From positions 1 through 43,599 of the forward strand of contig SLDT01000238.1 of the NCBI GenBank assembly GCA_007125125.1: a DNA stretch of 43,599 bases, written 5' to 3'. Positions 1 to 43,599 of this stretch are shown here, in pieces (the first letter of the stretch is position 1; each line of letters begins with the position of its first letter). The notes under the pieces are model-generated. The model was not told the DNA's origin. It was given only the letters and a program-made list of their open reading frames with translations, and made no database searches. The position numbers and the translations under genes are program-made. The stretch is from Gemmatimonadota bacterium. Lineage in GTDB: Bacteria; Gemmatimonadota; Gemmatimonadetes; Longimicrobiales; Gaopeijiaceae.

Positions 1-252
1 CGCCTCGGCGGGATCGACGGGGTCGGCCCCTTCGGCCGGGCCGGACGCATCGGGTGCGTCGGCAGCGTCGGCCCGGTCGGGCAGCGCAACCTCGGGCCCG
101 GCGGGAGCGACGGTGGCGGGCTCGCCGGTCGGCAGCGGGCGGTGCGGCTGCTGCGTCGTCCAGCCCCGGGCCAGGAAGGAGCCGGCCACGAGGAGCCCGA
201 CGGCAAGCGCGCCTGCTCCGAGAAGCAGGTTCAAGTCGCTCGATCGCTTCAT
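1..252 (-). CDS. Partial membrane-anchored protein, N-terminus only
   Basis: The leftward frame opens with ATG at 252, behind a GGAGGAG ribosome site (257-263), and runs off the window edge after 84 codons. The visible part has a short basic head (MKRSSD), one hydrophobic segment at about residues 8-28 (LNLLLGAGALAVGLLVAGSF), then a low-complexity linker rich in Ala, Pro, Asp and Gly. This looks like a signal anchor followed by a flexible periplasmic or extracytoplasmic linker, as in SPOR- or TonB-like proteins, but the functional domain lies outside the window, so no function is assigned. It diverges from argJ, and the roughly 200 nt between them must hold both promoters. Confidence 0.7.
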   Translation of the reverse strand, partial: MKRSSDLNLLLGAGALAVGLLVAGSFLARGWTTQQPHRPLPTGEPATVAPAGPEVALPDRADAADAPDASGPAEGADPVDPAEA

Positions 253-449
253 CTGACTCCTCCGGTTGGGGGGCCACACCCGATGCACGCATGCGCCGAA
301 CCTTCAACTTACGGGTGGAGGGCTCCCCGGGCAAACCCTCTGGCGCGCGGTCGGGGATGCTGCGACAGGTTGCGCAGGGAGGGCCCGGGCATCAGCTTCC
401 TCGACCCGGGACACCAAGGGGGGCGGATCGACCGCAGAGGAGACATGCA

Positions 450-1619
450 ATGACGGAACGGGAGAATGGGACAGGGTTCCCGAAGGGGTTTCACGCGGCC
501 ACGGCGCGGGCGGGGCTGAAGCGGGAAGGCGACGACCTCGCCCTCTTCCACTCCGAGGTCCCGGCCACGGCCGCGGCGCTCTTCACGCGGAACCACTTCC
601 CCGGTGCCCCCGTCATCGTCGGACGGGAGCGGGTCAGTTCGGGGCGACTGCAGACCATCGTCGTGAACGCGGGGATCTCGAACGTGGCGACAGGACCAGC
701 GGGGATCGCGGATGCCCGCGAGATGGCCCGCCTCGCGGGAATCGAGACCGGCGTGCCGGAACAGCTCGTCCTTCCGGCATCGACCGGAGTGATCGGGCGC
801 AGGCTCCCGATGGAACAGGTGCGAGACGGAATCACCGGCCTGGGTCGCCGGCTCGGTTCCGATCCCTGGCCCGCGGCGAGGGCGATCATGACGACGGATC
901 GGGTCGCGAAGGTGATCACGGCCAGCGTGGGCGAGGCCAAACTGACCGCAGTGGGCAAGGGCGCAGGAATGATCGCGCCCAACCTTGCCACGATGCTCGT
1001 CTTCCTCTTCACGGACGCCGCGCTCGACCGCACGAACGCCGACCGCATTCTTCGTGGTGCCGCGGAGCGAAGCTTTCAGCTCCTTTCCGTCGACACGGAC
1101 ACGAGCACCTCGGACATGGTTGTTCTCCTGGCCAATGGGCTCGCCGGAGAGGTCGACCCTGAGGCGTTCTCCGATGCGCTCGGGCGCGTCTGCCTCGAGA
1201 TGGCAGAGAGGATCGCCCGGGACGGCGAAGGCGCCACGAAACTCCTGGCGGCTCGGGTGTCGGGCGCCTTTGACGACGGCGAGGCGCGGAAGATTGCGCG
1301 CGCGATCATCGAGAGTCCCCTCGTCAAGACGATGGCCTACGGGGCCGATCCCAACGTCGGCCGGATTCTCATGGCGATCGGCAAGTGTGTCGACTGTCGA
1401 GTCGAGCCCTCCCGTGTCTCTGCCGCCATCCAGGGCGTCGAGGTCATTCGGGAAGGTACGCGCAGCGACTTCTCCGACGCGCAGGTGCGGCGCCTTCTCG
1501 AAGGAGAGGAGGTGCGGATCCAGGTCGAGCTCGGAGTCGGCGGGGGCGAGGGCCTGGCCCTCGGGTGCGACCTGACCGAGGGCTACATCGAGGAGAATGC
1601 TGCCTACGCGTCGACCTGA
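450..1619 (+). CDS. argJ: Bifunctional ornithine acetyltransferase / N-acetylglutamate synthase-like protein (ArgJ family)
   Basis: 389 residues, the usual ArgJ length. ArgJ moves the acetyl group from N-acetylornithine to glutamate in the cyclic arginine pathway; many members also use acetyl-CoA. ArgJ proteins self-cleave before a catalytic Thr, here Ala180/Thr181 in GAGMIAPNLATMLVF. The oxyanion segment STGVIG (111-116), DGEGATK and the YGADPNVGRI block are conserved. The start is the ATG at 450, behind AGAGGAG (436-442); the longer open frame upstream is low-complexity. Oddities: the usual VNSGNANACTG motif reads VNAGISNVATG (72-82), and the C-terminus reads ENAAYAST where INADYTT-like ends are usual. 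No other arginine genes are nearby. Arginine biosynthesis is the likeliest role; a related amino-acid acetyltransferase is possible. Confidence 0.85.
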   Translation: MTERENGTGFPKGFHAATARAGLKREGDDLALFHSEVPATAAALFTRNHFPGAPVIVGRERVSSGRLQTIVVNAGISNVATGPAGIADAREMARLAGIETGVPEQLVLPASTGVIGRRLPMEQVRDGITGLGRRLGSDPWPAARAIMTTDRVAKVITASVGEAKLTAVGKGAGMIAPNLATMLVFLFTDAALDRTNADRILRGAAERSFQLLSVDTDTSTSDMVVLLANGLAGEVDPEAFSDALGRVCLEMAERIARDGEGATKLLAARVSGAFDDGEARKIARAIIESPLVKTMAYGADPNVGRILMAIGKCVDCRVEPSRVSAAIQGVEVIREGTRSDFSDAQVRRLLEGEEVRIQVELGVGGGEGLALGCDLTEGYIEENAAYAST

Positions 1620-1639
1620 CGGGCGATGTGTGCTGGTCT

Positions 1640-1667
1640 TTGCAAGGGCACGGCGTCTTGGTACATT
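1640..1667 (+). promoter_or_regulatory. Candidate sigma-70-like promoter for the cupredoxin gene
   Basis: TTGCAA (1640-1645) and TACATT (1662-1667) are separated by 16 nt in the argJ-cupredoxin gap. Each box matches the sigma-70 consensus at four of six positions. It would leave a leader of about 120 nt. In GC-rich DNA such matches are suggestive only. Confidence 0.25.
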
Positions 1668-1793
1668 GTCATGCTGTGAAGTCAGCAGGAACGGCCTCAG
1701 GAACAGGCCCGCCGAAGAGGAACGGGAGAGCACGGAGTCCCGGAGACCCCTCGGCAAGAATGAACCAGACACCCAGATAAGGACGCGAACATC

Positions 1794-2372
1794 ATGCGAA
1801 TCAAGGTTCTCACCACGGCCCTCCTCTTCGGCCTCGTTGCCTGCGGTGATGGCGAGCCCGCCGACCAGCCGGCGCCCGGTCCGGCTCCCGCGGAGCAGCC
1901 CGCCGCCGAGCCGGGGGTCCTGACCACTGCCGAGTGGTTCGAGGTCGACCACGACGCCCAGACCGTCTCGATCGAGCTGATTGCCGGGACTACTTCCGCG
2001 AACAACTACTGGAACTTCCATGGCCTCTTCGGAGGGCGTGGAGGGATCACGGTCCCGGAGGGGTACACGGTGACCCTCACGCTCGTGAACCGTGACCCGA
2101 ACATGGGCCACTCGGTCGGCGTGGGCGAGCTGATGGCTACCTGGCCGAACAGCTTCACCCAGGTCACCCCGGTCTTCGAGGGTGCGGTCACCTCGAACCC
2201 GACCTCGATGACGGAGTCAACGCTTCCGGGCGAGTCCGAGACGATCACCTTCACGGCCGACCAGGCCGGAGAGTTCGCTCTGATCTGCTACGTGATCGGG
2301 CACGCCGCGTCGGGGATGTGGCTCCCCTTCAACGTCTCTGCCGAGGGCGAGGCGGGCGTCATCACGAGCTGA
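1794..2372 (+). CDS. Sulfocyanin-like blue-copper lipoprotein
   Basis: 192 residues. A short signal peptide ends in LVAC, so Cys17 should be lipidated and the protein membrane-anchored outside the cytoplasm. A Pro/Ala-rich linker (about 22-42) leads to a cupredoxin domain. The type-1 copper ligands can be read as His106 (NMGHSV), Cys165 (LICYVIGH), His170 and Met175. The NNYWNFHGLFGG segment and the VPEGYTVTLTLVN strand resemble sulfocyanins, electron carriers known from archaeal terminal oxidase complexes and also present in bacteria. It probably carries single electrons to or from a respiratory or oxidase partner, none of which is adjacent. AAGGA lies 10 nt before the ATG. The gene has its own strong terminator and is probably monocistronic. 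Confidence 0.85.
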   Translation: MRIKVLTTALLFGLVACGDGEPADQPAPGPAPAEQPAAEPGVLTTAEWFEVDHDAQTVSIELIAGTTSANNYWNFHGLFGGRGGITVPEGYTVTLTLVNRDPNMGHSVGVGELMATWPNSFTQVTPVFEGAVTSNPTSMTESTLPGESETITFTADQAGEFALICYVIGHAASGMWLPFNVSAEGEAGVITS

Positions 2373-2412
2373 ACCCGCTCCCCGGACGAACGAGTCCGAG
2401 GGCCGGATTCTG

Positions 2413-2451
2413 GGGCCACGCCATCTTCGGATGGCGTGGCCCTTTTTTTTT
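2413..2451 (+). terminator. Intrinsic terminator with UUCG tetraloop
   Basis: A perfect 13-bp stem (2413-2425 with 2430-2442) is closed by a TTCG loop in the very stable C(UUCG)G context and followed by nine Ts (2443-2451). It lies 40 nt after the cupredoxin stop and closes that transcript. Confidence 0.95.
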
Positions 2452-2556
2452 CTTGCGGGTCGGGTCTGGACGATCGTGCCGGTGACCCCCTACTTTGCCC
2501 GTTTCAACCTTGCCTGGCCCGACGTGCGGGCCCCTCTGCCCCAACCCCCGGTACTC

Positions 2557-4164
2557 GTGACCCCGAGATCCAGGAAGTCGTCGGCCGTCGCAGTCTTCTC
2601 GCTCCTGCTCGCCGCATCGTGCATCCAGCCGGCATCGGACGGCCGGATGGCGGAGGACCCATGGACGCTGAGAGCCGAGAGAACCGGCTTCGAGGAAACC
2701 GCAACCTACGACGAGGTGGTGCAGCTCCTGGAGCGGGCAGCCACGGTCCACCCCGGGTTGCACCTGACCCGATTCGGATACTCGAACGAAGGTCGGGCTC
2801 TCCCTCTTCTGGTTGCGGGTCCGGTCCGTGACGGCTCGCCGGAAGCGGTCAGGGAGGCGGAGGTTCCAGTCGTGTATCTCCAGGGGAACATCCATGCCGG
2901 GGAGGTCGCGGGCAAGGAGGCTCTCCTCCGTCTTGTGCGTTCGCTGGCCCTCCGGGAGCAGGAGGCCCTCCTGCGGGAGGTGGTCCTCCTGATCGGCCCC
3001 ATCTACAACGCGGACGGAAACGAGCGCATCGACCTCCGGAACCGTCCGCGCCAGCATGGGCCGATCGCCGGAATGGGCACCCGTGCAAACGCGCAGGGGC
3101 TCGATCTGAACCGGGACCAGATGAAGCTCGACTCGCCGGAGGGACGCTCCCTTGCCTGGTTGCTGACGAACTTCGATCCTCATGTCTTCATCGACCTGCA
3201 CACGACGAACGGCACGAGACACGCGTACCACCTGACTTACTCGCCTCCGCTTCATCCTGCCACGCCGGGGTCGATCGACGTTCTTCTGCGCGATCGTCTC
3301 TTCCCCGAGGTCACGGCCCGGATCGCGGAGCGGTGGGGATGGCACTTCTGGCACTACGGAAACACTTCCGTCCGCCAGGGGCAGCGGGGCTGGTACACCT
3401 TCGACCATCGTCCCCGCTTCGTCACGAACTATGCCGGTCTCCGCAACCGGATCGGCATTCTGAGCGAGGCCTACAGCTACGCCACATTCGAAGATCGGAT
3501 CCTGGCCACGGAGCGTTTCGTGGACGAGATCCTGCGGTGGATCCGGAATCACCCGGACGAGGTCCGTCGGGTCGTGGCGGACGAGGATGCGCGCGACCTG
3601 CGCGGCGAGAGCATCCCGGTGCGGGCGGGGTTCCCGGCGACGGCCCCGGACCATGTCATCCTCATGGGCGATGTCGAGGAGGAGGTCCACCCGTGGACGG
3701 GACAGGTGATCCTGAGGCGGACGGACGAGGTGCGCGAAGACCCGATGCCGGCTCACATCTCCTTCGAGGGCATCGAGTGGGAGGTAGTACCGGAGGCCTA
3801 TTACTTTCCTGCGGGGCTCTCCGTGCTCGTGGACCGCCTCCGAGCGCACGGGGTGCGACTCGAGGCCTCGGACGCACCGGCCGGCGAACGGCTCGAGAGC
3901 TTCCTGGTTGGCAGCGTGCAACGGGCCGCACAGCCCTTCCAGGGGCGAAACGAGGTCACGGTGACCGGCGTCTGGGGGGTGGCCCCGGACGAGCTGGATC
4001 CCGGGGACTGGTGGCGGGTGCCGATGGACCAGCCCCTGGCCCGGCTTGCCTTCCTCCTGATCGAGCCGAGGGCCGACGACGGCTTCCTGAACTGGGGGCT
4101 GCTCGACGCCTGGGTCGAGGCGGGCGTGCACTATCCGGTGCTGCGGCGGGCGGCCGCCCAATGA
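2557..4164 (+). CDS. Exported zinc carboxypeptidase, M14 family, lipoprotein
   Basis: 535 residues from a GTG start. The frame is open back to 2431, but that would begin inside the terminator stem; starting at 2557 gives a clean signal peptide (basic MTPRSRK, hydrophobic core, LAAS-Cys22 lipobox). M14 zinc ligands are His113 and Glu116 (GNIHAGE) and His215 (IDLHTTNG). Asn185-Arg186 (DLNRD) matches the substrate-carboxylate site, and the Glu in ILSEAYSY fits the catalytic base. The roughly 200-residue C-terminal part after the peptidase is unassigned. It probably trims C-terminal residues from peptides outside the cytoplasm. The next gene starts 28 nt downstream, so co-transcription is possible. 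Confidence 0.88.
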   Translation: MTPRSRKSSAVAVFSLLLAASCIQPASDGRMAEDPWTLRAERTGFEETATYDEVVQLLERAATVHPGLHLTRFGYSNEGRALPLLVAGPVRDGSPEAVREAEVPVVYLQGNIHAGEVAGKEALLRLVRSLALREQEALLREVVLLIGPIYNADGNERIDLRNRPRQHGPIAGMGTRANAQGLDLNRDQMKLDSPEGRSLAWLLTNFDPHVFIDLHTTNGTRHAYHLTYSPPLHPATPGSIDVLLRDRLFPEVTARIAERWGWHFWHYGNTSVRQGQRGWYTFDHRPRFVTNYAGLRNRIGILSEAYSYATFEDRILATERFVDEILRWIRNHPDEVRRVVADEDARDLRGESIPVRAGFPATAPDHVILMGDVEEEVHPWTGQVILRRTDEVREDPMPAHISFEGIEWEVVPEAYYFPAGLSVLVDRLRAHGVRLEASDAPAGERLESFLVGSVQRAAQPFQGRNEVTVTGVWGVAPDELDPGDWWRVPMDQPLARLAFLLIEPRADDGFLNWGLLDAWVEAGVHYPVLRRAAAQ

Positions 4165-4191
4165 GATGACCCTTTCAGGAGTTGGCTGACC

Positions 4192-6120
4192 ATGGGCCAG
4201 AATGTCGAGAACGCGGACCTGAAGCCGGAGGCGATTCGTGCGTTCACGAAGTCGATCCTCCGGGATCTGAGTGCCCTCGAGACGATGCTTCGGGAGGGGC
4301 TGATCGAGGATGGAGTGCGGCGGTTCGGAGCCGAGCAGGAGTTCTTTCTGGCAGGACGGGGCTGGCGGCCGGCTCCGGTGGCCCTCGAAGTCCTGGACCG
4401 TGTCGAGGGAGAGCCCTTCACGACCGAGCTCGCCCTCTTCAACCTGGAGGCGAACCTGCCCCCGTTTCTCCTGAAGGGGTCGAACCTGTCGGCCCTCGAG
4501 GCCGAGACGGAGCGCCTGGTGCGAGCGGCGAGGGAGGCAGCGAATGCCGAGGGGGCCGAGGTAGTCCTGACGGGGTGTCTGCCGACGCTCGTGAAGTCGG
4601 ATCTCACCCTCGAGCAGATCACGCCAAAGGCCCGCTACTTCACATTGAACGAGGCGCTCACGACACTTCGAGGAGGGGAGTACCACCTCCGGATCGAGGG
4701 GAGCGACGAGCTGCACCTCCGACACGATTCCGTGATGCTCGAGGCCTGCAACACGAGCTGCCAGGTTCACCTCCAGACAGGGCCCTCGGAGTTCCCGAGG
4801 CTCTACAACGCCGCCCAGCTCGCGACGGCCCCCGTTCTCGCGGCGGCGGTGAACTCGCCGCTGCTCTTCGGAAAGCGCCTCTGGGCCGAAACCCGGATCG
4901 CCCTCTTTCAGCAGTCTCTCGACACGCGCTCGGCCACCCCGTACATGCGTGACCTGAGTCCGAGGGTGCGGTTCGGTGACCAGTGGCTCGAGGGGAGTGT
5001 GACGACCCTCTTCGAGGAAGACCTAGCGCGGTTCCGCGTGCTCATGGCGGGCCCGGTGGACGAGGACCCGTTCGAGGCGCTCAGGATGGGGCGCCCACCG
5101 CGCCTCCAGGCCCTGCAGCTCTACAACAGCACGATCTATCGGTGGAACCGGCCCTGCTACGGGGTCGGAGAGGGGAAGCCGCACGTGCGGATCGAGTGCA
5201 GGGCCCTTCCTTCGGGTCCGACCGTGCACGATGAGGTCGCGAACGCGGCCTTCTGGATCGGGCTGACCCTTGGGGTGGCCGATCTCTACGGTGACCTGAC
5301 GGAGCGGATGGCCTTCTCGAATGTGAAGTCGAACTTCCTGCATGCGGCGCGATATGGCCTGAACGCCGGCCTGCGCTGGGTCGATGGCCGCACCGTGGGT
5401 GCACCGGAGCTGATCCTCGAGACACTCCTGCCGATCGCTGCTTCGGGCCTGCGGGCAGGCGGGGTGGATGAAGCGGAGATCGACCGATACCTGACGACGA
5501 TCGAGGCCCGGGTTGCGTCGGGCCAGACCGGGAGTGAGTGGGCCATGCGTTCGCTGGCCGCAATGGAGGGGACGGGCACCCTCTCCGAGCGACTGGCGGC
5601 GATCACGAGTGCAACCGTGCGCCGGCAGCAGGAAGGAGGAGGACCCGTCCACACCTGGTCCTTGGCCCGTCTCGAGGAGGCCGGGGGCTGGACGCATGCG
5701 TACACCCGGGTCGAGCAGTACATGACCACGGACCCCGTGACCGTGAACGAGAGCGAGCTCGTCGACCTCGTCGCCTTCGTGATGGAGCGGGAAAAGATCC
5801 GGCACATTCCCGTCGAGGACAGTGACCACCGGCTCGTGGGGCTGGTCTCCTACCGATCGCTCCTGCGCTACTTCGTGGACAGCGACGCTGCCGGATCCAG
5901 CGAAACGCCGCCCGTGCGCGAGGTCATGGAGACGGAGCTCGTCACCGTGGCCCCGGACACCCTGACTCTCGATGCGATCGATCTCATGCGCGATCGCGCC
6001 ATTTCCTGCCTCCCGGTCGTTCGGGGAGGGAAGCTGGTGGGGCTCGTCACGGAGCGACACTTCATGCCGATCGCCTACGAACTCCTCGAGGAGCGCCTGC
6101 GGCGCGACGAGGGGCCATGA
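4192..6120 (+). CDS. GCS2-type glutamate-cysteine ligase-like enzyme fused to a CBS-domain pair
   Basis: 642 residues. Residues about 20-460 resemble the GCS2 carboxylate-amine ligase family: GAEQEFFL near the N-terminus, a mid-region LHLRHDSVMLEACNTSCQVH block, and RIECRALPSGPTVHDEVANAA. Such enzymes join an amino acid to a carboxylate using ATP, as in gamma-glutamylcysteine synthesis. Residues about 505-640 are two CBS motifs, starting near YMTTDPVTV and VMETELVTV, a module that usually binds adenine nucleotides and regulates the attached domain. I infer a ligase gated by adenylate energy state. No glutathione synthetase or bacillithiol/ergothioneine gene is adjacent, so the amine substrate is unknown. 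It begins 28 nt after the M14 gene. Confidence 0.8.
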   Translation: MGQNVENADLKPEAIRAFTKSILRDLSALETMLREGLIEDGVRRFGAEQEFFLAGRGWRPAPVALEVLDRVEGEPFTTELALFNLEANLPPFLLKGSNLSALEAETERLVRAAREAANAEGAEVVLTGCLPTLVKSDLTLEQITPKARYFTLNEALTTLRGGEYHLRIEGSDELHLRHDSVMLEACNTSCQVHLQTGPSEFPRLYNAAQLATAPVLAAAVNSPLLFGKRLWAETRIALFQQSLDTRSATPYMRDLSPRVRFGDQWLEGSVTTLFEEDLARFRVLMAGPVDEDPFEALRMGRPPRLQALQLYNSTIYRWNRPCYGVGEGKPHVRIECRALPSGPTVHDEVANAAFWIGLTLGVADLYGDLTERMAFSNVKSNFLHAARYGLNAGLRWVDGRTVGAPELILETLLPIAASGLRAGGVDEAEIDRYLTTIEARVASGQTGSEWAMRSLAAMEGTGTLSERLAAITSATVRRQQEGGGPVHTWSLARLEEAGGWTHAYTRVEQYMTTDPVTVNESELVDLVAFVMEREKIRHIPVEDSDHRLVGLVSYRSLLRYFVDSDAAGSSETPPVREVMETELVTVAPDTLTLDAIDLMRDRAISCLPVVRGGKLVGLVTERHFMPIAYELLEERLRRDEGP

Positions 6121-6186
6121 CCCGGCTCCCATCGGACTGACGGATGCTTCCTTCGCGGGTCGGCGGCCGCGGGGCGGTGGCCCGGT

Positions 6187-7680
6187 TCAGTTGGCTGGCA
6201 CGGTTCGATCGCGAGACCAGGCGCGCAGGCTCTGGATCTGCTCGCGCGCGGTGACGGAGAGGGGGCGCGTCGCCGCGGCCTCCGCGAGAAGCAGTTCGGT
6301 GTCGAAGGGCTTCCCGCCGGCGAAGGCCGCGTGGAGTCCCGAGACCACGACCTGCTCGAGCTCCGCGCCCGAGAACCCCTCGGTCGCCGCGGCGACGCGC
6401 GCGGCATCGATCGACGCCGGGTCTCGCCCCCGCCGGGCCAGGTGAATCCGGAGGATCTCCGTGCGAGCCTCCGTACCGGGGAGGTCCACGAAGAAGACCT
6501 CGTCGAAGCGCCCCTTTCGCAGGAGCTCGGGGGGGAGCTGGTCGACCTGGTTCGCCGTGGCCAGGACGAAGACCGGTTCGCGCCGCTCCTGGAGCCAGTT
6601 CAGAAAACGCCCGAGGATGCGCCTCGAGACCCCACCGTCTTCATTCCCGCCCTGGGCGAAGGCCTTTTCGATCTCATCGATCCAGAGCACGACCGGCGCC
6701 ATGCGCCCCGCAAGGCGGAGCGCCCGTTCGAGGTTCCGCTCCGTCTCTCCGATGTAGCGGTTGTAGAGCCCTGCCGGATCAAGCCGCAGGAGAGGAAGGC
6801 TCCACTCCGTCGCCACCGCCCGCGCACAGAGGCTCTTGCCGCACCCGGGGACTCCGGTGAGAAGCAGCCCCTTCGGGAACTCGAGGCCGAAGGCGCGAGC
6901 TCCCTCGGGATCGCGGACGAGGGCGGTGCGTCTCCGAAGCCAGCCCTTCAACCCGGCAAGGTCGGCCACCTCGGCGAGTTCGTAGTTGGCCGGGGTGTAC
7001 TCGAGGACGCCCTCCCGTTCGATGATGCGCCGCTTGTGGTTCGAGATCACCGCGAGGTCGTCGGCCGTGAGCCGTCCGTCTTCGAGGATGGCCCGGGTCA
7101 GGAGCTTCTCGGCCTCCATCAGGGTGAGCCCCTGGAGTTGCCCGAGGAGCCGATCGAACTCGGTCCGGGTGAGTGCCACATCGACCTGCTGTCGGCCCTG
7201 CAGGTCTCGGACGATGCGCGCGAGGAGTTCCCGCAGTTCTTCCCTTCCCGGGGCGGGGAGCTCGACCGGGGCGAGCCTCGATCGGAGTCCGGGTGGAAGC
7301 TCGATTCCCTCGCCGACGAGGAGGATCCCGGCTCCGAGTGTCTCGAGCCTGTCCAGCGCCTCCCGGAACTTTGCCTGCAGGAGCGAGCTTCCGGGGAGCT
7401 CCGCCTCGATGCCCTCCAGGAGGTAGAGCGCGCCCTGATCGGCGGCGGCGATGTGGCGGAGGGCCCGCTCGAGCTCCCGTGTTTCGTAGATCGCTCCTTC
7501 CCGGTCGAGGCGCATGAGTCCCCGCGCACGGGACCAACGAAAGAGGGGCAGCCCCATCCGATCCGCGAGGAGTTCCACGAGCGTGCCCACCCGACTCCGA
7601 TCCTCGCTCGGGATCAGGAGAAGGGGGTGTCGTGAGCGCAGGAGGAGCTCCGCATCGCGAAGGGGATCCTGGAGCGCCAT
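6187..7680 (-). CDS. AAA+ ATPase, Ycf46-like
   Basis: 497 residues. An N-terminal domain (about 1-200) resembles a degenerate P-loop module in which the Walker A is not recognisable. The C-terminal AAA+ domain is complete: Walker A GVPGCGKS (276-283), Walker B VVLWIDEIEKA (330-340), sensor-1 ATAN (374-377), arginine-finger region RKGRFDE (388-394), then a lid helix with GFSGAELEQ. This two-lobed layout matches Ycf46-type ATPases of cyanobacteria and chloroplasts, which have been linked to inorganic carbon use; other bacteria carry relatives of unknown role. Gene start: ATG behind a purine-rich GAGGGGGG. It follows the MscS gene by 10 nt on the same strand and is probably co-transcribed with it. 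Confidence 0.85.
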   Translation of the reverse strand: MALQDPLRDAELLLRSRHPLLLIPSEDRSRVGTLVELLADRMGLPLFRWSRARGLMRLDREGAIYETRELERALRHIAAADQGALYLLEGIEAELPGSSLLQAKFREALDRLETLGAGILLVGEGIELPPGLRSRLAPVELPAPGREELRELLARIVRDLQGRQQVDVALTRTEFDRLLGQLQGLTLMEAEKLLTRAILEDGRLTADDLAVISNHKRRIIEREGVLEYTPANYELAEVADLAGLKGWLRRRTALVRDPEGARAFGLEFPKGLLLTGVPGCGKSLCARAVATEWSLPLLRLDPAGLYNRYIGETERNLERALRLAGRMAPVVLWIDEIEKAFAQGGNEDGGVSRRILGRFLNWLQERREPVFVLATANQVDQLPPELLRKGRFDEVFFVDLPGTEARTEILRIHLARRGRDPASIDAARVAAATEGFSGAELEQVVVSGLHAAFAGGKPFDTELLLAEAAATRPLSVTAREQIQSLRAWSRDRTVPAN

Positions 7681-7690
7681 CAGCCCCCCC

Positions 7691-8692
7691 TCAACTCGCC
7701 CGCGGGAGGCGGGTCAGCGCCTCCTCGACGGGCGGGTCGAAGTGCAGGTCGATTTGCGGGAAGGCGATCTCGATTCCGTCTTCCTTGAAGGCCCACCAGA
7801 TCGCTTCTCGAAGGGCCGAGGCGAGCCTCGGACTCGTCCAGGCATCCGCGCTCCAGATCGATACCTGCCAGTCGACCGTGGAGTCACCGAAGTCGACGAG
7901 GAGCACGACGGGGTCACGGGATGGGTCCCGGCTCGGCACACTCTCGGCAGCCCGCATGAGCGCAGCGCGCACCTGCCTCATGTCCGACTCGTACGAGACC
8001 CCCACATCGGCGCGCACCCGATAGAGCGGGTCTTCGAGGGTGAAATTCTTCACGGTGGACTGCACGAGGGAGGCGTTCGGTATGATAATCTCCTCCTCGT
8101 CGCGCGTGCGTGCGATTGTCGTGCGAATCCCCATCTTGAGTACCCGGACCACTCGGCCCTCGACCTCCACGATGTCGCCCGGCTTGATCGCCCGCTCGAT
8201 GAGCAGGATCAGCCCCGAGACGAAGTTCTGCGCGATGTTCTGCATCGCGAAACCGATACCGACCGCGAAGATCGCACCCGCCGCGAAAAGCGCACTCAGG
8301 TTGATCCCGACCTCGGTGATCGCGATCGAAAGCCCGATCGCCATGACCGTGTAATGCAGGAGCCGCTTCGTGATCGCCGTGGTTCCCGGGTCGGTGACCC
8401 CGCGCGCCCTGAAGGTTCGGTCGAGCCCCCGCTGGAGCACGTTCGAGATCCACCAGGTCGCGACGATCATGATGCCTACGATAAGAATCGTCGTCACCGT
8501 GACATACTGGTCTCCCACGGGGAAGAGCGGGTAGTTCAGCACCGTGTGCACGATCTCCGCGAACTCGCCGAAGCCGAGGTCCGCGAGGAACGTCGAGACG
8601 ACCTCGGTCTCGGCTGGGAGTTCGGGATCGACCTCCTGTTCCTGAGCCGGAGCGGCTCCGAAGAGGAGTCCTGAGGGAGCGAATGGTGCCAT
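7691..8692 (-). CDS. Small-conductance mechanosensitive channel, MscS family
   Basis: 333 residues. Three membrane segments can be read: about 62-82 (TILIVGIMIVATWWI), 108-130 (LLHYTVMAIGLSIAI) and the pore helix from about 131 (SALFAAGAIFAVGIGFAMQNIAQNFVSG), whose Gly/Ala pattern and QNIAQNFVSGL sequence are typical of MscS TM3. The beta domain has IKPGDIVEV and IIIPNASL. A cytoplasmic C-terminal domain follows. It should open when membrane tension rises and release solutes during hypo-osmotic shock. A GGAGG site precedes the ATG. Upstream partner in the leftward cluster: the aminotransferase, about 80 nt away; downstream: the AAA+ ATPase, 10 nt away. Confidence 0.9.
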   Translation of the reverse strand: MAPFAPSGLLFGAAPAQEQEVDPELPAETEVVSTFLADLGFGEFAEIVHTVLNYPLFPVGDQYVTVTTILIVGIMIVATWWISNVLQRGLDRTFRARGVTDPGTTAITKRLLHYTVMAIGLSIAITEVGINLSALFAAGAIFAVGIGFAMQNIAQNFVSGLILLIERAIKPGDIVEVEGRVVRVLKMGIRTTIARTRDEEEIIIPNASLVQSTVKNFTLEDPLYRVRADVGVSYESDMRQVRAALMRAAESVPSRDPSRDPVVLLVDFGDSTVDWQVSIWSADAWTSPRLASALREAIWWAFKEDGIEIAFPQIDLHFDPPVEEALTRLPRAS

Positions 8693-8771
8693 GGGAGCCT
8701 CCGGGGCGCGTTCGGGAAGAAGGGTTCAGCGGGGTTGGCCTGCGTCGGGCGCGCCTGATCGCGATCGAGGG

Positions 8772-9917
8772 TCAGCCGGGGGTGCCTTCCACCTCGTCGA
8801 AGAGAGCCCGGACCCGGCCGAGCGCCTCGTCGAGTTCCTCGGCGGGCGGGCCGAAGCCGATCCGGATGAAGCCGTCGAGCCCGAACTGGTCTCCGGGCAC
8901 GACGAGAACGCTCTTCTCGACGCGGAGCCGCTCTGCGAGGTCGGACGAGTTGATCGGGGTACGGTAACGGACGAAGGCGATCGCGCCTGCCTCGGGTGCC
9001 TGGTAGCTGAAGCGCTCGCCCTGGTCGGCAACCCAGCGGGCGAGCTGCTCGCGGTTCGCCGCGATGATGCCGCGCGTGCGCTCGAGGACCCGGCTGCGGA
9101 CCCCCTGGGCGAGAGCGAGGGTGGCCAGCGCATCGGAGAGGGTCGCGGGGGTGATCGTCGTGTAGTCCGTGCGCGCCCAGAGATCGGCTGCGAGGGGGGC
9201 GTTCGAGACCGCCCACCCCACGCGGAGCCCCGGAAGGCCGTATGCCTTCGAGAGGGACTGGGTCACGACGACCCGCTCCCCCCGGCCATGAAAGGAGGGG
9301 GTGGGGTCGCCCGAAACCTCGGCGCCGCTGTACACTTCGTCGGCCACGATCCAGGCGCCGTGGCGTTCCGCGTGTTCGAGGATCGCGCTCATCCGGTCGG
9401 GGGCCAGAATCGCTCCCGTGGGGTTGTTCGGATTCGTGACAAGGAGTGCGCGCGCGCCCTTCTCGAAGGCGCGGCGCACGTCGTCCGGATCGGGTTGCCA
9501 GCCCTCGGCCTCGCGGAGGGGCACCGGGAAGAGCCGGCCCCCGAAGCTGCGCACGAGCCCGGGGATCTGCATGTAGGTGGGAAGAACGGCTGCCCAGTCG
9601 TCCCCCTCCTCGAGGAGGCGCCAGAGAACGGCGAAGTTTGCCTCTGCGCCCCCCACGGTCGCAAGGACATCGTCGGGGCCCGCCCCGGGGTAGAGTGCCG
9701 CGATCCGCGCCCGGAGTTCGTCCGAGCCATTCGACTGGCCGTAGCCGAGCCGCAGTTCGAGAAGCCCGGCCGCCAGCGACTCGCCCTCGGCACCCCCCAG
9801 CGCCAGGAGTTCGCGGGTCGACATGGGGTGCACCCCCGACTCGGAGAGGTTGAACTCGACCCGGTGCTCCCAGGTCGACTGCCAGCGTTCCATTTCAAAG
9901 GGCTCGAAGGGACTCAT
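8772..9917 (-). CDS. PLP-dependent aminotransferase, class I/II fold
   Basis: 381 residues from ATG at 9917; an internal ATG at 9893 is an alternative. Fold-type I markers: NPNNPTG (162-168), DEVY (193-196), and the PLP Schiff-base Lys224 in TQSLSKAYGLPGLRVGW. A C-terminal IRIGFG supplies the arginine that binds the substrate carboxylate. The N-terminal MERWQSTWEHRVEFNLSESG pattern recalls proteins annotated as capreomycidine-synthase-like or aspartate-aminotransferase-like, so the true substrate cannot be named. No secondary-metabolite genes adjoin it. It diverges from apgM across a 165-nt gap that must contain both promoters. Confidence 0.85.
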   Translation of the reverse strand: MSPFEPFEMERWQSTWEHRVEFNLSESGVHPMSTRELLALGGAEGESLAAGLLELRLGYGQSNGSDELRARIAALYPGAGPDDVLATVGGAEANFAVLWRLLEEGDDWAAVLPTYMQIPGLVRSFGGRLFPVPLREAEGWQPDPDDVRRAFEKGARALLVTNPNNPTGAILAPDRMSAILEHAERHGAWIVADEVYSGAEVSGDPTPSFHGRGERVVVTQSLSKAYGLPGLRVGWAVSNAPLAADLWARTDYTTITPATLSDALATLALAQGVRSRVLERTRGIIAANREQLARWVADQGERFSYQAPEAGAIAFVRYRTPINSSDLAERLRVEKSVLVVPGDQFGLDGFIRIGFGPPAEELDEALGRVRALFDEVEGTPG

Positions 9918-10082
9918 CGGGGTTCCGGTTCGGGGCGAGGGTGGGCGTGGATGCCGCGTTTCCGGGCGGATCCTACCCTCGGAGCCGGGTGCGGGGCAAC
10001 CCCGGGGCATTCTCCCCGCGGTCCACGGGGGGTTATCTTTTGCGCCGGACCCCGACCCCCGTTCCCATCCCGACCCTGTGCC

Positions 10083-11294
10083 ATGCCCCAACTTCGACTT
10101 CCCGACGACCTCGTCCGGCGTGGCGGGGGCGGCCGGATCGTGCTCGTCGTCCTCGATGGTCTGGGCGGACTCCCGCACCCCGGGCATGGCAGGACCGAGC
10201 TCGAGTCGGCGCACACCCCGACCCTCGACGCTCTCGCGGGCGAGAGTTCGCTCGGGCTGCTCGTTCCGGTGGCTCCGGGCGTGACGCCCGGGAGCGGACC
10301 GGCACACCTCGCCCTCTTCGGCTACGATCCGCTCGAATGGATCGTGGGACGTGGAGCGCTGAGCGCGCTCGGTGTGGGGCTCGACCTCGAGCCCGGCGAC
10401 CTGGCGCTTCGCCTCAACCTCGCGACCCTCGATACCGAGGGGCGGGTCGTCGACCGGCGGGCAGGTCGTCCCTCCGACGAGGTCGCGCGGGAGGCCGTCG
10501 AGGCGCTCGCGGAGGGGCTCCGGCCCCCGGCCGGGATCGAGTGCCGGGTCGCGCACGAGAAGGAGCACCGCGCGGTCATGGTCCTGCGGGGCCGACCCTT
10601 CGACGACCGGATCCGGGATACCGACCCGCAGCGCACCGGGGTGCCCCCGCTCGACCCCGAACCCCTCGTGCCCGGAGCGGCCGAGAGCGCTCGCCTCGTG
10701 GGAGAGCTCCTCGGGCAGGCGCGCGCGATCCTCGCCGGAGGGGATGCGGTCAGCGGGGTCCTCGCGCGGGGCTACGCCTCGCATCGCGCCTTCCCCTCGA
10801 TGGCGGAGCGTTTCGGGCTGAACGCTGCGGCATGGGCCCGCTACCCGATGTACCGCGGAGTGGCGCGGCTGGTCGGAATGTCCGTTCCCGCGGTTCCCGC
10901 GACGGATGCGGAGGCGGCCGAGCTACTCGCCCGCGATTTCGAGGGCTTCGACTTCCATTTCATCCACTGCAAGGCACCGGACGCCCGGGGCGAGGATGGC
11001 GACTTCGATGCGAAGGTTGCGGCGATCGAGGAGGCCGATCGGTGGATCGAGCGCGTGGCCGGACTCGAGCCCGATGTCCTTGTCGTGACCGGAGACCATG
11101 CGACCCCTGCGCTCATGGCGATGCATTCCTGGCACCCGGTTCCGGTGCTCCTGCACTCGAAGCGGGCGCGTCCGACCGCGGAGCGCTTCGGCGAGGGGAG
11201 CTGCAGGGGTGGGGACCTGGGGGTCTTCCCCGCGGTGAACCTCGTCTCGCTGGCCCTCGCGCATGCGGGCCGCCTCGAGAAGTTCGGCGCATGA
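10083..11294 (+). CDS. apgM: Archaeal-type 2,3-bisphosphoglycerate-independent phosphoglycerate mutase
   Basis: 403 residues, normal for ApgM. It interconverts 3- and 2-phosphoglycerate in glycolysis and gluconeogenesis in the cytoplasm. It belongs to the alkaline phosphatase superfamily: metal ligand Asp25 (VLVVLDGLGGLP), likely phospho-acceptor Ser71 in TPGSGPAHLALFGYDP, and late metal ligands in VTGDHATP and MHSWHPVPV. The start is the ATG at 10083. TATCTT at 10034-10039 could be a -10 box but has no good partner. The TPR gene overlaps its stop by ATGA, so the two are translationally coupled. Confidence 0.93.
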   Translation: MPQLRLPDDLVRRGGGGRIVLVVLDGLGGLPHPGHGRTELESAHTPTLDALAGESSLGLLVPVAPGVTPGSGPAHLALFGYDPLEWIVGRGALSALGVGLDLEPGDLALRLNLATLDTEGRVVDRRAGRPSDEVAREAVEALAEGLRPPAGIECRVAHEKEHRAVMVLRGRPFDDRIRDTDPQRTGVPPLDPEPLVPGAAESARLVGELLGQARAILAGGDAVSGVLARGYASHRAFPSMAERFGLNAAAWARYPMYRGVARLVGMSVPAVPATDAEAAELLARDFEGFDFHFIHCKAPDARGEDGDFDAKVAAIEEADRWIERVAGLEPDVLVVTGDHATPALMAMHSWHPVPVLLHSKRARPTAERFGEGSCRGGDLGVFPAVNLVSLALAHAGRLEKFGA

Positions 11295-12157
11295 CGTCGC
11301 CGCGCACCGCCCCTGGGGACGAGGTCGAGGGGATTCTCCAGCGCGCCCTCGCCCTTGCCGAGGAGGGCGAGTGGGACGAGGTGGCCGAACTCCTCCGCGA
11401 GGAGCTCGGCGATCACCCGGACGACCCCTACCTCCTCTGCTGGCTCGGAATGGCCGAACGGGAGCTCGGCCTCGAGGGGATCGCCTACGAGCGGTTCAAG
11501 CGGGCGCTCGGGTCCGAGCCGCAGGATCCGGTCCTGCTCTGCACGGCCGGTAACGCCCTGGCCGCCTTCGATGACCCCGAAGCCGAGGCGGCGCTCCGCA
11601 CGGCCGCGATGATCGCGCCCGAACTTGCCCAGGCACGCTGGATGTACGGAGCCTACCTGGTACGTGAGGGCATGCTCGAGGACGGCCTTCGGGAGCTCGA
11701 TGCTGCGCTCCGGCTCGATCCCGACGATCCGGTGATTCTCCTGGAGCGGGGGGTCGCCCGTCTCCTCTCGGACGACCTCGAGTCCGCGATGCACGCCTTC
11801 ACCCGAAGCGCGGAGCTTGCCCCCGACGACGGGTGGGCCCAGATCCTCCTCGGGCTCACCTGGTGTGAGCTCGACGACGTCGAGGAAGGAGCTCGCGCCC
11901 TCGACGAGGGAGCCCGCCTGCGTCCCGAGGACCTCGAGGCGCAGCTCATTGCCGCCCTCGCGCTCGCCGCGACCGGCCGCGACGCCGAGGCGCTCGAGAT
12001 GCTCGAGCGCGCCCGCCTCCATGCCGACGAGATCGACCGTGAACTCGTCCTCGAGGTGGAGGAGCGGATCGAGGAGGGTGGCGAGGCAGCGTTGCGCTTT
12101 CTCCGTGCAGGGCTCGGCCCCTCGGCCCTGCGGGAGCGCTCCATGGTGCGCCCATAG
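11291..12157 (+). CDS. Tetratricopeptide-repeat protein
   Basis: 288 residues, nearly all helical repeats of about 34 residues with TPR spacing (for example LLCWLGMAERELGLEGIAY, MYGAYLVREGMLEDGLREL, VILLERGVARLLSDDLESA, AQILLGLTWCELDDVEEGA). No signal peptide or membrane segment is seen, so it is probably a cytoplasmic protein-binding scaffold. It is very acidic (many Glu and Asp). ATG at 11291 overlaps the apgM stop by four bases. The partner is unknown; its neighbours, a glycolytic enzyme and M16 peptidases, do not settle it. Confidence 0.85.
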   Translation: MTSPRTAPGDEVEGILQRALALAEEGEWDEVAELLREELGDHPDDPYLLCWLGMAERELGLEGIAYERFKRALGSEPQDPVLLCTAGNALAAFDDPEAEAALRTAAMIAPELAQARWMYGAYLVREGMLEDGLRELDAALRLDPDDPVILLERGVARLLSDDLESAMHAFTRSAELAPDDGWAQILLGLTWCELDDVEEGARALDEGARLRPEDLEAQLIAALALAATGRDAEALEMLERARLHADEIDRELVLEVEERIEEGGEAALRFLRAGLGPSALRERSMVRP

Positions 12158-12195
12158 CCCTCCAGACGCCCGATCACTTTCGCCCCGGAACCGAC

Positions 12196-13467
12196 GTGCT
12201 CTCGATCGCCTTCGAACGCCACACCCTCCCGAACGGACTGCGCGTCGTCCTGGCCCCCGATCGCGCGGTCCCCGTCGTGGCCGTCAACCTCTGGTACGGG
12301 GTCGGCTCGCGCGACGAGCGGCCGGGGCGCACCGGCTTCGCGCACCTCTTCGAGCACATGATGTTCCAGGGGTCGCAGCACGTTCCGAAGAACCTGCACT
12401 TCGAGCTCGTCGAGCGCGCCGGCGGATCGCTGAACGCGACGACCTGGTTCGACCGGACGAACTACTTCGAGACGTTGCCCTCGCACCAGCTCGAGCTCGC
12501 GCTCTGGCTCGAGTCCGACCGGATGGGCTGGCTCCTCCCTGCCATGACCGAGGAGAAGCTCCGCAACCAGCAGGACGTCGTGCGCAACGAGAAGCGACAG
12601 GTCTACGACAGTCGGCCCTATGGCGACTGGGACGAGCGGATGCAGGCCCTCGTCTTTCCCGAAGACCACCCCTACCGCCACAAGGTGATCGGCTCGATGG
12701 AAGACATCGCTGCCGCCACCCTCGACGACGTCCGCGAATTCTTTCGCACCTACTACCTCCCGAACAATGCGGTGCTCACCCTCGCCGGGGACTTCCATCC
12801 CCCGGACGCGCTCGCCCTCGTGGAGCGCTGGTTCGGGGAGATCCCGGCGGGGCCGCCCCCCCCTCCCGTTCCCGGCCGACACGACCCCGGCCCGGTCCTC
12901 GGGGCCACCCTGCGGGAGGTGGTGCCCGGCGCGGTTCCCCTTCCGCGAGTCTACATCGGGGGGCGAATCCCCTCCTTCGCGAGCGAGGACTTCTATGCGG
13001 CCGACATTGCGACGTCCGTGCTCTCGGACGGAAGGGCCTCGCGCTTCCACGAGCGCCTCGTGCGCGAGAAGCGCGTCGCAAAGGACGCTGCCGCCTATGC
13101 CCTCCCCCTCGTGACCGGGCGGAGCTACATGGTCTCGATCGCAACGGGGTACCCCGGAACGGAGGTGGCCGAGCTCGAGGAAGCGGTGACCGCCGAGCTC
13201 GAGGGGCTCGCCGAGGTCTCGGATGCCGAGGTCGACCGCGCCATGGCGCTTGCCGAGACCCGACTCCTGCGCCAGGTCGAGCGGCTGGCAGGACGCGCCG
13301 ACCTCCTCTCGATGTACGAGCAGCTCTTCGACGATGCCGGTCGGCTGAACCATGAGCTGGACCGATTGCGCGCCGTGACGCCCGAGGCGATCCGCAGCTT
13401 CGCCGCCCGCTACCTCGGCCCGGAGAACCGCGCCGTCGTCTCCTATCTTCCGGAGGAAGGCACCTGA
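12196..13467 (+). CDS. Insulinase-like zinc peptidase, M16 family, catalytic subunit
   Basis: 423 residues from a GTG start. The inverted zinc motif HxxEH is His50-Leu-Phe-Glu53-His54 (FAHLFEHMMFQ), and the distal ligand fits Glu132 (VVRNEKRQVYD). Typical M16 surroundings follow: GGSLNATTWFDRTNYFETLP and the HPYRHKVIGSMEDI segment. There is no clear signal peptide, although the family is often periplasmic. The next gene encodes a related chain without the zinc motif and starts one base before this stop ends (TGATG), so the two chains probably assemble as an active/inactive heterodimer, as in known bacterial M16B pairs. It would degrade peptides. Confidence 0.92.
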   Translation: MLSIAFERHTLPNGLRVVLAPDRAVPVVAVNLWYGVGSRDERPGRTGFAHLFEHMMFQGSQHVPKNLHFELVERAGGSLNATTWFDRTNYFETLPSHQLELALWLESDRMGWLLPAMTEEKLRNQQDVVRNEKRQVYDSRPYGDWDERMQALVFPEDHPYRHKVIGSMEDIAAATLDDVREFFRTYYLPNNAVLTLAGDFHPPDALALVERWFGEIPAGPPPPPVPGRHDPGPVLGATLREVVPGAVPLPRVYIGGRIPSFASEDFYAADIATSVLSDGRASRFHERLVREKRVAKDAAAYALPLVTGRSYMVSIATGYPGTEVAELEEAVTAELEGLAEVSDAEVDRAMALAETRLLRQVERLAGRADLLSMYEQLFDDAGRLNHELDRLRAVTPEAIRSFAARYLGPENRAVVSYLPEEGT

Positions 13468-14831
13468 TGGCCAGCACCCTCCCCGACCGATCCACCCCCC
13501 CCGAACCGGCCGCGGTCCGACCCTTCCACCTTCCCGAGGTGGAAGGCGAAGACCTCGCGGAGGGTCTCCGGGTTCGTTCGCTCTTCCGAGGCGAGATCCC
13601 GCTCGTGAGCGCGTGCCTCCTCCTCGATTCGGGCGAGACGACCGTGCCCTTCGAGACGGCGGGGCTCGCGGTCCTGACAGGCGACGCCCTCGCCGGGGGT
13701 ACGGCGCGCCGTGACGCCGGAGCACTCGCTCGTGCCCTGGAGGCGCTCGGGGTCACCCTTCGGGTGTCGACCGGGTGGGATGCCACGACCCTGACCCTCA
13801 CCTGCCTGGCAGACCGCTTCGACGAGGCCCTGGAGATCCTCGCCGAGGTCGTGCTCGAGCCCGCCTTCCCGGAGTCGGAGGTCGAGCGGATCCGGGCTCA
13901 GCGGCTTGCGGCGATTCGGCAACGGCGCATGGAGCCCTCCCTCCAGATCGAGGACGAGTGCGACCGCATCCTCTTCCCCGTGGGGCACCCTTACCACCGC
14001 CCGCTGTCCGGTGAGCCCGAGACGGTGGGGGCGCTGGCGCGTGGCGACGCCCTGGCCTTTGCGGAGGCGCGCTACAGACCGGGACGGAGCGGCCTGGTCG
14101 TTGTCGGCGACCTCCGGGCCGACGAGGTCCTTGCGAAGGCCGAGTCCGTCTTCGGTGCCTGGAAGGGCGTTGCGGACGAGGCGCCGGGGTTCCCCGAGCC
14201 AGTCCCGGCGTCCCGGCGTCCGGTCATCCTCGTCGACCGGCCCGGCGCGGTGCAGTCGGAGCTTCGGATCGGGTTGCCGGGCCCTTCAAGGGGTGAGCCC
14301 GACGAGGCGGCGCTCGAGGTGGGGAACGCGATCCTGGGTGGAGCCTTCACGAGCCGACTCAACCTCAAGCTGCGAGAAGAGAAGGGGTTCACCTACGGGG
14401 TTCGCTCCCGCTTCGCAATGCGTCGTCTGGGCGGGAGCTTCGTGATCGGGACCTCGGTGCAGCGGGAGGTCACGATCGCGGCGCTCTCCGAGGCGCTCGA
14501 GACCTTCGAGCGCTTCGTGCGGGAGGGGCCGACCGAGGAGGAGGTGGTCCGGGCGCGTGACTACCTCGCGGGTGTCTTCCCCCTGCGGATGGAGACCGGG
14601 GCGCAGCTTGCGGCGAGGATCGCCGAACTCCTCATCTACGACCTGCCGATGGACTACCACCACCAGTACCGGGACCGGATCCGTGCCGTGACGGTCGAAG
14701 ACGTGCGTCTCGCGATGGCGGCCCGGCTTGCGCCGGAGCGGGCACCCGCAGTCGTGCTCGGGGACGCAGCCACCCTGCGCGAGGGACTCGAGGCACTCGG
14801 GGTCGGACGGGTCGAGGTGCGCGCGGGATGA
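13467..14831 (+). CDS. M16-family non-catalytic partner subunit
   Basis: 454 residues of M16 fold. The HxxEH zinc motif is absent: the matching region reads TAGLAVLTGDALAGGTARRD. The C-terminal signature RLNLKLREEKGFTYGVRS, which in M16 dimers supplies the Arg/Tyr that bind substrate, is well conserved. This is the pattern of the inactive half of an M16B heterodimer: the first subunit brings zinc, this one completes the peptide site. It is coupled to the catalytic gene by TGATG, and the downstream Nudix gene overlaps its stop by ATGA. Confidence 0.9.
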   Translation: MASTLPDRSTPPEPAAVRPFHLPEVEGEDLAEGLRVRSLFRGEIPLVSACLLLDSGETTVPFETAGLAVLTGDALAGGTARRDAGALARALEALGVTLRVSTGWDATTLTLTCLADRFDEALEILAEVVLEPAFPESEVERIRAQRLAAIRQRRMEPSLQIEDECDRILFPVGHPYHRPLSGEPETVGALARGDALAFAEARYRPGRSGLVVVGDLRADEVLAKAESVFGAWKGVADEAPGFPEPVPASRRPVILVDRPGAVQSELRIGLPGPSRGEPDEAALEVGNAILGGAFTSRLNLKLREEKGFTYGVRSRFAMRRLGGSFVIGTSVQREVTIAALSEALETFERFVREGPTEEEVVRARDYLAGVFPLRMETGAQLAARIAELLIYDLPMDYHHQYRDRIRAVTVEDVRLAMAARLAPERAPAVVLGDAATLREGLEALGVGRVEVRAG

Positions 14832-15412
14832 GCGAGGTCGGGCGGATCGGGAGACGGGAGGTGCACGATGGCCGAATCGTGAAGCTGAGTGTCGACCGGG
14901 TGCGCTTTCCCGACGGGAGCGAAGGAGATCTCGAGTTCATCCGGCACCCCGGAGCCTCGGCGATCCTGCCCTTTCTTGACGATCCTCGGGGAGACGATCC
15001 GAAAGTCCTCCTCCTGCGTCAGTACCGATATGCCGCGGGCGGGGAGCTCTGGGAGCTTCCGGCGGGCCTTCCCGATGGCGAGGGGGAGAGCTGGCGTGCC
15101 TGCGCGGTCCGCGAGCTCGAGGAGGAGACGGGGTACCGTGCGCGGGAGCTCCGCTACCTGACGCGGATCTACACGACGCCCGGCTTCACCGACGAGGTCA
15201 TTCACCTCTTCGCGGCCGCGGGGCTCGAGCCGGGTGAGACAGGGCGCGATGAGGACGAGTTCATCGAGGTCGTGCCCCTGAGACTCTCGCAGGTCTGGAC
15301 GATGGTGCGCGAGGGCACGATCATCGATGCGAAGAGCCTCTCGGCACTCCTCTTCTGGCGTGCCTTCGGGCTCGAAGCATGGGCAGCGGAGGTTCCGGCT
15401 CCCCCGCGATGA
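14828..15412 (+). CDS. Nudix hydrolase, ADP-ribose pyrophosphatase-like
   Basis: 194 residues. The Nudix box is readable: GLPDGEGESWRACAVRELEEETGY, with the REx2EExG metal core intact and one extra residue in the loop before it compared with the GX5E spacing. The preceding VLLLRQYRYAAGGELWELPAG is typical of ADP-ribose pyrophosphatases, which split ADP-ribose into AMP and ribose 5-phosphate. It is last in the apgM-TPR-M16-M16 run, joined by an ATGA overlap. Substrate is inferred from the QYR...WELPAG pattern only. Confidence 0.88.
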   Translation: MSEVGRIGRREVHDGRIVKLSVDRVRFPDGSEGDLEFIRHPGASAILPFLDDPRGDDPKVLLLRQYRYAAGGELWELPAGLPDGEGESWRACAVRELEEETGYRARELRYLTRIYTTPGFTDEVIHLFAAAGLEPGETGRDEDEFIEVVPLRLSQVWTMVREGTIIDAKSLSALLFWRAFGLEAWAAEVPAPPR

Positions 15413-15622
15413 GGCTTGCCTGTCCGGCTCGGAGCAGCAGTGTCCTCGATGGTCCGGTATCCGTCCTCCCTGGGGGACACCCAGGTGAAGCCCTCTCGCA
15501 AGAACCCTGTGTTTTCGCGGTTTCTGTGTCTGGTATGGAACGTGCAACTTCCTGAAGACAGAGGTTCATCCGGGACCTTTGCCTGTGAGAGGGGCGAGAC
15601 CTCTTCCGCTTCGGAGGCAAAC

Positions 15623-16273
15623 ATGAACGCCACAGAACGATTCCACCGCCCGCAGGACGCAGCCCCTGCACCGGCCCGCCGCACGCGGGAGGAGCTGGAG
15701 GCGCTCGGGGACAGTCAGGTCGTTCAGCGGTTTCTCGAGGGCGAGGAGCGGGCGTTCGGCGAGCTCGTTCGCCGCTACGACAATCGCCTGCTCAACTTCG
15801 TGTACCGCACCGTCGGTGATCGCGAGCGTGCCCAGGATCTCGTGCAGGAGACCTTCGTGCGTGTCTACCGTCACCTTCACCGCTTCGACCAGTCGAAGAA
15901 GTTCTCGACCTGGATCTACACGATCGCCTCGAACCTTGCGAAGAACGAACTCCGCAACCGTTCGAGGAACCCGCTCGTGCTCTTCCAGACGATCAAGAAG
16001 AACTGGGACGCCGACCACCGACCCCTCGAGTGGGAAGACGAGTCGCTCAAGCCCGACGACCTCTTCCGCAAGCGGCACCTTCGGGAAATGGTCGAGAAGG
16101 CCGTGAACGAACTGCCCGAGCATCACCGACTCGTCTTCGTGCTCCGGGAGCTCGAGGGAAAGAGCTACGAGGAGATCGCGGAGATCACCGAGACGAACCT
16201 CGGTACGGTGAAGAGTCGGCTGAACCGAGCCCGGAACAACTTCGCGCAGATCATCGCCCCGATGATCGACTGA
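15623..16273 (+). CDS. ECF-type RNA polymerase sigma factor, RpoE-like
   Basis: 216 residues from ATG at 15623, behind GGAGG (15613-15617); the frame is open further upstream but that part is non-coding-like. Region 2 spans about 30-105 (AFGELVRRYDNRLLNFVYR, QDLVQETFVRVYRHLHRFD, FSTWIYTIASNLAKNELR). Region 4 is at the end (LPEHHRLVFVLRELEGKSYEEIAEI, GTVKSRLNRARNNF). A zinc-finger anti-sigma gene follows, so this is probably a stress-activated sigma factor. The leader contains GTGCAACTTCC near 15542-15551, similar to the GCAAC-type -35 elements of some ECF factors; self-regulation is possible but unproven. Confidence 0.93.
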   Translation: MNATERFHRPQDAAPAPARRTREELEALGDSQVVQRFLEGEERAFGELVRRYDNRLLNFVYRTVGDRERAQDLVQETFVRVYRHLHRFDQSKKFSTWIYTIASNLAKNELRNRSRNPLVLFQTIKKNWDADHRPLEWEDESLKPDDLFRKRHLREMVEKAVNELPEHHRLVFVLRELEGKSYEEIAEITETNLGTVKSRLNRARNNFAQIIAPMID

Positions 16274-16575
16274 TCACCCCTGGTCCCGGGGGAGACGGAG
16301 CCCCGCTCCCGATCCCCCGGGGTCCGGGGAGGCCCCGGCCGCTGCGGCGGCATCCCCCCGAGGGTCTTCCCGGTCAACCCCCGTTCACCCTGGTGGTGGG
16401 CGGGGGCTTGTCACACTCGGCGGGGCGGTCCGTGCCATGGGAGTCCTCGGGACGACCGCGCCCGGGGAGGAACCCTTCGGGGTGTCCGATCGTATCAGGA
16501 ACATCACGGGCAGAACCGAGGAGTGCTCCGCTCCCGACCGCCCCGCGTTCATCACCGAAGGAGCGTATCGAACCC
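16274..16575 (+). other. 302-nt gap between sigma and anti-sigma genes
   Basis: No coding frame here is convincing. It is very GC-rich, with several runs of G and C that can fold (for example around 16278-16345), but no hairpin followed by a T-run. It ends in GAAGGAG (16557-16563), the likely ribosome site of the anti-sigma gene, about 12 nt before its ATG. Confidence 0.5.
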
Positions 16576-17139
16576 ATGACGTGCTCGGACTTTCTGGCGC
16601 GGTTCTCCGATTTAAGGGATGATCTCGCCTCGCCGGCCGATCGGGCGCTTCTTGAAGCACACATGGACGGGTGTCCCCGCTGTGCGCGCTATGCCCGGGT
16701 TGTGTCCGAGGGAGTCTCGCTCGTGCGCGAACTCCCTGCCGCGAATCTGCGTTCCGACTTCGACGACCGTCTTCGCCACTCACTCTATACCCTCGACGAG
16801 AGTGATCGGAGGCGCCGTTTTCGGCCCCATGCTGCGAGCGGCGGAGGAGCCATGACCGTGGTTGCGGCCGCGGCGTTGCTCGCGGCGGTGATCTGGACGC
16901 CGACGCTCTTCGAGGCGACTCCGACGATCGAGCTCCCCGAGATCGTCGTGGATGCCCCGCCACCGGAATCACGCGTGGGGGAGCTTTCGGCGCGCTCCTT
17001 CGCCGGGGGCAGTCCCCGAGTGGAGCCGACCAGCCTGGCGGAACGGGACTTCTGGAGCGGCTCGAACGCCCTCCTCTTCGAGTACACCCCCCTCTACCGG
17101 GGTTCGGGCGCGACCTTCACGCGAACCGGCATTCAGTGA
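16576..17139 (+). CDS. Zinc-finger anti-sigma factor with one membrane span
   Basis: 187 residues from ATG at 16576. The N-terminal domain has the zinc-binding anti-sigma (ZAS) signature HxxxCxxC, seen as HMDGCPRCARYARVV (about residues 29-43), with an earlier Cys (MTCSDF). One hydrophobic span at about 93-113 (AMTVVAAAALLAAVIWTPTLF) would put the C-terminal half in the periplasm. It should hold the upstream ECF factor at the membrane until a signal releases it. The C-terminal portion is Pro/Ser-rich without a recognised sensor domain. The holA start follows within 20 nt. Confidence 0.88.
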   Translation: MTCSDFLARFSDLRDDLASPADRALLEAHMDGCPRCARYARVVSEGVSLVRELPAANLRSDFDDRLRHSLYTLDESDRRRRFRPHAASGGGAMTVVAAAALLAAVIWTPTLFEATPTIELPEIVVDAPPPESRVGELSARSFAGGSPRVEPTSLAERDFWSGSNALLFEYTPLYRGSGATFTRTGIQ

Positions 17140-17146
17140 TCCCGGC

Positions 17147-17153
17147 CGGGAGG
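17147..17153 (+). promoter_or_regulatory. Ribosome site deciding the holA TTG start
   Basis: CGGGAGG sits 5 nt before TTG at 17159. No ATG or GTG near the start of the recognisable protein has a comparable site, which is why the TTG is chosen. Confidence 0.6.
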
Positions 17154-17158
17154 CCCCG

Positions 17159-18166
17159 TTGATTCCCGAGGGTCTTCGTCGCGCCCTCGGCAGCAACCCC
17201 GGGGGTGTCTTCTACCTCCATGGCGACGATGAATTCCGGAAGAAGGAGGCGGCCGACGCCCTCCTGGAGGCGCACCTCGACCCCGGTGTCCGAGAGTTCA
17301 ACCTCGACAGACTGCGGGGGGGAGACCTCGACATGGAGACGCTCGCCTCCATCCTGGGCACTCCTCCGATGATGGCCGAGTGGCGCGTGGTGGTGGTCTC
17401 CGAGGTCGAGCAGCTCGCCGGGACGAAGCGTGTTCGGGATCTCCTGATGGAGGTCGTCCGAACCCCACCCCCCGGCCTCGCCCTCGTGCTCCTCTGCACG
17501 GTCCCGTCGCGGTCTTCGGCGCGGTTCTACAAGGACCTCGAGAAGGGGGCCCGATCCGTGGCCTTTCCCCTTCTCTCGGCCGACGACCTCCCGGGGTGGA
17601 TCATCGCGCAGGCCGAGGTGCGTCATGGGCGGGAGATCACGGACGACGCGGCCCGGATGCTTGCCCTGGGGATCGGTTCGGAGCTCGCGATGCTGACGCG
17701 CGAACTCGAGAAGCTCGACTCCCTCACCCCCGAGGGCGAGCCGATCTCGCGCGCACAGGTCGAAGCGGCCGGGACGCGAATCCCGAGACAGGACCGTTGG
17801 GCCTGGTTCGACCTCGTGGCGGAACGGAGGTTCCCCGAGGCCCTCGAGGGGCTCGACGTGCTCCTGCAGCACGGCGAGTCGGGGGTCGGCCTCACGATCG
17901 GGCTGGGCACCCACCTTCTGCGCCTGGGGGTGGCGCGGTCCGGGGGCGCGGCGGCACTCCAGGACGCGCTTCCTCCCCACCAGCGGTGGCTGGCGAAGCG
18001 GGCCATGAGCCAGGCGAGGCACTGGACACCCGAGGCTCTCGAGGAAGCAGTCGAGGGGCTCCTGATGGTGGACCGACTCCTCAAGTCCAGCCCGATGTCG
18101 GAGCACCACCTTCTCCAGAGCTGGCTCCTCGACCTGGCACTCGGAGGGGACCGTGCGGCGGCCTGA
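17159..18166 (+). CDS. holA: DNA polymerase III delta subunit
   Basis: 335 residues, normal for HolA, the clamp-loader subunit that opens the beta sliding clamp. The N-terminal part has GGVFYLHGDDEFRKKEAADA, where the family has its YLxGxExxL pattern, then a AAA-like fold (WRVVVVSEVEQL, LALVLLCTVPSRSSARFYK) and a helical C-terminal domain (QDRWAWFDLVAERRFPEALEGL, SSPMSEHHLLQSWLLDLA). The second residue block begins right after a TTG start with a good ribosome site. The SPOR gene starts 14 nt before its stop, so the two are coupled. Confidence 0.87.
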   Translation: MIPEGLRRALGSNPGGVFYLHGDDEFRKKEAADALLEAHLDPGVREFNLDRLRGGDLDMETLASILGTPPMMAEWRVVVVSEVEQLAGTKRVRDLLMEVVRTPPPGLALVLLCTVPSRSSARFYKDLEKGARSVAFPLLSADDLPGWIIAQAEVRHGREITDDAARMLALGIGSELAMLTRELEKLDSLTPEGEPISRAQVEAAGTRIPRQDRWAWFDLVAERRFPEALEGLDVLLQHGESGVGLTIGLGTHLLRLGVARSGGAAALQDALPPHQRWLAKRAMSQARHWTPEALEEAVEGLLMVDRLLKSSPMSEHHLLQSWLLDLALGGDRAAA

Positions 18167-19334
18167 GGGCGGCATTGCGCGGTGGGCACGGGGCGTCGCC
18201 GCCCCGCTGGCGCTCGCCCTTGCGCTGGCAGCTCCGGGCGTGGTCGGCCTCGCACCCCTCGCGGCGCAGTCCGAGCTCGAGCAGGTCGAGCGTTTCATGG
18301 CCGGGGATCGGTACGTGGAGGCGAGGGACCTGCTCGCGCGGTGGTGGGACACCAGCGCCGACGAGGCGCCGAGGGCCGACCTGCGGCGGGGACTCTGGCT
18401 GCGAGCGCTCCTGACCATCGACCCCGTCATGGCCGAGACGGACTATCGCCGGCTCGTTCTCGAGTTCCCCGGAGGCGAAGAGGCCGCCTGGGCGCTCATG
18501 CGTCTCGCTCAGGGGGCAGATTTCGCCGGGGACGCGGATGCGGCCGTCCGATACCTCGAGCTCCTGCTACGGGACTATCCGGCTGCGTCGCAGCGGGTCG
18601 AGGCCCGGGCCCTCCTGAGTCGGATCGAGCGGGATGGAGCACTTGACCGGCGGCCGGCGCTACCGGCCGGTGTGGCAGGGCCGGGTGCGGGGGATCGGGG
18701 GGCCGTGCAGGACACGGTTGCCGCAAGGGACACCCTCGCGGGGCCTCCGGACACGGCGAGGACCCTTCCACCCCCGGACTCGGTCCTGCGTCCCCCTCCG
18801 GACTCGGTGCTCCTTCCGCCGCCCGACTCCGTGGTGCTCCCGCCTCCGGAGGGGACCTGGACCGTGCAGCTCGGCGCCTTCTCGGAGGCGGAGCGGGCCC
18901 GTGCTTTCGCGGCCGAGCTCGTCGAGCGCGGGATCGAGGCACGGGTGGTTCTGGTCGAGGGTTCGCCGCTCTTTCGGGTGCGCACGGGGGTGTTCGTGGA
19001 CCAGGCAGGGGCACAGACCCGGAGGGATGTGCTGGGGCGGATGGGTCTGGAGGGCCTGGTGGCAGGCGATCGCGATCGGGAGCGGACGCCCTCACTGACT
19101 GAACGTTCAGTCAGTGAGCCTTTTTCTTTCTTTCGGGGCCTTTTTTGGCTTCTGGGGCGGCGGCCGGGACGCGTTGCCCTGGCGGATCCGGTTGCCCGGG
19201 GGCGCGCTGGCCTGCCGGGGGTTCTGGCTGCGGCGGGGGGCGTCCGTTCCCGTCGGGCTCACCTGGTCCGTCGCCTTCCTCGTCCCCGGGATGGGGGTTG
19301 CGTTTGGGTGGGTCGGGGCGTATGTTCGGGATAG
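18153..19334 (+). CDS. Exported SPOR-domain protein; frame overruns its probable terminator
   Basis: 393 codons from GTG at 18153, behind GGAGGGG (18144-18150). An N-terminal signal peptide (about 10-40, ending APLAAQ) leads to a helical TPR/YbgF-like region (about 41-165), a Pro-rich linker with three PPPDSV repeats, and a SPOR domain (about 232-310: [33 protein letters not shown]). SPOR domains bind denuded septal peptidoglycan, so a role at the division site is likely. The recognisable domain ends near 19090, exactly where a perfect hairpin and T-run start. The frame has no stop there and continues about 80 codons of Arg/Gly-rich, non-conserved-looking sequence. The true protein may end near the hairpin, through a frameshift or sequence error. 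Confidence 0.8.
18768..18848 (+). repeat. 24-nt tandem repeat coding PPPDSV units
   Basis: Three consecutive 24-nt units (18768-18791, 18792-18815, 18816-18839) encode [16 protein letters not shown] and PPPDSVVL, followed by a partial unit PPPE. They form the stiff linker before the SPOR domain. Third-codon positions differ between units, so selection keeps the peptide rather than the DNA. Confidence 0.85.
19091..19136 (+). terminator. Perfect 28-nt palindrome followed by a T-rich tract
   Basis: Positions 19091-19104 pair exactly with 19105-19118 (core TGACTGAACGTTCAGTCA), then CC and TTTTTCTTTCTTTC (19121-19134). A hairpin of at least 12 bp plus U-rich tail fits a rightward intrinsic terminator for the holA/SPOR transcript. 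The core also looks like a two-fold-symmetric operator of TetR-type regulators, so a second role is possible. Confidence 0.75.
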
Positions 19335-19443
19335 GGGGTGGGGGTATCGGGCGGAGGCGGCTGGCGGGCTCGCCGTCGCTGGCTTCGCTACCTTCGCTGC
19401 CGCCCCTTTTCTGCCCTGGCCTCCTCTCCAGCCCCGTGACTCC
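19137..19443 (+). other. Region upstream of copA with no convincing gene
   Basis: About 300 nt between the hairpin and the copA start. It is covered by the tail of the SPOR frame and by an in-frame upstream extension of copA (open from GTG at 19114), but neither translation looks like a conserved protein. I find no clear CueR- or CsoR-type operator. The copA promoter should lie here. Confidence 0.5.
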
Positions 19444-21825
19444 ATGACTGAGCGTGCCGACCTTACTCTTGTTGTCGAGGGCATGCATTGTGCGGCCTGT
19501 GTTTCGGCGGTGGAGCGGGCGATCGGGCGGGCTGAGGGGGTCGAAAGTGCATCGGTCAACCTGGTGACCCGCGAGGCCCGCGTGCGGATCGATCCGGAGC
19601 GTGCGCGGCCGGACGACGTGGAGCGCGCGATCCGGGATGCGGGGTACGAGGTGGGTGCTTCGCCGACGTCCGACGACGCCCGCGAGGACGGGGCCCCTTC
19701 CGGGTCGGTGAGCCAAGGTCCGGACTCCGACACGGCGGCGGCCGGTGATGCCCCGACGGCGGCCGATGCCGATGCGCGGCTTCTCTTTCGCAAGTTCATC
19801 GTCGGCGCGATCCTCTCGGTCCCGATCCTCCTCCTCGGGCACCACGAGTGGGTGCCGGGGCTGCGCCACCTGGGCCATGACGAGGTGCGCCTCTTCTGGG
19901 CGCTGAGCGGGGTCCTGACCCTCCCGATCATGGTCTGGGTCGGCGGCCAGTTCTTCACCGGAGCCGTGAAGGCGCTCCGGCACGGCCGCTCGAACATGGA
20001 CACCCTCGTCGCCCTCGGGACCGGCTCGGCCTTTGTCTATTCCGTCGTGGCGGTCGCCGCCCCCGGGCTCTTCCCCGAAGGAGCCGCACACCCCTTCTTC
20101 GAGGCCGCCGCGGTCATCATCACCCTCGTCGTCCTCGGACAGGCGCTCGAGGCCCGGGCCCGCGGCACCACGACGCGCGCCCTCCGCGCGCTCATGGACC
20201 TCCGCCCCCGCACCGCACGCCGCCTCGAGGAGGGCGAGGAGGTCGAGGTCCCCGTTGCCGCGGTCGAACCCGGCGACCTCCTCGTCGTCCGGCCCGGGGA
20301 GCGGATCCCCGTCGACGGCACCCTCGAGAGCGGACACAGCGCGGTCGACGAGGCCATCGTCACCGGCGAGAGCATCCCCGTCGAGAAGGCCCCGGGCGAC
20401 GAGGTCATCGGGGGCACGATCAACCGCTCCGGCAGCTTCCGCATGCGCGCCACCCGCGTGGGGGCCGAGACCGTCCTCTCGCAGATCGTCGCCCTCGTCC
20501 GCGAGGCCCAGGCCTCGAAGCCCCCGATCCAGCGCCTCGTCGACCGCGTCTCCGGGATCTTCGTCCCCATCGTGGTCCTCCTCGCGATCCTCACCTTCGG
20601 CAGCTGGCTCGCCCTCGGACCCGACCCCGCACTCAACTACGCGATCGTCACCGCCGTAGCGATCCTCGTCATCGCCTGCCCCTGCGCCCTGGGCCTCGCC
20701 ACCCCCATCTCGGTCATGATCGCCGTCGGGAAGGCCGCCGAACACGGCATCCTCATCCGCAACGGGGAGGCGCTCCAGAAGGCCCGCAGCCTCACCACCG
20801 TCGTTCTCGACAAGACCGGCACCATCACCCGTGGCGAGCCCGAGCTCCTCGAGACCGTCACCCTCGATCGGGAAGAAGGCACCCCCGCCTCGCCCCCGCC
20901 CCCGGACGAGTCCGAGCTCCTCCGGATCGCGGCCGCCGCCGAGGCCGGCTCCGAGCACCCCCTCGGGCAGGCGATCGTGCGCGCGGCCCGCGCCCGCCTC
21001 GACGCCCTTCCCGATGCGACCGACTTCGAGGCGATCGGGGGGCGCGGGGTGCGCGCCAGGGTCGAGGGGCGCGAGGTCCTCGTCGGGACCCTCGCCCTCC
21101 TCGAGGCCGAAGGGATCGACCCGGGCCCCCTCGCGGCGGAGTGGGAGCGCCTCGCCGAGGCGGGGCTGACCCCGGCCCTCGTCACCTTCGACGGGAGGCC
21201 GGCCGGGGCCTTCGGGCTCGCCGACCGCGAGAAGGAGGAGTCCGCCGCGGCAGTCGAGCGGCTCCGGCGCCTCGGGCTCCGTGTCGTCATGCTGACCGGC
21301 GACAACGAGCGCACGGCCCGGGCGGTCGCGCGGCGCGTCGGGATCGACGAGGTCGAGGCGGGGGTCCTCCCCGAGGGGAAGGCCGACGCGGTGGCGCACT
21401 ACCAGGCGGGAGGCCGCCGCGTCGCGATGGTCGGAGACGGGGTCAACGACGCACCCGCCCTCGCCCGCGCCGATGTCGGGATCGCGATCGGCGGGGGGAC
21501 CGACGTCGCGATGGAGAGCTCCGACATCACCCTCATGGGGGCCTCCCTGCACGGGGTCGCAGACGCGATCGAGCTCTCGAGGGCGAGCGTGCGCAACATG
21601 AAGCAGAACCTCTTCGGCGCCTTCGTCTACAACACGGCCGCGATCCCGGTCGCGGCCGGGGTCCTCTACCCCTTCTTCGGAATCCTCCTGAACCCGATGA
21701 TCGCGGGCGCCGCGATGGCCTTCAGCTCGGTCACGGTCGTGACGAACGCGAACCGGCTTCGCGGGTGGCGGGCCCCCGGCCGCCCTTCTTCCCGTGGGCT
21801 GGCAGGGGAGGAGCAGGCGGGCTGA
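19444..21825 (+). CDS. copA: Cu(+)-exporting P-type ATPase
   Basis: 793 residues from ATG at 19444, directly before the metal-binding domain. One heavy-metal-associated domain has GMHCAAC (13-19; Cys16, Cys19). The P1B-1 transport signature is complete: CPC at 412-414, YN in FVYNTAAIP, and MxxSS in MAFSSV. Catalytic parts: TGES in the actuator domain, phosphorylated Asp456 in DKTGT, SEHPLG, and [10 protein letters not shown]. It exports monovalent copper from the cytoplasm using ATP. Immediately after the metal-binding domain is an acidic, low-complexity linker. No copper regulator or chaperone gene adjoins it, but the window also encodes a blue-copper protein (1794-2372). Confidence 0.95.
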
Positions 21826-21864
21826 GGTGGCCGCGACGCCCGTGACTGCCGGGGCACGGCGGCG

Positions 21865-23292
21865 TCAGAGAAGGGGCGCGAGGAGGTAGGCGCCGCGCGA
21901 GGCGAGGCGTGCGGGGAGGCGGCGGCCGGTGAGGTCCTCGAGGGCGAGGGGCCGGGAGTGCGCCATGTCTTCCTCGAAGAGGGCATGGACCCGGCCGATC
22001 GCCTCGGGGTCGAGGAGGAGTGCGGTGATCTCGAAGTTGAGGCGCAGGGAGCGGTTGTCGAGGTTCACCGTGCCGACTCCCGCCGCGCGGTCGTCCACGA
22101 GAAAGGCTTTCGTGTGCAGGAAGCCGGGCTCGTAGCGGAGGACCTTCACCCCCGCCCGGATGAGGGGCTCGAGCGCGGCGAACTTCGCGAGGTGCACGAG
22201 GGGGACGTCGGCGGTCTTCGGGGTGAGGACCCGGACGTCGACTCCGCGATAGGCGGCGAGCTTGAGGGCGGTGATGATTCCCTCGTCGGGGACGAAGTAG
22301 GGGGTCGAGATCCAGAGGCGGGAGCGCGCGGCGTGGATCGCGTGGTGGAACATCAGGGTCGCGGTCTCGACCTCGTCGGCGGGGCCGGAGGGGAGCATGA
22401 GGATCGCCTCGTCGCCCTCCTCGGCGGGCTGCGGGGTCCAGTCGAGCTCGAGGACCCGGCCCGTCGTCCAGTGCCAGTCCTCGACGAAGGAGAGCTGCAT
22501 TCCGAGGGCGGCGGGGCCGACGACGTGGAGGTGGGTGTCGCGCCAGGGGCCGACCTCGGGGTCGCGGCCGAGGTAGGCGCGCGAGACGTTGTAGCCGCCG
22601 AGCCAGCCTTCCTTCCCGTCGACGACGACGATCTTGCGGTGGTTGCGGAAGTTGATCTGGATCCGGGGGCGGAAGCGCTGCCGGAAGCGGGCGCGCGACG
22701 AGAGAAAGGCGTGGGCCTCGACGCCTTCGGTCCGGAGCGAGCGGACCCAGCGGCTGCCGAGGCTCCGGCTCCCGATCCGGTCGAAGAGGAGGTGGGCGCG
22801 GACCCCGCGGCGGGCGGCGGCGCAGAGTTCCTCGTGGAGGCGCGCGCCCACCTCGTCGTCGGCGATCGTGTAGAACTGCACGAGGAGGGTGCGCTCGGCG
22901 CGCCGGATCCCCTCGAAGATGCTCTCGAAGGTCTCGGCCCCCTCCGTGAGGAGGCGGGAGCGGTTCGCCCGAACGACCGGCATCCGGGCGAGGCGCTCGA
23001 TCGCGGTGATCCCCCCGCGGGTCTGGGGAGGGCGGTGGCGCCAGGGGCCCGCGATCCCGTCGATCCCCGCGAGGGAGGCACGGAGCTTCGTGTCGCCCCC
23101 GCGGCGCGCCGTCACGTAGCCCTCGAAGCGGACCCCGCCCATGATCCACCAGGCGGGGAGCGCGAGCCAGGGGAACGCGACGAGGGCCAGGATCCAGGCG
23201 AGGGTGCCCTGCGGGGTCCGGGCGGTCATGAGCGCCTGGAGTGCCACAAGGAGTCCGAGGCCATGGACGGCGAGGACGAGGGCAAGGAGCAT
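21865..23292 (-). CDS. cls: Cardiolipin synthase, phospholipase D family
   Basis: 475 residues from ATG at 23292; an ATG at 23355 would add 21 non-hydrophobic residues and is less likely. Two N-terminal membrane spans (about 1-20 and 30-52, LAWILALVAFPWLALPAWWI) precede two PLD motifs: HRKIVVVDGKEGWLGGYN (near 215) and HTKAFLVDDRAAGVGTVN (near 392). The His/Lys/Asp residues of both are intact. It should join two phosphatidylglycerols, or a related pair, to make cardiolipin in the inner membrane. It ends convergently with copA, 39 nt away, and diverges from the M19 gene. Confidence 0.92.
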   Translation of the reverse strand: MLLALVLAVHGLGLLVALQALMTARTPQGTLAWILALVAFPWLALPAWWIMGGVRFEGYVTARRGGDTKLRASLAGIDGIAGPWRHRPPQTRGGITAIERLARMPVVRANRSRLLTEGAETFESIFEGIRRAERTLLVQFYTIADDEVGARLHEELCAAARRGVRAHLLFDRIGSRSLGSRWVRSLRTEGVEAHAFLSSRARFRQRFRPRIQINFRNHRKIVVVDGKEGWLGGYNVSRAYLGRDPEVGPWRDTHLHVVGPAALGMQLSFVEDWHWTTGRVLELDWTPQPAEEGDEAILMLPSGPADEVETATLMFHHAIHAARSRLWISTPYFVPDEGIITALKLAAYRGVDVRVLTPKTADVPLVHLAKFAALEPLIRAGVKVLRYEPGFLHTKAFLVDDRAAGVGTVNLDNRSLRLNFEITALLLDPEAIGRVHALFEEDMAHSRPLALEDLTGRRLPARLASRGAYLLAPLL

Positions 23293-23336
23293 GAGGCAAG
23301 CTCGGGGGTGCGCGGTCCGGCCGCAACCGGGGGGAT

Positions 23337-23365
23337 TTGCCCGGAGCGGCTGCACGCCGTATTCT
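23337..23365 (+). promoter_or_regulatory. Candidate sigma-70 promoter for the M19 dipeptidase gene
   Basis: TTGCCC (23337-23342), a 17-nt spacer, and TATTCT (23360-23365). Each box matches four of six consensus bases at ideal spacing, in otherwise GC-rich DNA. It would give a short leader ending in the GGAGGA site at 23391-23396. Confidence 0.4.
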
Positions 23366-23400
23366 GGAGCACTTCACCCCACTCCCTGACGGAGGAATCC

Positions 23401-24699
23401 ATGCAGCACAAGTCCGCTCCACTCTTCCTGGCCCTCGGGGCCCTCTTCCTCGCCGGATGCGGGGAGGGCGCGGATCTGCCCCCCGCCGAGCGCGGGGCCG
23501 AGATCGCCGAGCTCGGCGAGGAGGAGCTGGTCGCGCTGGCCCGCGAGATCCACGACCGCGTGATCACGATCGACACGCATGTCGACATCCCCTTCAACTT
23601 CGGGACGGAGGCGGTCGACCCCGGGGAGCGGGGTCGCTTCCAGAACGACATCCCGAAGATGGAGGAGGGCGGGCTCGATGCGGCCTTCTTCATCGTCTAC
23701 CACGGGCAGGGCGAGCGCACCCCGGAGGGATACGCGAACGCCTACGAGCGGGCGATGCAGAAGTTCGACGGAGTCCGGCGCATGACGTACGAGCTCTACC
23801 CGGACCGGATCGAGCTCGCCTACACCGCCGACGACGTGGAGCGGATCCACGCCGAGGGCAAGCTCGTGGCCCTGATCGGGGTCGAGAACGCCTACCCGAT
23901 CGGGGAGGACCTCTCGATCGTCGCGGACTGGTACGAGCTCGGCGCGCGCTACATGTCTCCGACGCACAACGGGCACAACCAGTTCGGTGACGCCGCCGTC
24001 GAGGTGGCGCGGCTCGGGGATGACGGCCCGGAGTGGGGTGGTCTGTCACCCCTCGGGGAGGAGCTCGTCGACGAGCTGAACCGGGTCGGGATCATGGTCG
24101 ACGTCTCGCACGCCGCGAAGAGCACGATGCTCGATGTGGTCGCGCGCTCGCGTGCCCCGATCATCACCTCGCACTCCTCGATCCGCGCCGTCGCGGATCA
24201 CCCTCGGAACCTCGACGACGAGCAGCTCTTCGCGATCCGGGACAATGGCGGGGTCGCTCAGACAACCGCCCTCGGGAGCTTCGTGAAGGTGCAGCCCCCG
24301 GAGCGGGCCCAGGAGATCGCGGCGCTCAGGGAGCGCTTCGAGATCACCTCGAACGCCGACATCCAGGCCCTTTCGGCCGAGGACCGGGCCGCCTTCGACC
24401 GCGGGATGGCAGAGATCCAGGAGCGCTACCCCCCGGCGAGCGTGGCCGACTACATCGACCACATCGACTACGTGGTCGACCTGATCGGGGTCGACTACGT
24501 GGGCATTTCGTCCGACTTCGACGGTGGGGGCGGGGTCGTGGGCTGGAACGACTCCTCCGAGACCTTCAACGTGACCCTCGAGATGGTTCGCCGCGGCTAC
24601 ACCGAAGAGGAGATCCGCAAGATCTGGGGAGGCAACCTCCTGCGGGTCATGCGTGACGTGGAGCGGGTCGCGCGCGAGATCCAGGCCGAGGGCCGGTAA
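23401..24699 (+). CDS. Membrane dipeptidase lipoprotein, M19 family
   Basis: 432 residues. Signal peptide with lipobox FLAG-Cys20. Binuclear zinc ligands of M19 renal-dipeptidase-like enzymes can be read: His60 and Asp62 (IDTHVDIP), Glu162 (IGVENAY), His237 (DVSHAA), His258 (TSHSS), and a late Asp in SSDFDGG. The family cleaves dipeptides, including those with a C-terminal D-residue. The site is probably periplasmic or surface-exposed. The next gene, on the opposite strand, is an exported M55 D-aminopeptidase, which suggests shared use of D-amino-acid peptides such as peptidoglycan fragments. Start supported by GGAGGA 4 nt upstream. Confidence 0.93.
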   Translation: MQHKSAPLFLALGALFLAGCGEGADLPPAERGAEIAELGEEELVALAREIHDRVITIDTHVDIPFNFGTEAVDPGERGRFQNDIPKMEEGGLDAAFFIVYHGQGERTPEGYANAYERAMQKFDGVRRMTYELYPDRIELAYTADDVERIHAEGKLVALIGVENAYPIGEDLSIVADWYELGARYMSPTHNGHNQFGDAAVEVARLGDDGPEWGGLSPLGEELVDELNRVGIMVDVSHAAKSTMLDVVARSRAPIITSHSSIRAVADHPRNLDDEQLFAIRDNGGVAQTTALGSFVKVQPPERAQEIAALRERFEITSNADIQALSAEDRAAFDRGMAEIQERYPPASVADYIDHIDYVVDLIGVDYVGISSDFDGGGGVVGWNDSSETFNVTLEMVRRGYTEEEIRKIWGGNLLRVMRDVERVAREIQAEGR

Positions 24700-24744
24700 G
24701 GAGAAGGCGGACGCGCAGGGGGCGCACGGATCAGGGAACTCGGG

Positions 24745-25683
24745 TCAGGGCGTCAGATCGGCCCGGTAGTTCCCCACGAACTGCATGAAGCGCGACATCT
24801 CGACCATGTCATCCGCGCGATACCGGATCGTCCGCGCCCCCGCCCGCTCCACGATCGGGAGGTAGGCCAGCACCTCGGCCGGGCGGTAGTTCTTGAAGGT
24901 CAGCTCGAGCTCCGGGGGCCCGTCGAGCCGCCATGGCTCGAACTCGTCGAGGCGTTCGATGGCCCGCCGTGCGCCCTCCCGGATCGCCGCCTGGGCGGCC
25001 CCCGGCGTGAGGGTTCGTGCCGAGTGGAAGCCGAGCGCCTCCTTCACCACGACACCCTCGACCGCCCCGAGGAGCTCTTCCATCTCGGCCACCGTCGCAT
25101 CGTCACCCGTCACGAGGGCGACCGGGACCCCGAAGTGCCCCGCGATCGCCGCATTCCACTGCCCCTCCGAGACCGGTCGCCCATTCAGGACCACCGAGGC
25201 GTAGTTGGCGCTCGAGAAGGTGTGAGCGCGCACACCCTCCTCGTTCGTTGCCGCCGAGTGGTACCCGATGAAGAAGGCCGCATCGAACCCCTCCTCGACC
25301 CCCTGCATCATGTGGAGGGGCCGGGGCCAGGAGCGGATGATGCGGACATCGTCGGGGAACCTCTCGATCAGGAGGTTCTGCCCGTTCCCATGCGCGTCCG
25401 CCACGACGAAGTGCGTGGCACCCGCCTCCCGCGCCCCCTCGATCGCCGCGAGCGTCTCGAGGGTCATGAACTCCCGGAAGCGCTGGTACTCGAAGCCGTC
25501 GGGCCCGAGCTGTTCCGGGGTCACCGCGCCCGCGACCCCCTCGAGGTCGACGGAGATGTACACCCGGACCTCCCGTTCGGGGGCCTCCGGGGCAGGGGCC
25601 TCACCGCCCGGCGCGGGGAAGGACGAGGCCAGGGGGACCGTGGTCATTGCGGTTGCAAGAAGGAGTGGCACAAGAGTGCGCAT
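24745..25683 (-). CDS. Exported D-aminopeptidase, M55 (DppA) family
   Basis: 312 residues. N-terminal signal peptide (about 1-22) and a Pro/Ala-rich stretch, then the DppA fold. Zinc ligands: Asp46 and Glu48 (SVDLEGVAG), His98 (ADAHGNGQN), His142 (GYHSAA); the next conserved His is 154 (RAHTFSS). DppA of Bacillus is a D-Ala-specific aminopeptidase forming a decamer; here the added signal peptide would place it outside the cytoplasm. It is convergent with the M19 gene, with only 45 nt between stops. GGAG precedes the ATG. Confidence 0.88.
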   Translation of the reverse strand: MRTLVPLLLATAMTTVPLASSFPAPGGEAPAPEAPEREVRVYISVDLEGVAGAVTPEQLGPDGFEYQRFREFMTLETLAAIEGAREAGATHFVVADAHGNGQNLLIERFPDDVRIIRSWPRPLHMMQGVEEGFDAAFFIGYHSAATNEEGVRAHTFSSANYASVVLNGRPVSEGQWNAAIAGHFGVPVALVTGDDATVAEMEELLGAVEGVVVKEALGFHSARTLTPGAAQAAIREGARRAIERLDEFEPWRLDGPPELELTFKNYRPAEVLAYLPIVERAGARTIRYRADDMVEMSRFMQFVGNYRADLTP

Positions 25684-25777
25684 CGGGGCTCCGGGTTCGA
25701 GGTGGGTGCGGCGGCCGGATCGATGGCCGGATCGACGCAGAGGGCGCCCCCGGCGCCGGAGGGCACGGGAAGGCTCC

Positions 25778-26428
25778 TCAGAACCGGATCCCGAACCCCG
25801 AACGGAAGGCGAGGCTCGAGGACGAGTCCGAGCGCAGCCGCACTTCGCCCCGCGCGTAGAGGCGGTCGAAGAGGATGGTGAGTCCCCCGACGAGGTAGAT
25901 GTCCGTGCCCGAGGTGACGCGCTCCAGTTCTTCCCCGACGCCGGGGCCCTCGGTGTTCAGGCGCGTCCACTGGATGCCGGCCTCGAGGGTCGGGATCGTG
26001 GGCTGGCCATGGATCGCGAGGGGGCGTCCGAGGGAGAGGCCGAGGGGAAAGCTCCACTCGTCGATCTCGGTCGTCTCGCCCCCGGAGGTGTCGCTCCAGG
26101 TCGACCACACGGCCCCGGCCCGAGGACAGAGGGCGAAGGTGCCCCGGTCGATCTCGCGCGCGACCCACGCATCCGAGACGATCCAGTTCGACCCGACATT
26201 GTTCTGGTCGATCGTGCCGAAGCCGGCCCCGAATCCCCAGGGGCCGATCGGATCGGCGGCGCTCTGAAGCCCCCAGCCGGTCTCGCCATCCTGGAAGGTG
26301 ACCTGCCCGTTCAGCGCGAACCCTCCGGACGGCGCGCCACTCCCGACGCAGCTCTGGGCGAAGGCCGTGGAGGGGACGAGGAGCGCGGCGGCGACGGCAA
26401 GGGCCTGGATCGGACGGGGCTGGACCAT
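25778..26428 (-). CDS. Outer-membrane beta-barrel protein, function unknown
   Basis: 216 residues. Clear signal peptide ending AFA-QS at about 24-25. The mature chain alternates polar and hydrophobic residues in short strands (for example WGFGAGFGTIDQN, FPLGLSLGRPLAI, DIYLVGGLTILFD, LYARGEVRLRSD) and ends in FGIRF, the C-terminal aromatic signature of barrels inserted by BamA. Size suits an eight-stranded barrel. Two Cys, one near the mature N-terminus, might pair. No family is recognised. It lies between the M55 and S51 genes on the same strand, with gaps of 94 and 58 nt. Confidence 0.75.
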   Translation of the reverse strand: MVQPRPIQALAVAAALLVPSTAFAQSCVGSGAPSGGFALNGQVTFQDGETGWGLQSAADPIGPWGFGAGFGTIDQNNVGSNWIVSDAWVAREIDRGTFALCPRAGAVWSTWSDTSGGETTEIDEWSFPLGLSLGRPLAIHGQPTIPTLEAGIQWTRLNTEGPGVGEELERVTSGTDIYLVGGLTILFDRLYARGEVRLRSDSSSSLAFRSGFGIRF

Positions 26429-26486
26429 GGGGAGGGGCCGGGGGTTCGGGACAAGGGTGGGAGCGAGAGCCCGGAATGCCTTCCTC

Positions 26487-27980
26487 CTACTCCGGTGGCA
26501 GGATCACGATCCGTCGGCGGACGAGATCGTAGACTCCGCCCGATCCCAGCCGGACCGGAGTGGCTTCAGGGTCCTGCCGCCTGTCGTAGAAGTGGACCTC
26601 GCTGCGCCCGATCACCTCTCCGAAGCCCTGGCGAACCACGAGGGCGGTGGCCTCGTCGACGCCGATGCCGAGGAGGGCCGGGTAGGTGGCGATGAGCTCC
26701 TCCATGTCGGCCTGGCGGTTCCGCTCGCTGAAGTGCTGGTCGACCGAGACGCCCCGGATGAAGCCGAGTCCGCGCTCGTAGCCCGGGGCGATGATGTTCT
26801 GGTTCCCGAGCGGGTCCCCGCGCGCCATGTGTGCCGCCTGGATCGAGGCACCGGCCGAGGAGCCCCCGATCGCACCTCCCCGCTCGAGGACCTCGAGCAT
26901 GAGGCGATGCGCCGTGGTCCCGTAGTACGAGTCCGAGAAGTTCCACTGGCGCCCGCCCCCGAACCAGATCCCGGTGGCATCGAGAAGGGGCGCGAGGAAG
27001 GCTTCGTCGGTGTCGGCCCTCTCCCGGTCCTTCGTGTGGATCCAGGTGGCGCTCGCCACCCCCATGTCGCGCCAGCGTCCGACGAGCCCGGGTTCGGAGC
27101 CGACCTCGTCGGCTTCGGAAGCGGGGACGAAGACGAGCCGTGCCTCGCTGCCTCCCGCCGCCTCGACGAAGGTCTCCATGATCGGCGAGGGCATCCCACC
27201 CCCGCCCACGATCACGAGCGTCCCCCGGGGAACGAAGGGGATCGGGGGGTGCGCCGGGGGGAAGGGTGGGAGGGTGCGTTCGATCGCCTCCCGGCGCCAC
27301 GCGGTGAGGTCGGCGAGGTTCGCGCGGCCGGGGCGGCCGGCCTCGAGGGTGACCTCGCGGGAGGCTCGTCCATTCGCGCTCCCGACGAAGAGGTGCGCCT
27401 CGCCGGCGAGAGCACGCAACCGACGTCCATTCAGCTCGAGGACGGTGCCGGGACCGAGGGTGACCCCGAAGGTCCGGGGGGGGAGGGCTGCGCGATCGGG
27501 ACCATCGGACTCGCCCAGGGCCTCCAGGAGTGCACCGGGGACGATGCCGGCCGAGGGACGCTCGGGAGCGGGGACGAGAACGACCCCCCCGGCGTCGATG
27601 ACCGCGCGCAGGGGCGAGTGGCTCGAGGATGGCGGGGCAGCGAGCCAGAGCGCAGTCAGCCCTTCTGTGGCCGCAGGCGCATGAACGATCTCGACTCCGG
27701 AGGCGGTGAGCTCCTCGACGAAGGCCGTCGCCCGGCTGCCGCGAGCCGCACCTTCCTCGATCCCGATTCGCGCCTCGTCCCCCCCGGCGAGCTGGTGGAA
27801 GCGGGCAAGCACTGCCTCGGAGAGTTCGTCCTGGTGCGCGACGAGGACAGCTCCCTGGATCCGGAGCTCGTCGGGCCACGCATGGGTGCGGTCGGGAACC
27901 GCGGGAGCCGGCGAGCAGGCCGCAGCGAGGAGTGCGGCGGTGAGTCCGGCGAGGAAGATCTGCTGCGGGGCCCGAGCCAT
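26487..27980 (-). CDS. Secreted S51-family (cyanophycinase-like) peptidase, lipoprotein
   Basis: 497 residues from ATG at 27980. Signal peptide with an LLAAAC lipobox near residue 22. An N-terminal part of about 200 residues has no clear family. The C-terminal S51 domain begins near GTLVIVGGGGMPSPIMETFV (about 250) and has the nucleophile in GGSSAGASIQAA (about 370-382), the WFGGGRQWNF loop and VDQHFSERNRQ, where S51 enzymes have their catalytic His. Cyanophycinases hydrolyse cyanophycin to beta-Asp-Arg; other S51 members are alpha-aspartyl dipeptidases. Exported forms are known in bacteria that feed on extracellular polymer. It diverges from nadB. Confidence 0.85.
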   Translation of the reverse strand: MARAPQQIFLAGLTAALLAAACSPAPAVPDRTHAWPDELRIQGAVLVAHQDELSEAVLARFHQLAGGDEARIGIEEGAARGSRATAFVEELTASGVEIVHAPAATEGLTALWLAAPPSSSHSPLRAVIDAGGVVLVPAPERPSAGIVPGALLEALGESDGPDRAALPPRTFGVTLGPGTVLELNGRRLRALAGEAHLFVGSANGRASREVTLEAGRPGRANLADLTAWRREAIERTLPPFPPAHPPIPFVPRGTLVIVGGGGMPSPIMETFVEAAGGSEARLVFVPASEADEVGSEPGLVGRWRDMGVASATWIHTKDRERADTDEAFLAPLLDATGIWFGGGRQWNFSDSYYGTTAHRLMLEVLERGGAIGGSSAGASIQAAHMARGDPLGNQNIIAPGYERGLGFIRGVSVDQHFSERNRQADMEELIATYPALLGIGVDEATALVVRQGFGEVIGRSEVHFYDRRQDPEATPVRLGSGGVYDLVRRRIVILPPE

Positions 27981-28145
27981 GCGGCACTCCGGGGAAGGGG
28001 TCCTTGGTGTTGAAAGGTGCTCCGATGATCTATCGTCCGGGGATCGTGTGCGAAAGGGGTGGGCCTGGCGGCCCCCCCTGCCGCTTGCCCCTGGAGCCCG
28101 GCTCCGACAGCTTGTGACTCCTTCCGTTCTTCCAACCTCGCGCCC

Positions 28146-29780
28146 ATGACCCTGCAAGCCCTCCCCGAAGCGAAGCCGGAATCCCTCGACGAGGCTGCCG
28201 TCCTCGTGATCGGAAGCGGGATCGCGGGGCTCACCTTCGCGCTGAAGACCGCGCCTCTCGGCCGGGTGGTCGTGATCACGAAGAAGGACCGCGCAACCTC
28301 GAATACGAACTGGGCCCGGGGGGGGATCGCGGCAGGACTGGGCGAGGACGACGACCCCGAGCTCCACCTCGAGGACACCCTGCGGGCGGGGGGCGGGCTC
28401 TCGAACGCCACGATCGCCCGCGGCGTCGTCGAGGAGGGTCCGGCGCGGGTGCGCGAGCTCCTCGACTGGGGCGTGCGGTTTCGGCGCGAGGGCGAGGTGC
28501 TCGCCCTCGGGATGGAGGGGGGGCACTCCCGCCGCCGGATCCTGAGCGCGGGCGACCGGACGGGGCGCGAGATCGAGCGAGCCCTCCTGGCCGCCGTGGC
28601 CGCCGACCCGCGGATCCGGGTCGTCGAACACCTCTTCGCTCTCGATCTCCTCGTCTGTGAGGGACCGGACGGCCGCGCCTGCGCCGGCGCCCTCGCCCTC
28701 GACACCGCCTCGGGGGCGCTCGTCGAGGTGCGGGCGCCTGTGACCCTGCTTGCGAGCGGGGGGTGCGGGCAGCTGTACCGCTACACCACGAACCCGGTCG
28801 TCGCCACCGGGGACGGGATCGCGATGGCCTGGCGGGCGGGCGTGCCTGTCGCAAACCTCGAGTTCATCCAGTTCCACCCGACCGCGCTCTGGCCTGCCGA
28901 GGACCCCGCCTTTCTCCTCACCGAGGCACTCCGGGGCGAAGGCGCCCGGCTGCGGACGATCGAGGGACGTCCCCTCATGGAGGGGGTCGACCCCCGCGGC
29001 TCCCTGGCCCCCCGCGACATCGTCGCCCGGGCGATCCACGAGCACCTCCTCGAGACCGGGGACCCGTACGTTGTCCTGGACGTCTCGGCGATCGGACCCG
29101 AGACGATGGCCGAGCGCTTCCCCGGTGCGCTCCAGGGGTGCCGCGAGCGCGGGGTCGACCTCTTCGGCGAGGGGATCCCCGTCGTGCCCGCAGCGCACTA
29201 CATCTGCGGGGGAGTCGTGACGGACCCCGTCGGACGCACGGCGCTCCCCGGCCTGCTGGCTTCGGGCGAGGTGGCCCACACCGGACTCCACGGCGCGAAC
29301 CGCCTCGCCTCGAACTCCCTCCTGGAAGCTGTCGTCTTCAGCCACCGCGCCGCCAGCCTTCTCCTGGAGGAAGGGCTGCCGGAGCTCCCGGCCCTCGGGG
29401 CGTCGGCCGTGGTCGCCGCCCCCGGTCGGGAGGCGCCGACCCCTGATCGGGCGCGCCTCGCCCTGGAGCGCGAGCGGCTACGCACCCTCATGTGGGAGGG
29501 GGTCGGGATCGTGCGCACGGATGCCCGCCTCGAGCAGACCGCTGCCAAACTCGAGGAGCTCCTTGACCGGCTGGCCCGGCTCGAACCGGAGGCCTCCGGC
29601 GGGGCCCCGGGTGTCGAGATGGCCGAACTCCGGAACCTCGCCACCGTCGGTTGCCTCGTCACTGCCTGCGCGAGGAGCCGGCTCGAGAGCCGGGGCTTGC
29701 ACTTCAACCGGGATCATCCGGAGGCCGACGATGCCTTCGTCCGGGACACGGTGCTGGTAGCCGAGGCTCGGAGGCGTTAA
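28146..29780 (+). CDS. nadB: L-aspartate oxidase
   Basis: 544 residues. It oxidises L-aspartate to iminoaspartate, the first step of bacterial NAD synthesis. FAD-binding GSGIAGL is at the N-terminus. Family features: NTNWARGGIAAG, the EFIQFHPTALW segment, TEALRGEGA, a PRD-like RDIVARAIHEH, HYICGGV, and the C-terminal GLHGANRLASNSLLEAVVFSHRAA. A helical C-terminal domain follows. nadA and nadC are not in this window. Start ATG at 28146. A 12-bp palindrome (GGCGTTAACGCC, 29773-29784) overlaps its stop, without a T-run. Confidence 0.94.
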   Translation: MTLQALPEAKPESLDEAAVLVIGSGIAGLTFALKTAPLGRVVVITKKDRATSNTNWARGGIAAGLGEDDDPELHLEDTLRAGGGLSNATIARGVVEEGPARVRELLDWGVRFRREGEVLALGMEGGHSRRRILSAGDRTGREIERALLAAVAADPRIRVVEHLFALDLLVCEGPDGRACAGALALDTASGALVEVRAPVTLLASGGCGQLYRYTTNPVVATGDGIAMAWRAGVPVANLEFIQFHPTALWPAEDPAFLLTEALRGEGARLRTIEGRPLMEGVDPRGSLAPRDIVARAIHEHLLETGDPYVVLDVSAIGPETMAERFPGALQGCRERGVDLFGEGIPVVPAAHYICGGVVTDPVGRTALPGLLASGEVAHTGLHGANRLASNSLLEAVVFSHRAASLLLEEGLPELPALGASAVVAAPGREAPTPDRARLALERERLRTLMWEGVGIVRTDARLEQTAAKLEELLDRLARLEPEASGGAPGVEMAELRNLATVGCLVTACARSRLESRGLHFNRDHPEADDAFVRDTVLVAEARRR

Positions 29781-29852
29781 CGCCAGTGGGGCGGAGCGGG
29801 TCTTAAGCGAAGTGCACTGTAACAAATTCGACTCACGAGCAAGGACGCGCCC

Positions 29853-31181
29853 ATGTCCATTCGAAGCCTGATCCTCGGATCGCTCCTGCTTTTGGCTCCC
29901 GGGGTCGCCCTCGAGGGGCGGGAGATGTCCCCTGCGCCAGCGGATCCCTGCCTGCCCGGAGTCCAGCCGGAGTCCGTCACCCTCTCGGAGGTTCTGCAGC
30001 GAGCGCAGGCTCTCGAGCCAGGCCTCGCGGTGGGAGAGCGGCTCGTGGCCGCGGCCGAAGGGGAGGCAAGCGCGGTTCGACGGGAACGTGTTCCCACTCT
30101 GGCCCTCGAGGGGATGGCGAACTGGGGTCAGCGGGTCAGTCCGGGTGAAGAGAGGGCGCTCGGGGTTGGCGAGCGGGCGGAGCTCCGGGCGCTCCTCGAG
30201 TTCGGGCTGCTCGAGAGCGGGCGGCAGGCTCGCCTCGTGGCCGCCGACCGACGGGTGGCCGAGGCGAGGGCGGATTCCGCTTCCCTTGCGGCTGGCTTCG
30301 AGATGGAGGTCGCGGCGGCGTTCGTCCAGTCTGCACTCGCCCTCGAGTTCGAGGCCACCCTCGAGGCCCACCGTGCTGCGCTCGCCGCACTGGAGGGGCC
30401 CGTTCGGATGCGTGCCGAGGCGGGGATGGTCACCGCAGGGGACCTGGCTCGCTTCGAGGACGAGGTGGTCCGATCCGAGCGAGGCCTCGTCGAGGCCAGA
30501 GAGGTGCGAGCAGGGGCTGACGCAGTGCTCAGGGCCCTTGCGGGTTCCTGTGTTTCGGCGAGGCCACTCGCTCCCGCCACGAGAGGCGTCGAGGTGACGG
30601 CCGAAGGGCATCCCGAGGTCCGGAGATTGCGGGAGGCAGCGGGGTCACGGGAGGCAGCCGCAAGGGCGATCGCTCGACAGGACCGACTCTCGCTCGGACT
30701 CGTGGGTTCGGCAGGCCCCACCCGTTCGAGGGCCCATGATCCCGGCCCGGTCGAACAGGAGTACCTGCTTGGCATCACGGGGCAGTGGCGGATCGACCCG
30801 GGAGGGGTGAGAAGCCGGCTGGCACAGGCCGAGCGCTCTCGATCGAGCGCGCTGGTCTTCCAGGCCGAACAGCTCCGCAGGGAGCAGGAACGGGCCATCG
30901 AGCGAACAAGGTTGGCACTGGACGGTGCAGAGGCGCGTGCCCTGCTCCACGAGCAGGAAGAGGCCCAGGCAGTCGAGTCCCGCCGCGTCGCGGCGCTTCG
31001 ATGGGAGGAGGGGGTGGGGAGCTGGAGCGAGCTCTTCCAGGCCGAAGACCGGCTCCGTGACGCGCGGAGCGCGACGATCGAGGCTCGGGCCGCCGTCGCC
31101 CTCGCATGGCTTGCGCTGGCCCGGGCCTCGGGGCAGGCCGGCGAGCTCCCCGCGTGGCTCGGCTCCGAGGCGGATCGATGA
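29853..31181 (+). CDS. TolC-family outer-membrane efflux protein
   Basis: 442 residues. Signal peptide at about 1-20, then two halves of long alpha-helical hairpins rich in Ala, Arg and Glu (ARFEDEVVRSERGLVEAREV, AQAVESRRVAALRWEEGVGSWSELFQAEDRLRDAR) with strand segments between, the arrangement of TolC/OprM proteins. As a trimer it would form the outer-membrane duct of the pump encoded by the next two genes. The ATG has AAGGA 7 nt upstream. Its stop overlaps the adaptor start (ATGA). A promoter is expected in the 72-nt gap after nadB; TAACAA at 29820-29825 is a possible -10 box. Confidence 0.88.
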   Translation: MSIRSLILGSLLLLAPGVALEGREMSPAPADPCLPGVQPESVTLSEVLQRAQALEPGLAVGERLVAAAEGEASAVRRERVPTLALEGMANWGQRVSPGEERALGVGERAELRALLEFGLLESGRQARLVAADRRVAEARADSASLAAGFEMEVAAAFVQSALALEFEATLEAHRAALAALEGPVRMRAEAGMVTAGDLARFEDEVVRSERGLVEAREVRAGADAVLRALAGSCVSARPLAPATRGVEVTAEGHPEVRRLREAAGSREAAARAIARQDRLSLGLVGSAGPTRSRAHDPGPVEQEYLLGITGQWRIDPGGVRSRLAQAERSRSSALVFQAEQLRREQERAIERTRLALDGAEARALLHEQEEAQAVESRRVAALRWEEGVGSWSELFQAEDRLRDARSATIEARAAVALAWLALARASGQAGELPAWLGSEADR

Positions 31182-32227
31182 GGGCGCCGCGGGGGAGGTG
31201 GACGGTGTCGGCTCTCCTCGGTCTGCTCCTGATCGGCTGCGGGGATGACGCCATGCAGGAAGACGGGGCCCGGGCTCCCCAGGCAACCCCGGTGGCAGCC
31301 TGGCGCGTCGAGCCCCTCGAGCTGGAGTGGGGCAGGAGCTGGGGGGGGGTGATCGAGCCCCTGCGGGCGCACCCTGTCGCCTCGCCGGTCTCGGGCGAGG
31401 TGGAGCGGGTTCTGGCGCGCGAGGGGGCGGTCGTGCGGGCGGGCGACTCCCTTTTCGTCGTGCGGGTGACGGGAATGGAAGACCGACTCGCGCCTCTTCG
31501 GGATCGGGCCATGCAGCTCGACGACGAGCTGGAGAGGTGGGAACGGCTCGCCGCCTCCGGTGCGGCTGGCCCGGGCGAGGTCGCCGAGGCCCGGCTGCGG
31601 GCCCTCGAGGTTCGGGAGTCGCTGTCCGATCTCGAGGCCACGGTGCGTTCCGGGGTGGTCCGGGCGCCGGTCCCGGGAAGGATCCAGGGCGTGGAGGTGG
31701 TGCGGGGAGGCATTGTTGCCGCCGGTAACCCCCTTCTCGTTCTCGAGGAGGGCGATCGCTGGACCTTCCGCGTTCGGGTGCCCGCGGCCGAGGCAGCCTT
31801 CTTCGAGAGGCCGGAGGCGCTGAGGATCCGGGATGATCGGGGCGAACTGGATCTGACGCCGGAGCGAGTGACCTGGACTGAGGACGCGGACCGTGGTGTC
31901 CTGGTTGTCGACGTACACCTCCGGGGCGACCCTCCGACTGGCCGTCGGGCGGCGGTGCTGACGCTTCGAACGGGGGTCGAGCCGCTCGTCGTGCCCTGGA
32001 CCGCCGTGGCGACGGATGGGGACGAGCACTGGGTGGCGCGCATCTCCGGCGAGGACCCTGGCACGGTCGAGCGGCGGGGCGTACGGCTCGGTCGGGCCTT
32101 TCCGGAGGGGATCGAGGTGATCTCCGGTCTCGAGTCCGGGGACCTCGTGGTACGGTTCGAGCCACGGACCCATCCGGAGGGGAGGGCGGTCGAGCCTCTC
32201 GTGGCTCGGCCGGGGGGCGAGAGGTGA
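31178..32227 (+). CDS. RND-pump periplasmic adaptor (membrane fusion) lipoprotein
   Basis: 349 residues. Signal peptide with LLLIGC lipobox near residue 22. The two lipoyl half-motifs are readable (VASPVSGEVERVLAREGAVVRAGDSL and VVRAPVPGRIQGVEVVRGGIVAAGNPL), joined by a short helical hairpin (LRDRAMQLDDELERWERL, EVAEARLRALEVRESL); a beta-barrel and membrane-proximal domain follow. It links the inner-membrane RND protein to the TolC-like duct. ATGA overlap with the TolC gene and GTGA overlap with the RND gene make a tightly coupled operon. Confidence 0.9.
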   Translation: MRAPRGRWTVSALLGLLLIGCGDDAMQEDGARAPQATPVAAWRVEPLELEWGRSWGGVIEPLRAHPVASPVSGEVERVLAREGAVVRAGDSLFVVRVTGMEDRLAPLRDRAMQLDDELERWERLAASGAAGPGEVAEARLRALEVRESLSDLEATVRSGVVRAPVPGRIQGVEVVRGGIVAAGNPLLVLEEGDRWTFRVRVPAAEAAFFERPEALRIRDDRGELDLTPERVTWTEDADRGVLVVDVHLRGDPPTGRRAAVLTLRTGVEPLVVPWTAVATDGDEHWVARISGEDPGTVERRGVRLGRAFPEGIEVISGLESGDLVVRFEPRTHPEGRAVEPLVARPGGER

Positions 32228-35200
32228 GCGGCGGGGACCCCACGGACGGACCACGCCTCTCCGTCGTGGGCACTCTCTCGGAGCGCCGGATGGCGGTCGG
32301 AGCGGCCCTCTCGATCGTGATCTTCCTCGCGGTCGTTGCACTCGTCCGAATGCCCCTTCTGCTCCTGCCGGAGATCCACTACCCGCAGGTTCGGGTGATC
32401 GCGGACCTTCCCGGGCAGACCTCGGGGGTGATCGAGGAGAGTGTGAACGAGCCGATCGAGGCCGCGCTCTTCGGAGTGCTCGGGATCGTGCGAATGGAGA
32501 GCCGCTCCGGCGACGGCCGAAGCTACATCGATCTCTTCTTCGCCCCCGGTTACGACCTGGATCGAGGTCTGCAGGACGTGACGCAGGCGGTGCAGCGCGC
32601 GCAGGGACAGATCCCGGCCGGGATTCCGGAGCCTCGGATCTTCGCCGTGGCGACGAACCAGGAGCCGGTCATGCACCTGGCCTTCGGTTCGCCCACCCTC
32701 ACTCCGGACCAGATCCGACGACGGCTCCGCTCGAACCTGCTTCCGCGGTTGCGAGAGATTCCCGGAGTACAGGCCGTGCACATGGGGCGCGAAGAGGTGC
32801 CCGAACTTGTCGCTGAGGTCGATCCCCACCGCATGGAAGCGGTCGGGGTGTCCCTCGACGCGATCGAGGCCGTGCTTCTCCAGGCCACGGCGGCCCCGGT
32901 GAGCGGGGCCATTCGAAGTGCCGGGTTCGAGGGGGTCGTGGTGCTCGAGGGGAACATCTGGGATCCGGCCCGACTCATGGAGCGCCCGGTCCCTGCCGCG
33001 GATGGAGCGACGACCGTTCCCCTGGGCGAGGTCGTTGCGTTGCATCGGGCCCCCTCGGAAGACCGCCTTCGGGTGCGCCTCGACGGTCGGCCGGCAGTGC
33101 TCGTCTCGGTCCAGCGGTCGCCGCAGGCCCATTCGCTCCGAATGGCGTCGGCGGTCCGCGACGCCATGGACGAGGTCCTTGCCAGCTCCGCGATGGGAGA
33201 CATCGAGGGCTCTCTCGTCTTCGACGACTCCCGAGTGACGCGGAGTGCCGTGATCAGCGTGATCACGGCCGCGGTGGGGGGGGCGATTCTCGCGATTCTC
33301 CTTCTCCTCCTGACTCTTCGGAACCGACGGCACACGCCCCTCGTGGCTCTCCTTGTAGGATCGAGCCTGGCGGCCACCATCATTGTCCTGACCGCGATGG
33401 GCCAGTCGCTCAACCTTCTCACCCTGGCGGGGCTCCTCCTCTCGGTGGGCCTTGGCCTGGACTACGCGATCATCTACTTCGACCGGCTGGACCGGATCGG
33501 CCCGACGGTCAAGGACGCGCATCTCCAGGCGATGAGGGATGTCTTCGGTCCCCTGCTGGGGGCACTCCTGACCACTGTCGCGGCCGTGCTCCCCTTTCTC
33601 CTCGTACAGGGTGCCGTCGCACTCCTCTTTCGGCCACTGATCTGGACCGTTGTGATTGCCGCGATCGCCTCGTTCGCGATCGCAGTCCTCGTACTCCCTG
33701 TCTTCGCGCGGGTCCATGGCTCGAACGAAGCCAGCCAGGGGAAGGCCGTCCTGCAACTGCAGCCCCGGGAGCCATGGTTCAGACCCAGACACCCCCTCGT
33801 CTCCTGGGGCCTGCTCGCGGGGGTCGCCATCGTGCTCGTGATCGGAGGTCGGGCGCTGGCCTTCGAGGTGCTCCCTGTCGTGGACGACGGGTTCGTCACG
33901 GTTCGGCTGGCCCATCCGGCGGGGGTCACGATCGACGAGATGGACCGGGCGACCCGCGAGGCCGAGGGTGCCCTCGCCACGCTCCCCGGAACGAGTGCGA
34001 TCTTCACCACGGTCGGCGGTTACTTCCGGGAGGGACTTCCCGCCTTCCGACCGGGCACCGCGGACTTCATGGTGAGGGTGGACGCAGAGGAGGCGGGTGA
34101 TTCACGGGCCTGGGCGGCCGAGGCGCGGCAAGCCCTCGGTGGGCTCGGGGTGCCGGGCCTGCGCGCCTCCGTGACCCCACCCCAGATCCGCGGGGTGCGG
34201 ACCCGGCTCTCGGACGCGGACCTCGTCGTCGTGCTCACGCGCGACGACGGAGACCTCCTTGCGCTCGGCGAGGTCGAGTCCGAGGTGCTGGAGCGTCTTC
34301 GCTCCGTTCGCGGCCTCGTGGACGTGCAGCGGATGAGGGGCGGGGTGAGTCCCCGCTGGCTTGCCGAGCCACGGGTCGAGTTCCTGGCTGCGCACGGCAT
34401 CGCTCCGACGGACCTCGAACGCACGGTCGCCTACGCCCTCGAGGGCAAGGTCCTGCGGCAACGCATGTCCGGAGGGGAGCCCCTGGCATTGCGGGCTCGC
34501 TTCGACCGCCGATGGTCCGGGGACCCCGGGGGGCTCCAGGAGGCGCGGGTCCCGACCGGAAACGGGAGCAGTGTGGCATTGCAGGACCTCGCGAACTTCC
34601 GGCTGGTCGAGGAGCCGACCCACATCGAGCGGCGCGACGGACAGCGGGTCGTCCGGGTTGCCGGGCAGCTCGACCCTGCGGGTCCCGGCGCGACCGCCGT
34701 CGGGCGCGCGGTGCGAGAGGCCCTCGCCGAGGCCGACCTGCCGGAGGGCATCGGGTGGTGGCTCGAGGGCGAGCTCGATGCCGTGCGAGAGACGAGCCGA
34801 ACCTTCGGGATCGCACTCCTGCTTGCGCTCACGATCGTCTTCGCACTCCTCGTGATCCAGTACGGGTCGCTCGCCCTCGCACTTTCCGGGCTCCTCGTCA
34901 TCCCCCTGAGCGGTGCGGGCGCGATCGTCCTGCTGGCCCTGCTCTCCCGTCCTCTCGATGCGATGGTCCTCGCGGGGCTCCTGATCGCGGTGGGAATCGT
35001 CGCGAACAATGTGATCCTCGTGCTATCCGAGGCACAGCATGCCGCGCGGAGAGAGGCCGGTACGAGCCTCTCCGACGGGCTGCGGCGGGCCGCCCGGGAT
35101 CGCTTCCGCCCGATCACCCTCACCGTGCTGAGCACGGTGATCGGAATGAGCCCGCTCCTCCTCGGAGGAGCCGAGGTCTTCGGGCTCCTGCAGCCCCTCG

Positions 35201-35349
35201 CGATCGCCCTGACGGGGACCCTCATCCTCTCGATCCCGATGGCCTGCTTCGTCCTGCCGGGCGTGGCGGCCTCGCTCGCGCGCGATCAGCCCCCGCCGTC
35301 GTCGGTGTCCGAGGCCCGCGTTGCCGACGAGGGTGCATCCTTGACATAG
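32224..35349 (+). CDS. RND-family inner-membrane efflux transporter
   Basis: 1041 residues, the usual AcrB-like size, from GTG at 32224. Twelve membrane spans in two halves with two large periplasmic loops, for example ALSIVIFLAVVALVRMPLLL (TM1), LLSVGLGLDYAIIYFDRLDR (TM4), LLIAVGIVANNVILVLSEAQ (TM10). It exports a substrate, not predictable here, using the proton gradient. By eye, of the AcrB proton-relay residues Asp407/Asp408/Lys940 only the first is kept (Asp413; the next is Tyr414, and TM10 has Asn928 at the Lys position). Such TM10 Asn forms occur in other RND branches. Its last 64 nt overlap the convergent S9 gene. Confidence 0.92.
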   Translation: MSGGDPTDGPRLSVVGTLSERRMAVGAALSIVIFLAVVALVRMPLLLLPEIHYPQVRVIADLPGQTSGVIEESVNEPIEAALFGVLGIVRMESRSGDGRSYIDLFFAPGYDLDRGLQDVTQAVQRAQGQIPAGIPEPRIFAVATNQEPVMHLAFGSPTLTPDQIRRRLRSNLLPRLREIPGVQAVHMGREEVPELVAEVDPHRMEAVGVSLDAIEAVLLQATAAPVSGAIRSAGFEGVVVLEGNIWDPARLMERPVPAADGATTVPLGEVVALHRAPSEDRLRVRLDGRPAVLVSVQRSPQAHSLRMASAVRDAMDEVLASSAMGDIEGSLVFDDSRVTRSAVISVITAAVGGAILAILLLLLTLRNRRHTPLVALLVGSSLAATIIVLTAMGQSLNLLTLAGLLLSVGLGLDYAIIYFDRLDRIGPTVKDAHLQAMRDVFGPLLGALLTTVAAVLPFLLVQGAVALLFRPLIWTVVIAAIASFAIAVLVLPVFARVHGSNEASQGKAVLQLQPREPWFRPRHPLVSWGLLAGVAIVLVIGGRALAFEVLPVVDDGFVTVRLAHPAGVTIDEMDRATREAEGALATLPGTSAIFTTVGGYFREGLPAFRPGTADFMVRVDAEEAGDSRAWAAEARQALGGLGVPGLRASVTPPQIRGVRTRLSDADLVVVLTRDDGDLLALGEVESEVLERLRSVRGLVDVQRMRGGVSPRWLAEPRVEFLAAHGIAPTDLERTVAYALEGKVLRQRMSGGEPLALRARFDRRWSGDPGGLQEARVPTGNGSSVALQDLANFRLVEEPTHIERRDGQRVVRVAGQLDPAGPGATAVGRAVREALAEADLPEGIGWWLEGELDAVRETSRTFGIALLLALTIVFALLVIQYGSLALALSGLLVIPLSGAGAIVLLALLSRPLDAMVLAGLLIAVGIVANNVILVLSEAQHAARREAGTSLSDGLRRAARDRFRPITLTVLSTVIGMSPLLLGGAEVFGLLQPLAIALTGTLILSIPMACFVLPGVAASLARDQPPPSSVSEARVADEGASLT

Positions 35350-37829
35350 TGGTCGAACCATTCGATCCAGCGCGCCCACATGTCGAGATTGTTCTCGATC
35401 GCGCGCGGGGTGTGCGACTCGTAGGGGTACATGTAGAGCACCGCGTCCTTGCCGAGGTTCGTGAGGGCGTGGATGAGCCGCTCCGACTGCATCGGCCAGG
35501 TCCCCGTGTTGTTGTCGTCGGCCCCGTGGTAGAGGAGGAGCGGCGTCTCGATCTGGTGCGCGTGGAAGAAGGGGGAGATCGCCGCGTAGGTGTGCGGCGC
35601 CTCCCAGAAGGTGCGGCGCTCGGCCTGGAAGCCCGCCGGGGTGAGGGTCCGGTTGTAGGCCCCGTGACCCGCGATTCCCGCGCGGAAGAAGGGGGAGTGC
35701 GCCAGGAAGTTCACCGTGGCGAAGGCGCCGTAGGAGTGCCCCCCGTGCCCGATCCGCTCGATGTCGACATGCCCCAGCTCGTCCGTCGCCCGGATCGCCG
35801 CGTACATCGCGTCGAGCATGTTTGCCATGTAGGTGTCGTTGTAGTTCTCCCCGATGATCGGGATGTCGGGGTCGACGACCGCGTACCCCTGGCTCAGCCA
35901 GATGTCGGACCAGCGCAGCCAGGTCACATGGTGGAAGGCATTCCGGTTCCGGGCACGGATCGCGGCCTGTTCATACCCCTCGGCCGTCGTGTACTCTCGC
36001 GGGTAGGTCCAGAAGATCGCGGGGACCCGGGTCCCGGGGGTGTAGTCCGTGGGGAGGGAGATGCGGGCCTGGACCTCGACCCCGTCACGGCGGGCGAAGG
36101 AGAAGTCGATGCGTTCGGCGGCGGTGAGCTCGGGAAAGGGATCGACGTTGTTCGTCAGGTTCTCGAGGCCCGCGAGGGAGCCGCCTCGCTCCCAGAGCCA
36201 GGAGTCCGGGAAGGTCGTGCGCGACTCGCGCTGCACCGTCATCCGGGTGTAGTCGGGGTCGAGGGCGACGAGGGGTCGGTCCCAGGAGTCGCGCGAGCCC
36301 TCGAAGATGCGATCGAGGGTGCCGTCGGCGAGGGTGACCGCGTCGACGAAGGGCTGCGGGCGGAAGTCGGCCCGGAAGCCCGCGCCCTCGAGGTAGACGG
36401 TCGAGGCGTCGGACGAGAGGACGAGGTGGGGGATCCCGTTCGAGGTCGAGGCGGTGACGAGGGTGCCGGTGAGCTCGAGGGGGTCGGCCCCCGTGCGGAG
36501 CTCGATCACCTCGCGCTCGACCGGCTCCTCGGCCGTGAGGTCGAAGTGGAGGAGCATCGTGCGGTTGCCCCGGCTCCCCGTCGCGACCGCATGGCCGGCG
36601 GTGAGGTCGTAGCGGACGTTCTGGAGGCGGCCCTCGGCGCGCACGAGGGCGCGGGCGGTGGCGGTGTCGAAGGGGGCCTCGAGGAGCATGATCTCGTCTC
36701 GACCCTGGCCCGCGTCGCGCAGGTAGTGGAGCCCGGCGCCGTCGGGTCGCCAGGCGACGTCGCGGCCGATGCTCGAGGCCGGGGGCTGGTCGCTCCCGTC
36801 GCGCAGGGGGGTGTAGGAGAGCTCGAGGAGCTCCTCGCCGGTGGCCCGGTCCAGGATCACGGTGCGCCGCGGAAAGCTTCCCCAGGCGGTGATGAAGGAG
36901 AAGGGGCGCTCGAGGCGGGTGGCGAGGATGTGGTGGCCGTCCGGGCTGAGCGAGATCGAGGTGTACATCCCGGGCTCCCCTATGTGGCGGGGTGGGTGGC
37001 CGGGGACGAGTTCGACGATCCGGCTCGTCGTGTAGTGCTCGAAGAGGGTGGCGTCGTGCTCCGTCCCGAGGAGGTTCGGGAGGGTGCGCGAGCTGACCGG
37101 CCGGTCGCGGGTGCGCTGGATCCCCGGGCTCGTGGGCACGGCCGGCTGGGCGGGCTCCGCCCCCCGCTCCGGCGGCACGAGGAGGGTGATGACGCTCCCC
37201 TCGGCGGTCCACTGGAGCATGTCGGAGGCACGGCTCCCCTGGCCGGCCGCCCGTGTCCCGATCGTGGCCATCACGCGGGCGTCGGAGAGCGCTCGGGCGC
37301 TCGCGGTTCCCGTCTCGGCGGTCCAGACCTCGGTCCCCTCCCGGAGGTGGGCGAGAAAGGCGACGCGGTCGCCCTCGGGCGACCACATGAAGTCGCTCGC
37401 GAAGGCCCCCTCCGGGAGTTCCACCTCGCGGAAGGTGCGGTCGGCGAGGGAGTAGAAGCGGAAGCCATGAATCCCGTACGTGTCGAGGTGCCAGAGCCGG
37501 TCGGTGCGGGGGCGCAGCTCGAGCTCGGCCAGGCGATACGTCGTTTCGGCCATCCGCTCGAGGGTCGAGAGCTCGGTCGAGAGGGGGACGAGGAAGTGGT
37601 TCCCGTCCGGGCTCAGGTTCTCGAGCACGGCTCGGTTCGTGTCTCGCTCGAAGAACTCCTGGACCTGCGCGGGTGGGAGCACGTATCCCTCCTCCGGCTG
37701 GAAGCGCTCGACCTGCTCAGCGGCGAGGCCGAGTACCGCTGCCGGCGTCGGGAGAGCGGGAGCCGCCGCGAGGAGCAGTGCTGCTGCGAGGAGGAGGGTG
37801 GGGCGGAGTCGAAGGTACGGGCTCGGCAT
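35286..37829 (-). CDS. Exported prolyl-oligopeptidase-family (S9) serine peptidase
   Basis: 847 residues. Signal peptide (about 1-30), an N-terminal beta-propeller built of WSPEGDRVAFLAH-, SLSPDGHHILATR- and AWRPDGAGLHYLR-like blades, and a C-terminal alpha/beta-hydrolase. The catalytic triad fits Ser in GHGGHSYGAFA (about 698), Asp in YHGADDNNTGT (about 770) and His in YESHTPR (about 807). It would cleave short peptides in the periplasm. Its stop lies inside the end of the RND gene on the other strand. Upstream is a roughly 210-nt divergent gap to the RidA gene. Confidence 0.9.
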   Translation of the reverse strand: MPSPYLRLRPTLLLAAALLLAAAPALPTPAAVLGLAAEQVERFQPEEGYVLPPAQVQEFFERDTNRAVLENLSPDGNHFLVPLSTELSTLERMAETTYRLAELELRPRTDRLWHLDTYGIHGFRFYSLADRTFREVELPEGAFASDFMWSPEGDRVAFLAHLREGTEVWTAETGTASARALSDARVMATIGTRAAGQGSRASDMLQWTAEGSVITLLVPPERGAEPAQPAVPTSPGIQRTRDRPVSSRTLPNLLGTEHDATLFEHYTTSRIVELVPGHPPRHIGEPGMYTSISLSPDGHHILATRLERPFSFITAWGSFPRRTVILDRATGEELLELSYTPLRDGSDQPPASSIGRDVAWRPDGAGLHYLRDAGQGRDEIMLLEAPFDTATARALVRAEGRLQNVRYDLTAGHAVATGSRGNRTMLLHFDLTAEEPVEREVIELRTGADPLELTGTLVTASTSNGIPHLVLSSDASTVYLEGAGFRADFRPQPFVDAVTLADGTLDRIFEGSRDSWDRPLVALDPDYTRMTVQRESRTTFPDSWLWERGGSLAGLENLTNNVDPFPELTAAERIDFSFARRDGVEVQARISLPTDYTPGTRVPAIFWTYPREYTTAEGYEQAAIRARNRNAFHHVTWLRWSDIWLSQGYAVVDPDIPIIGENYNDTYMANMLDAMYAAIRATDELGHVDIERIGHGGHSYGAFATVNFLAHSPFFRAGIAGHGAYNRTLTPAGFQAERRTFWEAPHTYAAISPFFHAHQIETPLLLYHGADDNNTGTWPMQSERLIHALTNLGKDAVLYMYPYESHTPRAIENNLDMWARWIEWFDHYVKDAPSSATRASDTDDGGG

Positions 37830-38038
37830 GGGGCGTTCCGGGTGGTTCGGGGTCGAACGAATGTCGGGCGGAGGACGGGGTGTCGATCCAAGGTAGGGCC
37901 CGACTCCCTGTCATGCGAGCAGGTGGGTGCGCGATCGGCCCTCGCTCACTATGTTGTTCCGCTCGAATCCGCGGGGGCGACCGGCAGGCGGTCTCCCCGC
38001 GCACGGAACCAAGCCGACCCGAACAGGAGCCGCCCGCG

Positions 38039-38515
38039 ATGTCGAATCGTCCTGCCCTCGCCCTTCCCACTGCTCTGGCCATGGCCACCCTCATCGCACT
38101 CGGCGCGTGCCAGCCCGACATCCCCGAGCCGGTCGACCTGGGTCCGCAGAAGGAGGCGATCGACCACCGGGGCGAGCGTGGCGAGGATGTCACAGGGCTC
38201 TTCTCTCCGATCGTGCGGAGCGGGCACCTCTACTTTCTCTCCGGCGTGATCGGGCGTAGCCAGGACGGGGACATCGGGGCCGCCACCCGGCAGGCCATGG
38301 ACGGGATCCGGACCCGCCTCGAGGCGGTCGACCTCACGATGGACGACCTCGTGAAGTGCACGGTCTTCCTCGTGGACATGGCCGACTACAACGGGATGAA
38401 CGCCGCCTACCGGGAGTACTTCCCGACGAACCCCCCGGCGCGCTCCGCGCTCGCCGTGCGAGAGCTCCCCGCCTCGGCCCAGGTCGAGGTCGAGTGCATC
38501 GGCGCGGCGCGCTGA
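38039..38515 (+). CDS. Exported RidA/YjgF-family lipoprotein
   Basis: 158 residues: signal peptide with ALGAC lipobox (Cys at about 24), then a complete RidA fold. RidA proteins hydrolyse reactive enamines and imines, typically from amino-acid breakdown, to keto acids and ammonia. The key Arg is in PARSALAVREL, and the closing segment reads AQVEVECIGAAR, as in active RidA. Most RidA proteins are cytoplasmic; the signal peptide here puts this one outside. AGGAG lies 9 nt before the ATG. The next gene, an exported amine oxidase, could supply its imine substrate. Confidence 0.88.
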   Translation: MSNRPALALPTALAMATLIALGACQPDIPEPVDLGPQKEAIDHRGERGEDVTGLFSPIVRSGHLYFLSGVIGRSQDGDIGAATRQAMDGIRTRLEAVDLTMDDLVKCTVFLVDMADYNGMNAAYREYFPTNPPARSALAVRELPASAQVEVECIGAAR

Positions 38516-38543
38516 GGCCCCCCCGGACCAGGAGCGCGAGACC

Positions 38544-39923
38544 GTGAGCCAGCACGAGCACGATTCGAAGACGCCCCCCCCTGCCGAGCCTTCGTCCACC
38601 GGCCCGGACGACACCCCCGACGACGCCCGGACGAGCGCGCAGCTCGACCGCCGCAGCTTTCTCAAGGCCACCGGCCTCGGGGCGGGCACCCTCGCCCTCG
38701 CCGGCCCGATGGGCGGGCTCCTGGCCGGGTGCGAGGCGGGCCCCGCCCCGGGACCGGGTGCCGGCCGCGACGTCGTCGTGATCGGCGCGGGGGCCTTCGG
38801 GGTCTGGACCGCCTTCTACCTCCAGGAGATGGGAGCGCGGGTGACCCTCGTCGACCTCTATGGCCCCGGGAACTCCCGGGCGACCTCGGGTGACGAGACG
38901 CGCGGCATCCGCACCTCCTACCAGGGGCGGGAACTCTGGACCCGGTGGGCGGCCCGCGCGATCGAGCGGTGGGAGGCCTTCGACGAGGAGTGGGCCCCCT
39001 CGATGGGCTCGCCCCTCTTCTACCGGACCGGTGACCTGATCTTCCGTGACACGACCGAGGGCATGATCGACGGGGTCATGGAGCTCTGGCGGGAGCAGGG
39101 GCGCGAGCACGAGCTCCTCACGGTCGACGAGGCGCGCTACCGCTGGCCCCAGTTCGACCTCGACGGGATCGAGGTCGCCCTCTACGAGCCGGGTGCCGGG
39201 GTTGCCCGCGCCCGCGCCGCCTGCCGACGCGTCGCCCACATCGTCCAGATGCGGGGCGGCGAGATCGTCGTCGGCCGCGCCACTCCCGGTGCCTCGCAGG
39301 GCGGAAGGCTCCAGGAGGTGGTCATCGACGGGGGCGAGCGCACCCTCGGAGCCGAGCTCTTCGTCTTTGCCCTCGGCCCCTGGTTCCCGAGCGCCTTCCC
39401 CGAGATCATGGGTGACGTCATCCGGATCCCGATGGGGAATGTGATCTACTACGGCACCCCGCCCGGGGACCGTCGCTTCGAGCACCCGAACATCCCGAGC
39501 TGGAACTTCGCCGGGGTGACGGGCTGGCCTGCCCTCCCCCCCGACTACCGGGGCTTCCGGGTCCGGACCGGGGGCCAGACGGGCGAGAACCCCGACGTCT
39601 CGAACCGCTGGGTTCCGGAAGAGGGGCTCGAGCGCCCCCGCAACGTCCTGCGGCAGCGCTTCCCGGGACTCGCCGACCAGCCGATCGTCGAAACCCGGGC
39701 CTGCCACTACGAGTCGAGTGCAACGCGCGACTGGATCATCGACCTGCACCCCGACTACGAGAACGCCTGGTTTGCGGGCGGGGGCTCGGCCGAGGGCTTC
39801 AAGTTCGGCCCCATGATCGGGGAGCTCATCGCCTCGCGTGTGATCGGCTCCGACCTCTACGCGGAGCTCGACGACCGATTCCGCCTTGCCCCCCAGATCG
39901 CCGATCAGGAGGCAACCCGTTGA
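38544..39923 (+). CDS. Tat-exported FAD-dependent oxidoreductase, monomeric sarcosine oxidase-like
   Basis: 459 residues from GTG at 38544 (GGAG at 38531-38534). A twin-arginine signal (DRRSFLKATGLGAG, about 36-49) ends in LLAGC, so a Tat-dependent lipoprotein is likely. FAD-binding VVIGAGAFGVW follows. The C-terminal block ETRACHYESSATRDWIIDLHP then GFKFGPMIGELIA aligns with monomeric sarcosine oxidase, whose FAD is covalently bound to a Cys; Cys387 holds that position. The region that carries the oxygen-activating Lys in that enzyme reads GFRVRTGGQTG, perhaps with Arg instead. It probably oxidises an N-methyl or other amino acid to an imine outside the cytoplasm. Stop overlaps the cstA start. 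Confidence 0.85.
   Translation: MSQHEHDSKTPPPAEPSSTGPDDTPDDARTSAQLDRRSFLKATGLGAGTLALAGPMGGLLAGCEAGPAPGPGAGRDVVVIGAGAFGVWTAFYLQEMGARVTLVDLYGPGNSRATSGDETRGIRTSYQGRELWTRWAARAIERWEAFDEEWAPSMGSPLFYRTGDLIFRDTTEGMIDGVMELWREQGREHELLTVDEARYRWPQFDLDGIEVALYEPGAGVARARAACRRVAHIVQMRGGEIVVGRATPGASQGGRLQEVVIDGGERTLGAELFVFALGPWFPSAFPEIMGDVIRIPMGNVIYYGTPPGDRRFEHPNIPSWNFAGVTGWPALPPDYRGFRVRTGGQTGENPDVSNRWVPEEGLERPRNVLRQRFPGLADQPIVETRACHYESSATRDWIIDLHPDYENAWFAGGGSAEGFKFGPMIGELIASRVIGSDLYAELDDRFRLAPQIADQEATR
39907..39912 (+). promoter_or_regulatory. Ribosome site for the cstA TTG start
   Basis: A perfect AGGAGG, 7 nt before TTG at 39920. The TTG overlaps the stop of the oxidase gene (TTGA), which supports translational coupling and this start. 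Confidence 0.75.
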
Positions 39924-41608
39924 ACGCGATTCTCCTCATGCTGCTGGGGCTGGCGGCCTTCGCCCTCGGCTTCATCTTCTACTCCCGCTTCATCGCGGAG
40001 CGGATCTTCCGGCTCGACCCGAACTTCGAGACCCCGGCCCATGCGCAGGAAGACGGGGTCGACTTCGTGCCGACCAACCGGTGGGTCCTCCTCGGTCACC
40101 ACTTCACCTCGGTGGCCGGTGCGGCGCCGATCGTGGGGCCCGCGATCGCGGTCGTATGGGGGTGGGTCCCCGCCTTTCTATGGGTCGTCTTCGGCACGGT
40201 CTTCTTCGCCGGGGTCCATGACGCGGGCGCCCTCTGGGCAAGCGTGCGCAATCGGGGTCAGTCGATCGGGGCTCTCACGGAGTCGGTCGTGGGGGCGCGG
40301 GCGCGTTCCCTCTTCATGATTGTGATCTTCCTCCTCCTCCTGATGGTGAACGCGGTCTTCGCCATCGTGATCGCGCAGCTCTTCGTCGGCTTCCCGAGCA
40401 GCGTGATCCCCTCCTGGTTCGTCATCGCCGTTGCCCTCGGAATCGGCTGGATCCTCTACCGCAAGGGCGTCCCGCTACTCTGGCCCTCCGTCGTGGCCCT
40501 GATCCTCCTGTACGCCTCGATGGTCGTCGGCGAATTCGTCCCCGTGGCACTTCCGGAGACGGTGGCAGGACTTGGCTCGCCCGCGGTCTGGGTGCTCATC
40601 CTCTTTGCCTACGCGGCGGTCGCCTCGCTCCTCCCCGTCTGGATGCTCCTGCAGCCCCGCGACTACATCAACGGGCTCCAGCTCCTGATCGGACTCGGAA
40701 TCTTCTTCGCGGCCGTGCTCCTGGCGAACCCCACGATCGTGGCGCCTCCCCTGAACGAGGCGCTCCCCGACGGGGTGCCCCCCCTGATACCCCTCCTCTT
40801 CGTGACGATTGCCTGCGGGGCCATCTCGGGCTTCCACGGCCTCGTTGCGTCGGGGACGACCTCGAAGCAGCTCGCGAACGAGAAGGACGTCCGTATCGTC
40901 GGATACCTGGGCGCCACCGGGGAGGGGGCCCTTGCACTCGCCGCGATCATCGCCTGCACCGCGGGCTTCGCGACCCTCGTCGAGTGGGAGGCCTTCTACT
41001 CCTCCTTTGCCGCCGGGGGCGTTCCCGCCTTCGTGCAGGGAGGTGGGCTCATCATCTCGCAGGGGCTCGGGCTCCCGGTCTACTTCGGGGAGACCCTCCT
41101 CGCGGTCATGGCCGTCCTCTTCGCCGCGACGACGATGGACACCGGGGTCCGCCTCCAGCGCTACATCATCCAGGAGTGGGGCGTCATCTACAAAGTCCCG
41201 GCGCTCACCGGCCGCGGGATCTCGACCTTCATCGCAGTCGCCACCTGCGTCGCCCTGGCCTTCGGCGCCGGCGGGGGCGCGGGCACTGGCGGGCTCGCGA
41301 TCTGGCCCCTCTTCGGGACCACGAACCAGCTCCTCGCGGGGCTCACACTCCTGGTGCTGAGCGTCTTCCTCATGAAGAAGGGACGGCCGACGGTCTACAC
41401 CCTCGTACCCATGGCCTTCCTCCTCGTGATGACGATTCTCGCCCTCCTCGTGCAGCTCGCGCAGTTTTGGCGGGATGGCAGGTACTTCCTCGTCTTCATG
41501 GACCTCGTGATCCTCGTCGTCACGATCTGGGTTGCCCTCGAGGCACTCGGTGCCCTCCAGAGGGCGCGGCGTGATGGCCCGGACCGCGAGACCGCGGAGG
41601 TCGCCTGA
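39920..41608 (+). CDS. cstA: CstA-family transporter (carbon starvation protein)
   Basis: 562 residues from a TTG start. Many membrane spans. Family landmarks include the N-terminal DGVDFVPTNRWVLLGHHFTSVAGAAPIVGP, TVFFAGVHDAG, SGFHGLVASGTTSKQLANEKD, AATTMDTGVRLQRYI and WPLFGTTNQLLAGL. CstA and its relative BtsT of E. coli take up pyruvate, and CstA has also been linked to peptide uptake. The genes before it encode an exported amine oxidase and an exported RidA, which could make a keto acid for it. The downstream small-protein gene starts 22 nt after its stop. The protein is shorter than the roughly 700-residue E. coli CstA. Confidence 0.93.
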   Translation: MNAILLMLLGLAAFALGFIFYSRFIAERIFRLDPNFETPAHAQEDGVDFVPTNRWVLLGHHFTSVAGAAPIVGPAIAVVWGWVPAFLWVVFGTVFFAGVHDAGALWASVRNRGQSIGALTESVVGARARSLFMIVIFLLLLMVNAVFAIVIAQLFVGFPSSVIPSWFVIAVALGIGWILYRKGVPLLWPSVVALILLYASMVVGEFVPVALPETVAGLGSPAVWVLILFAYAAVASLLPVWMLLQPRDYINGLQLLIGLGIFFAAVLLANPTIVAPPLNEALPDGVPPLIPLLFVTIACGAISGFHGLVASGTTSKQLANEKDVRIVGYLGATGEGALALAAIIACTAGFATLVEWEAFYSSFAAGGVPAFVQGGGLIISQGLGLPVYFGETLLAVMAVLFAATTMDTGVRLQRYIIQEWGVIYKVPALTGRGISTFIAVATCVALAFGAGGGAGTGGLAIWPLFGTTNQLLAGLTLLVLSVFLMKKGRPTVYTLVPMAFLLVMTILALLVQLAQFWRDGRYFLVFMDLVILVVTIWVALEALGALQRARRDGPDRETAEVA

Positions 41609-41630
41609 TGGGCCCGGCCCCGGGGGGCGC

Positions 41631-41897
41631 GTGACTCCCCCCGGCGGCCGCCTCTCGCGGGCGCTCGAGCTCCTCCAGGAGTTCTACGAGGGCCGTCACC
41701 GCGCGGCCCTCGCGCGTGAGAAGCGCGAGGAGGACGACCTCTTCATGCTCCTCGTCTTCTCCGAACTCATGGGGATTCCGAGCCCCGCCGGCTACTACAC
41801 CCTCGAGCTCCTTCCCATCCTCTACGAGGACTTCCACGCCTGGCACCTCCGGATGGGGATGGAACACTCTCCCCTCGACCACATCCAGTGCTGCTGA
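41631..41897 (+). CDS. Small CstA-associated protein ending in Cys-Cys
   Basis: 88 residues from GTG at 41631, preceded by a G-rich stretch. No signal peptide. An amphipathic N-terminal helix (RLSRALELLQEFYEGRHR), an acidic KREEDDL segment, a hydrophobic mid-helix (FMLLVFSELMGIPSPAGYY), and LLPILYEDFHAWHLRMGMEHSP lead to DHIQCC, with both cysteines as the final residues. It resembles the small family that NCBI calls cory-CC-star, which I recall being found beside CstA and ArsA-like ATPase genes; I could not confirm this. The C-terminal CC may bind metal or be a thiol or lipid-attachment tail. It overlaps the ATPase gene by 10 nt. Confidence 0.8.
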   Translation: MTPPGGRLSRALELLQEFYEGRHRAALAREKREEDDLFMLLVFSELMGIPSPAGYYTLELLPILYEDFHAWHLRMGMEHSPLDHIQCC

Positions 41898-42934
41898 CGC
41901 CGGAAGCCCTCGACCGCCCGATCCTCTTCGTCGGGGGGAAGGGGGGCGTGGGCAAGACCACCACAGCGGGCGCCCTCGCCCTCGCCGCCGCGGACGAGGG
42001 GCGACGGGTCCTCGTCGTCTCGACCGATCCGGCCCATTCCCTCGCCGACCTCTTCGGGGTCCGGATCGGGGGGCGCGTCCGGACGATCCGTCCCGGCCTC
42101 GACGCCCTCGAGATCGACCCCGACGAGCAGGTCGACCACTACCTGCAGACGGTGCGCGAGAACCTCAAGTCCTTCGTGCGTCCCGCGATGTACGCCGAGA
42201 TCGACCGCCAGATCGCCCTCGCGCGTCATTCGCCGGGTGCGGTCGAGGCCGCCCTCCTCGAGCGGGTGGCCGAGCTCATCGAGTCGGCGGGGACGACGCA
42301 TGACCGGGTGATCTTCGACACCGCCCCGACCGGTCACACCCTCCGGCTCCTCGCGCTCCCGGGGATCATGCAGGCGTGGACCGAGGGACTCCTGCGGAGC
42401 AGGGAGCGCTCCGACCGGCTTGGCGAGGGGCTCGGCCGCCTCGAGGCCCGGCGTGCCACCCGGGAGGCGAAGGAGGAGCGGGAGGCACCGACCGGCGACG
42501 AGCTCTCCTGGTTCGAGACCCCGGACGAGGGCCCCTCCGACCCGCGCAGGCGGCGCATCCGGGAGATCCTCCTCGAGCGACGTCGGGGGTTCGCGCGGGC
42601 CCGGCGCGCCCTCCTCGATCCGGAGCGCACCGCCTTTGTCCTCGTGCTCACGCCGGAACGCCTCCCCATTCTCGAGAGCGCCCGGGCCCTGGCCGCCCTC
42701 CGGGACCACGAGGTCCCGGTCGCGGGGCTCGTCGTGAACCGGGTGCTCCCCGAGGAGGCCGGGGGGAGCTTCCTCGAGCGGCGGCGCGAACAGGAGGCCC
42801 GCCACCTCGAGGAGATCGAAGGGGAGTTCCGCGGGGTCCCCCGGATCCGGGTGCCCCTCCTTCCGGGCGATGTGGAAGGGCTCGAGGCGGTCCGCACGAT
42901 TGCGGACCACCTCATGCGCCCCCGAGGCGAGTGA
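41888..42934 (+). CDS. ArsA/GET3-family P-loop ATPase
   Basis: 348 residues from a GTG start at 41888, within the final codons of the CC-tail gene. The deviant Walker A with a signature Lys is GGKGGVGKTTT (16-26), switch I is STDPAHS (45-51), and switch II is DTAPTGHTLRLL (about 144-155), the pattern of TRC40/GET3 and ArsA. The adenine-loop PLLPGDVEG is near the C-terminus. The chain has no cysteines, so neither the GET3 zinc CxxC nor the ArsA arsenite thiols exist. It is therefore neither a classic arsenical pump ATPase nor a typical GET3. Coupling to the CC-tail gene suggests that protein is its partner. Confidence 0.9.
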   Translation: MLLTPEALDRPILFVGGKGGVGKTTTAGALALAAADEGRRVLVVSTDPAHSLADLFGVRIGGRVRTIRPGLDALEIDPDEQVDHYLQTVRENLKSFVRPAMYAEIDRQIALARHSPGAVEAALLERVAELIESAGTTHDRVIFDTAPTGHTLRLLALPGIMQAWTEGLLRSRERSDRLGEGLGRLEARRATREAKEEREAPTGDELSWFETPDEGPSDPRRRRIREILLERRRGFARARRALLDPERTAFVLVLTPERLPILESARALAALRDHEVPVAGLVVNRVLPEEAGGSFLERRREQEARHLEEIEGEFRGVPRIRVPLLPGDVEGLEAVRTIADHLMRPRGE

Positions 42935-42945
42935 GAGGCGCCTCG

Positions 42946-42965
42946 CTCCCCGATCAATCGGGGAG
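42946..42965. terminator. Hairpin between convergent genes
   Basis: Perfect 8-bp stem (42946-42953 with 42958-42965) with a TCAA loop. It lies between the ATPase stop and the last codons of the leftward quinoprotein gene. No T-run follows on either strand, so termination is possible but not certain. Confidence 0.35.
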
Positions 42966-43599
42966 GGCGTAGGCCACGAGTTCGGCGGGGTGCCCCGCCT
43001 GCGCCACGGAAAGGACGATGTACTGGCGTCCCCGGTGCATGTACGTCATCGGGGCGGTGTTCGTCGGAGCGGGGATCTCGATCGTGCCGAGCGTCTCGCC
43101 CGAGCGCTTGTCCACGGCGTGGAAGAGCGGGCGGGCGCCTCGACCCTCGCCGTACATGAGGAGGCTCCCGGTCACGAGCACGGTGGCGTGCGCGCGCTGG
43201 CCCGTGTTTCCGAGATCGACCCCGGCGAGGGCCGGGTGGTTGCGGACGTTGTCCGGGGTGTCTCCGTTCGGAATCCACCAGAGGGTCTCGCCCGTGTTCA
43301 GGTCGATCGCGGTGATCCGTCCGTACGGCGGCTTCCAGAGGGGGAGTCCCTGCGGCCCCGACACGCCTCCCGGACCCCGGGTCACGTAGCGCATATTCGA
43401 CTCCGGGTCGACCTCGGTGCCCGGGATGAGCCGGGGAGCGCTGCATCCCTTGATCGAGGCCACGTAGAGGATCCCGGTCTCCGGGTCGACTGCCGATCCG
43501 CCGGGGATGTTCGCACCCCCGTTCGCGCCGGGACAGTGGATCGCCGCGAGGATTCCCTCGTCCTCGTCGGGGAGGGCGGGAGGATTGAAGAGGGGGCCG
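42954..43599 (-). CDS. PQQ-dependent dehydrogenase-like beta-propeller protein, C-terminal part
   Basis: Only the last 215 residues are inside the window; the start lies beyond 43599. The sequence reads as quinoprotein propeller repeats: GGSAVDPETGILYVASIKG, RITAIDLNTGETLWWIPNGD, NTGQRAHATVLVTGSLLMYG, FHAVDKRSGETLGTIEIP, then TAPMTYMHRGRQYIVLSVAQ, close to the C-terminus of glucose/alcohol quinoprotein dehydrogenases. Such enzymes oxidise sugars or alcohols in the periplasm and pass electrons to quinone or cytochrome. The substrate cannot be told from this part. The gene ends convergently with the ATPase gene, 19 nt away. Confidence 0.82.
   Translation of the reverse strand, partial: GPLFNPPALPDEDEGILAAIHCPGANGGANIPGGSAVDPETGILYVASIKGCSAPRLIPGTEVDPESNMRYVTRGPGGVSGPQGLPLWKPPYGRITAIDLNTGETLWWIPNGDTPDNVRNHPALAGVDLGNTGQRAHATVLVTGSLLMYGEGRGARPLFHAVDKRSGETLGTIEIPAPTNTAPMTYMHRGRQYIVLSVAQAGHPAELVAYALPD

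Follow-up and report, generated by a model that had tools for sequence, protein, structure and literature searches.

A conserved gene run in Gemmatimonadota suggests deamination outside the cytoplasm by an exported RidA lipoprotein and a Tat-exported flavoprotein

RidA proteins have usually been studied as cytoplasmic guards against reactive imines. A published precedent for their cooperation with a flavoenzyme is the pair formed in Pseudomonas aeruginosa by DadA, a D-amino acid dehydrogenase, and DadY, of the Rid2 family: the FAD dehydrogenase, incapable of using O2, releases an imine, which the Rid protein encoded in the same operon converts to keto acid and ammonia (PMC9714295). RidA and Rid3 genes have also been reported to cluster with genes of FAD amine oxidases, the RidA gene adjoining that of the flavin amine oxidase, and RidA hydrolyses the imines produced by L-amino acid oxidase (Niehaus et al. 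2015, PMC4433059). In Pseudomonas putida S16, the flavin amine "oxidases" NicA2 and Pnao, which are predicted to be exported, are dehydrogenases that use a co-encoded cytochrome c, CycN (PMC9396064). For the transporter CstA, the described arrangement is that of E. coli, where CstA is followed by YbdD, a small protein ending in CC (PMC5847655).

The window, that is, the whole stretch of DNA analysed here, comprises 43,599 nucleotides of contig SLDT01000238.1 from a Gemmatimonadota bacterium. A sequence-only reading had described a module at 38039-41608 made of RidA, a Tat flavoprotein and CstA, encoded on one strand, with the last two genes coupled by TTGA. Coordinates, Pfam matches and motifs confirm the three plus-strand genes, and the flavoprotein stop and the CstA start do overlap by 4 bases at 39920; the same run continues beyond the proposed end, with a cory-CC-star gene and then an ArsA ATPase gene, up to 42934. 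The features are as follows.

37830..38038, no strand assigned: divergent intergenic region, putative promoter of the run, with AGGAG read ahead of the RidA ATG
38039..38515, plus strand: Rid-family protein RidA, an exported lipoprotein with the lipobox ALGAC; its catalytic Arg is retained in a PARS motif
38544..39923, plus strand: Tat-exported FAD amine/amino-acid oxidoreductase of the MSOX fold, with lipobox, probably a dehydrogenase
39920..41608, plus strand: CstA-family transporter, TTG start, TTGA overlap with the flavoprotein stop
41631..41897, plus strand: cory-CC-star protein, C-terminal CC, candidate substitute for the CstA partner YbdD
41888..42934, plus strand: ArsA/Get3-family ATPase, member of a conserved CstA-cory-ArsA unit
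42957..43463, minus strand: C-terminal part of a PQQ-type dehydrogenase, which recurs beside the flavoprotein and may or may not belong to the run

A survey of gene adjacency showed that this association is not confined to the source genome. CstA lies no more than 6.5 kb downstream of the flavoprotein gene in 13 Gemmatimonadota genomes of seven genera, referred to below as the clade, and in 11 of them, from five genera, an exported RidA is encoded directly upstream of the flavoprotein; the other two (L039 and L041) carry flavoprotein and CstA without an adjacent RidA. The 12 nearest named relatives are apparently metagenome-assembled genomes from soda lakes. Several other genera retain the arrangement, at 58-68% flavoprotein identity, and the succession RidA-flavoprotein-CstA is, judging from these comparisons, more than chance. 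The flanking genes vary by genus, and only g1 and g22 have an S9 peptidase next to the run. RidA and the flavoprotein are linked most strongly by a second layout, found in five genera of family f5 (the Gemmatimonas lineage), in which an exported RidA is divergent from the flavoprotein, often with a cytochrome c; it was seen in 17 of 30 f5-family loci, as well as in L286 and the group of L287, and the signal sequences of the RidA proteins in this layout are readable. RidA sequences fall into separate clades according to layout, and along the flavoprotein tree the label "RidA adjacent" changes 3 times, against 22 in shuffles. RidA adjoins the flavoprotein in two layouts, two families and about ten genera altogether; some genomes contribute pairs of loci (e.g., L281/L291, L280/L292 and L287/L304), and separate counts are not summed. 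We regard the run as a genuine, conserved module that represents a periplasmic version of the familiar pairing of RidA with an amino-acid dehydrogenase, and the recurrence of the enzyme pair in two gene layouts suggests deamination outside the cell interior.

The RidA gene, from an ATG at 38039 to a stop at 38515, encodes 158 residues that match PF01042 (E 6e-24; 84.8 bits, cut-off 27.3) but fall below the cut-off of TIGR00004, the Rid family detoxifying hydrolase (76.8 against 106.25 bits), and the protein is therefore a divergent Rid protein rather than a standard RidA. In its N-terminus, MSNRPALALPTALAMATLIALGAC, a lipobox Cys comes after a hydrophobic stretch. By motif, each of the 10 clade members keeps this signal, and inspection by eye of the order's 30 best RidA loci showed it in 29. 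The catalytic Arg lies in a PAR motif present in all compared rows except the short L286, although in a few rows the first match counted is possibly N-terminal. Export of both enzymes, judged from motif and from conservation in relatives, is in line with the sequence-only reading, since all clade relatives with readable N-termini carry the export signals. Two observations that would have refuted that reading, an adjacency limited to this genome and a RidA lacking a signal peptide, do not occur. The same reading had found the export of both enzymes striking, but exported RidA is common throughout the order, mostly away from the flavoprotein gene. An exclusive tie between lipoprotein RidA and the enzyme pair was therefore rejected. 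In addition, G078, G082 and G050 carry a RidA of the same clade, and a search for the flavoprotein at E <= 1e-40 gave no match in them. An Amidohydro_3 protein had been thought to adjoin most exported RidA loci, an idea dropped when direct counting gave 6 of 30, with other neighbours elsewhere. No title or abstract describing an exported or lipoprotein RidA was found in the open-licence literature.

The flavoprotein (GTG at 38544, 459 residues) matches the DAO family PF01266 with an E of 3.5e-41. It shows the Tat motif DRRSFLK, with a weak Pfam TAT match under its cut-off, and a lipobox, GGLLAGC, that the sequence-only reading had missed and owing to which both enzymes look membrane-anchored outside the cytoplasm. 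All 12 clade flavoproteins that are readable at the N-terminus have both the RRxFL motif and the lipobox; outside the clade, L044 alone among the readable ones showed the lipobox. In the predicted model the fold is that of MSOX, with a TM-score of 0.84 against sarcosine oxidase 7exs. Cys315, the residue for covalent FAD, is kept in 122 of 124 homologues, the window flavoprotein included; Arg49, Arg52, Tyr317 and Lys348 of MSOX are kept as well. Lys265, at which sarcosine oxidase activates O2 according to literature cited in PMC7312611 and PMC5459902, is replaced by Arg in 119 of the 124, HMMER and MAFFT alignments concurring on the window residue. An assignment as sarcosine oxidase was rejected on this replacement and on the curated cut-offs, neither of which is reached (115 bits against 480 for TIGR01377; 153 against 257 for PRK11259); of the earlier label, a sarcosine-oxidase-like oxidase, the fold stands and "oxidase" is probably wrong. 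Of 81 loci, 37 have a cytochrome c gene immediately upstream of the flavoprotein gene; among 34 f5-lineage loci, 26 have one next to it. Within 4.5 kb, no CxxCH gene was found for the window flavoprotein, where the contig end at 43599 bounds the search downstream, or for three clade members checked. Because of the arginine at position 265 and the frequent neighbouring cytochrome c outside the clade, a cytochrome-linked dehydrogenase seems likelier than an oxidase.

The CstA gene starts with TTG at 39920 and encodes 562 residues with the CstA family domain (PF02554, E 8.5e-138). It had been introduced as a member of a family known for pyruvate import, and the family assignment stands, whereas the score against the curated pyruvate/proton symporter CstA, 226 bits, is far from the cut-off of 1188. 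The following gene product scores 130.9 bits against NF041419, cory-CC-star (cut-off 80), and a C-terminal CC is present in 61 of 61 cory-CC-star loci, some genomes being counted in two loci. A search of 154 genomes of the order found the YbdD family (PF04328) in none, E. coli and Corynebacterium glutamicum controls being positive, and cory-CC-star is a candidate CstA partner in lineages without YbdD; a literature search for "cory-CC-star" returned nothing. The commonest partners of CstA are cory-CC-star and ArsA, ahead of RidA and the flavoprotein, and among the 51 genomes of the order that carry cory, many have CstA-cory-ArsA as a separate unit with the enzyme pair not nearby, so that CstA need not serve the enzymes.

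At a probability of roughly 0.45, we read the five-gene run as an extracytoplasmic deamination system anchored to the membrane, with cytochrome c as acceptor and CstA importing a product. This reading builds on a conserved gene order, on export signals and conserved residues, and on a predicted fold. The Tat-exported lipoprotein flavoenzyme, with its covalently bound FAD, would oxidise a carboxylate-bearing amine to an imine, the likeliest substrate being a primary amino acid or a secondary amine cut at the alpha carbon, and would pass the electrons to cytochrome c and not to O2. Sarcosine and N-methyl amino acids, the example offered by the sequence-only reading, fit such a pathway poorly, because oxidation in the manner of sarcosine oxidase yields formaldehyde and an amino acid, with no keto acid formed. 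The membrane-anchored RidA would convert the imine to keto acid and ammonia; as imines also hydrolyse spontaneously, it would only speed that step. CstA, aided by cory-CC-star and the ArsA ATPase, might then import a product of the two enzymes. We infer the imine chemistry, the electron acceptor, the substrate and, above all, the CstA cargo. Telling against the scheme are the search for CxxCH genes near the window flavoprotein and the three clade members, the clade RidA of G078, G082 and G050, the two genomes with flavoprotein and CstA alone (L039 and L041), and the CstA-cory-ArsA units that occur apart from the enzymes. More tentatively, the scheme may be extended to Gemmatimonadota as an exported flavin dehydrogenase that reduces cytochrome c, an exported RidA that completes the deamination and, in soda-lake members, a YbdD-independent CstA that imports carbon with cory-CC-star and ArsA. 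If so, imine hydrolysis would also be performed outside the cytoplasm, the many exported RidA lipoproteins of the phylum would gain a testable role, and soda-lake bacteria could shed ammonia outside the cell and import only carbon.

The most serious competitor, itself rather doubtful, keeps the cooperation of RidA and flavoprotein and treats CstA-cory-ArsA as separate, merely co-transcribed, for instance in a general scavenging response, and carrying peptides or pyruvate from elsewhere. The independent occurrence of that unit fits it, as does the f5 lineage, where the enzyme pair had no CstA match in the flanks searched; against it, CstA lies near the flavoprotein in 13 of 13 clade genomes, including five of g22 whose cory and ArsA genes are on another contig, and CstA and flavoprotein meet again in another family, in the order CstA-cory-ArsA-cytochrome c-flavoprotein (L068). 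That the genes are neighbours through descent alone, with no common function, is very improbable: clade members are related, so the shared order is partly inheritance, but the flanks change between genera while the core is kept, and the RidA-flavoprotein pairing recurs in another layout.

Two further alternatives, both unlikely, concern the chemistry. The flavoprotein could be a true oxidase reducing O2 to H2O2, in which case RidA would merely shield the envelope against reactive imines, outside any catabolic route. In its favour, the closest solved structures are those of oxidases, the Cys for covalent FAD is retained and no cytochrome c gene was seen within the distance searched around the window flavoprotein; against it stand the Arg in place of Lys265 and the frequency of cytochrome c beside the family. 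The enzyme might also act on opine-like or iminodiacetate-like secondary amines, the keto acid being released directly and RidA serving other imines. Opine dehydrogenase and iminodiacetate oxidase are indeed among the structural matches, the neighbours of exported RidA are varied, Amidohydro_3 included, and exported RidA encoded without this flavoprotein must handle other imines; the adjacency of RidA and flavoprotein across the two layouts argues the other way. 

Compared with the systems described above, the proposed deamination module differs from each in its own manner. DadA belongs to another branch of the DAO family, CstA is absent there, and PMC9714295 does not mention the periplasm. 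Likewise, the main text of PMC4433059 mentions neither signal peptide nor periplasm nor secretion. NicA2 and Pnao belong to the flavin-containing amine oxidase family and act on nicotine, with RidA not described. MSOX and N-methyltryptophan oxidase share with the window flavoprotein the fold and the five retained residues named above; the flavoprotein departs from them in being a Tat lipoprotein far under the curated cut-offs, with Lys265 replaced by Arg, His345 by Glu and His269 not kept. The E. coli CstA has 701 residues and is 32% identical to the window protein of 562; in both cases the next gene encodes a small protein with a C-terminal CC, but in this order cory-CC-star takes the place of the YbdD family, and an ArsA ATPase is added.

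Five genes on one strand, which overlap or lie 28 or 22 bases apart, form a run in the window, one contig of a genome that comprises 3.5 Mb in 274 contigs and has its relatives among the Gemmatimonadota. The run and its two flanking genes are as follows:

35286-37829, S9 peptidase, upstream of the run and divergent from it
38039-38515, + strand, RidA
38544-39923, + strand, flavoprotein
39920-41608, + strand, CstA
41631-41897, + strand, cory-CC-star
41888-42934, + strand, ArsA/Get3 ATPase
42957-43463, - strand, C-terminal fragment of a PQQ-type dehydrogenase, downstream of the run and convergent, at the contig end

Gene coordinates and profile matches confirm the RidA-flavoprotein-CstA order on one strand described by the sequence-only reading. 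The S9 peptidase, found beside the run in the nearest genera only, weakly resembles lasso peptide isopeptidases (88.7 bits against a cut-off of 400), and in several genera PQQ-type dehydrogenase genes recur in the neighbourhood of the flavoprotein, in some cases accompanied by a cytochrome c.

At E <= 1e-40 the flavoprotein was found in 73 of 154 genomes of the order, and a clade defined by at least 58% flavoprotein identity comprises 13 genomes from 7 genera. CstA lies downstream on the same strand in all 13 and directly after the flavoprotein in 11; 3.4 kb with a PQQ dehydrogenase and a cytochrome c intervene in one locus (L036), and 6.4 kb separate the two genes in one genome (G074). RidA is directly upstream of the flavoprotein in 10 clade loci; an eleventh genome (G066) has it on a second contig, which bears the N-terminal part of the flavoprotein. 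The genome survey proposed with the sequence-only reading thus places the adjacency beyond one genome, in several genera. In a genome of another family (G140, locus L068) the order is CstA, cory-CC-star, ArsA, cytochrome c, flavoprotein. The 12 nearest relatives in the named scan have isolate names starting with CSSed, PLM or LCM; CSSed denotes Cock Soda Lake, and PLM and LCM, as we read these prefixes, are consistent with mats from two Cariboo soda lakes, Probe Lake and Last Chance Lake.

A second layout occurs in f5, a family of the Gemmatimonas lineage in the same class, where a RidA with a signal sequence lies upstream of the flavoprotein on the opposite strand in 17 of the best 30 loci, often with a cytochrome c in between; at L286 it is on the other side of the flavoprotein. 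In the RidA tree the two layouts form separate clades (support 100/100 and length 0.88 for the branch to the f5 clade), both apart from amidohydrolase-adjacent RidA by a weakly supported split (77/82). Mapped onto the flavoprotein phylogeny, the label 'RidA adjacent' requires 3 changes versus 22 in shuffles; near copies would be enough to produce such clustering. The pairing in two layouts and two families would be difficult to account for unless the genes share a function, and there is good support for the association between exported RidA and the flavoprotein. In two f5-lineage genomes the flavoprotein is directly followed by a large DUF885-domain protein that also has NHL repeats (L281:7458-10262), whose ORF overlaps the end of the flavoprotein ORF.

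Both enzymes had been read as exported, and the motifs in the window, kept in clade orthologues, agree. The window RidA begins with MSNRPALALPTALAMATLIALGAC, a lipoprotein-like signal also present in 10/10 clade orthologues read from their own genomes. The flavoprotein N-terminus carries DRRSFLK followed by GGLLAGC, and an RR motif with a lipobox Cys occurs in 12/12 clade members with a readable N-terminus; among sister flavoproteins with readable N-termini outside the clade, only L044 has the lipobox Cys. Since the lipobox is found in the flavoprotein as well as in RidA, both enzymes probably share a membrane anchor, an addition to the sequence-only reading, which had missed the flavoprotein lipobox.

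Many genomes of the order encode an exported RidA (L148-L166, L202-L206). Of the best 30 loci, 29 were judged by eye to have a hydrophobic stretch with a lipobox Cys, most of them without the flavoprotein, and an Amidohydro_3 protein adjoins RidA in six of the 30. Three genomes (G078, G082, G050) have a RidA of the window's clade, and the flavoprotein was not found in them at E <= 1e-40. The window genome has four Rid-family genes, namely the window RidA, a cytoplasmic RidA (L207), a second lipoprotein RidA (L208) and L210, the fourth showing no obvious signal. At L155:1477-2658 an exported RidA is fused to a C-terminal domain, DUF1080-like by eye. Threonine-dehydratase-like PLP enzymes, a classic source of RidA substrates, are convergent with exported RidA at L280:3654-4610 and L281:3898-4854, and at L164 a similar ORF immediately precedes RidA in the same orientation; these PLP enzymes look cytoplasmic.

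The predicted flavoprotein model (pLDDT 77.6) has a TM-score of 0.84 to sarcosine oxidase. Residues Cys315, Arg49, Arg52, Tyr317 and Lys348 of monomeric sarcosine oxidase (MSOX) are conserved, Cys315 being the residue for covalent FAD attachment. A carboxylate-bearing substrate is likely, because Arg52 and Lys348, the carboxylate-binding residues of MSOX, are kept. Keto acid and ammonia are products of the flavoprotein-RidA chemistry only if the alpha carbon-nitrogen bond is oxidised. Sarcosine-type N-demethylation yields formaldehyde and an amino acid, so the N-methyl amino acids earlier offered as substrates are at odds with the proposed keto-acid pathway.

The label 'oxidase' also fits less well. 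Lys265, cited in PMC7312611 as the O2 activation site of sarcosine oxidase, with K265M listed in a table there as lowering MSOX oxidase activity, is replaced by Arg in 13/13 clade flavoproteins, 59/64 others of the order, 32/32 of the f5 lineage and 15/15 mostly acidobacterial homologues. In 37/81 loci the gene directly upstream of the flavoprotein encodes a small CxxCH cytochrome c, and in 26/34 f5-lineage loci such a gene lies beside it; many of these cytochromes bear an export signal. No CxxCH gene was found within 4.5 kb of the window flavoprotein (the contig ends at 43599). The Lys265 replacement and the frequent cytochrome c neighbour therefore indicate that the flavoprotein is probably a dehydrogenase rather than an oxidase.

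A role for CstA in the module is plausible. The window protein shares 32% identity with E. coli CstA and scores far below the pyruvate symporter profile cut-off. Pyruvate uptake by E. coli via CstA requires YbdD (PMC5847655); a search of the 154 genomes found no member of the YbdD family. Cory-CC-star is present in 51/154; of the 31 loci read at length, 30 have ArsA beside it and 23 have CstA nearby, and in the five g22 genomes CstA is beside the flavoprotein with cory-CC-star and ArsA on a different contig. Since E. coli YbdD and cory-CC-star (61/61 loci) both end in CC and the YbdD family was not found, cory-CC-star is a candidate stand-in for YbdD, with an ATPase partner.

Related enzyme pairs are known. 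NicA2 and Pnao, amine enzymes paired with CycN, have been found to be dehydrogenases (PMC9396064), as is likewise indicated for the flavoprotein. RidA hydrolyses imines from L-amino-acid oxidase (PMC4433059), and DadY those made by DadA (PMC9714295). We class the flavoprotein-RidA module as a new, extracytoplasmic version of this known theme of a Rid protein with an amino-acid dehydrogenase.
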